A stretch of DNA of 64,000 nucleotides. It comes from Terebella lapidaria. Lineage: Eukaryota > Annelida > Polychaeta > Terebellida > Terebellidae. This document shows, piece after piece, positions 1 to 64,000 of the stretch. Every line of letters starts with the position of its first letter. The stretch's first letter is position 1. Both the position numbers and the translations under genes were made by a program. The notes beneath the pieces were generated by a model, which saw only the letters and a program-made list of their open reading frames with translations, did no database searches and had not been told where the DNA came from. The DNA is taken from assembly GCA_949152475.1 (NCBI GenBank), contig OX424567.1, positions 27,739,402-27,803,401 on the forward strand. The letters run 5' to 3'.

Positions 1-860
1 GTGGTCACCCACAGAGCTAGTTCCGTCAGTTACTGCAAAACACTTTTTGTTTTCTCCCAGTTCTGAATATAGGCAGCGACTTTTTGGCGTGGTTTGTTCG
101 ATATTGTTCATGCATTCTGCAATTTGTATGAGATTCGTGGAGGCCATCACTTATTACTGCATTTCTGGTTTTTGCTCTTGAGACATCATTTGATTTTCAT
201 AGGTAGTGGAAAGCTACATAAAGGTAATAAACATTTATACAGGAAATCAATTTGCTATTTTATTGTTGTTTGTGATTCAGTAGAATAACACATTAAATTG
301 ACAAAACAATTCTTTCCTCAGTGGTTCTATAAAGTGTTGCTCTCAATTTCACATTATGGAATTCCAGGGTCAATACCACTAGAATGTTGTCATTGGCTCT
401 CGATGTATTTTCCACTCAGAACTGCGTAGAGGTATTTTGGAGTTCAAGTATCTGATATCTCCCTGAATCTTTTGCCTGTCATAGTGAACGACACTCCTGA
501 AATCTCTTGCATGTTTTATGGATCTGTCATGGTTTGCATACGAAAAAGTGGTCAGGTTCAAACACGTGACACTTTCCCACATTTCCGAATCCTTGATAAC
601 GTTTGATATAAACTGTCATCCTGCAGTTCACTGGTAATTGGGCTTCTCTCAAAGTGGTCCCAATCAATGGTTATTAGGTATATATATTATAGCAGGGCAG
701 ATATCTGCACAAAGTTGTGTTTTGTTTTAGCAATGACCATTTGATTGTCCTTGAGAGGTCGTTAGTATTTTGCAGGGGGTGGCGATCTAATCTCATCTGC
801 TGATAGGTCTGGCGATATGGGAAAACCGACAGATTGTCATGTGGATGGGATTGGAGAGAT

Positions 861-875
861 GGGGGGGGGGGGGGG
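861..875. repeat. Poly-G homopolymer, 15 G
   Basis: An uninterrupted run of 15 G in block A. The equivalent site in block B (33928-33937) has 10 G, so the tract has changed length between copies. Assembly error at such runs is also possible. Confidence 0.9.
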
Positions 876-1587
876 TGTCCTCCAGATATCCACAGACAAA
901 TGGCAAATAAATAGCAGTAGCGGAATTATGTGCGTTTTCTGGAGTCGCACGTTGAGTGTCTATTCTCGCTGGGTGGGATATTTGTGTTAAGATCAATGAC
1001 TTGTAGACACAAATATCAAGCCCAGATGGATTTCAAACCCATTATCGTTGGTCAATACGACGTCTGCCATCATATTGTGGGACTATTTCCCTTGTGGATC
1101 AATACCATGATCCAGATAGGGACGTGTATCTGACGCTGGTGAAGGCAATGAATTCTCGTTGGAAATGACACATTGGTATATCGGAAGTTGATTATTTCAT
1201 GATGTCTACATGTAGTTTTGGAATTTACGTATTCCTGAGTGAGTTGCTAGAAGAGGTTAACATAACAGCAACAAAATTAGTTAAATGTGTATTATTGGGG
1301 AAAATGATGATAATCGACCCTATTCCATACTTTGTGCTGATGTATTTGTGGAATTGGGTGGCCAGAAATATTCAATTAAATGAGGTGTTTACATTCTCAA
1401 CACAATTCATTCACATTGACAATAATTCGTGATTGCTAAAACCTTTATTAGTGAAACATATTTGCTACTTCAATCACACGTAGTGTGGAGTACAAATACC
1501 ATGAGAACAGGCGTAAGCTGGCGTATGAATACATAAGTGCTGTGACCCGTTCACGTTTATTGTTTTTCCGGAAGTGAAGTGTTTCGT

Positions 1588-2365
1588 ATGATAGCCCATA
1601 GGTGACAGGTGCGGGAAATTTTTTTTGATGTTTTTCCTATTAAAAACCTTGCACGTTCGAACGTAGAAAGTTCAAAACTACCACGTTCGCACGTGGAAGC
1701 ATTTAGCGCTATCACGTTCGCACGTGGTAACTTTAAAACTTATCGCGTTCACACGTAGAAATATTTTAGGCTTCCACGTTCACACTTAGAATGTCCAAAG
1801 CTACCACGTTCACACGTGGAAACATTATATGCTTTCAGGTTCGCACGTAGAAACTTTAAAACTTATCACGTTCGAACGTAGAAAGATGTAGGTTTCCACG
1901 TTCACACGTAGAAAGTTTCAAAGCTACCACGTTCACACGTGGAAGCATTTATACCTTTCCACGTTCGCACGTAGAAAGATTTAGGTTTCTACGTTCACAC
2001 GTAGAAAGTTTCAAAGCTACCACGTTCACACGTGGAAGCATTTATACCTTTCTACGTTCGCACGTAGAAAGATTTAGGTTTCTACGTTCACACGTAGAAA
2101 GATTCAAAGCTACCACGTTCACACGTGAAAGCATTTGATGCTACCACACCCAAATCTTTGCACGTGCGAACGTGGTAGCTCCTGAAGTTTCCACGTGCGA
2201 ACGTGGAAGCGTTAAATACTTCCACGTGTGAACGTGGTAACTTCGGACTTTCCACGTGTGAACGCAACGTGAAAGTGTTAAATGCTTACACGTTCGAACG
2301 TGCTAGCTTTTTGCTGGAAAAGACATAGAAAATTTTTACGCGCATGTCCCCTATGGGCTTCCGTA
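1588..2365. mobile_element. Fold-back MITE with palindrome array, flanked by 7-bp target duplication
   Basis: A 778-bp insertion is present in block A and absent from the matching place in block B (34646-34652). The flanks carry a perfect 7-bp duplication GTTTCGT (1581-1587 and 2366-2372) that occurs once in B. The ends are imperfect inverted repeats sharing GCCCATAGG followed by GACA and GCG. The interior (about 1650-2305) holds about 21 copies of a 15-bp near-palindrome, CACGTTCRCACGTRG, spaced by 15-25 bp. The first 16 or so read in one orientation and the last few read as the reverse complement (CACGTGYGAACGTGG), switching near 2150. It encodes no protein and would need a transposase in trans. 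The superfamily is not assigned. Confidence 0.9.
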
Positions 2366-3130
2366 GTTTCGTGTGTCCATGTGCCTGAAATGTCCCTAAT
2401 TGCGAGCGTTGTTTGATGGAACATTACTGGTATTCTTTTCATCAAATCTGGCCTTATGTTTGCTTGGTCGACTCAACAATGGCTTTTTGTCAACGAAGTG
2501 AAGTCGACGCTACCATTTGATTAGCGTTCAGCTTCAGAAACGATTATTTCATGAAAGTTACTGAGTCTTCTTTGAGACGCCCTCGACTTCATCAGTGGCA
2601 GTCATGTTCTATTAGCTAAGATAGTTGCAACACACTATATTTTCTATAGTCAGAACCCAGACATCCTTGATACTGACATTTCCCACTTCTTGTACTTCAC
2701 CGGAAAACAGGCCAGGTTTGACACTTTGCGAGTGTAAAACTTTGGGGCAACTTTTGGAGTGATCGTTTTGGATCAGTGATATGACATGTTATTTTAGCTA
2801 TGAAAGGCTCCACTCATTTAGATGGAGTAGTCCTGAGTTGGCACTGGACAGAGAGCATCAGCCTGTAATACTTTGTACATATGTACACTCATGTATTCAT
2901 TAGGCCCCGCATGCTTGTTTTACATTTGGTTTTGAATACATGTTACATGTCATATTAGTTAAAACTGACTTTGGTTACATTTAAGATACATTCAAACTTG
3001 ATATGCTAAATAAAATATCTAATTGTCTATCTGCCAATTTTAGAAATCTTGGAATTACCCTGAGTAGCATGAAACGTTTAGACATTTGCTACTTTATAGT
3101 TTGTCTAAGGGTATTGATGAACGTTGACAT

Positions 3131-3347
3131 TGACCTGAAAAATTCTTGCCCAGTCGTCATTTTTCATTCTCGACGATATCTCGGAAATGGTGCATCGTAG
3201 AGCGAAATGGACGTTATTTTCGGACCCGTGGCTGTAGATGAACATGTCTATTGGTGATGAGGGATGTACTTTGACCTTGACTTGAATTTTTTGTCCTGTC
3301 GGCATTTATCACTTTCGTTGATATCTTGGAAAGGGTGCTTAGTAGAG
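3131..3347. repeat. Imperfect direct repeat pair of about 70 bp, block A only
   Basis: Positions 3131-3202 and 3278-3347 match each other imperfectly (TGACYTGAA, then GATATCTYGGAAA, GGTGC and GTAGAG). They lie in about 430 bp of block A (roughly 3095-3525) that has no counterpart in block B near 35410-35460. No coding potential was seen. It may be a fragment of another dispersed repeat. Confidence 0.6.
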
Positions 3348-4402
3348 AGTCCGGACATGTTGCCCTAGAGATATGTCTTCAGGGTGTCAAGTTTGTCCTT
3401 CGCTTACATGTAATTGCATAAATGTCCTATAGGTCTCAAGGCCTAATGAGTCATGTCTCTCTTGAGGCAGCATTTTCTTTTTCTCGTGCTTCACACTGAA
3501 ATGCGTCTAGTTTGGTTTCATTTTTAAGATTTCAGGAGCACCTAGTTCAGATCAATCATGGTACATGATGGAACAATATAATATACCATTAGATTTACTT
3601 TCTTTCAGGTGATTATGTTGTGAGATACCTTGACCTTGACCAAATGCCCAGATGATTCTTTCCATATAAAGATTTATGGTCGGAAATGATGCTTATAGAT
3701 TAATTGACTGAATAACTAAACTCTACACTTAGATATGAATTCAATGTTTTGATAAACATTATTGATCAATAATGATTGCTGATAAAAAAAAAACAATTAA
3801 TCAGATTTTCATTACGCCATTGAAGACCTTTCCTGCGGATATTGCCACCGAACGATCTGAAGTGGCGTGGACTGTATATTGCCTCATTAGCATACGACCT
3901 TCAGCTAATTTGCATACGCCCTTGTGTCCACTGCTATGTGGGCGTGTTAACTTATGATTGCTAATGACGTGACCTCGAAGGGGAAACAACCTAGGGGAAA
4001 CAACTTCTTTTTTTTCGTGATCTGGGATCTTTCAATTATATTTTGATATTAATTACATGTACTGGTATAACCTTCCCTATTGATGTGGTTTCTCTCGTGT
4101 TTGTTAACAATCGGTAGATCACCCAAACTACATGCTTGGCTCAAGTTGATATTTCAGTATCTTCGAATTCCACCTCCATGTGTGTAGAATGTTTCATGGA
4201 AAATGTCGGTAGGGTATTATATCAATGTGATGCATATGAACTGCATATGGGTACATAAAATATTGTTATTGTACAATAAAAATGTTTCTGATGACACCAT
4301 CGTATCTTTGGATTATAATGTTTGGCCGGGCTTTCTTTCTATTCCAAAATGTTTCTTATTGTCATCATCAAAATCTAGTGGTGTTCGTGGTAACAGATTG
4401 AT

Positions 4403-4700
4403 ACTTACATTCATACCACCAAGCTGGTGTCACTGCTGGTGACTTATAATAAATACATATTTTCTTATCGTTTGGTTTGTGTCAGATTTCTATATTGTTT
4501 TAATTTGTTGCTGGGCAGTTGTGCACAAGTTCCATCAAAATTTACCAGGGACACATCTACATTCTACACACTGTTTGTCCCTCATGACGCTGGCGTGACT
4601 TTTGATTAAATGTTTGGTCTGGCGTTGTTTATATTCCAAAATGTTTCATTCTAGGTTTTTATCGGCATTATCACAATCTTTTGGAGTTGGTGGTAATGGG
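4403..4700. repeat. Member of a dispersed repeat family ending in ATGTAAGTATCAATCTAT
   Basis: This stretch has boundary sequence ATAGATTGATACTTACAT-like at its left, followed by CATACCACCAAGCTGGTGTCAC and then text including TTGCTGGGCAGTTGTGCAC and CCCTCATGACGCTGGCGTG. Related copies occur at 20100-20290, 36655-36960, 37279-37659 (inverted), 46010-46190, 47826-48115, 49484-49560 (a short end fragment) and 59115-59310. The spread and the private copies in B and C indicate a mobile or tandemly amplified repeat. No protein is encoded. Confidence 0.65.
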
Positions 4701-5384
4701 TACATCTCACTTAGATGTCAATGTACAAGTATCGATGCACCAATATTTCCTCCTCAGAGTTTGGGAAGAAGGGGAAGCCAGGCCCCCTGGTGAAGAGGAA
4801 TTCAACCTCCAAGACTTCTTCTTGTGGTGTGTAAATGAAATTCATATTGTCTGTGGAAGTGTTGTTGTGTTCGTCTACTTGTTTACATTACGATGCCATC
4901 ATAATGCTCAGTGGATGTCATCATAATGCATGCATGAATCAATATATCTTTCTTGACAGAGGAGTTGCTGGCAGAAATTTCTGATGGACATGTCACCAAT
5001 CAAGAAATGTTAAGATAGATCATACATAGATAATCTATTCAAATCGTTAATTCAATATCAACTTTTCTTCCTTCGAATTTCATAATATGAATACAGGTAG
5101 ACTCAGCAGAACGTCGTGAGAACCTACACAAGTTTGAGGTTCTTGAAATTGTTTCTTGGTGTGCTTATTATGACATGGTATATTCCACACAGATAAAGCA
5201 AATACTGCTTTTATCCTTAAAATAAATACAGCTTCATCAGGCAAAGTACAGATGCAGCAACACAAGTTCTCCCCTCTTCAGTTTGTTTTAAGTTGTTCTT
5301 GCAATGGTAATGTTTAATGTATTTCTCTCTAGTTTCAGTTTAACTCCATTTTGATATCAAGTTAGTTGTCCCAAAATCGTCAAT

Positions 5385-8375
5385 CAGTCCAGTCAAAGTA
5401 GGGGTTAACTTTGAACAAATTGCAACAGAATTTATTTTTGCATAAATGTTAACCCAGAGGTATTGTTAAAACCCTGTTAAAAAATACAAGAAAATCGAAG
5501 AGGGGGAAATACTGTTTTTCAGGGCTTTTTGAAAATGGCCACCGACCTGTCTCGAAAATCATATTTTTAGCTCAACTTTGCTTCTATGACAGATACAGTT
5601 ATGATTTTTGTGTGTATACCCATGTTTTAAGGTACCAGTCATCTAATGCACTCACTTGCGATACTCTATAAACCTTTTCTGCGCCTTAAAAAATTGATAA
5701 TTTTTGGATACAATTTGGACATATTTCCATTGTTTCAGGAACCACTAACATCATGAACATATCAATCAATAATCACGTTCTTTTACACAAAATATATAAC
5801 TCCGAAAGCACCTCATTGTTGGCGGGATAACAAGTAGGCCTACATGTCACCAATGTCTTCATCTTCTGTCGTCGGCGTGAGGGAGTTTGAACAGCTCACA
5901 CCACGACACTCCCCACAAGCCACAGAACACTCTAATCAATGTTTATGACACTTGCAACGCATGGAGGCACAGTCCGATTTACACTTGCAATGAATTGCTT
6001 CCAACAAAGACGTCGGCGCTGCATCCATAGCAGTCTCCTTCGGAACCAATTCTTCATTAGTGTGTGCCCATCCCCACTGTTCAGGATTCATTGTGTTTCC
6101 ATCATTGGAGCTGGTGAGGTGTTTCCATTCTTGGACCTGGTAATACACGCGCATGCTGTGGTACGCCATAGATAAGCAGGATGGGGGCAGATATTTCAGT
6201 TGTACGCTGCTGGTGTTCTTTGATACCTTTTCACAGAATTTCTGATACATCAGCTGGTCCAACGTGCCTTGGAATTTTCCATTGTAGAATGAATGTGATA
6301 AGTCCAGTTTCTCAAGCAGCAACAACATCCGTCACAGAAGACCCATTTCGGTAGAATACCTCTGCAGCTTTGGAGCTTCTTCAGGTTGGTTCCTTTTCCG
6401 ATTCCATAGATCCTTGATTTCGTGTCACAACCAAGAAACGCATGAGCAAACAATAAATGTTTGCTGACGGTATCTCCAAGGACTGCTTTAGTCCTGAATG
6501 CTCCACATCCGGCACTTTTTGCCAGATATTGTTCGCTCTCCAAAGGAGGTGAAGAAGATTTTCTGATGTGACTCAGTATGGTGACAAAACATCACAAGCA
6601 GGTCCGTGTCCTCGCCCAACACGACAGTGGTGTTATCTTCGGCAGACTGCAATGCCTTCTGGACGATCAGAGTGTCAGCATCCCCGGTAGCTTGTGTCAC
6701 CTGGTGTCCATGTCCAAGTAGAGTTGCCTTCAAAATGCCTATAAGCTTATGTTTATTCGACTTTTTCGCCAGGAACTCCTCATTCTCCATGGTCAACTTC
6801 ATGTCTGCTGTGACTTTCACGTCAGCACAATGGGATTGTTTGCCGCTTCTGCGAAGATGGGTGTTGTCTTTTGTCGTTGGACCTGCCACATATCCATCAA
6901 ATACGATGATCTTCTCTCCATATTCCCTCAAGAACGCAACATATTGGCTGCAGATCTCGGCATAGGTATTTCCTTTCATTCACGGAACATGATGCAGGAG
7001 TGCACCACCATCCAACACATACTTGACATTTCGGCTTATCTTGAGAAGGATTGGTCCAAATTGCATCTGCTAGTTGAGACTTTGCAGCTGGTGGAATTAA
7101 TCCCTTGCCCTCAAATAAGGCTGGTGGATAGCTGCAGAGTTCATACGTGAACAGCAATTCCAATTCCCCACATCTTTCACCAGCTGTGATCAATCTTTGG
7201 AAGAGTAGCTGTGGATCAACCTGCACGGAATCCTGACCGACTTTCACATGATTTCGGACTGCAAAGGTTATGGCCTGGTCCTTCTTTCCATACATTCTTC
7301 CCATTCATATTCTGAAGAACTTGTAGCCCAAGTTGCTTGGCAGAATCTACGTTCACTTCTTCACTAGCTACTACTCCACTAGTAATATTGTGGAGTGATG
7401 GTTCTTCCTTGAATGGATCATGTTGTTGAACGAAATCCAACACCAGCAGTGCATCTTGAGAGTCACGATGTTGTCGTGATGCAGAACAATCCTTGTGCTG
7501 CTCGGAAGTGATATAGAAGTTCCTGTGAATTCTTGCATGGTTTCATTCACCTTCGCGCATGCTGGAAGTGATAGAAGCCACACTGCTCTTTGTGCCTCTG
7601 TCATCCCTCTTCCACGTGTTAGACCTCCTGTGGACTTGATACTTCTCATCAAAACCTGCTCAATGACCAAGTCAGTGGACAGACCTGACCAAACCTTCTC
7701 AGTTCGTCTGACGACATGAAGTCCGGACGAAAACTATCTGAACACATCTGGATGACTCTCCGCCAGTTTCGACATCTGATCAAGGTTAATAGCAGCTGAT
7801 TTTGCATGATGGTTATGTCCAGACGCTGCAAAGTGAGGTAGCATTTGTGACACAGCTTTCAACTGTAGCTCCCAGTTCCCCGTTCGTTCAGCTTTGATGA
7901 AAAGGCACATGGTTCGAACAGTATCCAGGTACTGCAGCCACAACTGTGAAGTACGTTTTCCAGTGAGCATAGACATGTGGTCATCTATTTTGCCAGCTAC
8001 TTTCCCCATGACGTCATGGTATTTTTCTTCGCCAAGGCTGGAAGGACTATTCATTAGTTCATCAAGCAGTTGGCCCATCTCCTCAAAATCTTTACAATGA
8101 GTGCCATTTGCTGACAGCGGTTTCTATAGCTGCGCGTGCTGTATAGTACACGTGACCTCGTATGGCGCGCCACCAGGGTAAAATATCATGGTATGACGCT
8201 GCTGAGTTCCTTGCATCAAGGCTTGTTGCCCAAAAATCACATTTTCCCCACTACTATTTCCTTCTATATTTCACAGGGTGGTATCTAGATATTAATGATG
8301 CCAATAGTGGAGAAAAAGTTTCTGTTGCAATTTGTTCAAGGTCTGGCAGGATTTCAACTTAATTTGACTGGACTA
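5385..8375. mobile_element. TIR-bounded element of about 3.0 kb carrying a FEN1/XPG-like pseudogene
   Basis: Block A has about 2.99 kb here that is missing from B (near 38007-38016) and C (near 48786-48795), where the flanks are joined without a scar. The ends are inverted repeats: AGTCCAGTCAAA at the left, its complement at the right, then a subterminal 20-bp match (TTGAACAAATTGCAACAGAA) at about 5413-5432 and again, inverted, at about 8323-8342. Flanking AT or AAT could be a 2-3 bp target duplication, so the boundaries are uncertain by about 3 bp. The only coding remnant is the minus-strand nuclease-like gene. No DDE transposase, recombinase or polymerase was recognised. The element is either non-autonomous or uses this protein for its movement. 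Confidence 0.8.
5880..8140 (-). pseudogene. Decayed FEN1/XPG-like nuclease-fold gene with C-terminal Cys-rich tail
   Basis: Read on the minus strand from about 8140 to 5880, the frames join into one protein of about 720 residues. It matches, from memory, a multicopy family of uncharacterised invertebrate proteins (motifs HHAKSA, TDLVIEQVLMRS, GGLTRGRGMTE, LFTYELCSYPPALFE, LADAIW). The second half carries the acidic residues of a flap-endonuclease fold in order: VLDGG (about 7010), FDGY, GDADTLIV, GEDTDLLVMF (about 6610) and GCDTKSRIYGIGKG (about 6420). The last resembles the FEN1/XPG helix-hairpin GCDYxxxIxGIG. The end is Cys-rich: CKCKSDCASMRCKCHKH, then in a shifted frame CSVACGECRGVSC, reminiscent of CXC/TSO1 zinc-binding repeats. 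About seven frameshifts (near 7725, 7505, 7303, 7045, 6545, 6335 and 5937) and a TGA near 6980 show that it is dead. The role of the family is unknown. Confidence 0.75.
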
Positions 8376-10967
8376 ATTGTTGTTGTTTCATTGTGACAGT
8401 ACATTCTGTGTTCCAGTAATTATTATCTCTAAATGATGAACTGTTGTCATCATTTTAACATGAGTTCTCATTGCTCAAGCTTGGTATTCATGAAGTCGAT
8501 TGGCCGACTGATTAGGCCAGCAACAAATTGTACTTTCTCTGGACATCAATATTAAACAAAGCCACACAGCGCTGGGCACAAGGACGTATGTAAATTAGCC
8601 AACGGTCGTGTGGTGATGAGGCTTCAGATAGTTCTGCCACATCGGAAACTCAGTGGTAGTGTTTACAAGGAATGTGCGAGATTTAGGGATGAATATATGT
8701 ATCACGGTGGTCAACCTTCAGGGAGAAGGTCAGATAAAATCAGCAACCACTAAAATACATAAGTGGCGTATATATATATATTTATATATCATTTCGATTT
8801 TATTTTCGTGTGCAGGAAGTACACACCAAATCACACTCATACTTGCATCAGTTACTATTCAACAAAAAGTATTCTTCTTACACAGTAAGAAGCATCAGTC
8901 ATCAGTGCACGTGGTCAAGGTACCCGATAACATAATATGACTTCACTACGTGCTTTTTGTTATTATGAGATAATGAGAAACAAAATGAGTAAATGTCAAA
9001 ATGTCAGGGTATCTTATTACTCCAGGTAACAGATAATTCTAAGATCGTCAGACAATCGGATTTTTGAGGATCTGACATGTTTCACAGGGAATTACAAGAA
9101 CTATCAGTAGGGAGAATGTATGAGTTCCAACAAAAACACGTTGTCTGCTGAGACTATCCTAGCTAATAGGACATAACCGCAACCCTGTTCATTAGATGAC
9201 GCGGTCTATGCTGGGATCATTTCCAAAGGTGACCGGTCACGTTTTGGCTGGCGCGGGATCAATTATTATACGCCATTATTACCTTAGTTATTATGGTATT
9301 AACCCGACAACCAGCAGACCGAGTTGCTATGATTTCCGATGGCAATGATATCGATGTAATGATAACTGTGACATGTTTTCCACTAACTAGTTTTGTATTG
9401 AGCTTCATAAATATGACAAGCATCTTCATTGAATATTGACGCCCACTACAGCATAGACAGTACTCCTCCAACACGCAGACAAAGTCGAGCCCGCCTCAAG
9501 AAAGACTAGTGTAACTTTCTGGGAACGATCGAGTCTGACACTAGACGCCAATCGAATATTAGTGTCGACTCCACTTTGTTGCCAAAAAGGTTGGTCATTG
9601 TGGGGTCGACTAAGTCAACATGAGAGCATATGTGATAGAAAAGAAACTATTAATGTTGCACAAAGGATGAGTTAGTACATTCCATTAATCATCACTTGCA
9701 ATCATCGACGTTTTTGCAGGCCAGTGGACACATGAGTGTAAAACACTCCACATTCCTAATAACAAATAAAATACACTAGTCATAGCACTTACGTATTCAT
9801 ACGCCTGTACTCATGGTCTATATACTTCGCACTGCATGTGATTGAAATAGCAAATTTACTTCACTAATAACCATTTTGACAGCAATGAATCATTTTCAAT
9901 GAGACAATGACTTGTGTTGATAATGTAAACACTACATTTGATTGGATATTTTTGGCCACACGATTCCACAAATACACCAACAAAAATTATGCATTAGGGT
10001 GGCAGACCTTTGTCCTTTAATGATATTGATGTTTGGCAAATTATCTCAACACTGTGCGTTTTATGGGCAAACACTCAACGTTTTCCTCCTGTTGTTCCCC
10101 TCTTGTGTTAAGTCATGAGGCACAAATTCATTCCAAAATTAGAAATTATCAAGATTAAAACTGAATGGCACTTCGATATATCACTGCGTCATTTCCGAAA
10201 ATAATTCCTGGTCTTTACCAGCGTTCTCTAAGTCACCAGACACTGTCCTATCTGGATCATGGTATTGATCCGCAAAGGAAATAGTCCCGCCACAGGACGG
10301 CAGACGTCATATTGACAAACGATAATGATGGGTTTTAACTCCATCTAGACTTCATATTTGTGTCTTCAAACCATTGATCATAACACAAATATCAGCCCAC
10401 CCAGCAGGAATAAATACCCGACGTGCTTCATCAAAAAATACATACAATTCTGCTACTATTATGTTTTTATCTTTTGTTTTGTTTCTGCATATCTGTTTTG
10501 TTTCCGCAGAAGTTTGCCCCCATTTCTCCAGCCCTACTCACATGACAATTTTGCCATTATCCGATATCTCTGGTCACATCAATGGATGAGATAAGGTTGC
10601 CACCCCTTGCGAAATACTAAACACCCACCAGGTACAATTAAATACTCATTGTTCCAACAGGAGGACAGATCTGCATTACCACTGTTCACAAACTGAGACC
10701 TCTGATCAGAGAACACCTTTGAAGAGAGACCAGTTCACTGTTGCGTTGTTCCAATTTAAAAACCAGAATGTTTGGAAGGATCCACGAATACAAGGTACAT
10801 TGCCTGGTATGTTTACCCAAGATGAAAATTGTTGTATTAGTAAACCGTTATCTTGTAAAAAAAAGACGACTTCTGAAAAATTTGGGACAACTTCTGAATT
10901 GTTGTGTTTGAAACCCGTTATCAACAATCACTCCAAACTTTTACTCCAAGCAATAACTCCTAAATCT

Positions 10968-12683
10968 CGAATGAAACTATACTTACATCCAATTTAGTTT
11001 TCCTGGGCGATATACCTTCACAATTTTTGTTTTGAACTGCTGTAAAAATGTTTTGATCGAATACATCATGCATTGCCTGCATACCTCAGCAAACATCACA
11101 CTATCTGTCCTATACTTAAAACCATAACATGCCGTTGCCCACATATGATCCTGAATAGACCAGTGAAAATGGCCATACCTCAATCAATCGTTTGATAGCA
11201 GTTATTGACGAATTGGGAGTGAGAGAGATTATCTAGACGTCTGGAATTTTGTGAGGAAGGGGGTTGGGGGGTTGGGGGTGAGATGCTCGACAATCCGCCC
11301 TACTCTGTATCCATGGGTAACCCAGGCACACAGTGTGACTGGTTCATCTTAATTACTTGAGCATTAGGGTCCTCAAGTCCCAAAGGGGCGGGTTCTGCTG
11401 AAATGACCACCTTGCGAAGGATATAGTGATTAGATGGGAAGCAGGCTCTGTCGGATAAAGTTAGAATGCTGTACAGTAATGCAGGATCTATTTGCTGATT
11501 TTGGTATTTATCTATTTTCGTATTTCAATTTTTTTCGCATATATCAGTTAATTATGCAATGCATTATTTTCATATGGTCCCTTGAGTGTTTTTGTTCAAT
11601 ACACAGCTCCAATATGAAACACCTTTCACAAGACGTTATTCGCAAAATACCTGAGACCTATCTGAAATAACTCACGTCTTGAAACACCACATATGTTTCG
11701 CGTTTTTGTCCCACCATCTTTGAGCGCTGCACCCCTACTCTTGAGCCTTCCCACAACCATCTTCCACGCAATAACCTAGTTATTGCTTCCCAACCCTCCA
11801 ATGTTATTACACGGCGGGCATGCAGCACGTAGGTAGCTAGCATTTTGTTATTTCAGGAAACAAGTGCATGTGGGTGTGTTTGTTTTTAAGCGGGTATTCT
11901 TCCCGTACAAAGTCAACAGCATAAGTCACGACTCTTGCTCGGAATGTTTTCAGAAGTATAATATCCACTTATTCCAGCATGATAACAGATTACGAATGAT
12001 GCAGGATGTTTTCGTAAGTTTAAGTAGCAGATTTGATTACAGCTTGAGTAGCAGATTATCAGCAGAGTTAGACATATATGATATATCTCTGTCTGTTGTT
12101 TAGACATGCTGGTAATTGGCTATTTGCGTCTATAGCTTTGGAAAACGCTCCTCGCAGGTACTAAATCACATTTCCAAGACAAACAAACTGTTGTAGTGTG
12201 TATTCATAATATAACCAGAATATTCATCATCAATCCAACAACTGATGTGCTCAATCAACATTCATATAAGAGCAGTATTATAGATAACAAATAAATTTTC
12301 ATCAAAATGAAGTATTCCAATGACAATACAAACATAGTTGGATTTGAACACCACTCTCTCGCTAGATATAACTTCACTGAGATGTTTTTATGCAAGAAAA
12401 CCCAACGTTACCATCCAATCCATCGCGCATATAAGGATGACCTTTACCGTTCAGACATTTTTTTTTAGATTTTTTACTTCCTGGGAGACTACTGCTTGTT
12501 AAAACATGCCACTCGATCTTGCATGCAAACCGCGACATAGTGTTAATCTGTACAGGATGCAAGAGATTTCATGAGTGCCCTTCACCACGACAGGCAGGGA
12601 ATTGTGGGAGATATCAGATCCTCGACCTCCAAAATAGTCTCAGTTCTGAGTGGACAGGTCATCGAGAGCTAAAAGCAACATTC
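10968..12683. other. Segment present in A and C, deleted from B
   Basis: About 1.7 kb between TCCTAAATCT and AGGGGTAATGG is kept in A and, with differences, in C (about 51420-52745). In B the two sides are fused at 40550/40551. The triplet TCT is shared by the two breakpoints. I see no gene in it; it holds AT-rich sequence and a G-rich patch at about 11256-11280. Confidence 0.75.
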
Positions 12684-12899
12684 TAGGGGTAATGGTACTG
12701 GAATTATCATGATGTGAAAATAATTCCAGCACTTTTGAGAACCACTGAGCAATGCATAATGTTTTTGTTAGTCACAATTTTATCACAAAACTTGATGTAT
12801 GACAATGTTTTGTTTTTCTTCATTCGCATACAATTTTCTATTTTCTATGAATGAAAAATTGATTTGTGCAAAGAATCATGCACCCACAAATCGCATAAA

Positions 12900-14820
12900 C
12901 ACCCTGCAACATATCTTAAGGCGGTGACTGACCTAGTTCTTTTGTCTAGGGGTCAGGTCATGTTATTGTCACCGACTTGTGCTCAGATTTTTTGGAAGGA
13001 AGATAAACACAAGGTAAGAAAAATGCAATTTCTGCAACATAACGCATATATATAATAACTGAGGTGGATGATACGATGCCCGAGATACTACTACAAATTT
13101 ATGTACTTCACAAATATTTGTAGGGGCTGAAATTCCCCAGAAATAAGGTTTCTTCCATCAATGTTTACCCCAATTTTGACACGATGATCACGTTCAGGGT
13201 CATTTTCAATAAATTCTGCACACTGTATTTCGATAATCTGTACATGGGAGTCAAGATAATCATCTCATGTTTCATACATCCTGCGCATATGCACTAATAT
13301 CTTGTAATTTTTCAGTTATTCCTAAATTATTCCACATGCTTGTCGTGTCACCGATTTGAGTCGAGCGTCACCGACTTAAGATGTTAGTTGCCCAGAAAAG
13401 GACTGGTATCTATCCACGAAAAACGCAAAAAGTATTAGCCACCGCCGATGTTCAATAAACGGTATGCATTGCAACATCATAATGCAAATGTTTATATTAT
13501 TTTCTGTCCATATTCTTGTCTTCATATTTGGAAAATGAGCAAAATTAATATGTACACTATACACACTCATAATACGTGGACATGCCTAAATTATTTGCAT
13601 AGTCCCATCATTTGTTCATTCAGGAATCATGGCAGGAAAAGAAAGCTGTAGGCCTACCTGTCCAATCAGGTGTGCACGTACAAACTGCGAAGATAGCAAT
13701 GCGACATTGACGCACCGACGGGGTCCGACTCGGCTACAGACTTGGGGACCCTTTGCCCGTGTCTCTGAAACCACCCTTGTCCCAAACTCACTGTCCCCTA
13801 CTGCTGGTGTTAGGAAACAATGTAATATACACGATAAACAGTAGAATATCTTTTCATAGAATATCGGGCTGCTGATGACTTTTCATACCTAAACAAATAA
13901 AAAAGTGTTTTACCAGTATAGGTGGCCCGATTCACGGTTTGTAATTAAAGCAAGGCTACATAAAGGATCTAAAATACATTTTGATATATTTCTTATAGAT
14001 CTTCAATGGCATGCTGGAAAATGTTAAAGACACTACAGACAGTAGCTACATACTTTTTTCTTACTTCAGTACGACGGAAAGTTGATTGGAACTGCATTGA
14101 CACAGAACTACTGAGACGCAGATTACATTGGTGTGGAGGTGAATATACTGTGCACCAACACATCAATAACGCGGTCTTAGGAAATGTTGGGATGTATACT
14201 GCACAATATATTTCTGCGTACGGTCCACGATGCCACGAATATGTTATCGCTATAACCGTACACAAGAACACCTTTCCTGAGAACTCATTTTGAAGTTCAA
14301 CTCATTCAACCAGTGGGTATGTTATACCCAAAATGTAAACCTAAGTCAGTGACGCTTGACTCAAATCGGTGACACGACAAGCATGTGGAATAATTTAGGA
14401 ATAACTGAAAAATTACAAGATATTAGTGCATATGCGCAGGATGTATGAAACATGAGATGATTATCTTGACTCCCATGTACAGATTATCGAAATACAGTGT
14501 GCAGAATTTATTGAAAATGACCCTGAACGTGATCATCGTATCAAAAGTGGGGTAAACATTGATGGAAGAAACCTTATTTCTGGGGAATTTCAGCCCCTAC
14601 AAATATTTGTGAAGTACATAAATTTGTAGTAGTATCTCGGACATCGTATCATCCACCTCAGTTATTATATATATGCGTTATGTTGCAGAAATTGCATTTT
14701 TCTTACCTTGTGTTTATCTTCCTTCCAAAAAATCTGAGCACAAGTCGGTGACAATAACATGACCCGACCCCTAGACAAAAGAACTAGGTCAGTCACCACC
14801 TTAAGATATGTTGCAGGGTG
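12900..14820. mobile_element. DNA transposon with 479-bp terminal inverted repeats
   Basis: A 1921-bp insertion private to block A. The outer 479 bp at each side (12900-13378 and 14342-14820) are inverted copies with only about seven differences seen, so roughly 98.5% identical. Ends read CACCCTGCAACATATCTTAA. The flanks carry TAAA on both sides (12896-12899 and 14821-14824), and the empty site in B (about 40768) has it once, which fits a 4-bp target duplication. Inside the arms GTCACCGACTT/GGTGACTGACC motifs recur, typical of subterminal transposase-binding repeats. CAC...GTG ends with a 4-bp duplication would fit Chapaev-like elements, but that is only a suggestion. The 960-bp core has no recognisable transposase. 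Confidence 0.9.
13379..14341. other. Core of the long-TIR element; no transposase recognised
   Basis: The interior between the long inverted arms has only short open frames: 71 codons from ATG at 13629 (+) and about 95 codons at 14006-14293 (+). Neither matches a protein family I know. The stretch 13629-13830 is richer in GC than its surroundings and could be a captured gene fragment. The element is probably non-autonomous. Confidence 0.5.
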
Positions 14821-14825
14821 TAAAC

Positions 14826-15234
14826 CTCAAAATTGCAGAATGTATGAACCCCATCCAATCAACCATGGCAAATGTCGATGCATAAGTTCGAAGCTGGGAG
14901 AAAACGTCGATTGTGTTCAAGTAACTGACGGAACTGGCTCTGTGGGTGACCACATTCTCTTCCCTCAAACATTGTGTTTTTTTCGCAACTTTTTTTCTGC
15001 CTCCTCAATTTTCGAAAATCCATCAGCCGCGTAAAATCAATACCCATTGTCGTGTGTAAGCGACATTTCTGACACATGCCGCCGCATAATTCCGTCATTT
15101 CTGTGGCCGTGTTTCAATGGCCGGCAATTTCCGATCATTCCCACGACACTTTTTCCCATAGAGACGAACCTGAAGACCAACAGAGTACGTCTCCCTCGAA
15201 CTATCAGTAAACAGTGGCCAAATGAAATCATTGC
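14826..15234. repeat. Right inverted arm of block A
   Basis: This stretch is the reverse complement (roughly 75-80% by eye) of 32763-33170 in B. Its outer 130 bp pair with the window start (1-130). The same arm is at 40772-41175 in B and about 52978-53361 in C. Minus-strand frames such as 14859-15098 look vaguely protein-like but are not preserved as one open frame in all copies; a decayed exon is possible. Confidence 0.75.
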
Positions 15235-16289
15235 CCATGCAAAATGTGCTGAAGGATATTGAATAACCAGATAGTTCAGGAGACAAGGAACGTATTGATT
15301 TACCACCGTGCTGGGCGAGGACCCGATTATCTGTTTCCAGTCAGCTTCTGGGTTCAGGAGTCTGGTGGAGTTCTGGAGAAAGACATGTATGATCCACGAA
15401 AAAGTAGTATGAGTATGTTTTATCAACTTCCAATAAAGGTATCAAACTTGCTCCATTCCCAAGATTCAAACGAAAACGAATTCCATACCAATTTTACGTA
15501 TTCAATTCTCCAATTTCCTGAGAGGGTTCATTTCTACTCAATCCCTAACCATTAGGATGGCCCTGTTACTCTTCTACTTCTTTCATCCCAACTATTGTCC
15601 GCACACAAACATGACAGCGTGGAGAGATAGGACACCATGTCAATAAGCGCACAGATTACTCACAATTCACCACTTTGTCATGTCTGAGGGGAAACCCGAC
15701 AAACATATCCGACTGCCGTCTTGGATGACGAGTGTACCCTAACGGGGAGATCATACACTACAACTAGCCTAGTTTTACGCCTTTCCCTTCCAAACTCTAA
15801 CTACTCAGCTAACCCGTGCAGCATGCGTGCGCAGGTCAAGTGTCTTTAGGAAGCTAGCCACTCCCCAGTGACACCACGCCCAGTCCGTCACCCCGACCCT
15901 GAGAAACACCCCAAACGTCCACTATCTTCTCCTATAGATGTTGGACAGATCAATCAAATCTCATCCCCATGTGCAAATTTCCCCTAATTCAAACATGTTC
16001 GCTCCTTCTCTAGGCCCCATTTAACGTGAAAGGACTTCTTTATCTAGAGCTGACCGCCCAACAGCAATTATTGATTCTCTGATGTCTTGAATCTTGATGT
16101 GTCATTTAGACCCTTGACTTCCATCCGACTTTCAACCAATTTTCACAATAGTTAGTCCAATGAGAATAGAGAATAGCATGAGAAAAGCAATTTTATTTTG
16201 TCAAACTGGAGTTGATCTGCATCGATTGATTTTGTGACGATAGTAGGAAAATGTATCTATATTGTGCTGAATAGAGGTTGCAATACTAA

Positions 16290-16345
16290 AATGATATGGA
16301 AATTATACTGGTTGGTAATTACATACTGGTAATTATGTTGTTAAT
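16290..16345. repeat. Short imperfect hairpin CTGGTTGG...CCAACCAG
   Basis: CTGGTTGG near 16300 is mirrored by CCAACCAG near 16340, with ATTA/TAAT inside and a repeated ACTGGTAATTA in the loop. It is present in all three blocks (B about 42240-42280, C about 55345-55392). It could be a tiny palindromic element or a structured spot. Confidence 0.5.
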
Positions 16346-16385
16346 CCAACCAGATGTGTGGAATCACCATGTCTGAGTACTCCAC

Positions 16386-16862
16386 TTGGCGGAGTCACAG
16401 ATAATAACAATTTCTGGCTTTCCTTTCCTCAAGAGATTCATCAATTTCCATCACATTGAAATCTTCAATAAAATACAGCTATCCAAGGAGGCACTGCTGC
16501 ATGTGTTACACTGTCAATTACAATTCAGAAAAAAAATTGGTCATGAATATTTTGATCGCTGGACAACTGTGAATGATAAATCACTGTGCCCACAGCTCAT
16601 CAATTATGGGCAGAGCATTCATATCAAAACAGGAATTCAGCATTACATTTCAAGGCCTATGATTGTAATTATTCATGAGGATTTCAAGGTATTTTTGAAG
16701 GTCTCTAATCCAGACATACTACTACAATCTTTTCATATAAAGCTCTATTTAGGACATCTGATAGTGGACTCCCGAGTCGTCAAGGCAACGCGATTAGGGC
16801 CATTATTAGGACTGTGGGACCAGATCACGAGATTTTACACCACCTGCGACCCAAGTCTGTGA
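16386..16862 (+). other. 158-codon open frame, copy A (doubtful gene)
   Basis: A frame of 158 codons stays open here and at the matching places in B (42318-42794) and C (55425-55901). It begins at a TTG, not an ATG; the first internal ATG is far downstream. Between the three copies I count about six replacement and four silent differences, close to what drift gives, so the frame shows no clear sign of selection. The translation (for example KKIGHEYFDRWTT) matches no family I recognise. It is probably chance openness in a recently duplicated block, though a decayed coding exon is possible. Confidence 0.3.
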
Positions 16863-19800
16863 ATACATCATCACCATTGGGGAGCCAGTGTCGGGCGATA
16901 TCACGGAACTAGAGTGTATTATCACACGAGATATATCATCCGCCACCCTAAACCAATAAAAGATATCAGGATAAAGCCCTTGTCTTATCATCGGAGGTGA
17001 CATTTATGACACCTTACCCACATGTATCCCACCAACAGAAATAGACTCCAATGACTGACCAGCTACTAGATATAGATGTAATGGCCCCCAAATCGCTGCT
17101 TGAATATGACGCTGAACTGTTCGAGCCTGATATCTGATAACGAAATCTGGGCGAGGCATGACTGATGGGAGGTGATATGTTGGGATCACTCAGTCCCCAG
17201 CACCACCTGGGGTCCTGGTGAAGTTGGACAATTCAGAGGATGTACAGGGTACAGCACTCCGTTCAACATGTACGCCCACTCGAATAGGGTGATAATGAAT
17301 TATTTACTGGATCTTTGCCAGGTAAGGAGACACTTTGCAACACAAGATAAAATAGGTGGCTTAGTTCATTAATTCAACTCCACTCAGAAATCTATGTCTT
17401 ACGACAGACCTTATGTGAACAGAGATGAGCATGTGTTGAAATCCTAGCTGATCAGAAGTCTGTCCGTAATTGCTCTATAACACCAGCTCCCCCAAAACAC
17501 AAAAGTAAGAGCCCCTTGTGACAGCCACTCGTGGTGTCCAGTTACCGGCCTCCAGCCTCTCTGTTGTATGTATGAAATGGTCATTTATTTAACCCCCTGG
17601 GCATCGACAATACTGTCAGTCATCAATTGCTTCCTGTGACCTTACTTTTTCCGATACCAATACCGTACCAAACGCCCCACCCTCCTTAGGCCCTTTTTGC
17701 CAGGCACATCGACATCGACACATTCCTTTTCGCCAGAACCTGTTTGGGCAGTTTGAGTCTGAGTTGCGTGGATTCAAACTAAGTGAGCAGTTACCATATT
17801 ACATTGTCATATCATAATTAAAATGAATAATGTCATTTTAAATATACAGTTTTGGGTTAAACAGGCGTTTTGTGTGTGATAAAAAATAATTGAAAAGCCT
17901 GTCTTGTCTTCACATGTGTAGAAATATTAAATATTTTCAAAGGTGATTAACACTTCCGATTACTCTGGTGAAAGGAAACAAGGAGAATTTGCTTTTGATG
18001 TCAAACGGTTTTGATGTCCAGGGCTGTACTTTTCGAATTCACGAGAGTGTCAGTTCTCTTGTTACGTGATCGTTCAAGCTGCAGACACAATCGGACTTCT
18101 CGTTGGCTTATCACTCTCTCTCTCTCGACTGAACAACCCACGGGACCGCAGGGAACGAGCTGATAATCATTCGGTCTGGGTCTCTATGGAACGAGGTATG
18201 ACTCCCTGTTACATCATCTCCCAAAAGTGTCAGGATATGTCGGGTCTGAGGGTAACGTGCCAGTGAAAGTCATTTATCATTTTCAAAGTGTGGCAGGTGT
18301 CTTTTCCGCGTCAATGTTTTGATATCTCATTCGTGTACCATGGAGACTTCACGCCTTGGAGGCAAATTTCACATGTTGTGAGACAAGGTGCTCAGTTGAT
18401 AATTAATATTGGAAAATTCATTGATATGTGATTAGAAGTCGCCGAAACATATAAAATATACATGATGTTTTGATGCCCGAGGCCATCAATCTATATTTGC
18501 CAGTGCGGGTCTTACAATGTGCGGCAGATAACTTTGGGATATCGGATGTCACGCACTCTTCCAGTGCACCCCAAAGACCAGGGACGAAGTACTTTGTGGA
18601 CCCTGTGTTCGATTGAACATACCTCAAGAACACAGGGCCAGTCACAGCTACCAGTAATTCACAACTGACTGGAAAATATTTCGTGCCGTCTCGTGCATGT
18701 CAATTCCGAATGCATTGACTTCGCCACTATGGTTTTGTATGAGATGGTCATCTTTGTATGAGATGGTCTTTCGATTCATCGCACACAATGTTTTGTCGCC
18801 AATGTTTGCCCACTGCTTAGTAGGTTTCCTTCTGCGGCCACATCCAACATTGGAATTGTGCACAAACGCAGAAAATGATACAGCACGGATTCTTCGTTCA
18901 TTCGCGAGATGAACACATCAATGTAACGTCAAATGGTTCATCAGATAGAGAATTATTCTTCACAGATTGCCTCGGTGTGGTCAAGGTCAAATGACCATCT
19001 TTGAATACACGGAAGTCACTTTTCTCAAACAGTTTGCCGTTGTTTGGTATGATTTTGTATTTCGCTACACCACACAATATTGGAATCAATAAACTTGTCC
19101 TAAACTGGACGGAATAACCTTAGTCAGGAGGTGCACTTTGGTAAATCCACACTTGCAATCCATTTCATCGAATGCGCGTGAAATTCAGGTGAAAACTTCA
19201 TAATTCATGTAAAACACTGACAATTCTCAGATGAAAGATGGATCAATTGATAATACAAATACTGCTATCAGGTTGACCATGTTGACACACACACAACACG
19301 CCATGTAATCCTGCACAATCACGTGTTTTCATGGTAATGTTGCCGTCAGCTTGGAGTGAAATTTGATAAAAGCCGGAAATTGTTTCACTGTGACCCCTTG
19401 AAGGTTAACACAGACGAGTGACCAAAAATAAATTGGTCCTCCGATACCGTCTTCATGATCAAGTGATCTCTAGTAATTTCTCAAATGCAACACCACACCA
19501 TCGATCAACCACAACAATCCTTTTCACCCATTTTTTTAATTTAATTTTAACAAGAAGCATGTAATTTTATTAACAATTTATTTGTTTGAGAAAATTATTT
19601 CACATCATCATGGGGACACTCAGTCAATATTCTGAAACTTTTTATTTCCGGAATGCTGCCTACAAGGCATTTATATTATCAAATATCTATGGCATCTGTA
19701 ATATCTGAAAGACGTATTTAGTTGCTTGTGTGGCCGGGAATTGTCTCCATTTTTCATAAAATCGTCAATCTCGTCACTCGCATGCACAGAGAGCGCAGTC

Positions 19801-19889
19801 AATAGCTCTTAGTGGGTTTAACTCAACAGATATCACAAGCTTGCCGGAAATTAAGTCAGCATGGGCGATATTGATCTAGAGAACATTAA

Positions 19890-19931
19890 GGTTTAGCATG
19901 TTCCTTGTACACGGCAGGAACGTGCTAAACC
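19890..19931. repeat. Conserved hairpin, copy A
   Basis: Stem GGTTTAGCATGTTCC and GGAACGTGCTAAACC around a 12-nt loop, with one mismatch (a G-T wobble in RNA). The same structure is in B and C. No function is known. Confidence 0.75.
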
Positions 19932-21940
19932 ACGCTTTGACAAAACAGATGATCCTAACGGATTCCACTCAATAAGTAAACTGTTTTTTTTTATTCTCTT
20001 CACTTGATCTGAATAGTGTCTTCATGTGGAAGAGTAGATGCTCAAAATTTTTTTTTTGATCTTTTGAGTAGGAAAGAAAATAGAAAACTAACAATGTCTG
20101 GATGCTACTTTCATAGGTTGTTGGGCAGTTTTATACTCATTCCACCAGTAGAAACTACTTCACTCCACACACTGTCTGCCCCTGATGACGCCAGTGTATC
20201 TTTGGATGAACTATTTGGTGGGCTTTGTTTCTTCTCCGAAATGTTGTATTTTACGTTTGCTTTTGTCATCATTGAAATCTAGTTGTGGTGGTAAAATATG
20301 TTGAGACATAGCATTGATGCTCATAATTTAAAACACCATTATCTGTCTTCTTTTCACTCTTATGTCCTACTTACCACATTTTCTTGTCTTGAGTGCACCA
20401 ACACCAACATTGACGTTCGAATTGGAAATATTTTAGGTTGATTAAAAGAAAAGAAGTAATGACTGTTAGGGATATGCATGTAATGCATATTTTATATCTG
20501 AAAATATGTGACTTACCCACAGCATTGCTCATTCTAGTGTTTTTTTCTAACATGGTGCATATTTTATCGGCAATTAAATGCTAATGGCCACGGAGCAATA
20601 GCTCTGTGTTTGCATAGCTAGCCAAGTTATAATATGACCTTAGGTGACCTTTAAATGTGACCTTCTAACTGACTAGCTGTTCTGGTAAAATCGATACCAC
20701 CTCGTTCATTCCTTTGTGTCGTTTTACAGGATATTTCTACAAGTTGGTTTACTTAACCATGGTTACAAATGTTTTTTTTTTTTCAGGATATATAACGAAC
20801 CGTTTGATCGACAATATGGACTTATATTAATAGTGCATATGACAACGAAAAGCATAAATTAGAAACTATTGAAAACCGTTTCAAATTAACACCATGAATG
20901 CGTGCACCATACGTGCAAAGTCTAAGTATCTGCAATGATAAAACCTCTGATATTGCACGTTGTGATAATAGCTCATTTCCTTTCGAACCAGGAGTCCAAA
21001 GCCTAATAGTCACATATCCATGCAGCTTGTCCAATGTGTCTACTCATCTCAACATGGGAGTAAAAGATAGTCCACCTGCCCCAGGGACATGGGATATTTA
21101 CATATGCTGCTAATTTCACCATTAACTACTACGTATGTTACTGAGAGTCAGTCCTGTTGTCTCAGGAATAACATGTATGGGGACAGAGGCTAATACCCTC
21201 GCCTTGACCCGTGAACATGGACAGCAGGCCGTTAAATATCAGCAGCTAATCCACCGGCTTCTCATATCATAATGACCACACCTATGAATCACCTATGAGA
21301 ATATTTTATGAGGTACCCAATTTCCAAACAATTGAGCGATCCTTATGCGGCAGGCAGAATGAACATATTATGGTCGAATGCATTAATTCGCATTCGAGGT
21401 TAAATTGTAAGTGAATGGCATTTTTCGAGAATTCAACCAAACATTAGAGCTACACTCCCAAGTAATCAAGACCAGATCCATTTAGAGGACGACGTTCGGT
21501 GTATTTTGTTGATGGTGCAACATTTGAATTTTAGCCGTCAAAGACTCCATAGTATACAAAACAGTCTTCAATTCCTCAAGACGAAGGTAAAATTTCAACA
21601 ACAAAAATATTGTAGAAGGGGCTACTGCTAAAAACTAAAAACGGACATCGAGCAAGTTCCCACACACAGTGACAATTGTTACTGAGCGAAAACACATACA
21701 TTCGCGAATGCAAATACAGGAAAATATTTAATGATTCAACAGTAACTAGGCAAATATCTCTCAAGCTATTTGATTCCTTGTGATTTACACGCATCATTGT
21801 TTACAACTCATCACAAATCTGAAAAGGTTCAGAGAAATATGGTACAGATCATTGAAACCTTTTAAATTTAACAGAATAGAGCCCACGTGTTACGATGTAC
21901 CGACATTTGACACGTACCAGTGATGTCCCGGTATTGGGGG

Positions 21941-22414
21941 ATCAGTCAGTTACTGAAGGAACCACTCAACTGAGGGATCAGTCGGTCATTGAATTAAATG
22001 TCGGAGAGATTCTGTTACTCGATTCCAGGGCAGTTCACAGCTATATCCTGCTAGGGAGGAAAAGATTACCCTTGACGAAGTTACCTACATTGTCTGTGAG
22101 ACGCCTGACCTACGAAATAATGTGGAAGACTATCAGGCATTGCTACACAGTTCGCGAGTTGAAATAATATTTTTTCACAGTGTCATAATGCTGAAAGAGT
22201 TAATGTCTGTGATGGAATTCACAGTGTCAGAAACAAAGTAATTTCTAGTACTCCCGTCAGTACATGGGACACAAATTGTGCCTATTCCATTCCATTTCAT
22301 CAGGCTACTAGTCGTGTTTTTGTACTGTCTGTGACCAGGGCCGTGCACAGATACAACATGCTCGCTTCTCTGCACCGGTCTGTTGTTGTTTGCCTGACGA
22401 TGCGACTAGCTACT
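21941..22414. other. Single-copy spacer after block A
   Basis: Sequence unlike that following B or C starts just after the shared block end. The open frame 21895-22167 crosses the block boundary and is taken as chance. No RNA gene or coding exon was recognised. Confidence 0.6.
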
Positions 22415-22455
22415 GGGCGGGATTATAAAAGCATCTCCCCTCCGTGACTGTCATC
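22415..22455 (+). promoter_or_regulatory. Candidate core promoter: GC box, TATA box, initiator
   Basis: GGGCGG lies at 22415-22420, TATAAAA at 22424-22430, and an initiator-like TCATCC at 22451-22456. This puts A22453 29 bp from the first T of the TATA box, the normal metazoan spacing. A good splice donor (CAG followed by GTAAAT) follows at 22626/22627. The next strong acceptor I noted upstream of a large frame is at 25333, so this may be the promoter of the LRR gene 3 kb downstream. The link is inference. Confidence 0.5.
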
Positions 22456-22626
22456 CGCAAACAGTCAGAGTAATTTGACGCCGATTGATTGAATACCTCC
22501 ACCGTCCTCACGACATATCACACCAAAAAGTTGTACAAGCGCTGGGGTGACATCCGCGATAATAAACCTCTCTGTTATTGTGGGTACTTCATGTTATCGT
22601 AGTGGGGGCGGTTTCGAGGTGCTCAG
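22453..22626 (+). other. Candidate non-coding first exon of the LRR gene
   Basis: It runs from the predicted initiator to CAG|GTAAAT at 22626/22627. Splicing to 25334 would remove an intron of about 2.7 kb and leave a fully untranslated exon 1. This is predicted from core-promoter spacing and splice-site words only. Confidence 0.35.
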
Positions 22627-22870
22627 GTAAATTGGGAAAGTTTACATAGAGCGTCACCAAAATCAGATACATGTACTGCCCAAATTACGCTGTCGGTACA
22701 TTTTCCCTAATGCTCGACATTTTTACCCATGAATATTTCAGTGCGTGGGATCCACAGAAACCATTCACCCGCAATGTCACACCGTGTTAGTGTCTTTTTT
22801 TATCCAACTTACAGAGCCCACATCTACGGAAGCCCGTAGAGGCCAGAAAATGAAAGGTGTGAAAATATAT

Positions 22871-23112
22871 TTATCTGGCGGCCGCCACATAATTATCTGG
22901 CGGCCGCCACTTAATTATCTGGCAGCTGCCACTTAATTATCTGGCGGCCGCCACATAATTATCTGGCGGCCGCCACTTAATTATCTGGCGGCCGCCACTT
23001 ACTTATCTGGCGGCCACCACTTAATTATCTGGCGGCCGCCACTTACTTATTTGGCAGCCGCCACATAATTATCTGGCGGCCGCCACATAATTATCTGGCG
23101 GCCGCCACATAA
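22871..23112 (+). repeat. 22-bp tandem array with TGGCGGCCGCCA palindrome, 11 units
   Basis: Eleven head-to-tail copies of TTATCTGGCGGCCGCCACWTAA with period 22. The 12-bp core TGGCGGCCGCCA is a perfect palindrome containing the NotI site, strikingly GC- and CpG-rich in AT-rich surroundings. Variant units (GGCAGCTGCC, GGCGGCCACC, TTTGGCAGCC) are scattered through the array, so the units have had time to diverge. Confidence 0.95.
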
Positions 23113-23732
23113 TCATCTGTAGGACGTGGCTTGAAATATGAGGAGATTCTTGTAAAGCAATATACATATAGCTAATTAGGCCCTAGTATCCAAATAAAAG
23201 TCGTGACATACTGTAATAATGACAATACTGTTTTTAATGAGACAATAATATATTGGGTATTGTGGGGAGGGGGGTTGTTGACATGCAAATTATTCAACAA
23301 AACTTAACTTTCACACTTAGCATTATATAGGGATCATCAATGAATTCATGTTATTTGTTGTGGCCATGGCAACTGGGCCTTATGCAATTATGGTTGCTAC
23401 CATCGATATATAGGTTAAAGGAAACAAATAAAAACAGTGCATATTCGATGGTGGTGACAAATATTCGTCATATTATCTGATTAATATTGTGTGTTCCTTT
23501 TTTTCTTAGTTTTTTTCCCCTATGGATTATGTATTGAAAGTTGCCCTATGGTCCATAATACCAATCAATGACATGAAAATATGACCATTTCATCCCCCAA
23601 ACAAATATTCGTTAATTTTATTGAGGCATTCTTGGGCCATATATGTTACAATATAAATCAGCATTGACCGATCAGAGTCACTTTGCATGTGACTAACGCG
23701 CACCACTCCTAGGGGATGCTGGTATTCGAAGA

Positions 23733-23752
23733 GGGGGGGGGGGGGGGGGGGG
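23733..23752. repeat. Poly-G homopolymer, 20 G
   Basis: Twenty consecutive G inside the candidate fold-back element. Its length should be treated as uncertain in any assembly. Confidence 0.9.
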
Positions 23753-23920
23753 CGGAGATTTTTCTTCAAAATCCCGGGTTAGTAACTTTATAATATCGAC
23801 TTAGTATATCGATAATGTATCTCAAATTAAATGCAAATTTTATTTTATTTTAAAATGAATTTCTATGGATAGACCAAAATGCTGTGTCAAAGCACTAAAT
23901 AAGTGGCGGCCGCCAGATAA

Positions 23921-25333
23921 TGTTTGGAACACGTTAACAAAAGGTACATGGACCTTGGAATACGACAGGGCGACTATTCTACTCAAGGGAGGTTGGGCAA
24001 ACAGACGCCCTTTATTTAATGGCATGATTGGCAAGAAATTACTTTATAATTGGCCCCTCAAAAATTGACCACATAAAAGTACACTACTGTATTCGGATTT
24101 AGTTGGAGTAGGAGTTACAGGTGCCTCTTAGGAAGTAATTAGGGGCAGGACTGATTGTTTGGTGGTTAAGCTGCTATGGACATTACGAGGCTGTTTATGA
24201 ATCTCTGATCGTCTGTGCCATAAAATTCCCACAGACTTGTCCAAACGTTACACGAGGATATCTGTCGTGTGTGTCCCTGATCTACCAACACTCAGGCATA
24301 CACATTTGGAGTGTACGTGATTCACGTGTCAATCACAGGTTTATACGTGGAAATATTTGCGTTTTTGATACCGGTAAGTCTCTGGGACAATAGATGCTTG
24401 AAATGTTGTCAATTGAACCATTGACATGTTACTCAGGACCTCTTCAATGGAGTGCCTAAACCACACGCAGTTTATTTAACTTTTTTCACAAACAATAACG
24501 GTAAACATTCGCGGTCAAACAGAAATGGCACGCACGAAAAATTATTCAAACAAATTCAGCACACGTCTTTGCTGATTAGAATAGAAAGACCGACTTGATT
24601 TAGTCGGTACGGAATTAATCATCGGCCGAACAAGGATAAAATATGGAACAGAGTCTATCGTCCACTCGCACATGTTCGGGTCACAAATCACGCACGCCAT
24701 AATTCAATGTATAGTTTATGCCTTGAAATCAGGGGGACTGTATGGGTAGTGGCCGGGAGGAACCATGGTGTCAATACGTCAGTCGATATCGTCTAGTTCA
24801 CCACACCTGGTCTTTAATGGCTCAGACTGGTCACCTTGTAATTGAGTGGTAAGGGAACTTTTGACAATGCTATAATCACTTCATTAATTGGTCAAACATG
24901 AGGATAGCATCGAACACAGTGGAGACAAGGATGTGAACTTGTTTGGACACAATCATTGGCTTGAAATTGCCTTCAACAATGTTCAAGCCACCAGTACTGT
25001 GCTCACACAGTGGACGGTGTGCTCTGAAAAGCAATCAAACTAATGACAGATTTAAAATCATTATTTCTGGTGGTACAGCATGAAGTCACTTGGCGTGAAT
25101 CATTTTCTAGCTATTTCTATAAGAAATGTTCTTTTTATTGGCTAGTGCTTCCCCAGTAACGATGGCAACAGCCAGTACAATCCATTTATTTAGGAATTAA
25201 TGAAGATCTAACTCAGACGTGTCTGCCAACCGTCCATACTTATTACCTAATTTATGTATGTCATTATCTATTTCATGCACTTGATATTCCTCATTTATTC
25301 CATACATTCATTCTTCTTTTCTTTCTTCCCCAG
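23921..25333 (+). other. Gene-free stretch, probably intron of the LRR gene
   Basis: About 1.4 kb with no preserved frame or recognised repeat. It ends in a pyrimidine tract and CAG at 25331-25333, a good 3' splice site. If the promoter at 22415 serves the LRR gene, this is the downstream part of intron 1. Confidence 0.5.
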
Positions 25334-25647
25334 GTCACCAGTCGATGGAATGATCTCCCACCGGAGTGAGTCAGTTCCCAGGCACAGACAATCAAGGGAC
25401 AACATTGTCGATCTCCATGGTGACAAGACCTCTTGATCCATTCGCACTGAATCTTGGACATAGATGGGCTCTTTAAGTGTTCCTCGGCTGGACGTCTCCG
25501 CTGGAAACTTGGATTAAAACAGGTGTTTCTGCCAATGTGATTAACACAATACAGTTCCTTCTGCGTGGGATAAAAGTCCAAGTGTTCAGTGACAATAGCG
25601 ATGGATAACAAACACGCCATGGGGTACATTGGATAACTACACAAAAG
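25334..25647 (+). other. 5' untranslated part of the LRR exon
   Basis: This lies between the splice acceptor (25333) and the chosen ATG at 25648. It contains several upstream ATGs opening short frames, such as the 25254-25436 frame that runs through the acceptor. Translation of the main frame may therefore be tempered by upstream ORFs. Confidence 0.5.
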
Positions 25648-28188
25648 ATGTCAAGCTGTCGTCGTGTGAGGGCCACACACCGCTCCTATTACACTTGTGG
25701 GACATGGACAGGGAAATGTTGGTCCTACATCAATCCTGCCCATGTCATTTACATCTTCATGATATACTTCGTACACACCTTGGCAGCGTGCCCGGAGCTC
25801 TGCACGTGTCCGGATCAGTCCAGTCAGGTCAGCTGCCTCGAAGCGGGACTCACAGAGATCCCGAGATCCCTGCCTCCGTCACTGATAACCCTCGACTTAA
25901 GCAAGAACCAAATACACACTCTGACAGAGTCCAGTCTCTCGTCACTACGTGGTGTCGTCAACCTCAAACTGAAGGATAACGAGATTGAGTCAATACACAA
26001 TGGCGTGTTCCGATCTGTTGCATCAATTCAAACCCTGGACCTTGGTGGTAACAAGTTGACGGAATTGACAGAGTTCACGTTCCAAGGTGCGTCTGGATTA
26101 CTACACCTGGACCTGACGTCCAATCAGCTAACAACTGTCGATGGTGCCTTCGCAGGGATGTCAGAACTCTCCCGTCTAGAGCTACATAACAACGAGCTGA
26201 CGGAAATCTCACAGGATATGTTTGCTAACCAGAAAAACCTGCGCTACCTTCTCCTCGCAGAGAATAAAATAAGTAAAATAGACAAAAAAGCCTTCAAGAA
26301 TCTGGAGAAATTAACATACTTGGTTCTCAAAGGGAACCCAATTTCACATGTGATGCGTTTCAAGTTCTACTCGGATTTTCTCTCTTACGTTGACTTATCG
26401 GAATGTGGATTAAGTCATGTTCCACGTGGTTTACCACACTCAATACGCTACCTTCAGCTACGTCGGAATAACATCTCGATCATCAGACGTCACACCTTTC
26501 AAGATTGCCCGTTTGTCAGCATTCTTGTGCTTGACGAAAACGGAATAACAGACATAAGTGATCAAACCTTCGAGCATATGACATACTTACAACAACTGTG
26601 GCTGAATAACAACAACCTGCGGAGGATCCCAAGTCACCTTCCGGTCAGTTTACAGCGACTGCTGATGGATTCAAACAACGTAGAGATCGTCAGCGACGTT
26701 TTCCCGCAAGGTTCACAACTGAACACGTTATCGCTGATGGGTAACAACGTGAGTTACCTCTCGTACAACGCTCTACACAATATGCCTCTGCTACAGAATG
26801 CTGACTTCAGCAACAACCAAATTGTGCACATCTACGGAAACACGTTCAAGAACTCATCGCGGCTGGAAACCCTGCAACTGTCCAAAAACTCACTTCAGTA
26901 CTTTCACAGCCATAGTTTTCATGGTTTGGCGATGCTACAAACTCTCTCCTTGGCTTACGTCCCGACTGTGATCTCAATACATGCAGATAGTTTCAAAGAT
27001 CTGAGCTTACTTACCAAGCTGGATTTAGATAGTAGTCATTGGATTATACAAACCATCCTCGCAGGTTCAGAACTGTTGACTTCTCTTGAGTCTGTTGAGG
27101 ATCTCAGCATGCAGAGTTCAGATCTAACGACTTTCAGTGAAGAATTCTTGGACTATTTCCCAAAGCTGGAGACGTTGCACATATCCAGCACTAGATGGCA
27201 TTGTGATAAGTCACTGATCTGGTTTAGAAACTGGCTTTTAGTGACGGAAATCCGTGTTGAGAACAAAGACGACATTACTTGTTTCTCTCCACACAATTTA
27301 AATGGCCGCTCGATCACCTCCCTCAGCGACCACGAGTTCACGTCTACAACCACCTTGAAGATTTCCACATCAATACCCACACCGCCCGGTAGATTGAGTA
27401 CATTTCCCAGCGTTGTGCCTTCTAATCCCACACCTAAAACCTCCAACGTACCTACAGTGGCTCCCCCTGGTGAGCAGGAAACCTCCACAGAGGGCAGCAC
27501 CAGCTCAGAGGATTACTACGATTATTACAATAAGTTCGGTGAATCTGAGGAGAACGCTGACAATGTCAGACCTGACAGACCAGACAACCCTTATGATGTC
27601 GAGAGTTTGTATCATGACATCTACCCTGATGGGGATGGTGGTGACACTAAATCCTCTCGGTATCCAACGTGGGAAGAAATTTTTAAGTCATCCACTCAGT
27701 CACCAGGTGAAGCCACCAGTAAATACTCCAATTGGGTTATAGACGGTAACCTTCAAATCCAACCAGTCTCAAAGAATGAGTTAGGTGGTGCAACCGACTT
27801 TCCGCCTTCTGCGAGAGAGGATGAGGCCGGGTCTGGTCCAGCGAAATCCACGATTGTTATCATTGTAGCGACGAGCATTGTCACAATCATTGTAGCTGTG
27901 GTTCTCATTGTTGTCATTGTTTACTTGTCTCGGAAAAGTCGAGGAAAGAAAAACGGTGCCGGTAAGGCAAAACAGAGAGCACCCAAGAAAAAGAAACGTG
28001 AAGGATTTCAAAATGGAATCAAGTATGAAAGTAGGAACGATGTCTTATATTTCATGCCTAAGAACCAAGATGGCAGTACCAGTGAATCTTTACAGACACA
28101 GAACAGTAAGGAAGGAATGACTTTGATACCAGGTCGGGATATCAACCACGAAGGCCCTCTACGCGTCTATAAATGGGAAGACTTCTAA
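25648..28188 (+). CDS. Leucine-rich-repeat type I transmembrane protein
   Basis: An uninterrupted 846-codon frame in a single exon. A hydrophobic signal or anchor stretch (about residues 31-47) precedes an LRR N-cap with Cys 48, 52, 54 and 63. About 17-18 leucine-rich repeats follow (about 76-512, consensus LxxLxLxxNxI). Several begin LPxSLxxL, as in small leucine-rich proteoglycans and podocan-like proteins. An LRR C-cap (WHC at 517-519, Cys 545, NLNGRSI) leads into a Ser/Thr/Pro-rich stalk (565-620), then an acidic, Tyr-rich segment (about 620-670, EDYYDYY) that could be sulfated. One membrane helix (about 735-760) is followed by a strongly basic stop-transfer and an 85-residue tail ending WEDF. 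The tail shows no TIR or kinase domain, so a role in adhesion or ligand binding is more likely than Toll-type signalling. The first ATG is chosen; an internal Met at residue 38 is a poorer alternative. Confidence 0.93.
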   Translation: MSSCRRVRATHRSYYTCGTWTGKCWSYINPAHVIYIFMIYFVHTLAACPELCTCPDQSSQVSCLEAGLTEIPRSLPPSLITLDLSKNQIHTLTESSLSSLRGVVNLKLKDNEIESIHNGVFRSVASIQTLDLGGNKLTELTEFTFQGASGLLHLDLTSNQLTTVDGAFAGMSELSRLELHNNELTEISQDMFANQKNLRYLLLAENKISKIDKKAFKNLEKLTYLVLKGNPISHVMRFKFYSDFLSYVDLSECGLSHVPRGLPHSIRYLQLRRNNISIIRRHTFQDCPFVSILVLDENGITDISDQTFEHMTYLQQLWLNNNNLRRIPSHLPVSLQRLLMDSNNVEIVSDVFPQGSQLNTLSLMGNNVSYLSYNALHNMPLLQNADFSNNQIVHIYGNTFKNSSRLETLQLSKNSLQYFHSHSFHGLAMLQTLSLAYVPTVISIHADSFKDLSLLTKLDLDSSHWIIQTILAGSELLTSLESVEDLSMQSSDLTTFSEEFLDYFPKLETLHISSTRWHCDKSLIWFRNWLLVTEIRVENKDDITCFSPHNLNGRSITSLSDHEFTSTTTLKISTSIPTPPGRLSTFPSVVPSNPTPKTSNVPTVAPPGEQETSTEGSTSSEDYYDYYNKFGESEENADNVRPDRPDNPYDVESLYHDIYPDGDGGDTKSSRYPTWEEIFKSSTQSPGEATSKYSNWVIDGNLQIQPVSKNELGGATDFPPSAREDEAGSGPAKSTIVIIVATSIVTIIVAVVLIVVIVYLSRKSRGKKNGAGKAKQRAPKKKKREGFQNGIKYESRNDVLYFMPKNQDGSTSESLQTQNSKEGMTLIPGRDINHEGPLRVYKWEDF

Positions 28189-29742
28189 CCATGGTCAGCC
28201 ACATGTATGTATACGTATATTTGACATTTTATTAGCTAGTATAATCCTATATTATACCTCATGTAAGAATCACGCTCTGTGATTGGTCAATACACCTGAA
28301 GTAATACGCTCTGCTGCAACCGACCGCAATAAACGATATACTAACTGGTTGGTAATTTGATATACTAGCCGGCAGCGTCATTTGTCAATGACGTTTTATC
28401 AAAGCAAACATTCGGTATGATATAATAAATACAACCCTGTATGTATATTGGTACTGCGAATTATTCCCCTCGTGAGACATTACCACCCTCGGCTAACGCC
28501 TCTCTCCACTCACCAGATCACAAGATCCAGGTGAAGATGACGCCAGACTATCCCTAGGAAGCAACAGTGGACATGTTGGAAGGCAGCACCGAGCCAGCAC
28601 GGAGCGTGGCATTTCTGGTATGACTGGCTAGTAGATGTTGAAAGACTTGTGTGTTGCTGGTAAATTTGAGCAAGACAAATTGTGTATCGTACATTTGAGG
28701 TCGAGGATAACACATGAATCAACTAACTGGTTTCAATGGTGTTTTCACGAAGTACTGTCGATGTTATGTATTATAATGTATCTATATCTATTTTGGTGCT
28801 CCAGGGAGGAAACACGTTGATCAACCCGGCATAAAAACTGTCCCCTGCTGCCTGAGAAAGACGTCCCATGCATTTGCATATAATCCATTTCTGCTTAGTA
28901 CTATTCTGCCATTGTTTTTTGGAGGATCAAATGAAGTCATATTGCCATAATTTAATCTCGGTTTTGTTTTTCAAATAATTAACTAGGAATTCGCGCTTCT
29001 CAGTATTAATTATCGAGATAATCAGGCTATGTATATAACTGATGTTTGATATTTATTAAACACTCCTGCAAAGAATTATTTTACTCATTTACTGTTGGAT
29101 TTTCTGTTTCCACCTAAACATGTGCTAGAACTTGGTGCAATCAATATAATTGTATGTGTTACAGCTGTGATAAAATAAACTGCACTGGTCAAGGCAGTGT
29201 CAATTGATTGACTCCAGTAATCAACATGCTTTGTAGAAGCTTTATCGACTCCAAAAACTAACAGATTTCATCATGCATACTAGTATAGGGTGTGGACCTT
29301 TGCTGTGGTCTGAAAATTTCATTTCATGAAAGTCAACAGAAGTTCTACTCTACGGGATATTGAACTTAGCCTTTGCATAACATAAAATTAGCCCAAGAGC
29401 TAAGTTAGTTTACAAGACAATTTTGGTTTTAAACATTGCATGTGACATATGACCTTGAGATTTACCAAAGTCGATTTTTATGGCACCATTAGGTGTGAAT
29501 ACGTAATGTGCATATGACTATATATGTTCTTAAAACATTATGATGACATCACACTATTGTGTGAAGTGTGGATTATTTTCGAGGAATCAACTAGAAGCTG
29601 TGGATTCTTAACGCACAATTTCCAACACTTTGAAAAGAATCAACGGTTAGTCATGGTACATGTTTATTTGCAGAGCTCACACATATTGGATTATTTCATG
29701 TCCATAACCAGTACATGTGATATTACATATTACATAACGGAA
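28189..29742 (+). other. 3' region of the LRR gene and spacer
   Basis: AATAAA at 28328-28333 lies 140 bp after the stop codon and is the first plausible polyadenylation signal; another AATAAA-like site is near 28424. The rest has only short frames and AT-rich sequence, with no recognised repeat. Confidence 0.5.
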
Positions 29743-31902
29743 TTATTTCAAATTCAAGTTCAGAGTTATGTTGACTGGCAACTGGTCTTTGTTTCTGATG
29801 GGACATTCAGAGCTAGGATCTTCCGAAACGCTACTTGTGCTTGAGATTGCTGCACTGATCTTCTTGCGCTTGGCGCCAGACACGCGCTTGTACGAGCGGA
29901 CAGCCAGAGAACGGTGACCAGTAGTTTCACATATCAGCTGCTCATCCATATCTTGTTCAAACATACGTGAAGCGGCTGTGGCCCGTAAGGAATGATTTGT
30001 TCGAAATCCATCTAATCCAGCGTTCTTGCAAAGACGTGAGACAGTTTTCATTAACTCATTCTCTCCAATTGGTTGGCAGCTGAACCACACGTCGTCAACG
30101 GGTCGCACAAGTGGACGGAGGTAAAATGCCGGACTGCATGTAGTGGATGTTGGCCGATGACTGATGTATTGCTCATACACAGCAACGATAGATCGCTGTG
30201 GGTTGGCCTTGTTTTCATACGCATGCACTGTTTTAGGCTCGACTTTACGGTGTTTCGAACCTCCTTGGCGATTCTTAGATGTGTCCTCTACATATCGTAG
30301 ATATCGGTCACCTTTACTGTCGACTTGGATAGACAGCTGAGAGTCAACAAAACGTAGCTGACGATGCTCTTTGCCTGCACGGAACACGAAGTGCAATCCG
30401 ATGAGATACAGAAGCGTATCAGCTAGCTTCCTCGGGGTATCCGTGCCAAGAACACCTTTGGACCACAGAAGCTCTTCTTCATCGGGTGTGATAATTTCAG
30501 CCTTCCTGCGAGGAGCACGTGTCCCACTGGCAGACAGTTCCTTCATGCGGGCATCCAATGTGTTCTTGAGAGGAGTGAATGTGTCATCATGGAGGAATTT
30601 GAACTCATGACCATTACTTTCCAGATAAAGTTGGAGCGACACGATGAGTTCATAAAGTGTTTCTGCTGGGTAGTTTTCTCAAGACGTCTTCTTCACTTCG
30701 AGAACGAATCGGGACGAGGCATAGCATAGCTCGTCCTTTGTCATTTCAAGTAGTTCTGTACGTATTGGGCTCACGTCATCAGTTGCAGACTGTATGATAC
30801 GGGTGTTACGTTCCGTCTTCCAGTCATTGAACAACCGTGCTGCCCACTTGAACTTTTCGGTTGTTGCTTTAGAGAAACTGAAACAGAAAAAGAATTGAGT
30901 ATATTTGCGAAAAACCCAAACAGAAGAAAATATTTAAAGAGTATATAGCGATTCATGATAATTTGATATAGGTTTTCGTTAAGAATGTGAAAGCTTTTGT
31001 GAACTGAACAAACAGCCTTTACAGCTTGTTGATATCATGAATGTGATATTTGCAGACCTTTACACATGTTACAGGAGAACCGCACATCAATTTGAATAAA
31101 AGAGATGTGTAACATCATTGAGGTGCTGCTTTTCAATGAGGGATTTTACGAAGGAATAATTGAGCCATATTACTTTACCATATTACTAAATATAGTGTAT
31201 GTGTTAGATAACTGGACAGAGCATACCTTTTACAACTCTTTGTTGCTACGAGGCTGTCTGGAACGGGAACTGCAAATCTTGGTTTCACTGGTATGTCATC
31301 GCTGGAATTCGTCTGTGGCACAGGTGATGTCATAAAATCTTCATAAGTGTTGTGGCACGATTCCGGCTCCAGGGAGCTAAGTTCTTCTTGATAGCTGCAC
31401 AACGAACAGGCTATCATTATAACTTTACCAGATATGGTGATTTTTCAAAATTTTACAACAAAAATTTGCCAACATTGTCGTTTATATCCATTATGCAAAG
31501 TGATCTTACCTGTTCTGTTTAAATGTCGGCATTCCACTCTGAGATGCGCTATCCAACGAAGCCTCGATTTTCTGGCATGTTGACATGAGTTCGTCGTCTG
31601 ATACGCCGGACGACTGGGCCTAAAAGCATGAATCATAATTACTGTTAGTTTGATATATCAATTACCACAAAGTGTCATCATAGAAACATTTAAACAGATA
31701 TACAGCAACTTCGAATAGTCAATACATACTGTTTCGGCACTCGTAGTCCAATATCCAATTCGGAGAGTGTTTTGTCACCAATATTTTCGAGCATTTGTGC
31801 CGTATCGAACGCTTGATCGCTATCTACAGATGCATTCAAATCAAAATTGATTTTGCTCTGTGTGATGAAGATATCGTCATCATCGCTTACTTGCGCCTGC
31901 AT
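29743..31902 (-). pseudogene. Crypton-like (DUF3504) tyrosine recombinase, four exons, one in-frame stop
   Basis: Four minus-strand exons are visible: 31902-31730 (ATG at 31902, acidic start with SDDDDIF), 31619-31510, 31394-31227 and 30877-29743. Exons 2-3-4 join in phase with GT...AG sites, but the exon 1/2 junction is one nucleotide out of phase. Exon 4 carries the recombinase: box I around FRAGKEHRQL, and box II NHSLRATAASRM, then TGHRS and SYKR. This gives the Arg, His-x-x-Arg, His and Tyr set of tyrosine recombinases as in Cryptons and the related animal ZMYM2/QRICH1 domain. A TGA at 30679-30681 interrupts exon 4 where GGA (Gly) would fit. The protein would be about 530 residues, acting on nuclear DNA. 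It may be a recent pseudogene, a read-through allele or a sequencing error. Confidence 0.75.
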
Positions 31903-31974
31903 TTTGTCAGTGTGAAGTCGAGTGATTTTTGTGGGCTTCACGCAATTGTATTTATATCATGTCACTCGCAATGG

Positions 31975-32640
31975 TTCAGTGATTTAAAGAATCCACACGT
32001 TTTGTTGCGCGCATGCAGATTTGCAACGACTCAGTATTCTGAACACATATTCTGTTTGCGCGCATGCAGAATTGTACGTTGGCTGAAAAGTGACATTGTA
32101 AGAAAAAACTCCTTTTTTCCGAGTAATCCTGACGTGTTCATGATTGACATCATTTGTGGAGAAATAACATTATTTACGTTGAAAAAAGCTTTATGTACGC
32201 AGAAAAAAACGCTATTGATGCAGAAAAAACTTTATTTACGTGTATATAACATTATTGCGTGGAAATAACGCTATTTGCCCACAGCGACCAATGGAAAGAT
32301 AAAAGCATATGTAAGCAGTATTTGGTTATTATATCACACACGGCGGGAGTGAATAATGTTGTTTTTGGGTAAATAATGCTGTTTCCAAGTAAATAATGTT
32401 ATTTATGCCTAAATAAAGTTATTTCTCCATAAATAACTTTTTTCCCCGCATAAATACATTTTTTTACGGGAATAAAGTCATTCAAGCGTAAATTATGTTA
32501 TTCATATAGCATGTATATCAGCCAGGATTACTTCGAGGAATACATTTTTTGTTGCAATGTCATTTATAACCACCGTAGATTTGCAATGATTCAGTGAGTT
32601 AAAGAATCCACACTTTCAGTTTGTATGCATGACGCGCAAA
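31975..32640. repeat. Direct-repeat cluster CAGTGA...TTAAAGAATCCACAC around a MITE
   Basis: TTCAGTGATTTAAAGAATCCACAC near 31975 recurs with changes near 32590, each followed by GCATGCAGA/GCATGA-type sequence. TTTGCGCGCATGCAGA occurs twice, near 32010 and 32058. An inverted GTGGATTCTTTGATTC lies at 32739. These flank the AT-rich MITE and suggest a short tandem family just upstream of the recombinase gene. Confidence 0.6.
32119..32538. mobile_element. AT-rich fold-back MITE with TAAATAA/TTATTT array
   Basis: The ends are inverted repeats sharing CGA(A)GTAATCCTG (left at 32119-32132, right at about 32524-32538). Between them lie about 14 short units with period 19-22. The left six read GAAATAAC...TTATTTACG-like, and the right eight read TAAATAA.GTTATTT, the opposite orientation, switching near 32290-32340. 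No protein is encoded. No empty site is available. Confidence 0.65.
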
Positions 32641-32762
32641 GCGTACATGACGCAACTCACATTTGTAGTACTATTATTTTGTATCTACACATGACTAGGC
32701 CTACACATGTTTTAAGTCGGAGAAAAGACTCAAAAGATGTGGATTCTTTGATTCTGCGCAAG

Positions 32763-33170
32763 CAATGATTTCATCTGGCCACTACTTACTGATAGTTCTG
32801 AGGGAGCCGTGTTCTGTTGCCGTGTTCTGTCTTCGATGCCGTCTTTATGGGAATGAGTATCGTGGAAATAATCGGAAATTGCTGGCCATTGAAACACGGC
32901 GGTAGAAATGACGAAGTTATGCGGCGGCATGTGTCAGAAATGCGTATTGATTTGATGCCACTGATGGATTTTCGCACATTGATGAGTCGGAGAAAAGTTG
33001 CGCAAAAAATACAATGTTTGAGGAAGGTAATATTGCCTTAATGTGGTCACCCACAGAGCTAGTTCCGTCAGTTACTGAAAAACACTCGAATGTTTTCTTC
33101 CGGTTCTGAATATAGGCAGCGACTTTTTGGCGTGGTTTGTTCGATATTGTTCATGCATTCTGCAATTTGT
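32763..33170. repeat. Left inverted arm of block B
   Basis: The reverse complement of 40772-41175, about 405 bp with moderate divergence. The two arms enclose about 7.6 kb. Position 33043 corresponds to base 1 of the window, so block A very likely has the same arm just outside the left edge. Confidence 0.75.
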
Positions 33171-35882
33171 ATGAGATTCGTGGAGGCCATCACTTAATTG
33201 CATTTCTGGTTTTTGCTCTTGAGACATCATTTAATTTTCATAGGTAGTGGAAAGCTACATAAAGGTAATAAACATTCATACATCAAATATTGTTTTGTCT
33301 TTCATACATGAAATTAATTTGCTATTTTATTGTCGTTCGTGATTCAGTAGAATAACACATTAAATTGACAAAACAATGCTTTCCTCAGTGGTTCTATAAA
33401 GTGTTGCACTCAATTTCACATTATGGAATTCCAGTGTCAATACCACTAGAATGTTGTCATTGGTTCTCGATGTATTTTCCACTCAGAACTGCGTAGAGGT
33501 ATTTCGGAGTTCAAGTATCTGATATCTCCCTGAATCTTTTGCCTGTCATAGTGAACGACACTCCTGAAATCTCTTGCATGTTGTATGGATCTGTCATGGT
33601 TTGCATACGAAAAAGTGGTCAGGTTCAAACACGTGACACTTTCCCACATTTCCGAATCCTTGATAACGTTTGATATAAACTGTCATCCTGCAGTTCATTG
33701 GTAATTGGGCTTCTCTCAAAGTGGTCTCAATCAATGGTTATTAGGTATATATATTATAGCAGGGCAGATATCTGCACAAAGTTGTGTTTTGTTTTAGCAA
33801 TGACCATTTGATTGTCCTTGAGAGGTCGTTAGTATTTTGCAGGGGGTGGCGATCTAATCTCATCTGCTGATAGGTCTGGCGATATGGGAAAACCGACAGA
33901 TTGTCATGTGGATGGGATTGGAGAGATGGGGGGGGGGTGTCCTCCAGATATCCACAGACAAATGGCAAATAAGAAATAGCAGTAGTGGAATTATGTGCGT
34001 TTTCTGGAGTCGCATGTTGAGTGTCTATTCTCGCTGGGTGGGATATTTGTGTTAAGATCAATGACTTGTAGACACAAATATCAAGCCCAGATGGATTTCA
34101 AACCCATTATCGTTGGTCAATACGACGTCTGCCATCATATTGTGGGACTATTTCCCTTGTGGATCAATACCATGATCCAGATAGGGACGTGTATCTGACG
34201 CTGGTGAAGGCAATGAATTCTCGTTGGAAATGACACATTGGTATATCGGAAGTTGATTATTTCATGATGTCTACATGTAGTTTTGGAATTTACGTATTCC
34301 TGAGTGAGTTGCTAGAAGAGGTTAACATAACAGCAACAAAATTAGTTAAATGTGTATTATTGGGGAAAATGATGATAATCGACCCTATTCCATACTTTGT
34401 GCTGATGTATTTGTGGAATTGGGTGGCCAGAAGTATTCAATTAAATGAGGTGTTTACATTCTCAACACAATTCATTCACATTGACAATAATTCGTGATTG
34501 CTAAAACCTTTATTAGTGAAACATATTTGCTACTTCAATCACACGTAGTGTGGAGTACAAATACCACGAGTACAGGCGTAAGCTGGCATATGAATACATA
34601 AGTGCTGTGACCCGTGCACGTTTATTGTTCTTCGGGAAGTGAAGTGTTTCGTGTGTCCACGTGCCTGAAATGTCCCTTATTGCGAGCGTTGTTTCATGGA
34701 ATATTACTGGTATTCTTTTCATCACATCTGGCCTTATGTTTGCTTGGTCGACTCAACAATGGCTTTTTGTCAACGAAGTGAAGTCGACGCTACCATTTGA
34801 TTGGCGTTCAGCTTCAGAAACGATTATTTCATGAAAGTTACTCGAGTCTTTTTTTAGAAGCCCTCGACTTCATCAGTGGCCGTCATGTTCTTTCTATAGT
34901 TAGAACCCACACATCCTTGATACTGACATTTCCCACTTCTTGTACTTTACCGGGAAACAGGCCAGGTTTGACACTTTGCAAGTGTTAAATTTCGGGGCAA
35001 CTTTTGGAGTAATAGTTTTAGATCAGTGATGTGACATGTGATTTTTGCTATGAAAGGCTCCACTCATATAGATAGATGGAGTAGTTGACACTGGACAGAG
35101 AGCATCAGCCTGTATTACTTTGTACGGATGTACAATCATGTATTTATTAGACCCCGGATGCTTGTTTTACATTTGGTTTTGAATACATGCCACATATTAG
35201 TTAACTGACTTTGGTTACATTTAAGATACTTGTGAATCCTGCGAATAAACAGACAAATACAACAATGACTTGTGTGAGCATACATTTAGGTCCTATTCAA
35301 ACTTGATATGCTACACATTACACAATATATCTAATTGTCTACCTCTCAATCATAGAAATCTTAGAATTATCCTGAGTAGCATGTTACGTGTAGACATTTG
35401 CTACTTTAGATTGTATTACCATGAGATGTACATTATTTTTCATTAATATGGTTTCAACTGTGATATTTTAGGAGCACCTAGTTCAGGCCAATCATGGTTT
35501 CATGATGGAACAATATAATATACCATCAGATTTACTTTCTTTCAGGTGATTAGGTGATCAAGATACCTTGACCGAATACAGGGTAATTTGTTTTGTATAA
35601 AGATTTATGGTTGGAACTGATGTTTGTAGATTAATTGACTGGATGACTAAGCTCTACATAATATTTATATGAATTCAACGTTTAGATAGACAATATTGAT
35701 CAATAACGATTGCCGATAAAACAATTGATCAGATTTTTGCTACCCCATTGAATGCCTTTCCAGCGAGCATTGCCGCCAAAAGTTCGGAAGTGACGTGGAC
35801 TATATATTATCGCATTAGCATACGACCTATGGCTAATTTGAATACGCCCTTGTGTCCACTGCTATGAGCCCTCACTTATGAT

Positions 35883-36193
35883 ATACAGGGATGATGCAGT
35901 TGTTACTGGTATCGTCAGTTGATCAATTGATATCATAAATGCTAAGCTTGTATGAGAAGAACTTTTTGTGAGAGGGTGACCAGTGCTTTTCATTTGAAGA
36001 ATGATGGTGTTCAGAGCTAATGCACAAGAAGTAATAAATTCATACACAACTTTGAAACCTCTTGAAGATGGTATGTGTTATTATGTGTTGAGTTGAATGC
36101 TAAATATTCTACAAATTATAAATAAAAGTACTATGTCACAATTATGTAGATTGCATGTAACTTCAAGAGGGAATATATAGAGTTGTGAGCGGT
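35883..36193. mobile_element. Insertion of about 310 bp private to block B
   Basis: Block A (about 3955-3962) passes directly from ACTTATGAT to TGCTAATGACG, while B has about 310 bp between equivalent sequences. No clear inverted repeats or target duplication were found, so the boundaries are approximate. It could be a MITE, or a segment lost from A. Confidence 0.5.
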
Positions 36194-37278
36194 TGTTAAT
36201 GACGTGACCTTGAAGGGGAAACAGCCTAGGGTAAAACAACTCACTTCTCGTGATCTGGGATCTTTCAATTATATCTTGATATTAATTACATGTACTGGTA
36301 TAACCTTCCCTATTGATGTGGTTTCTCTCGTGTTTGTTAACAATTGGTAGATCACCCAAACTACATGGTTGGCTCAAGTTGATATTTCAGTATCTTCGAA
36401 ATTCACCTCCATGTGTGTACACTGTTTCATGGAGAATGTCAGTAGGGTATTATATCATTGTGATGCATATGAACTGCATATGGGTACATAAAAGTATTGT
36501 TATTAGACAATAAGAATGTTTGCGATGACACCATTATATCTTTGGATTATAATATTTGGCCGGGCTTTCTTTCTGTTCCAAAATGTTTCTTGCTAGGTTT
36601 TTATTGTCATCATCAAAATCTAGTGGTGTGTTGATGGTAATAGATTGATACTTACATTCATACCACTAAGCTGGTGTCACTGCTGGTGACTCGTGAATGA
36701 GTACATATTTTCTTGTCGTACACCTAATGGTTTGTATCGGATTTCTATATATTTTAATTTGTTGCTGGGCAGTTGCGCACAAATTCCATCAAAATGTACC
36801 AGGGACACATCTACATTCTACTCACTGTTTGTCCCTCATGACGCTGGCGTGACCTTTGATTAAATGTTTGGTCTGGCTTCGTTTCTTTTCCAAATTGTGT
36901 CATTCTATGTTTTTATCGGCATTATCAAATTTTTGTGGAGTTGATGGAGTTGATGGTAATGACTACATCTCAGTTAGATGTCAATGTACAGGTATCGATG
37001 CACCAATATGTCCTCCTCAGAGCTTGGAGAGAAGGGGGAAGTCAGGCCGCCTGGTGAAGAGGAATTCAACCTCCAAGACTTCTTCTTGTGATGTGTAAAG
37101 TTCATATTGTCTGTGGAGGTGTTGTTGTGTTCGTCTACTTGTCTACATTAGGATGCTATCATGATGTTCAGTGGATGTCATCATAATGCATGCATGAATC
37201 AATATATCTTTCTTGACAGAGGAGGTGCTGGCAGAAATTTCTGATGGACATGTCACCAATCAAGAAATGTTAAGATAT

Positions 37279-37659
37279 ATGTAAGTATCAATCTATAACC
37301 GCCAATACAGCCAAATTTTGATGATCCCAATAACAAACATAAAATACAATTTTGCAATAGAAACAAAGCCCGACCAATTACTTTATCAAAAGACACACTG
37401 GCGTCATCAGGGGCAGACAGTGTGGTAAATGTAGTTGTTTCTACTGTACACCTGATGGAATTAGTATACAACTGCCCAACAACCTATGAAAATAATTTAG
37501 AAATCCGAAACAAACCCCATGGAGTAGATATATGACAAGTACATAAGTACCTAATCACAAGCCAAAAGGCTTCTGAGTTGATGGTATCCCCGGGGACAGA
37601 CTTAATGTGCACCAGCAGTGACACCGGCTCAGTGGTATGAATGTAAGTATCAATCTATA
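37279..37659. repeat. Inverted repeat-family insertion flanked by 19-bp direct repeats, block B
   Basis: ATGTAAGTATCAATCTATA occurs at 37279-37297 and 37641-37659. The roughly 361 bp between is absent from A and C, where TTAAGATA continues to AATCTATTC. Its reverse complement contains CATAGGTTGTTGGGCAGTT and GATGACGCCAGTGT, so it belongs to the family at 4403 and 20100 in the opposite orientation. The direct-repeat ends suggest insertion of a family unit or recombination between tandem units. Confidence 0.75.
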
Positions 37660-40549
37660 ATCTATTCAAATCGTTGATTCAATATCAACTTGTCTTCCTC
37701 CGTATTTTATAATATGAATACAGATAGACTCAACAGAACGTCGTGAGAACCTACACAAGGTTGAGGTTTTTAAAATTGTTCTTGATGTGCTTATTATGAC
37801 ATTATATATTCCACACAGATAAAGCAAATACTGCTTTTATCCTTATAATAAATACAGCTTTATCAGGTAATGTGCAGATACCGCAACAGAAGGAAGTTCT
37901 CCCCTCTTCAGTTTGTTTGACGTTATTCTTGCAAAGGTAATATTTAATATATTTCTCTCTAGTTTTCAGTTTAACTCCATTTTAATATCAAGTTAATTGT
38001 CACAAAATCGCCATTGTTGTTGCTTCATTGTGACAGTACATTTTATGCTCCAGTAATTATTAGCTCTCAAAGGATGAACTGTTGTCATCATTTTAACATT
38101 AGTTCTCGTTGCTCAAGCTTGGTATTCATGAAGTCGATTGGCCGACTGATTAGGCCAGTAACAAACTGTACCTTCTCTGGACATCAAAATTGAACTAAGC
38201 CACACAGCGCTGGATACAAGGACGTATGTAAATTAGCCAATGGCCGTGTGGTGGTGATGCTTCAGATAGTTCTGCCACATCGGAAACTTTAGTGGCAATG
38301 TTTACAAGGAATGTGCGAGATTCAGGAAGGGATATATGTATCACAGTGGTCAACCTTCAGTGAGAAGGTCTGATAAAATCAGCAACCACTAAAATACATA
38401 ATTGGCGTATATATCTTTATATATTATTTCGATTTCATATTCATGTGCAAGAAGTACACACCCAATCACACTCATACTTGCATCAGTTACTATTAAACTA
38501 CAAGTATTTTTCTTACACAGTAAGACCCACCAGTCATCAGTCCACGTGGTCAAGGTACCCGATAACATAATTTGACTTCACTACGTGCTTCTTGTTATCA
38601 TGAGATAATAAGAAACAAAATGAGCAAATGTCAAAATGTCAGGGTATCATGTTACCATCGTCAGACAATAGGATTTTTGCGGATCTGACATGTTTCACAG
38701 GGAATAACAAGAACTATCAGTAGGGAGAATGTCTGAGTTCTAACAAAAACACATTGTCTACTGAGACTATCCTAGCTAATAGGACATAACCGCGACCCTG
38801 TTCATTAGATGACCCGGTCCATGCTGGGATCATTTCCAATGGTGACCGGTCACGTTTTGGCAGGCGCGGGATCAATTGACGCCATTATTACCTTAGTTAT
38901 TATGGTATTAACCGGACAACCAGCAGACCGAGTTGCTATGAGTTCCGATGGCAATGATATCGATGTAATGATAACTGTGACATGTTTTCCACTAACTAGT
39001 TTGGTATTGAGCTTCATAAATATGACGAGCATCTTCATTGACTATTGACGCCTACTCCAGCATTATAGACAGTACTCCTCCAACACGCAGACAAAGGCTC
39101 AATTAATTTTCTGGGAACGATCGAGTCTGACACTAGACGCCAATCGAATAGTAGCGTCGACTCCACTTTGTTGCCAAAAAGCTTGGTCATTGTGGGGTCG
39201 ACTAAGTCAATATGAGAGCATATGTGATAGAAAAGAAACTATTAATATTGCACAAAGGATGAGTTAGTACATTCCATTAATCATCACTTGCAATCATCGA
39301 CGTTTTTGCAGGCCAGTGGACACATTAGTGTAAAACACTCCACTTTCCTAATAACAAATAAAATACACTAGTCATAGCACTTACGTATTCATACGCCTGT
39401 ACTCATGGTCTATATACTTCGCACTGCATGTGATTGAAATAGCAAATTTACTTCACTAATAACCATTTTGACAGCAATGAATCATTTTCAATGAGACAAT
39501 GACTTGTGTTGATAATGTAAACACTACATTTGATTGGATATTTTTTGCCACACTATTCCACAAATACACCAACAAAAATTATGCATTAGGGTGGCAGGCC
39601 TATGTCCTTTAATGATATTGATGTTTGGCAAATTATCTCAACACTGTGCGTTTTATGGGCAAACAATCAACGTTTTCCTCCTGTTTTTCCCCTCTTGTAT
39701 TAAGTCATGAGGCACAAATTCATTCCAAAATTAGAAATTATCAAGATTAAAACTGAATGGCACTTCGATATATCACTGCGTCATTTCCGAAAATAATTCC
39801 TGGTCTTTACCAGCGTTCTCTAAGTCACCAGACACTGTCCTATCTGGATCATGGTATTGATCCGCAAAGGAAATAGTCCCGCCACAGGACGGCAGACGTC
39901 ATATTGACAAACGATAATGATGGGTTTTAACTCCATCTAGACTTCATATTTGTGTCTTCAAACCATTGATCATAACACAAATATCAGCCCACCCAGCGGG
40001 AATAAATACCCGACGTGCTTCATCAAAAAATACATACAATTCTGCTACTATTATGTTTTTATCTTTTGTTTTGTTTCTGCATATCTGTTTCGTAACCGCA
40101 GAAATTTGCCCCCATTTCTCCAGCCCTACTCACATGACAATTCTGCCATTATCCGATATCTCTGGTCATATCAATGGATGAGATAAGGTTGCCACCCCTT
40201 GCGAAATACTAAACACCCACCAGGGACAATTAAATAATCATTGTTCCAACAGGAGGACAGATCTGCATTACCACTGTTCACAAACTGAGACCTCTGATCA
40301 GAGAACACCTTTGAAGAGAGACCAGTTCACTGTTGCGTTGTTCCAATTTAAAAACCAGAATGTTTGGAAGGATCCACGAATACAAGGTACATTGCCTGGT
40401 ATGATTACCCAAGATGAAAATTGTTGTATTAGTAAACCGTTATCTTGTAAAAAAAAGACGAAATTTGGGACAACTTCTGAATTGTTGTGTTTGAAACCCG
40501 TTATCAACAATCACTCCAAACTTTTACTTCAAGCAATAACTCCTAAATC

Positions 40550-40551
40550 TA
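40550..40551. other. Deletion junction in block B
   Basis: TCCTAAATCT is fused directly to AGGGGTAATGG. A keeps 1.7 kb between these words (10968-12683). A TCT microhomology at the junction points to end-joining or replication slippage. Confidence 0.7.
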
Positions 40552-40771
40552 GGGGTAATGGTACTGGATTTATCATGATGTGAAAATAATTGCGGCACTT
40601 TTGAGAATCACTGAGCAATACATAATGTTTTTGTTAGTATCAATCTTATCACAAAATTTGTTGTATGGCAGTTCACGGAGTTTCAATGTTTTTCGCATAC
40701 ATGTTTCTATTTTCTATGAATAAAAAAATGATTTGTGCAAAGAATCATGCACCCACAAATCACATAAACCT

Positions 40772-41175
40772 CCAAATCGCAGAATGTATGAACCCCATCC
40801 AATCAACCATGGCAAATGTCGATGCATAAATTCGAAGCTGGGAGAAAACGTCGAATGTGTTCAAGTAACTGACGGAACTGGTTCTGTGTGTGACCACATT
40901 CTCCTTCCTCAAACATTTTTTTTTTCGCAACTTTTTTCCGCCTCCTCAATTTTCGAAAATCCATCAGCCGCGTAAAATCAATACCCATCGTCGTGTGTAA
41001 GCGACATTTCTGACACATGCCGTCGCATAATTCCGTCATTTCTGCCGCCGTGTTTCAATGGCCGGCAATTTCCGATTATTCCCACGACACTTATTCCCAT
41101 AAAGACGAACCTGAAGACCAACAGAATACGTCTCCCTCGAAACTATCAGTAAAAAGTGGCCAAATGAAATCATTG
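40772..41175. repeat. Right inverted arm of block B
   Basis: The partner of 32763-33170. It is uninterrupted here, whereas in A the long-TIR element is inserted just beside it. Confidence 0.75.
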
Positions 41176-42317
41176 CCCATGCAAAATGTGCTGAAGGATA
41201 TTGAATAACCAGATAGTTCAGGAGACAAGGAACGTATTGGTTTACCACCGTGCTGGGCAAGGAGCCGATTATCTGTTTCCAGTCAGCTTCTGGGTTCAGG
41301 AGTGAGGTGGAGTTCTGGAGAAAGACATGGATGATCCACGAAAAAGTAGTATGAGTATGTTTTATCAACTTTCAATAAAGGTATCAAACTTGCTCCATTC
41401 CCAAGATTCAAACGAAAACAAATTCCAGACCATTTTTACGTATTCCATTCTTCAATTTCCTAAGAGGGTTCATTTCTACTCAATCCCTAATCATTAGGAC
41501 GGCCCTGTCACGCTTCTACTTCTTTCATCCCAACTATTGTCCGCACACAAACATGACAGCGTGGAGAGATAGGACACCATGTCAATAAGCTCACAGATTA
41601 CTCACAATTCACCACTTTGTCATGTCTGAGGGGAAACCCGACAAACATATCCGACTGCCGTCTTGGATGACGAGTGTACCCTAACAGGGAGATCATACGC
41701 TACAACTAGCCTAGTTTTACGCCTTTACCTTCCAAACTCTAACTACTCAGCTAACCCGTGCAGCATGCGTGCGCAGGTCAAGTGTCTTTAGGAAGCTAGC
41801 CACTCCCCAGTGACACCACGCCCAGTCCGTCACCCCGACCCTGAGAAACACCCCAAACGTCCACTATCTTCTCCTATAAATGTTGGACAGATCAATCGAA
41901 TCTCATCCCCATGCGCAGATTTCCCCTAATTCAAACATGTTCGCTCCTACTCTAGGTCCCATTTAACGTGAAAGGACTTTTCTTTATCTACAGCTGACCG
42001 CCCAACAGCAATTATTGATTCTCTGATGTCTTGAATCTTGATGTGTGATTTAGGCCCTCGACTTTCATCCAATGTTCACAATAGTTAGTTCAATGAGAAT
42101 AGAGAATATCATGAGAATAGCAATTTTTTTTGTCAAACTGGAGTTGATCTGCATCGATTGATTTTGTGACGATAGTAGGAAAATGTATCTATATTGTGCT
42201 GAATAGAGGTTGCAATACTAAAATGATATGGTAATTATACTGGTTGGTAATTACATACTGGTAATTATGTTGTTAATCCAACCAGATGTGTGGAATCACA
42301 GTGTCTGAGTACTCCAC

Positions 42318-42794
42318 TTGGCGGAGTCACAGATAATAACAATTTCTGGCTTTCCTTTCCTCAAGAGATTCATCAATTTCCATCACATTGAAATCTTCAA
42401 TAAAATACAGCTATCCAAGGAGGCACTGCTGCATGTGTTACACTGTCAATTTCAATTCAGAAAAAAAATTGGTCATGAATATTTTGATCGCTGGACAACT
42501 GTGAATGATAAATCACTGTGCCCACAGCTCATCAATTATGGGCAGAGCATTCATATCAAAACAGGAATTCAGCATTACATTTCAAGGCCTATGATTGTAA
42601 TTATTCATGAGGATTTCAAGGTATTTTTGATGGTCTCTAATCCAGACATACTACTACAATCTTTTCATATAAAGCGCTATTTAGGACATCTGATAGTCGA
42701 CTCCCGAGTTGTCAAGGCAACGCGATTAGGGCCATTATCAGGACTGTGGGACCAGATCACGAGATTTTACACCACCTGCGACTCAAGTCTGTGA
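42318..42794 (+). other. 158-codon open frame, copy B (doubtful gene)
   Basis: The counterpart of 16386-16862, also starting at TTG. Compared with A it has replacements in which Leu becomes Phe, Lys becomes Met, Leu becomes Arg, Leu becomes Ser and Pro becomes Ser, plus two silent changes. That ratio does not argue for selection. Confidence 0.3.
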
Positions 42795-43418
42795 ATACAT
42801 CATCACCATTGGGGAGCCAGTGTTGGGCGATATCACGGAACTAGAGTGTATTATCAAACGAGGTATATCATCCGCCACCCTAAACCAATAAAAGATATCA
42901 GGATAAAGCCCTTGTCTTATCATCGGAGGTGACATTTATGGCATCTTACCCACATGTATCCCACCAACAAAAATACACTCCAATGACTGACCAGCTACTA
43001 GATATAGATATAATGGCCCCCAAATCGCTGCTTGAATATGACGCTGAACTGTTCGAGCCTGATATTTGATAACGAAAGCTGGGCGAGGCATGACTGATGG
43101 GAGGTGATATGTTGGGATCAGTCAGTCCCTCGCACCACCCGGGGTCCGGGTGAAGTTGGACGATTCAGAGGATGTGCAGGATACACCACTCCGTTCAATA
43201 TGCACGCCCACTCGAATAGGGTGCAAATGAATTATTTACTGGATCTTTGTAAGGTAAGGAGACACTTTGAAACACAAGATAAAATAGGTGGCTCAGTTCA
43301 TTATTTCAACTCCACTCAGAAATCTGTGTCTTACCATAGGCCTTATCTGAACAGAGATGAGCAAGTGTTGAAATTCTAGCTGATCAGAAGTCTGTCTGTA
43401 ATTGCTTTATAATGCCAG

Positions 43419-43436
43419 CCCCCCCCCCCCCCCCCC
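43419..43436. repeat. Poly-C homopolymer, 18 C
   Basis: Blocks A and C have only about five C at the matching site, so this tract expanded in B. Confidence 0.9.
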
Positions 43437-45793
43437 AGAACACAAACGTAGGAGTCCCTTGTGACAGCCACTCATGGTGTCCAGTTACCGGCCTCCAGCC
43501 CCTCTGTTGTATGTATGGATTGGTCATTTATTTAACCCCTTGGGCATCGGCTTACAGTCAGTCATCAATTGCCTCTTTGTGACCTTACTTGTCCCGATAC
43601 CAATACCGTACCAAACGCCCCCATCCCCTTCCTAAGCCCCTTTTGCCTGGCACATCGACACATTCGTTCTCGCCAGAACCTTTGGGCAGTTTCAGTCTGA
43701 GTTGCATGGATTCAAACTAAGTGAGCAGTTACCATATTGCGTTGCCATATCATAATTAAAATGGATAATGCCATGTTAAACATACAGTTTTGAGTTTAAC
43801 AGGCGTTTTGTGTGTGATAAAAAATAATTGAAAATCGTGCATTGTCTTCACATGTGTAGAAATATTAAATATTTCCAAAGGTTGACCAGGTGACTGACAC
43901 TTCCGATTACTCTGATGAAAGGAAACAAGGAGAACTTGCTTTTGATGTCCAACGGTTTGATGTCCAGCGTTGTACTGTTCGAATTCACGTGAGTGTCAGG
44001 TCTCTTGTTACGTGATCGTTCAAACTTCAGACTCGTTGGACGTCTCGTTGGTATATCTCACCTTCTCGACTGAACAAACCATGGGATCGTAGGGAAAGAG
44101 GTGATAATCATTCTGTCTGGGTCTCTGTGGAACGAGGTACGACTCTCTTGCATCATCTCACACAACTGTCAGGATATGTCGGGTCTGAGGGTCACGTGCC
44201 AGTGGAAGTCATTTATCACTTTCAAAGTCTGGTAGGTGTCTTTTCCGCGTCAATGTTTTGATATCTCATTCGTGTACCACGGAGACTTTACACCTTGGAG
44301 GCAAATTACACATGATGTGAGACAAGGTGCTCATTTGATAATTAATATTGGAAAATTCCTTGATATGTGATTAGAAGTCGCCGAAACATATAAAACATAC
44401 ATATTGTTTTGATGCCTGAGGCCATCAATCTATATTTGCCAGTGCGGGTCTTACAATGTGCGGCAGATAACTTTGTGACATCGGATGTCACGCACTCTTC
44501 CAGTGCACCCCAAAGACCAGAGACGAAGTACTTTGTGGACCCTGTGTTCGATTGAACATACCTCAAGAACACAGGGCCAGTCACAGCTACCAGTAATTCA
44601 CAGCTAACTGGAAAATATTTCGTGCCGTCTCGTGCATGCCAATTCCGAATGCATTGACTTCGCCACTATGGTTTTGTATGAGATGGTCTTTCGATTCATC
44701 GCACACAATGTTTTGTCGCCAATGTTTGCGCACTGCGTGGTAGGTTTCCATACTGCGGTCACATCCAACATTGCAATTGTGGACAAACGCACAATGATAC
44801 AGCGCGGATTCTTTGTTCATTCGCGAGATGAACACATCAATGTGCCGTCAAATGGTTCATCAGATAGAGAATTATTCTCACAGATTGCCTCGGTGTGGTC
44901 AAGGTCAAATGACCATCTTTGAATACACGGAAGTCACTTTTCTCAAACAGTTTGCCGTTGTTTGGTGTGATTTTGTATTTCACTACACCACACAATATTG
45001 GAGCCAATAAACTTGTCCTAAGCTGGATGGAATAACCTTAGTCAGGAGGTGCACTTTGGAAAATCCACACTTGCAATCCATTCCATCGAATGCGCGTGAA
45101 ATTCAGGTGAAAACTTCATAATTCATGTAAAACACTGAGAATTCTCAGATGAAAGATGGATCAATTGATAATACCAACACTGCATGTTGACACACATAAA
45201 ACACGCCATGTAATCCTGCCCCTTCACGTATTTTCATGGTAATGTTGCCGCTAGCATATAGTGAAATTTAATAAAAGCCGGAAATTGTTTCACTGTGACC
45301 CCTTGAAGGTAAACACAGACGAGTGACCAAAAATAAATTGGTCCTCCGATACCGTCTTCATGAACAAGTGATCTTTGGTAATTTTCAAAAGCAACACCAC
45401 ACCATCGATCAACCACAACAAGGCTTTTCACCCATTTTGTTTTTAAAAGTTAAACAAGAAGCATGTAATTTTATCAACAAATTATTGTTTGAGAGAATTA
45501 TTTCACATCATCATGGGGACACTCAGTCAATATTCTGATTTTTTTAATATTCCGGAACGCTGCCTACAAGGCATTTATATCATCAAATATCTATGGCATC
45601 TGTAATATCTGAAAGACATACTTCGTTGGTTGTGTGGCCGGGCATTTTCTTCCTTTTCCCCATGAAATCGTCAATCTCGTCACTCGCACGCACAGAGAGC
45701 GCAGTCAAGAGCTCTTAGTGGGTTTAACCCCACAGATATCACAAGCTTTCCGGAAATGAAGTCAGCACGGGCGATATTGATCTAAAGAACAAT

Positions 45794-45839
45794 GTGGTTT
45801 AGCACGTTCCTTGTACACGGCAGGAACGTGCTAAACCAC
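45794..45839. repeat. Conserved hairpin, copy B (perfect 17-bp stem)
   Basis: GTGGTTTAGCACGTTCC pairs perfectly with GGAACGTGCTAAACCAC around a 12-nt loop. It is the best-paired of the three copies. Confidence 0.8.
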
Positions 45840-48800
45840 GCTTTGATAAAACAGATGATCCTAACGGATTCCACTCAATGAGTAAACTGTTTTTTTTTTA
45901 TTCTCTTCACTTGATCTGAATAGTGTCTTCATGTGGAAGAGTAGATGCTCAAAATTTCTTTGATCTTTTGAGTAGGAAAGAAAATAGAAAACTAACAATG
46001 TCTGGATGCTACTTTCATAGGTTGTTGGGCAGTTTTATACTCATTCCACCAGTAGAAACTACTTCACTCCACACACTGTCTGCCCCTGATGACGCCAGTG
46101 TATCTTTGGATGAACTATTTGGTGGGCTTTGTTTCTTTTCCGAAATGTTGTATTTTACGTTTGCTTTTGTCATCATTGAAATCTAGTTGTGGTGGTAAAA
46201 TATGTTGATACATAGCATTGATGCTCATAATTAAAAACACCATTATCTGTCTTCTTTTCACTCTTATGTCCTACTTACCACATTTTCTTGTCTTGAATGC
46301 ACCAACACCAGCATTGATGTTTGAATTGGAAACATATTTTAGGTTGATTAAAAGAGAAGTAATGAATGTTAGGGATATGAATGTAATGCATATGTTATAT
46401 CTGAAAATATGTGACTTGCCCACAGCATTGCTCATTCTAGAGTTTTTTTCTAACATGGTGCATATTTTATCGGCAATTAAATGCTAATGACCACGGAGCA
46501 ATAGTTCTGTGTTTGCATAGCTAGCCAAATTATGATGTGATGTGACCTTTTAACCGAATAGATGTTCTGGTAAAATCGATACCACCTCGTTCATTCCTTT
46601 GTGTCGTTTTACAGGATATTTCCACAAATTGGTTTACTTAACCATGGTTACAATATTTTTCAGGATATATGACGAACCGTTTGATCGACAATGTGTACTT
46701 ATACTAATAGTGCATATGACCTCAAACGAAAAGCTTCAATAAATTATTGAAAACCATTTGAAATTAATACCATGAATGCGTGCACCATACTTGCAAAGTC
46801 TGCGAAGTCTAATTTATGTATATACAATGATAAAACCTTTGATATTGCACGTTATGATAATAGCTCATTTCTTACCAAACTAGAAGTGCAAAGCCTAATA
46901 GTGACATATCCATGCAGCTTAGTCCACCTGCCCCAGGGACATGGGATGTTTACATATGCTGCTAATTTCACCATTAACTACTACGTATAGGAATAAAAAA
47001 AAATTGTCTCAGGAATAAAATGTATGGTGACAGATGCTAATACCTTCGCCTTGACCAGTGAACATGGACAGGAAGCCGGTAAATACCAGCAGTTTATCCA
47101 CCGGCTTCTCATATCATAATTACCACATCTATGAATAACCTATGAGAATATTTTATGAGTTAATAACTTTCCAAACAATTGAGCGATCTTTTATGCAGCA
47201 GGCACAATGAACATATTATGGTCGAATGCATTAATTCACATTCGAGGTTAAATTGTAAGCATGGTAAGTGAATGACATTTTTCGAGAATTCAACCATATA
47301 TTAGAGCTACACTGCCAAGTAATCAAGACCAGATCGATTCAGAGAACGACGTTCCGTGTATTTTGTTGATTGTATGTTGAAGGTGCAGCATTTGATTTTT
47401 AGCCGTCAAAGACTCCATAATATACAAAACAGTCTTCAATTTTTCAAGACGAAGGTGAAAAAATTTCAAGAAAAAAGTATTGCAGAAGGGGCTAGATCTA
47501 CTGCTAAAAACTAAAAACGAATATCAAGCAAGTTCCCAAACAGAATGACAATTGTTACTGAGCAAAAGCACATACATTCGAAAAAATACAGGAAATACAT
47601 GAAATATGTAATGATTCAACAATAACTAGGCAATTATCTCTCAAGCTATTTGATTCCCTATGATTTACATGCATCCTTGTTTACAACTCATCACAAATCT
47701 GAAATGGTTCAGAGAAATATGGTACAGATCATTGAAACCTTTCAAATTTAACTGATTAGAGCCAACGTATAACAATGTACCAACATTTGACTTGCACCAG
47801 TGATGTCCCGGTGTTGGGGTACCCGACTTACATTCATACCACTAAGCTGGTGTCACAGCTGGTGACTTGTGAATGAGTACATCACAAGTCACCAGTCATT
47901 TGTGTCGGATTTCAATATTGTTTTAATTTGTTGCTGGGCAGTTGTGCACAAATTCCATCAAAATTTATCAGGGACACATCTACATTCTATACACTGTTTG
48001 TCCCTCATGACACTGGTCTGATTAAATGTTTGCTCTGGCGGTGTTTCTTTTCCAAAATGTTTCATTATGTTTTTATCGGCATTATCAAAATCTGGTGGGG
48101 TTGGTGGTAATGGATACATCTCAGATATCAATGAACAAGTATCGATGCACCAATATTTCCTCCTCAGAGCTTGGAGAGAAGGAGGAAGCCAGGCCGCCTG
48201 TTAAAGAGGAATTCAACCTCCAAGACTTCTTCTTGTGGTGTGTAAATGAAATTCATATTGTCTGTGGAAGTGTTGTTGTGTTCGTCTACTTGTCTACATT
48301 AGCATGCTATCATAATGCTCAGCGGATGTCATCATAATACATGCATGATTCAATATATCTTTCTTGACAGAGGAGTTGCTGGCAGAAATTTCTGATGGAC
48401 ATGTCACCAATCAAGAAATGTTAAGATAGATCATACATAGATAATCTATTCAAATCGTTAATTCAATATCAACTTTTCTTCCTTCGTATTTCATAACATG
48501 AATACAGATAGACTCAGCAGAATGTCGTGAGAACCTACACAAGGTTGAGGTTCTTGAAATCGTTCTTGATGTGCTTATTATGACATGATATATCCCACAG
48601 AGATAAAGCAAATACTGCTTTTATCCTTATAATAAATACAGCTTTATCAGGCAATGTACAGATACAGCAACACAAGTTCTCCCCTCTCCAGTTTGTTTGA
48701 AGTTGTTCTTGCAATGGTAATGTTTAATATATTCCTCTCTAGTTTTCAGTTTAACTCCATTTTAATATCAAGTTAGTTGTCCCAAAATCACCATTGTTGT

Positions 48801-49483
48801 TGTTTCATTGTGACAGTACATTTTGTGTTCCAGTGATTATTAGCTCTCAAAGGATGAACTGTTGTCATCATTTTAACATTAGTTCTCGTTGCTCAAGCTT
48901 GGTATTCATGAAGTCGATTGGTCGACTGATTAGGCCAGTAACAAACTGTAACTTCTCTGGACATCAATATTGAACTAAGCCACACAGCGCTGGATACAAG
49001 GACGTATGTAAATTAGCCTATGGCCGTGTGGTGATGATGCTTCAGATAGTTCTGCCACATCGGAATCTTTAGTGGCAATGTTTACAAGGAATGTGCGAGA
49101 TTTAGGAGGGGATATATGTATCACAGTCGTCAACCTTCAGGGAGAAGGTCAGATAAAATCAACAAAAACACTAAAATACATAATTGGCGTATATTTATAT
49201 ATCATTTCCATTTTATATTCATGTGCAGGAAGCACACACCCAATCACACTCATACTCGAATCAGTTACTATTTAACTACAAGTATTCTTCTTACACAGTA
49301 AGACCCATCAGTCATCATTCCACGTGGTCAAGGTACCGGATAACATAATATGACTTCACTACGTGCTTCTTGTTATCATGAGATAATAAGAAACAAAATG
49401 AGTAAATGTCAAAATGTCAGGGTATCATGTTAATCTAGGTAACAGATAATTCTAAGATCGTCAGACAATCAGATGTTTGTGGA

Positions 49484-49560
49484 TGTAAGTATCAATCTAT
49501 TACCAACAATGGTCAGATTTTGATGATACCGAAAACAAACGTAAAATAGAACATTTTGGA
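49484..49560. repeat. End fragment of the dispersed repeat, private to C
   Basis: About 77 bp starting TGTAAGTATCAATCTAT interrupts the sequence GGATCTGACATG that is continuous in A. The short word GGA flanks both sides. Confidence 0.6.
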
Positions 49561-52500
49561 TCTGACATGTTTCACAGGAAATAACAAAAACTATCAGTAG
49601 GGAGAATGTCTGAGTTCTAACAAAAACACATTGTCTACTGAGACTATCCTAGCTAATAGGACATAACCGCAACCCTGATCATTAGATGACGCGGTCTATG
49701 CTGGGATCATTTCCAAAGGTGATCGGTCACGTTTTGGCTGGCGTGGGATCAATTGACGCCATTATTACCTTAGTTATTATGGTATTAACCCGACAACCAG
49801 CAGACCGAGTTGCTATGATTTCCGATGGCAATGATATCGATGTAATGATAACTGTGACATGTTTTCCACTAACTAGTTTTGTAATGAGCTTCATAAATAT
49901 GACGAGCATCTTCATTGAATATTGACGCCTACTACAGCATAGACAGTCCTCCTCCAACACGCAGACAAAGTCGAGCCCGCCTCAACAAAGGCTCAATTAA
50001 TTTTCTGGGAACGATCGAGTCTGACACTAGACGCCAATCGAATAGTAGCGTCGACTCCACTTCGTTGCCAAAAAGGTTGGTCATGGTGGGGTCGACTAAG
50101 TCAACATGAGAGCATATGTGATAGAAAAGAAACTATTAATGTTGCACAAAGGATGAGTTAGTACATTCCATTAATCATCACTTGCAATCATCGACGTTTT
50201 TTGCAGGCCAGTGGACACATCAGTGTAAAACACTCCACTTTCCCAAGAACAAATAAAATGCACGGGTCACAGCATTTACGTTTTCATACGCCTGTACTCA
50301 TGGCCTATATACTTCGCACTGCATGTGACTGAAATAGCAAATTTACTTCACTAATAACCATTTTGACAGCAATGAATCATTTTCAATGAGACTGTGACTT
50401 GTGTTGATGATGTAAACACTACATTTGATTGGATATTTTCGGCCACAGGATTCCACAAATACACCAACAAAAAATATGCATTAGGGTGGCAGACCTTTGT
50501 CCTTTAATGATATTGGTGTTTGGCAAATTATCTCAACACTGTGCGTTTTATGGGCAAACACTCAACGTTTTCCTCCTGTTGTTCCCCTCTTGTATTAAGT
50601 CATGAGGCACAAATTCATTCCAATATTAGAAATTATCAAGATTAAAACTGAATGGCACTTCGATATATCACTGCGTCATTTCCGAAAATAATTCCTGGTC
50701 TTTACCAGCGTTCTCTAAGTCACCAGACACTGTCCTATCTGGATCATGGTATTGATCCGCAAAGGAAATAGTCCCGCCACAGGACGGCAGACGTGATATT
50801 GACAAACGATAATGACGGGTTTTAACTCCATCTAGACTTCATATTTGTGTATTCAAACCATTGATCATAAAACAAATATCAGCCCACCCAGCAGAAATAA
50901 ATACCCCACGTGCTTCATCAAAAAATACATACAATTCTGCTACTGTTATGTTTTTATGTGTTGTTTTGTTTATGCATATCTGCTTTGTTTCTGCAGAAGT
51001 TTGCCCCCATTTGCCCCCAGCCCTACCCACATGACAATCTTTCCATTATCCGATATCTCTGGTCATATCAATATCAATGGATGAGATAAGGTTGCCACCC
51101 CTTTCGAAATACTAAACACCCATCAGGGACAATTAAATACTCATTGTTCCAACAGGAGGACAGATCTGTTTTACTACCGTCCCTTCCAGGAAATGGCAAA
51201 CTGTAGGGTGACAATTGCATGAACATAACATTATGTATTGTCATGTTTCACATATGTTTACTCAAGATGAAAATTGTTGTATACCCGTTATCTTGTAAAA
51301 ACAGAGACGACTTCTGAAAAATTTGGGACAACTTCTGAATTGTTGTGTTTGAAACCCTTTCTTAACAATAACTCCAAGAATTGTTTATTAACAACTTTTA
51401 CTCCAAGGAATAACTCCTAAATCTCAAATGAAATTATACTCACATCAATTTAGTTTTCCTGGGTGATGTACCTGCACAAATGTTTCTTTATAACTGCTGT
51501 AAAAATATTTTGATCAAGTACATCATGCATTGCCTGCATACACTCAGCGAACATAACAATATATCTCCTATACTTAAAATCATAACATTCCATGATCCTG
51601 AATAGACCAGCGAAAACAAACTAGGGGTTAGAGAGATGATCCAGCCTTCTGGAATTTTGTGAGGAAGGGGGAGGGGGGGGGGGGGGCGACAATCGGCACT
51701 ATTCCGTATCCTTGGGTCACCCAGGCACATAGTGTGACTGGTTCATTTTAATTACATGAGCATTAGGGTCCTAAGTCCCAAAGGGGTGGGTTCTGCTGGA
51801 ATGACCACCTTGCGAAGGATATAGTTATTAAATGGGAAGCAGGCTCCGTTGGATAAAGTTAGAATGCTGTACAGTAATGCAGGATCTATTTGCTGAATTT
51901 CGTACTTATCTATTTTCGTATTTCGATTTTTTTCGCATCTCAGTTAATTATGCAATGCATTATTTTCATGTGGTCCCTTCAGTTCTTTTGTTCAATACAC
52001 AGCTCCAATATGAAACACCTTTCACAAGGCGTTATCCTCAAAATACCTGAGACCTATCTGAAATAACTCACGTCTGAAACACCACATATATTTTGCGTTT
52101 TTGTCCCACCATCTTCGGGCGCTGCACCCCTACTCTTGAGCCTTCCCACGACCATCTTCCACGCAATAACCTAGTTATTGCTTCCCAACTCCCCAATGTC
52201 ATTATACAGCGAGCATGCAGCATGTAGGGAGCTAGCCTTTTGCTATTTCTGAAAACAAGTGCATGTGGTTGTGTTTGTTTTTAAGCGAGTATTGTTCCAG
52301 TACAAAGTCAACAGCATAAGTCACGACATGCCCATTCACGACTTGCCCGGAATGTTTTCAGAAGTATACTATCCACTAATTCCAGCATGATAACAGATTA
52401 CACATGAGGCAGGATGTTTTTGTAAGTTTGAGTAGCAGATTTGAGTACAACTTGAGTAGCAGATTATCAGCAGAGTTAGACAACTTCGGAAATGTGAGCA

Positions 52501-54206
52501 AAAACAATGAAGGTAGACATGCATTCAACTTAAGGATTCTTACTTCCATCTTCACAAAAGAACAGCAAACACTGCTCTTGCATGCAAACCACGACATAGT
52601 GTAATCTGTACAAGATGCAAGAGATTTCATAAGTGCCCTTCACCACGACCGACAGGGGATTGTGGGAGATATGAGTTCCTTGACCTCCAAAATAATCTCA
52701 GTTCTGAGTTCACAGGTCATCGAGAGCTAAAAGCAACATTCTAGTGGTAAGGGTACTGGAATTATCATGATGTGAAAATAATTGCAGCACTTTTGAGAAC
52801 CGATGAGCAAAACATAATGTTTTTGTTAGTCTCATTTTTATCATAAAATTTGTTGTATGGCAGTTCACGTAGTTTCAATGTTTTTTTCTTCATTCGCATA
52901 CAAGTTTCTATTTTCTATGAATAAAAAAAAATGATTTGTGCAAAGATTCATGCACCCACGAATCACATAAAAACCCAAATTGCAGAATTGTATGAACCTC
53001 ATCCAATCAACCATGGCAAATGTCGATGCATAAATTCGAAGCTGGGAGTGTGTTCAAGTAACTGACGGAACTGGCTCTGTGTGTGACCACATTCTCCTTC
53101 CTCAAACATTGTGTTTTTTCGCAACTTTTTCCCGCCTCCTCAATTTTCGAAAATCCATCAGCCGCATAAAATCAATACCCATCGTCGTGTGTAAGCGACA
53201 TTTCTGACACATGCCGCCGCATAATTCCGTCATTTCTGCCGCCGTGTTTCAATGGCCGGCAATTTCCGATTATTCCCACGACACTTATTCCCATAAAGAC
53301 GAACCTGAAGACCAACGGAATACGTCTCCAAATGAAATAGTGGCCAAATGAAATCATTGCCCATGCAAAATGTGCTGAAGGATATTGAATAACCAGATAG
53401 TTCAGCAGACTAGGGGCGTATTGATTTATCACCGTGCAGGGCTAGGACGCGATTATCTGTTTCCAGTCAGCTCTGGAGTCAGGAGTCTGGTGGAGTTCTG
53501 GAGAAAGATGGAGAAAGATTGATCCACGAAAAAGTAGTGTGAGTATGTTTTATCAACTTTCAATAAAGGTATCAAACTTGCTCCATTCCCAAGATTCAAA
53601 CGAAAACAAATTCCATACCATTTTTACGTATTCAATTCTCCAATTTCCTAAGAGGGTTCATTTCTACTCAATCCCTAATCATTAGGACGGCCCTGTTACG
53701 CTTCTACTTCTTTCATCCCAACTATTGTCCGCACACAAACATGACAGCGTGGAGAGATAGGACACCATGTCAATAAGCTCACAGATTACTCACAATTCAC
53801 CAATTTGTCATGTCTGAGGGGAAACCCGACAAACATATCTGACTGCCGTCTTGGATGACGAGTGTACTCTAACGGGGAGATCCTACGCTACAACTAGCCT
53901 ACTTATACGCCTTTCCCGTACAAACTCTAATCACTCTGCTAACCCGTGCAGGATGCGTACGCAGGTCAAGTGTCTTTAGAAAGCTAGCCATACTCCAGTG
54001 CCGCCACGCCCAGTCCGTCACCCCGACCCTGAGAAACACCCCAAACGTCCACTATCTTCTCCTATAGATGTTGGACAGATCAATCAAATCTCATCCCTAT
54101 GTGCAGGTTTCCCCTAATTCAAACATGTTCGCTCCTTCTCTAGGCCCCATTTAACGTGAAAGGACTTTTCTTTATCTACAGCTGACCGCCCAACAGCAAT
54201 TATTGA

Positions 54207-55110
54207 CATTAGAGCGTTGGGGGCGAAGCCCCCAACTCTCTACATGTCTATGTGCTGACTTTTTCATGGAGGTTTCATGCCAACCTATCGACGCCCGTTT
54301 TCGCATGTAAACCTTTGTACACCTACTTCAAATGAGTATTTTCTTCGTCCTTGACATAAAATCTCTCGATTTGATGGCAAGCTTTGAATATTCCACAGAT
54401 ATATAATGCATAAATCGATGTGTTAGGTTTGAGAAAATTACGCAAAATGGTCAGCTCGTCTGGAAAACGTCAAAATGGCGGAGCCGATGGAAATTCACGT
54501 TCCCAGAATGCAAAGCAAATTTTACCGCAATGACGCGTACTTTGGAACGTACAATTTTCTGTGCAGCATTTTGTGCATGCATGTACATGTAACCTTGCGT
54601 GCTGCCTTCTTTGGCGTAATGAAGTAAACACAACGTTTCGTCTACGGTACCACGACTACATTCACCGTAATTGGACATATTTTATCACATGACAAGGTGT
54701 TCCATGCTCGGTTGCGAAACCTTTTTATTTTAAACTGGTCTTTTAATTTGCTCAGTATGCATGTGTTATCTATATCATGATATCAGATGCAGATATTCCT
54801 CATAGTTTCCAATATTTTAAGGATATTTTATTGAGGTTCAATATCATTTTATCAGGCGTATCTGTTTCATTGAGTTCAAAATAAATGTTTACTCATTAGG
54901 AATATGATTGAAGTAGGCCTATGTGTTTCATCATAATATACGGGAATGAATTGGAATCATGTGGGACATGATATGTTTCAATTTCCTTTTTTTTTTAAAG
55001 GGGGGGGGGGGGGGGAGGGGTGTGTGTGTGTAAGATATATTCAGGTCTCGTGGTGCTGATGATGTGCTCGAGCTCTAATGTCGTCTCCCGCAGTTAGCTG
55101 CATTTTCTTG
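54207..55110. mobile_element. 904-bp insertion in C with terminal GC hairpin, possibly Helitron/Helentron-like
   Basis: A and B read AATTATTGATTCTC here (A near 16070). C has 904 bp inserted, with TTGA on both sides (54203-54206 and 55111-55114). GACATTAGAGC near the left end is inverted at 55072-55082. Just inside the left end is a perfect hairpin, GTTGGGGG-CGAA-CCCCCAAC type (54216-54236). Read on the other strand this is a stem-loop followed closely by CTAA, loosely like a Helitron 3' end, although the spacing is shorter than usual and a 4-bp duplication is not expected of Helitrons. There is a 16-G run at 55000. The minus frame 54451-54678 could be a captured exon; I do not recognise it. 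Confidence 0.65.
55000..55015. repeat. Poly-G homopolymer, 16 G, next to T and GT runs
   Basis: T10-AAA-G16-A-G4-(TG)n, a compound simple repeat inside the 904-bp insertion. Confidence 0.9.
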
Positions 55111-55424
55111 TTGATTCTCTGATGTCTTGAATCTTGATGTGTTATTTAGACCCTCGACTTCCATCCGACTTTCAACCAATTTCACAATAGTTAGTCCAAT
55201 GAGAATAGAAAATAGCATGAGAAAAACAATTTTGTTTTGCTAAACTGGAGTTGATCTGCATCGATTGATTTTGTGACGATAGTAGGAAAATGTATCTATA
55301 TTGTGCCGACTAGAGGTTGCAATACTAAAATGATATGGTAATTATACTGGTTGGTAATTACATACTGGTAATTATGTTGTTAATCCAACCAGATGTGTGG
55401 AATCACCATGTCTGAGTACTCCAC

Positions 55425-55901
55425 TTGGCGGAGTCACAGATAATAACAATTTCTGGCTTTCCTTTCCTCAAGAGATTCATCAATTTCCATCACATTGAAA
55501 TCTTCAATAAAAAACAGCTATCCAAGGAGGCACTGCTGCATGTGCTACACTGTCAATTTCAATTCAGAAAAAAAATTGGTCATGAATATTTTGATCGCTG
55601 GACAACTGTGAATGATAAATCACTGTGCCCACAGCTCATCAATTATGGGCAGAGCATTCATATCAAAACAGGAATTCAGCATTACATTTCAAGGCCTATG
55701 ATTGTAATTATTCATGAGGATTTCAAGGTATTTTTGATGGTCTCTAATCCAGACATACTACTACAATCTTTTCATATAAAGCTCTATTTAGGACATCTGA
55801 TAGTGGACTCCCGAGTTGTCAAGGCAACACGATTAGGGCCATTATCAGGACTGTGGGACCAGATCACGAGATTTTACACCACCTGCGACCCAAGTCTGTG
55901 A
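55425..55901 (+). other. 158-codon open frame, copy C (doubtful gene)
   Basis: The third copy of the TTG-started frame. It has an Ile to Lys replacement and two silent changes of its own. Openness in all three copies is noted, but the differences look neutral. Confidence 0.3.
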
Positions 55902-58900
55902 ATACATCATCACCATTGGGGAGCCAGTGTCGGGCGATATCACGGAACTAGAGTGTAATATCACACGAGATATATCATCCGCCACCCTAATCCAATAAAA
56001 GATATCAGGATAAAGCCCTTGTCTTATCATCGGAGGTGACATTCATGGCACCCTACCCACATGTATCCCACCAACAAAAATACACTCCAATGACTGACCA
56101 GCTACTAGATATAGATGTAATGGCCCCCAAATCGCTGCTTGAATATGACGCTGAACTGTTCGTGCCTGATATCTGATAACGAAAGCTGGGCGAGGCATGA
56201 CTGATGGGAGGTGATATGTTGGGATTACTCAGTCCCCAGCACCACCTGAGGTCCTGGTGAAGTTGGACAATTCAGAGGATATACAGGGTACAGCACTCCG
56301 TTCAACATGTAGGCCCACTCGAATAGGGTGATAATGAATTATTTACTGGATCTTTGCCAGGTAAGGAGACACTTTGAAACACAAGATAAAATAGGTGGCT
56401 TAGTTCATTAATTCAACTCCACTCAGAAATCTATGTCTTACGACAGACCTTATGTGAACAGAGATGAGCATGTGTTGAAATTCTAGCTGATCAGAAGTCT
56501 GTCCGTAATTGCTCTATAATGCCAGCTCCCCCAAAACACAAAAGTAAGAGCCCCTTGTGACAGCCACTCGTGGTGTCCAGTTACCGGCATCCAGCCCCTC
56601 TGTGGTATGTATGGATTGGTCATTTATTTAACCCCCTGGGCATCGACAATACTGTCAGTCATCAATTGCTTCCTGTGACCTTACTTGTCCCGATACCAAT
56701 ACCGTACCAAACGCCCCACCCTCCTCAGGCTCCTTTTGCCAGGCACATCGACTTCGACGCATTCGTTCTCGCCAGAACCTTTGGGCAGTTTGAGTCTGCG
56801 TTGCATGGATTCAAACTAAGTGAGCAGTTACCATATTACTTTGTCATATCATAATTAAAATGAATAATGTCATTTTAAATATACAGTTTTGGGTTAAACA
56901 GGCGTTTTGTGTGTGATAAAAAATAATTGAAAAGCCTGCCTTGTCTTCACATGTGTAGAAATATTAAATATTTTCGAAGGTGATTAACACTTCCGATTAC
57001 TCTGGTGAAAGGAAACAAGGAGAACTTGCTTTTGATGTCCAACGGTTTTGATGTCCAGGGCTGTACTTTTCGAATTCACGAGAGTGTCAGTTCTCTTGTT
57101 ACGTGATCGTTCAAACTGCAGACACAATCGGACTTCTCGTTGGCTTATCACTCTCTCCGACTGAACAACCCAAGGGACCGCAGGGAACGAGGTGATAATC
57201 ATTCTGTCTGGGTCTCTATGGAACGAGGTATGACTCCCTGTTACATCATCTCCCAAAAGTGTCAGGATATGTCGGGTCCGAGGGTCACGTGCCAGTGGAA
57301 GTCATTTATCATTTTCAAAGTCTGGTAGGTGTCTTTTCCGCGTCAATGTTTTGATATCTCATTCGTGTATCACGGAGACTTTACACCTTGGAGGCAAATT
57401 ACACATGATGTGAGACAAGGTGCTCAGTTGATAATTAATATTGGAAAATTCCTTGATGTGTGATTAGAAGTCGCTGAAACATATAAAATATACATATTGT
57501 TTTGATGCCCGAGGCCATCAATCTATATTTGCCAGTGCGGGTCTTACAATGTGCGGCAGATAACTTTGTGACATCGGATGTCACGCACTCTTCCAGTGCA
57601 CCCCAAAGACCAGAGACGAAGTACTGTGTGGACCCTGTGTTCGATTGAACATACCTCAAGAACACAGGGCCAGTCACAGCTACCAGTAATTCACAACTGA
57701 CTGGAAAATATTTCGTGCCGTCTCGTGCATGTCAATTCCGAATGCATTGACTTCGCCACTATGGTTTTGTATGAGATGGTCATCTTTGTATGAGATGGTC
57801 TTTCGATTCATTGCACACAATGTTTTGTCGCCAATGTTTGCGCACTGCTTGGTAGGTTTCCATACTGCGGTCACATCCAACATTGGAATTGTGCACAAAC
57901 GCAGAAAATGATACAGCACGGATTATTCGTTCATTCGCGAGATGAACACATCAATGTAACGTCAAATGGTTCATCAGATAGAGAATTATTCTTCACAGAT
58001 TGCCTCGGTGTGGTCAAGGTCAAATGACCATCTTTGAATACACGGAAGTCACTTTTCTCAAACAGTTTGCCGTTGTTTGGTATGATTTTGTATTTCGCTA
58101 CACCACACAATATTGGAATCAATAAACTTGTCCTAAACTGGACGGAATAACCTTAGTCAGGAGGTGCACTTTGGTAAATCCACACTTGCAATCCATTTCA
58201 TCGAATGCGCGTGAAATTCAGGTGAAAACTTCATAATTCATGTAAAACACTGACAATTCTCAGATGAAAGATGGATCAATTGATAATACAAATACTGCTA
58301 TCAGGTTGACCATGTTGACACACACACAACACGCCATGTAATCCTGCACATTCACGTGTTTTCATGGTAATGTTGCCGTCAGCTTGGAGTGAAATTTGAT
58401 AAAAGCCGGAAATTGTTTCACTGTGACCCCTTGAAGGTAAACACAGACGAGTGACCAAAAATAAATTGGTCCTCCGATACCGTCTTCATGATCAAGTGAT
58501 CTCTAGTAATTTCTCAAATGCAACACCACACCATCGATCAACCACAACAATCGTTTTCACCCATTTTTTTTATTTAATTTTAACAAGAAGCATGTAATTT
58601 TATTAACAATTTATTTGTTTGAGAAAATTATTCCACATCATCATGGGGACACTCAGTCAATATTCTGAAACTTTTTATTTCCGGAACGCTGCCTAAAAGG
58701 CATTTATATTATCAAATATCTATGGCATCTGTAATATCTGAAAGACGTATTTAGTTGGTTGTGTGGCCGGGAATTGTCTCCATTTTTCATAAAATCGTCA
58801 ATCTCGTCACTCGCACGCACAGAGAGCGCAGTCAATAGCTCTTAGTGGGTTTAACTCAACAGATATCACAAGCTTGCCGGAAATTAAGTCAGCATGGGCG

Positions 58901-58922
58901 ATATTGATCTAGAGAACATTAA

Positions 58923-58964
58923 GGTTTAGCACGTTCCTTGTACACGGCAGGAACGTGCTAAATC
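58923..58964. repeat. Conserved hairpin, copy C
   Basis: GGTTTAGCACGTTCC and GGAACGTGCTAAATC around the same 12-nt loop, with one stem mismatch at the outer end. Confidence 0.75.
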
Positions 58965-60969
58965 ACGCTTTGACAAAACAGATGATCCTAACGGATTCCA
59001 CTCAATAAGTAAACTGTTTTTTTTATTCTCTTCACTTGATCTGAATAGTGTCTTCATGTGGAAGAGTAGATGCTCAAAATTTCTTTGATCTTTTGAGTAG
59101 GAAAGAAAACTAACAATGTCTGGATGCTACTTTCATAGGTTGTTGGGCAGTTTTATACTCATTCCACCAGTAGAAACTACTTCACTCCACACACTGTCTG
59201 CCCCTGATGACGCCAGTGTATCTTTGGATGAACTATTTGGTGGGCTTTGTTTCTTCTCCGAAATGTTGTATTTTACGTTTGCTTTTGTCATCATTGAAAT
59301 CTAGTTGTGGTGGTAAAATATGTTGATACATAGCATTGATGCTCATAATTTAAAACACCATTATCTGTCTTCTTTTCACTCTTATGTCCTACTTACCACA
59401 TTTTCTTGTCTTGAGTGCACCAACACCAACATTGACGTTCGAATTGGAAATATTTTAGGTTGATTAAAAGAAAAGAAGTAACGACTGTTAGGGATATGCA
59501 TGTAATGCATATTTTATATCTGAAAATATGTGACTTACCCACAGCATTGCTCATTCTAGTGTTTTTTTCTAACATGGTGCATATTTTATCGGCAATTAAA
59601 TGCTAATGGCCACGGAGCAATAGCTCTGTGTTTGCATAGCTAGCCAAGTTATAATGTGACCTTAGGTGACCGTTAAATGTGACCTTCTAACTGACTAGCT
59701 GTTCTGGTAAAATCGATACCACCTCGTTCATTCCTTTGTGTCGTTTTACAGGATATTTCTACAAGTTGGTTTACTTAACCATGGTTACAAATGTTTTTTT
59801 CAGGATATATAACGAACCGTTTGATCGACAATATGGACTTATACTAATAGTGCATATGACAACGAAAAGCATAAATTAGAAACTATTGAAAACCGTTTCA
59901 AATTAACACCATGAATGCGTGCACCATACGTGCAAAGTCTAAGTATCTGCAATGATAAAACCTCTGATATTGCACGTTATGATAATAGCTCATTTCTTTT
60001 CGAACCAGGAGTCCAAAGCCTAATAGTCACATATCCATGCAGCTTGTCCAATGTGTCTACTTATCTCAACATGGGAGTAAAAGATAGTCCACCTGCCCCA
60101 GGGACATGGGATGTTTACATATGCTGCTAATTTCACCATTAACTACTACGTATGTTACTGAGAGTCAGTCCTGTTGTCTCAGGAATAACATGTATGGGGA
60201 CAGAGGCTAATACCCTCGCCTTGACCCGTGAACATGGACAGCAGGCCGTTAAATATCAGCAGCTAATCCACCGGCTTCTCATATCATAATGACCACACCT
60301 ATGAATCACCTATGAGAATATTTTATGAGGTACCCAATTTCCAAACAATTAAGCGATCCTTATGCGGCAGGCAGAATGAACATATTATGGTCGAATACAT
60401 TAATTCGCATTCGAGGTTAAATTGTAAGTGAATGGCATTTTTCGAGAATTCAACCAAACATTAGAGTCACACTCCCAAGTAATCAAGACCAGATTCATTT
60501 AGAGGACGACGTTCGGTGTATTTTGTTGATGGTGCAACATCTGAATTTTAGCCATCAAAAACTCCAAAGTATACAAAACAGTCTTCAATTCCTCAAGACG
60601 AAGGTAAAATTTCAACAAAAAATATTGCAGAAGGGGCTACTGCTAAAAACTAAAAACGAACATCAAGCAAGTTCCCACACACAGTGACAATATTGAGCGA
60701 AAACACATACATTCGCGAAAGCAAACACAGGAAAATATTTAATGATTTAACAGTAACTAGGCAAATATCTCTCAAGCTATTTGATTCCTTGTGATTTACA
60801 CGCATCATTGTTTACAACTCATCACAAATCTGAAAAGGTTCAGAGAAATATGGTACAGATCATTGAAACCTTTTAAATTTAACAGATTAGAGCCCACGTG
60901 TTACGATGTACCGACATTTGACACGTACCAGTGATGTCCCGGTATTGGGGGACCCCTTTTTCCACTTTT

Positions 60970-62062
60970 TTGTGTCATAAGAAGGTTTATGACACACTTT
61001 TCACTGGAAAAGTGTCATAAAAGGGAAAATGTGTCATAAGTGTGGAAAACGTGTCATAAATGTTTTCCTTACCGTGTGTCATAAGAAAAATTTATTTTCC
61101 ATCAGTGTGTCATAAATGTCATGTCAAAAGGTATATGGAAAACGTGTCATAAGGTTACTTGTCTTTTTCAGAGAAATGTTTCATAAGGTTAACATTGAAT
61201 ATTATGATGGAAAACGTGTCATAAGGAAAGTTGTCTTTTTCAACGATATTGTGTCATAACATTAGCAGTGAAAATGTGTCATAAGGTATTTTCCACGATA
61301 TTGTGTCATAGCATTAGCAGTGAAAATGTGTCATAAAGTATTTGCAACGAAATTGTGTCATAACTGCTCTCGTCAAATAAATAATAATAATAATAATAAT
61401 AATCAGATTTATTTTACAACGGTCCATTATGATAGGCAATTCTGCCTGTCTTCTCCATCCCCCGTCGGGTGACAATTTAGAATTTGGGAAGCACATTCGA
61501 ATGGAGAAACCTTTGCGTTGCCAGGATGAAAACTCCACCTACTTTGTGCCGGTGACGGGGATCGAACCCGCGTCACCTACCGCCTCTGAGCTTCGTTGCT
61601 TCAAGAGCCACCGGTCCCATCCACTCGGCCACAGAGGCGGTTATAAAGGTGAAAAATGTTTCATAAGGTATTTGCAATGAAGTAATATCACAAGTATGTG
61701 ATGGAAAATGTGTCATAAAGGTACAGCGTAATTGCTTCATAAGTCCTTTCATCAAAGCAAACTGAAAATGTGTCATAAGAGTTTTCCAGCTAAATGTGTC
61801 ATAAGTATCCATTTGGAAATGTGCCATAAATGTTTTTCACCTTCATTGTGTCATAAGAGTTGAATCAAAGCAAACTGAAAATGTGTCATAAGAGTTTTCC
61901 AGCTAAATGTGTCATAAGTATCCATTTGGAAATGTGTCATAAATGTTTTTCACCGTCAAGGTGTCATAAGAGTAGAATCATGAATTATTTGCAAATGTGT
62001 CATAAGTTTTTCAGAACTTGTGTGTCATAAGAGAATATGTGAAAATGTGTCATAAGGTGAAT
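60970..62062 (+). repeat. Array of about 30 TGTGTCATAA motifs with variable spacers
   Basis: The 10-bp word TGTGTCATAA or a one-base variant recurs every 20-60 bp, nearly always in + orientation; the second occurrence (TTATGACACA, about 60990) is inverted. Spacers vary but short phrases recur, such as the pair around 61780-61810 and 61880-61935, which shows local segment duplication. It starts right at the end of block C. No coding sequence is in it. It may be another array-bearing non-autonomous element or a young satellite. Confidence 0.85.
61376..61641 (-). mobile_element. tRNA-derived SINE with (ATT)n tail
   Basis: On the minus strand a tRNA-like head has a perfect A box (TGGCCGAGTGG, 61631-61621) and B box (GGTTCGATCC, 61568-61559). 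Their spacing suits a class II tRNA, and a CTTGAAG anticodon-like loop suggests a tRNA-Ser ancestor. The anticodon stem pairs poorly, so it is not a working tRNA. A body of about 150 bp unrelated to tRNA follows, ending in (ATT)n at 61376-61403. It sits inside the TGTGTCATAA array, so it was inserted after that array formed. It would rely on a LINE partner for movement. Confidence 0.85.
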
Positions 62063-62493
62063 ATACACTATAGGTATGTGCACATGTCTAAATAAGATTT
62101 TTGCATGAAAGTTGATGTACTAAGGAATAATTGTTTAAAATATTCCTAATAAGTTCGACAACAATAAAGAATTATCTTGCAACCATACTAACATGAAACA
62201 CACAATGCCCCATCCATTTTATTCACATTTTTCCAGCAAGGAATGTATAAATGATCGCCATTTCACAAGATGTCAATGTCTCTATCTTCATCCAAAAATG
62301 TGAACGCAATTTTTTCAACGATGCTAAAAATAGTTTATGACTCTATTGTTCTCAGAGGGCCATATTCTGAATATATCCCGCTTAGGAGGGCCATATTTGT
62401 GATATTGCCCCGCAATTTTTAAAAGAGCAAAAAATGAAGAGATACGTTAGGCACATATTTATTGTGGTCACAGGTTTTATTTACCAAAGTTCA
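62063..62493. other. AT-rich spacer downstream of the second recombinase gene
   Basis: No preserved frame or repeat is seen. On the minus strand AATAAA words occur just after the pseudogene stop (about 62460-62480) and could be its polyadenylation signals. Confidence 0.5.
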
Positions 62494-64000
62494 TTATTTC
62501 CACTCGGTCATTATGGTTCTCACCATGTTTGACAGGACGTTATGTCCTAATACTTGCTTGCCAAACCAGAGTGAATCGGATGGTTTTTCGAGAGGCTTCA
62601 GATATAGTGCTTTCTGCAGCGTGTCGGGGTCGCAAACAGACATGTACTTCCTCAAAATGGCGACGGGACATCGGTTAGGGGTCGATGGCTGTTTTATCTT
62701 ACGGTGCTTGATTCCGCCTTGGTTTGTTTTGGTAGTTATCTCGGTATACTGTACAAATTCGCGTCCATCCATGTCCCGATGAAAGGAAAAATTAGCTGCT
62801 GTAAGGTTCCGATGCTCACGGCCACCTCGAATTCCAAAGTGTACACCGATAACGTAAAACGCTGATCATAGTAGCTGTTTTCCCGACTCCGTACCGAGAA
62901 TTCCGCGTTCGTACAGCAATAGTTCTTGTTGTAGAGTGATAGAATCCGTAGACTTGGTTTCTGTACTTGCTTGACATTTAGACGAGTCTTTCATAGCGAG
63001 GTCCAGAGCGTAATATAGTTGTGGAAAATGATCAACGTCAATGAGCCTTACTTTTGTGCAATGTAGTTCCATATACTTTTGAATGGACGTTATGATTTGT
63101 CTGTGTTTCGAGCCTCGGTTATGAAGCTAGCCAAGACGACATCCATGTCAGCCGGGGTCATAGTTTGCAGAGAAGAGTTGTCTGCAAGGTAGTCACTACA
63201 TCGTGATTCACGTGGCTTTGAGCCAACCAGTCCTCGTAAACACGGTAAGCCCACTCAGCTTTTTGCCTCGTTGTAGCCGGATTGGACTCCCTTACACGAT
63301 CCTGTAGACTGACATCAGCTTTAGCCTTGAATCGCTCAGATGGACCTTGAAATTTTTTAACACGGGAATGTAGTTGCCATATATGCCATTATTAATATAT
63401 TATTGGAATGTCATTGGGGTCATATATTCTTGCATTTTATATAGTGGTATGGACTACACCGAGAAGTTAATAAAAATAGCATACCATTATTTTTCATTGT
63501 CACAGGAAACACGGTATCAGTGGCAACCCTCGGCGGTGTCTTATCTGTTGGTCACAACAACAACAGATATGAAAGCAACAGGGATATTGCAAGATTCCCA
63601 GTCAAACTTATCACTAATAATATTCAGAGCGATACAATAATACCACTACTATTACTACTACTGATACTTTTACTATTATCAGGAGAATAATAATTTACCC
63701 CGTGTGGTCCTGTTTCTGTGCGCAATTAAAATCCCAGGTCCTCCCAACAACGGCATGTCCAAACAGTCTATAACGATCTCGCCTATAGCCTCGTGTAACT
63801 CGTCGATGTCAATCAGTAGGTCTTCTGCGCATTGCAACTGTTCGTCGCAACAAACAACAGCATTTTCAATTCTCTGCTCTGCCCGACTTGCACAAGAATC
63901 GTCCACGGCTTGACTCAGTTCTTCATCGGATACAGTGATATCTTCTACTCTTGGTGGATAAGGACTTTGATTAACATATTGCAAAACGTCCGGTTCATCA
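62494..64000 (-). pseudogene. Second Crypton-like (DUF3504) recombinase gene, frameshifted and truncated
   Basis: An acidic upstream exon (from beyond the right edge to about 63706, ending CGG G before GTAAAT) splices in phase to an exon starting near 63356 (GTCCATCTG). The intron is about 350 bp and includes 63364-63700. The following frames are homologous in order to the recombinase at 29743: KAEWAYRVYEDWL, TLQQELLLYERGILGTE, YVIGVHFGIRGGREHRNL, TKTNQGGIKHRK. Two frameshifts (near 63200 and 63105) and a TGA at 62866-62868 break it. It stops after MVRTIMTEWK, before the His-x-x-Arg, His and Tyr part, so no catalytic domain remains. It is a diverged paralogue, not a recent copy of the first gene. 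Confidence 0.75.

Follow-up and report, generated by a model that had tools for sequence, protein, structure and literature searches.

The nuclease of AcademX transposons is of the XPG type, and this, together with the domain order of the AcademX protein, is taken here as general background. Excerpts of PMC9587614 count Academ among the DDD/E superfamilies, and the AcademX lineage is recorded in Repbase (Kojima 2020, as cited in excerpts of PMC10045372). According to the same excerpts, AcademX elements make target repeats of 3 or 4 bp and AcademH elements, which by name belong to the same superfamily, repeats of 9 or 10 bp, these lengths being related to the nuclease encoded by the former and the helicase encoded by the latter. 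Curated Academ elements in bivalves have a mean length of 5,565 bp (excerpt of PMC10294476). A literature search for Academ together with XPG found no paper, within the search made. Here we describe an element in a window of 64,000 nucleotides (the whole stretch of Terebella lapidaria DNA analysed) that is very probably a dead, internally deleted DNA transposon of the AcademX kind, with intact relatives that encode a DDE core and a FEN1/EXO1-fold nuclease in a single protein.

An inserted element in a tandem array

The window holds three related tandem stretches, and the element lies inside the first of them (Table 1). Its terminal bases are alike at 12 of 13 positions, and the flanking target repeat agrees at two of three bases (AAT on the left, ATT on the right). 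The preliminary description of this locus had recognized a moved unit with inverted ends and clean empty sites in copies B and C, and that reading is sound because the flanks are continuous across one ATT in both copies and the ends match, with exact inner arms in addition. Arrival of the element after the tandem duplication appears to be the simpler course of events. The converse, an ancestral stretch since lost from copies B and C, which would make the empty sites deletions rather than pre-insertion sites, we regard as extremely improbable: an element carried by one of the three copies could in principle reflect one gain or two losses, but both B and C carry a single ATT without a footprint, and elements of the same family at unlinked places carry target repeats of their own.

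Table 1. Positions of the element, its coding remnants and the corresponding empty sites in the window
Feature	Position	Strand	Basis
Whole element	5385..8375	- (gene reads on minus)	matching ends, empty sites in B and C, same-family copies elsewhere in the genome
Left target repeat AAT	5382..5384	.	flanks against empty sites; 1 mismatch to ATT
Right target repeat ATT	8376..8378	.	identical to ATT of the empty sites
Left inverted end CAGTCCAGTCAAA	5385..5397	+	gene's 3' side; 12/13 bases match the right end
Right inverted end TAGTCCAGTCAAA (minus-strand reading)	8363..8375	-	gene's 5' side
Inner 20-base arm	5411..5430	+	exact inverted match to 8320-8339 (blastn, element against window)
Inner 20-base arm, partner of 5411-5430	8320..8339	-	blastn, element against window
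FEN1/EXO1-like nuclease and Cys-rich tail remnant	5882..7247	-	six pieces; two smallest weak, E 0.0043 and 0.014
DDE transposase remnant with conserved Glu segment STDLVIEQVLMR	7617..7733	-	profile positions 624-662, E 4.1e-15; translation
DDE transposase remnant	7737..8084	-	profile positions 506-622 of 662, E 5.6e-38 (six-frame scan)
Internal-deletion junction	8112..8113	.	4,278 bp of L009 (810-5087) absent in the window copy
Empty site, copy B	38013..38015	.	single ATT, flanks continuous
Empty site, copy C	48793..48795	.	single ATT, flanks continuous

Coding remnants in the window copy

The whole window was scanned in six frames with a DDE profile of 662 positions and a nuclease profile of 456 positions, both built without the window sequence and with the closely related copies L009 and L010 (see below) included. 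All accepted matches lie within the element and on its minus strand; a third DDE-profile piece, at 7457-7401 (E 150), was disregarded. Across broken frames, the nuclease pieces retain VLDGGALLHHVP (the VLDGG piece), VFDGY, GDAD, EDTD and GCDTKSRIYGIG, followed by a Cys-rich tail, so that the ordered acidic motifs of the preliminary description are indeed present. Its further statements, of the nuclease as sole gene remnant and of the lack of a standard transposase, are not borne out: two segments upstream of the nuclease match the C-terminal part of the DDE profile, the conserved Glu segment, which reads STDLVIEQVLMRSIKSTGGLT in translation, is kept, and the remaining DDE region falls inside the internal deletion relative to L009. 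The nuclease is the most visible remnant because this deletion removed the Asp motifs of the DDE core. A Pfam scan of the six window pieces gave nothing over a cut-off, a window piece searched alone against solved structures gave CFAP52 (E 0.038) and EXO1 (E 0.33), and the 163-aa window piece gave 1 and 34 pattern matches in viral-contig and genome-contig collections, respectively, none of which was confirmed.

Longer copies of the window family

The element query found at least 73 matches in its own genome (761.6 Mb in 438 contigs), including two longer copies with the same ends, L009 (7,353 bp from one end to the other, with GAG as its target repeat) and L010 (with CAA). In both, the stretch missing from the window copy reads in the same direction as the nuclease and encodes a Cys-rich N-terminus together with both Asp motifs, the first being DNVDHN with DGxGTFHGMG and the second VTFDQ followed by LGGLH. 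L009 is interrupted by frame changes and one stop, and L010 by a deletion that takes out the Glu segment along with the beginning of the nuclease; because both are interrupted, the DDE core and the nuclease were read as one protein from related families. Both ends were read in eight elements of the window family, and all eight have exact 3-bp target repeats (GAG, CAA, TTT, TAC, AGA, ATA, TTA and GAA, the last two each spanning a pair of fetched loci); L017, L020 and L021, which resemble the window element and have one or both ends unread, were left out of this count.

A tandem Asp/Ser/Thr-rich repeat of the SLDGAEDRPTD type, at about 4621-5008 in L009 and 7333-7792 in L010, lies within the DDE core, after the second Asp and before the Glu, with many overlapping L009/L010 matches. 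In another group of loci (L011, L012, L013, L014 and the pair L015+L016), the two arms, oppositely oriented, each correspond to the gene's 3' end and contain C-terminal nuclease coding, and one end carries the last 56 bp from the 5' side of the gene, joined to the 3' side at a shared stretch of 20-odd bases. These look like fold-back derivatives, which seem to have moved because each bears its own 3-bp repeat.

Related families with intact frames

Queries with the nuclease and DDE regions found at least 111 and at least 76 matches in the genome, respectively, and 15 related loci were fetched from other families. A single open frame spans six of these (L028, 1491 aa; L029, 1503 aa; L030, 1531 aa; L031, 1576 aa; L032, 1470 aa; L034, 1526 aa), and all six proteins match both the DDE and the nuclease profile, the profiles having been built from these loci. 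The end of the nuclease profile is reached by five of the six (L032 stops at 363 of 456), and in all but L028 the nuclease match is split into two adjacent stretches. The intact relatives sought in the genome, as had been proposed in advance, hold the DDE core and the nuclease together, not the nuclease alone.

L022 and L026 are alike over the whole element (98.1% over the longest match), with the likeness stopping at the inverted ends, and the pairs L030/L033 and L023/L024 are 98.9% and 99.5% identical over their longest matches; elements of the related families have probably moved fairly recently. Ends matching at 12 of 12 positions, along with an exact 3-bp repeat, were found in 5 of the 15 loci (L022, L029, L031, L032 and L036), against a best of 10 or 11 of 12 in 20 shuffles per locus. 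Candidate ends in L025, L028, L030, L033 and L034, with 8-10 of 12, are not above the shuffles, L026 is off by one base, and L023, L024, L027 and L035 yielded no useful end candidates among the 15 loci. In the window family and in the five clear loci, the ends begin with TAG.

The nuclease and DDE domains

The nuclease profile matches EXO1, and the predicted structure, compared with FEN1/EXO1 as the preliminary description had suggested, shows fold matches to the EXO1, FEN1, XPG and GEN1 nucleases. Seven acidic columns are kept in the nuclease alignment, which we take to be the active-site positions of FEN1. By predicted fold and these seven positions, the domain is a predicted member of the FEN1/EXO1/XPG superfamily, with which it shares the profile match as well; it differs from the known members in that it follows a DDE core within the protein of a transposon. 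Pfam searches with the nuclease alignment rows returned no XPG family.

In the DDE region, D, D and E are each conserved in 15 of 17 alignment rows, and the structural model has an RNase-H-like order with a modest fold match. Foldseek gave no match at E<=0.001 for this model, the ISCth4 transposase ranking second at E 0.15. In a second fold comparison, the solved structure that matched the DDE part best was the hAT transposase Hermes, and many rows between the transposases were winged-helix domains matching model residues 1-70. The DDE profile searched against solved sequences gave eight matches (best E 0.026), with no transposase among them. The Pfam family with matches in this region is PF20231 (DUF6589), recovered by 9 of 23 DDE alignment rows when E values up to 1 are allowed (best 5.7e-9); among the six full proteins, the curated cut-off is passed by one (L029, 32.5 against 27 bits), and three fail to match it even at E 0.1. 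Pfam itself assigns no function to DUF6589, and a literature search on it found no paper; the present analysis suggests that of a DDE transposase core.

Probable AcademX affiliation

Target repeats of hAT elements are 8 bp long, whereas those of the window family are 3 bp in all eight elements read at both ends, and the nuclease fused to the DDE core is a further difference from Hermes. The 3-bp repeats fit the 3 or 4 bp given for AcademX in the excerpts of PMC10045372, and the conserved D, D and E and the encoded nuclease likewise agree with what the excerpted sources state. From AcademH, as described there, the elements depart both in repeat length and in that no Pfam helicase match was found in the six full proteins. 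The window copy differs from AcademX, compared by description and not by reference sequence, in being an internally deleted, broken relic. The ends, empty sites, target repeats, domain order, conserved acidic positions and predicted folds are observed here; the name AcademX we infer, with good support, from the described features. That the element, as a DDE transposon with a FEN1-like nuclease, should be placed outside Academ, in another superfamily or in an undescribed one, seems unlikely. The hAT transposase as top solved structure for the DDE part, the naming of the matching region by Pfam only as DUF6589, and assignment by features with no Academ reference sequence compared are all compatible with such an origin, but the combination of a nuclease with 3-bp repeats is how AcademX is described in the excerpts of PMC10045372.

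A possible division of labor in transposition

In the intact relatives, the full protein is a single polypeptide that runs from a Cys-rich N-terminus through a DDE (RNase-H-type) core and a FEN1/EXO1-fold nuclease to a Cys-rich C-terminus. Most likely, the DDE core would cut the element ends and join them to target DNA whose strand breaks are staggered by 3 bp, and the nuclease would trim 5' flaps or recessed ends that arise from excision or gap filling. It is rather improbable that the FEN1-like domain contributes an essential chemical step, such as the second-strand cut at the ends, with the DDE core making the first cut and joining. If it did, one transposition reaction would be divided between two unrelated nuclease folds.

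The preliminary description went further and saw in the nuclease-like protein a candidate for a new class of transposition enzyme, a nuclease that alone would serve its element as transposase. The window copy by itself invites this reading, the D1 and D2 motifs being absent and the nuclease motifs being the most visible coding remains; the DDE region, however, is present in longer copies with the same ends, the window copy retains the DDE Glu segment, and the intact relatives have both domains in one frame, all of which makes a nuclease-only element highly improbable. The moved unit and the nuclease motifs thus stand, whereas the sole remnant and the lack of a transposase do not, and the claim of a new transposase class is answered: because longer relatives in the same genome carry both DDE and nuclease, the nuclease looks like the companion of an enzyme of a known kind. 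With the long-frame relatives that this genome contains, the part played by the AcademX nuclease could be put to the test.

Other features of the window

An insertion-like unit at 12899-14821 has 480-base inverted arms that are 98.5% alike and 963 bases apart; its flanks are continuous in copy C, and it contains no open frame of 100 aa. A tandem repeat at 22824-23170 has a 22-base unit and comprises 11 overlapping copies of a 127-base reference. On the minus strand, a 299-aa frame at 29743-30642 matches DUF3504 (E 3.9e-33) and Phage_integrase (E 8.9e-8), as in Crypton-like tyrosine recombinases. An 846-aa open frame on the plus strand, at 25648-28188, contains many leucine-rich repeats (LRR_8, E 2e-63).
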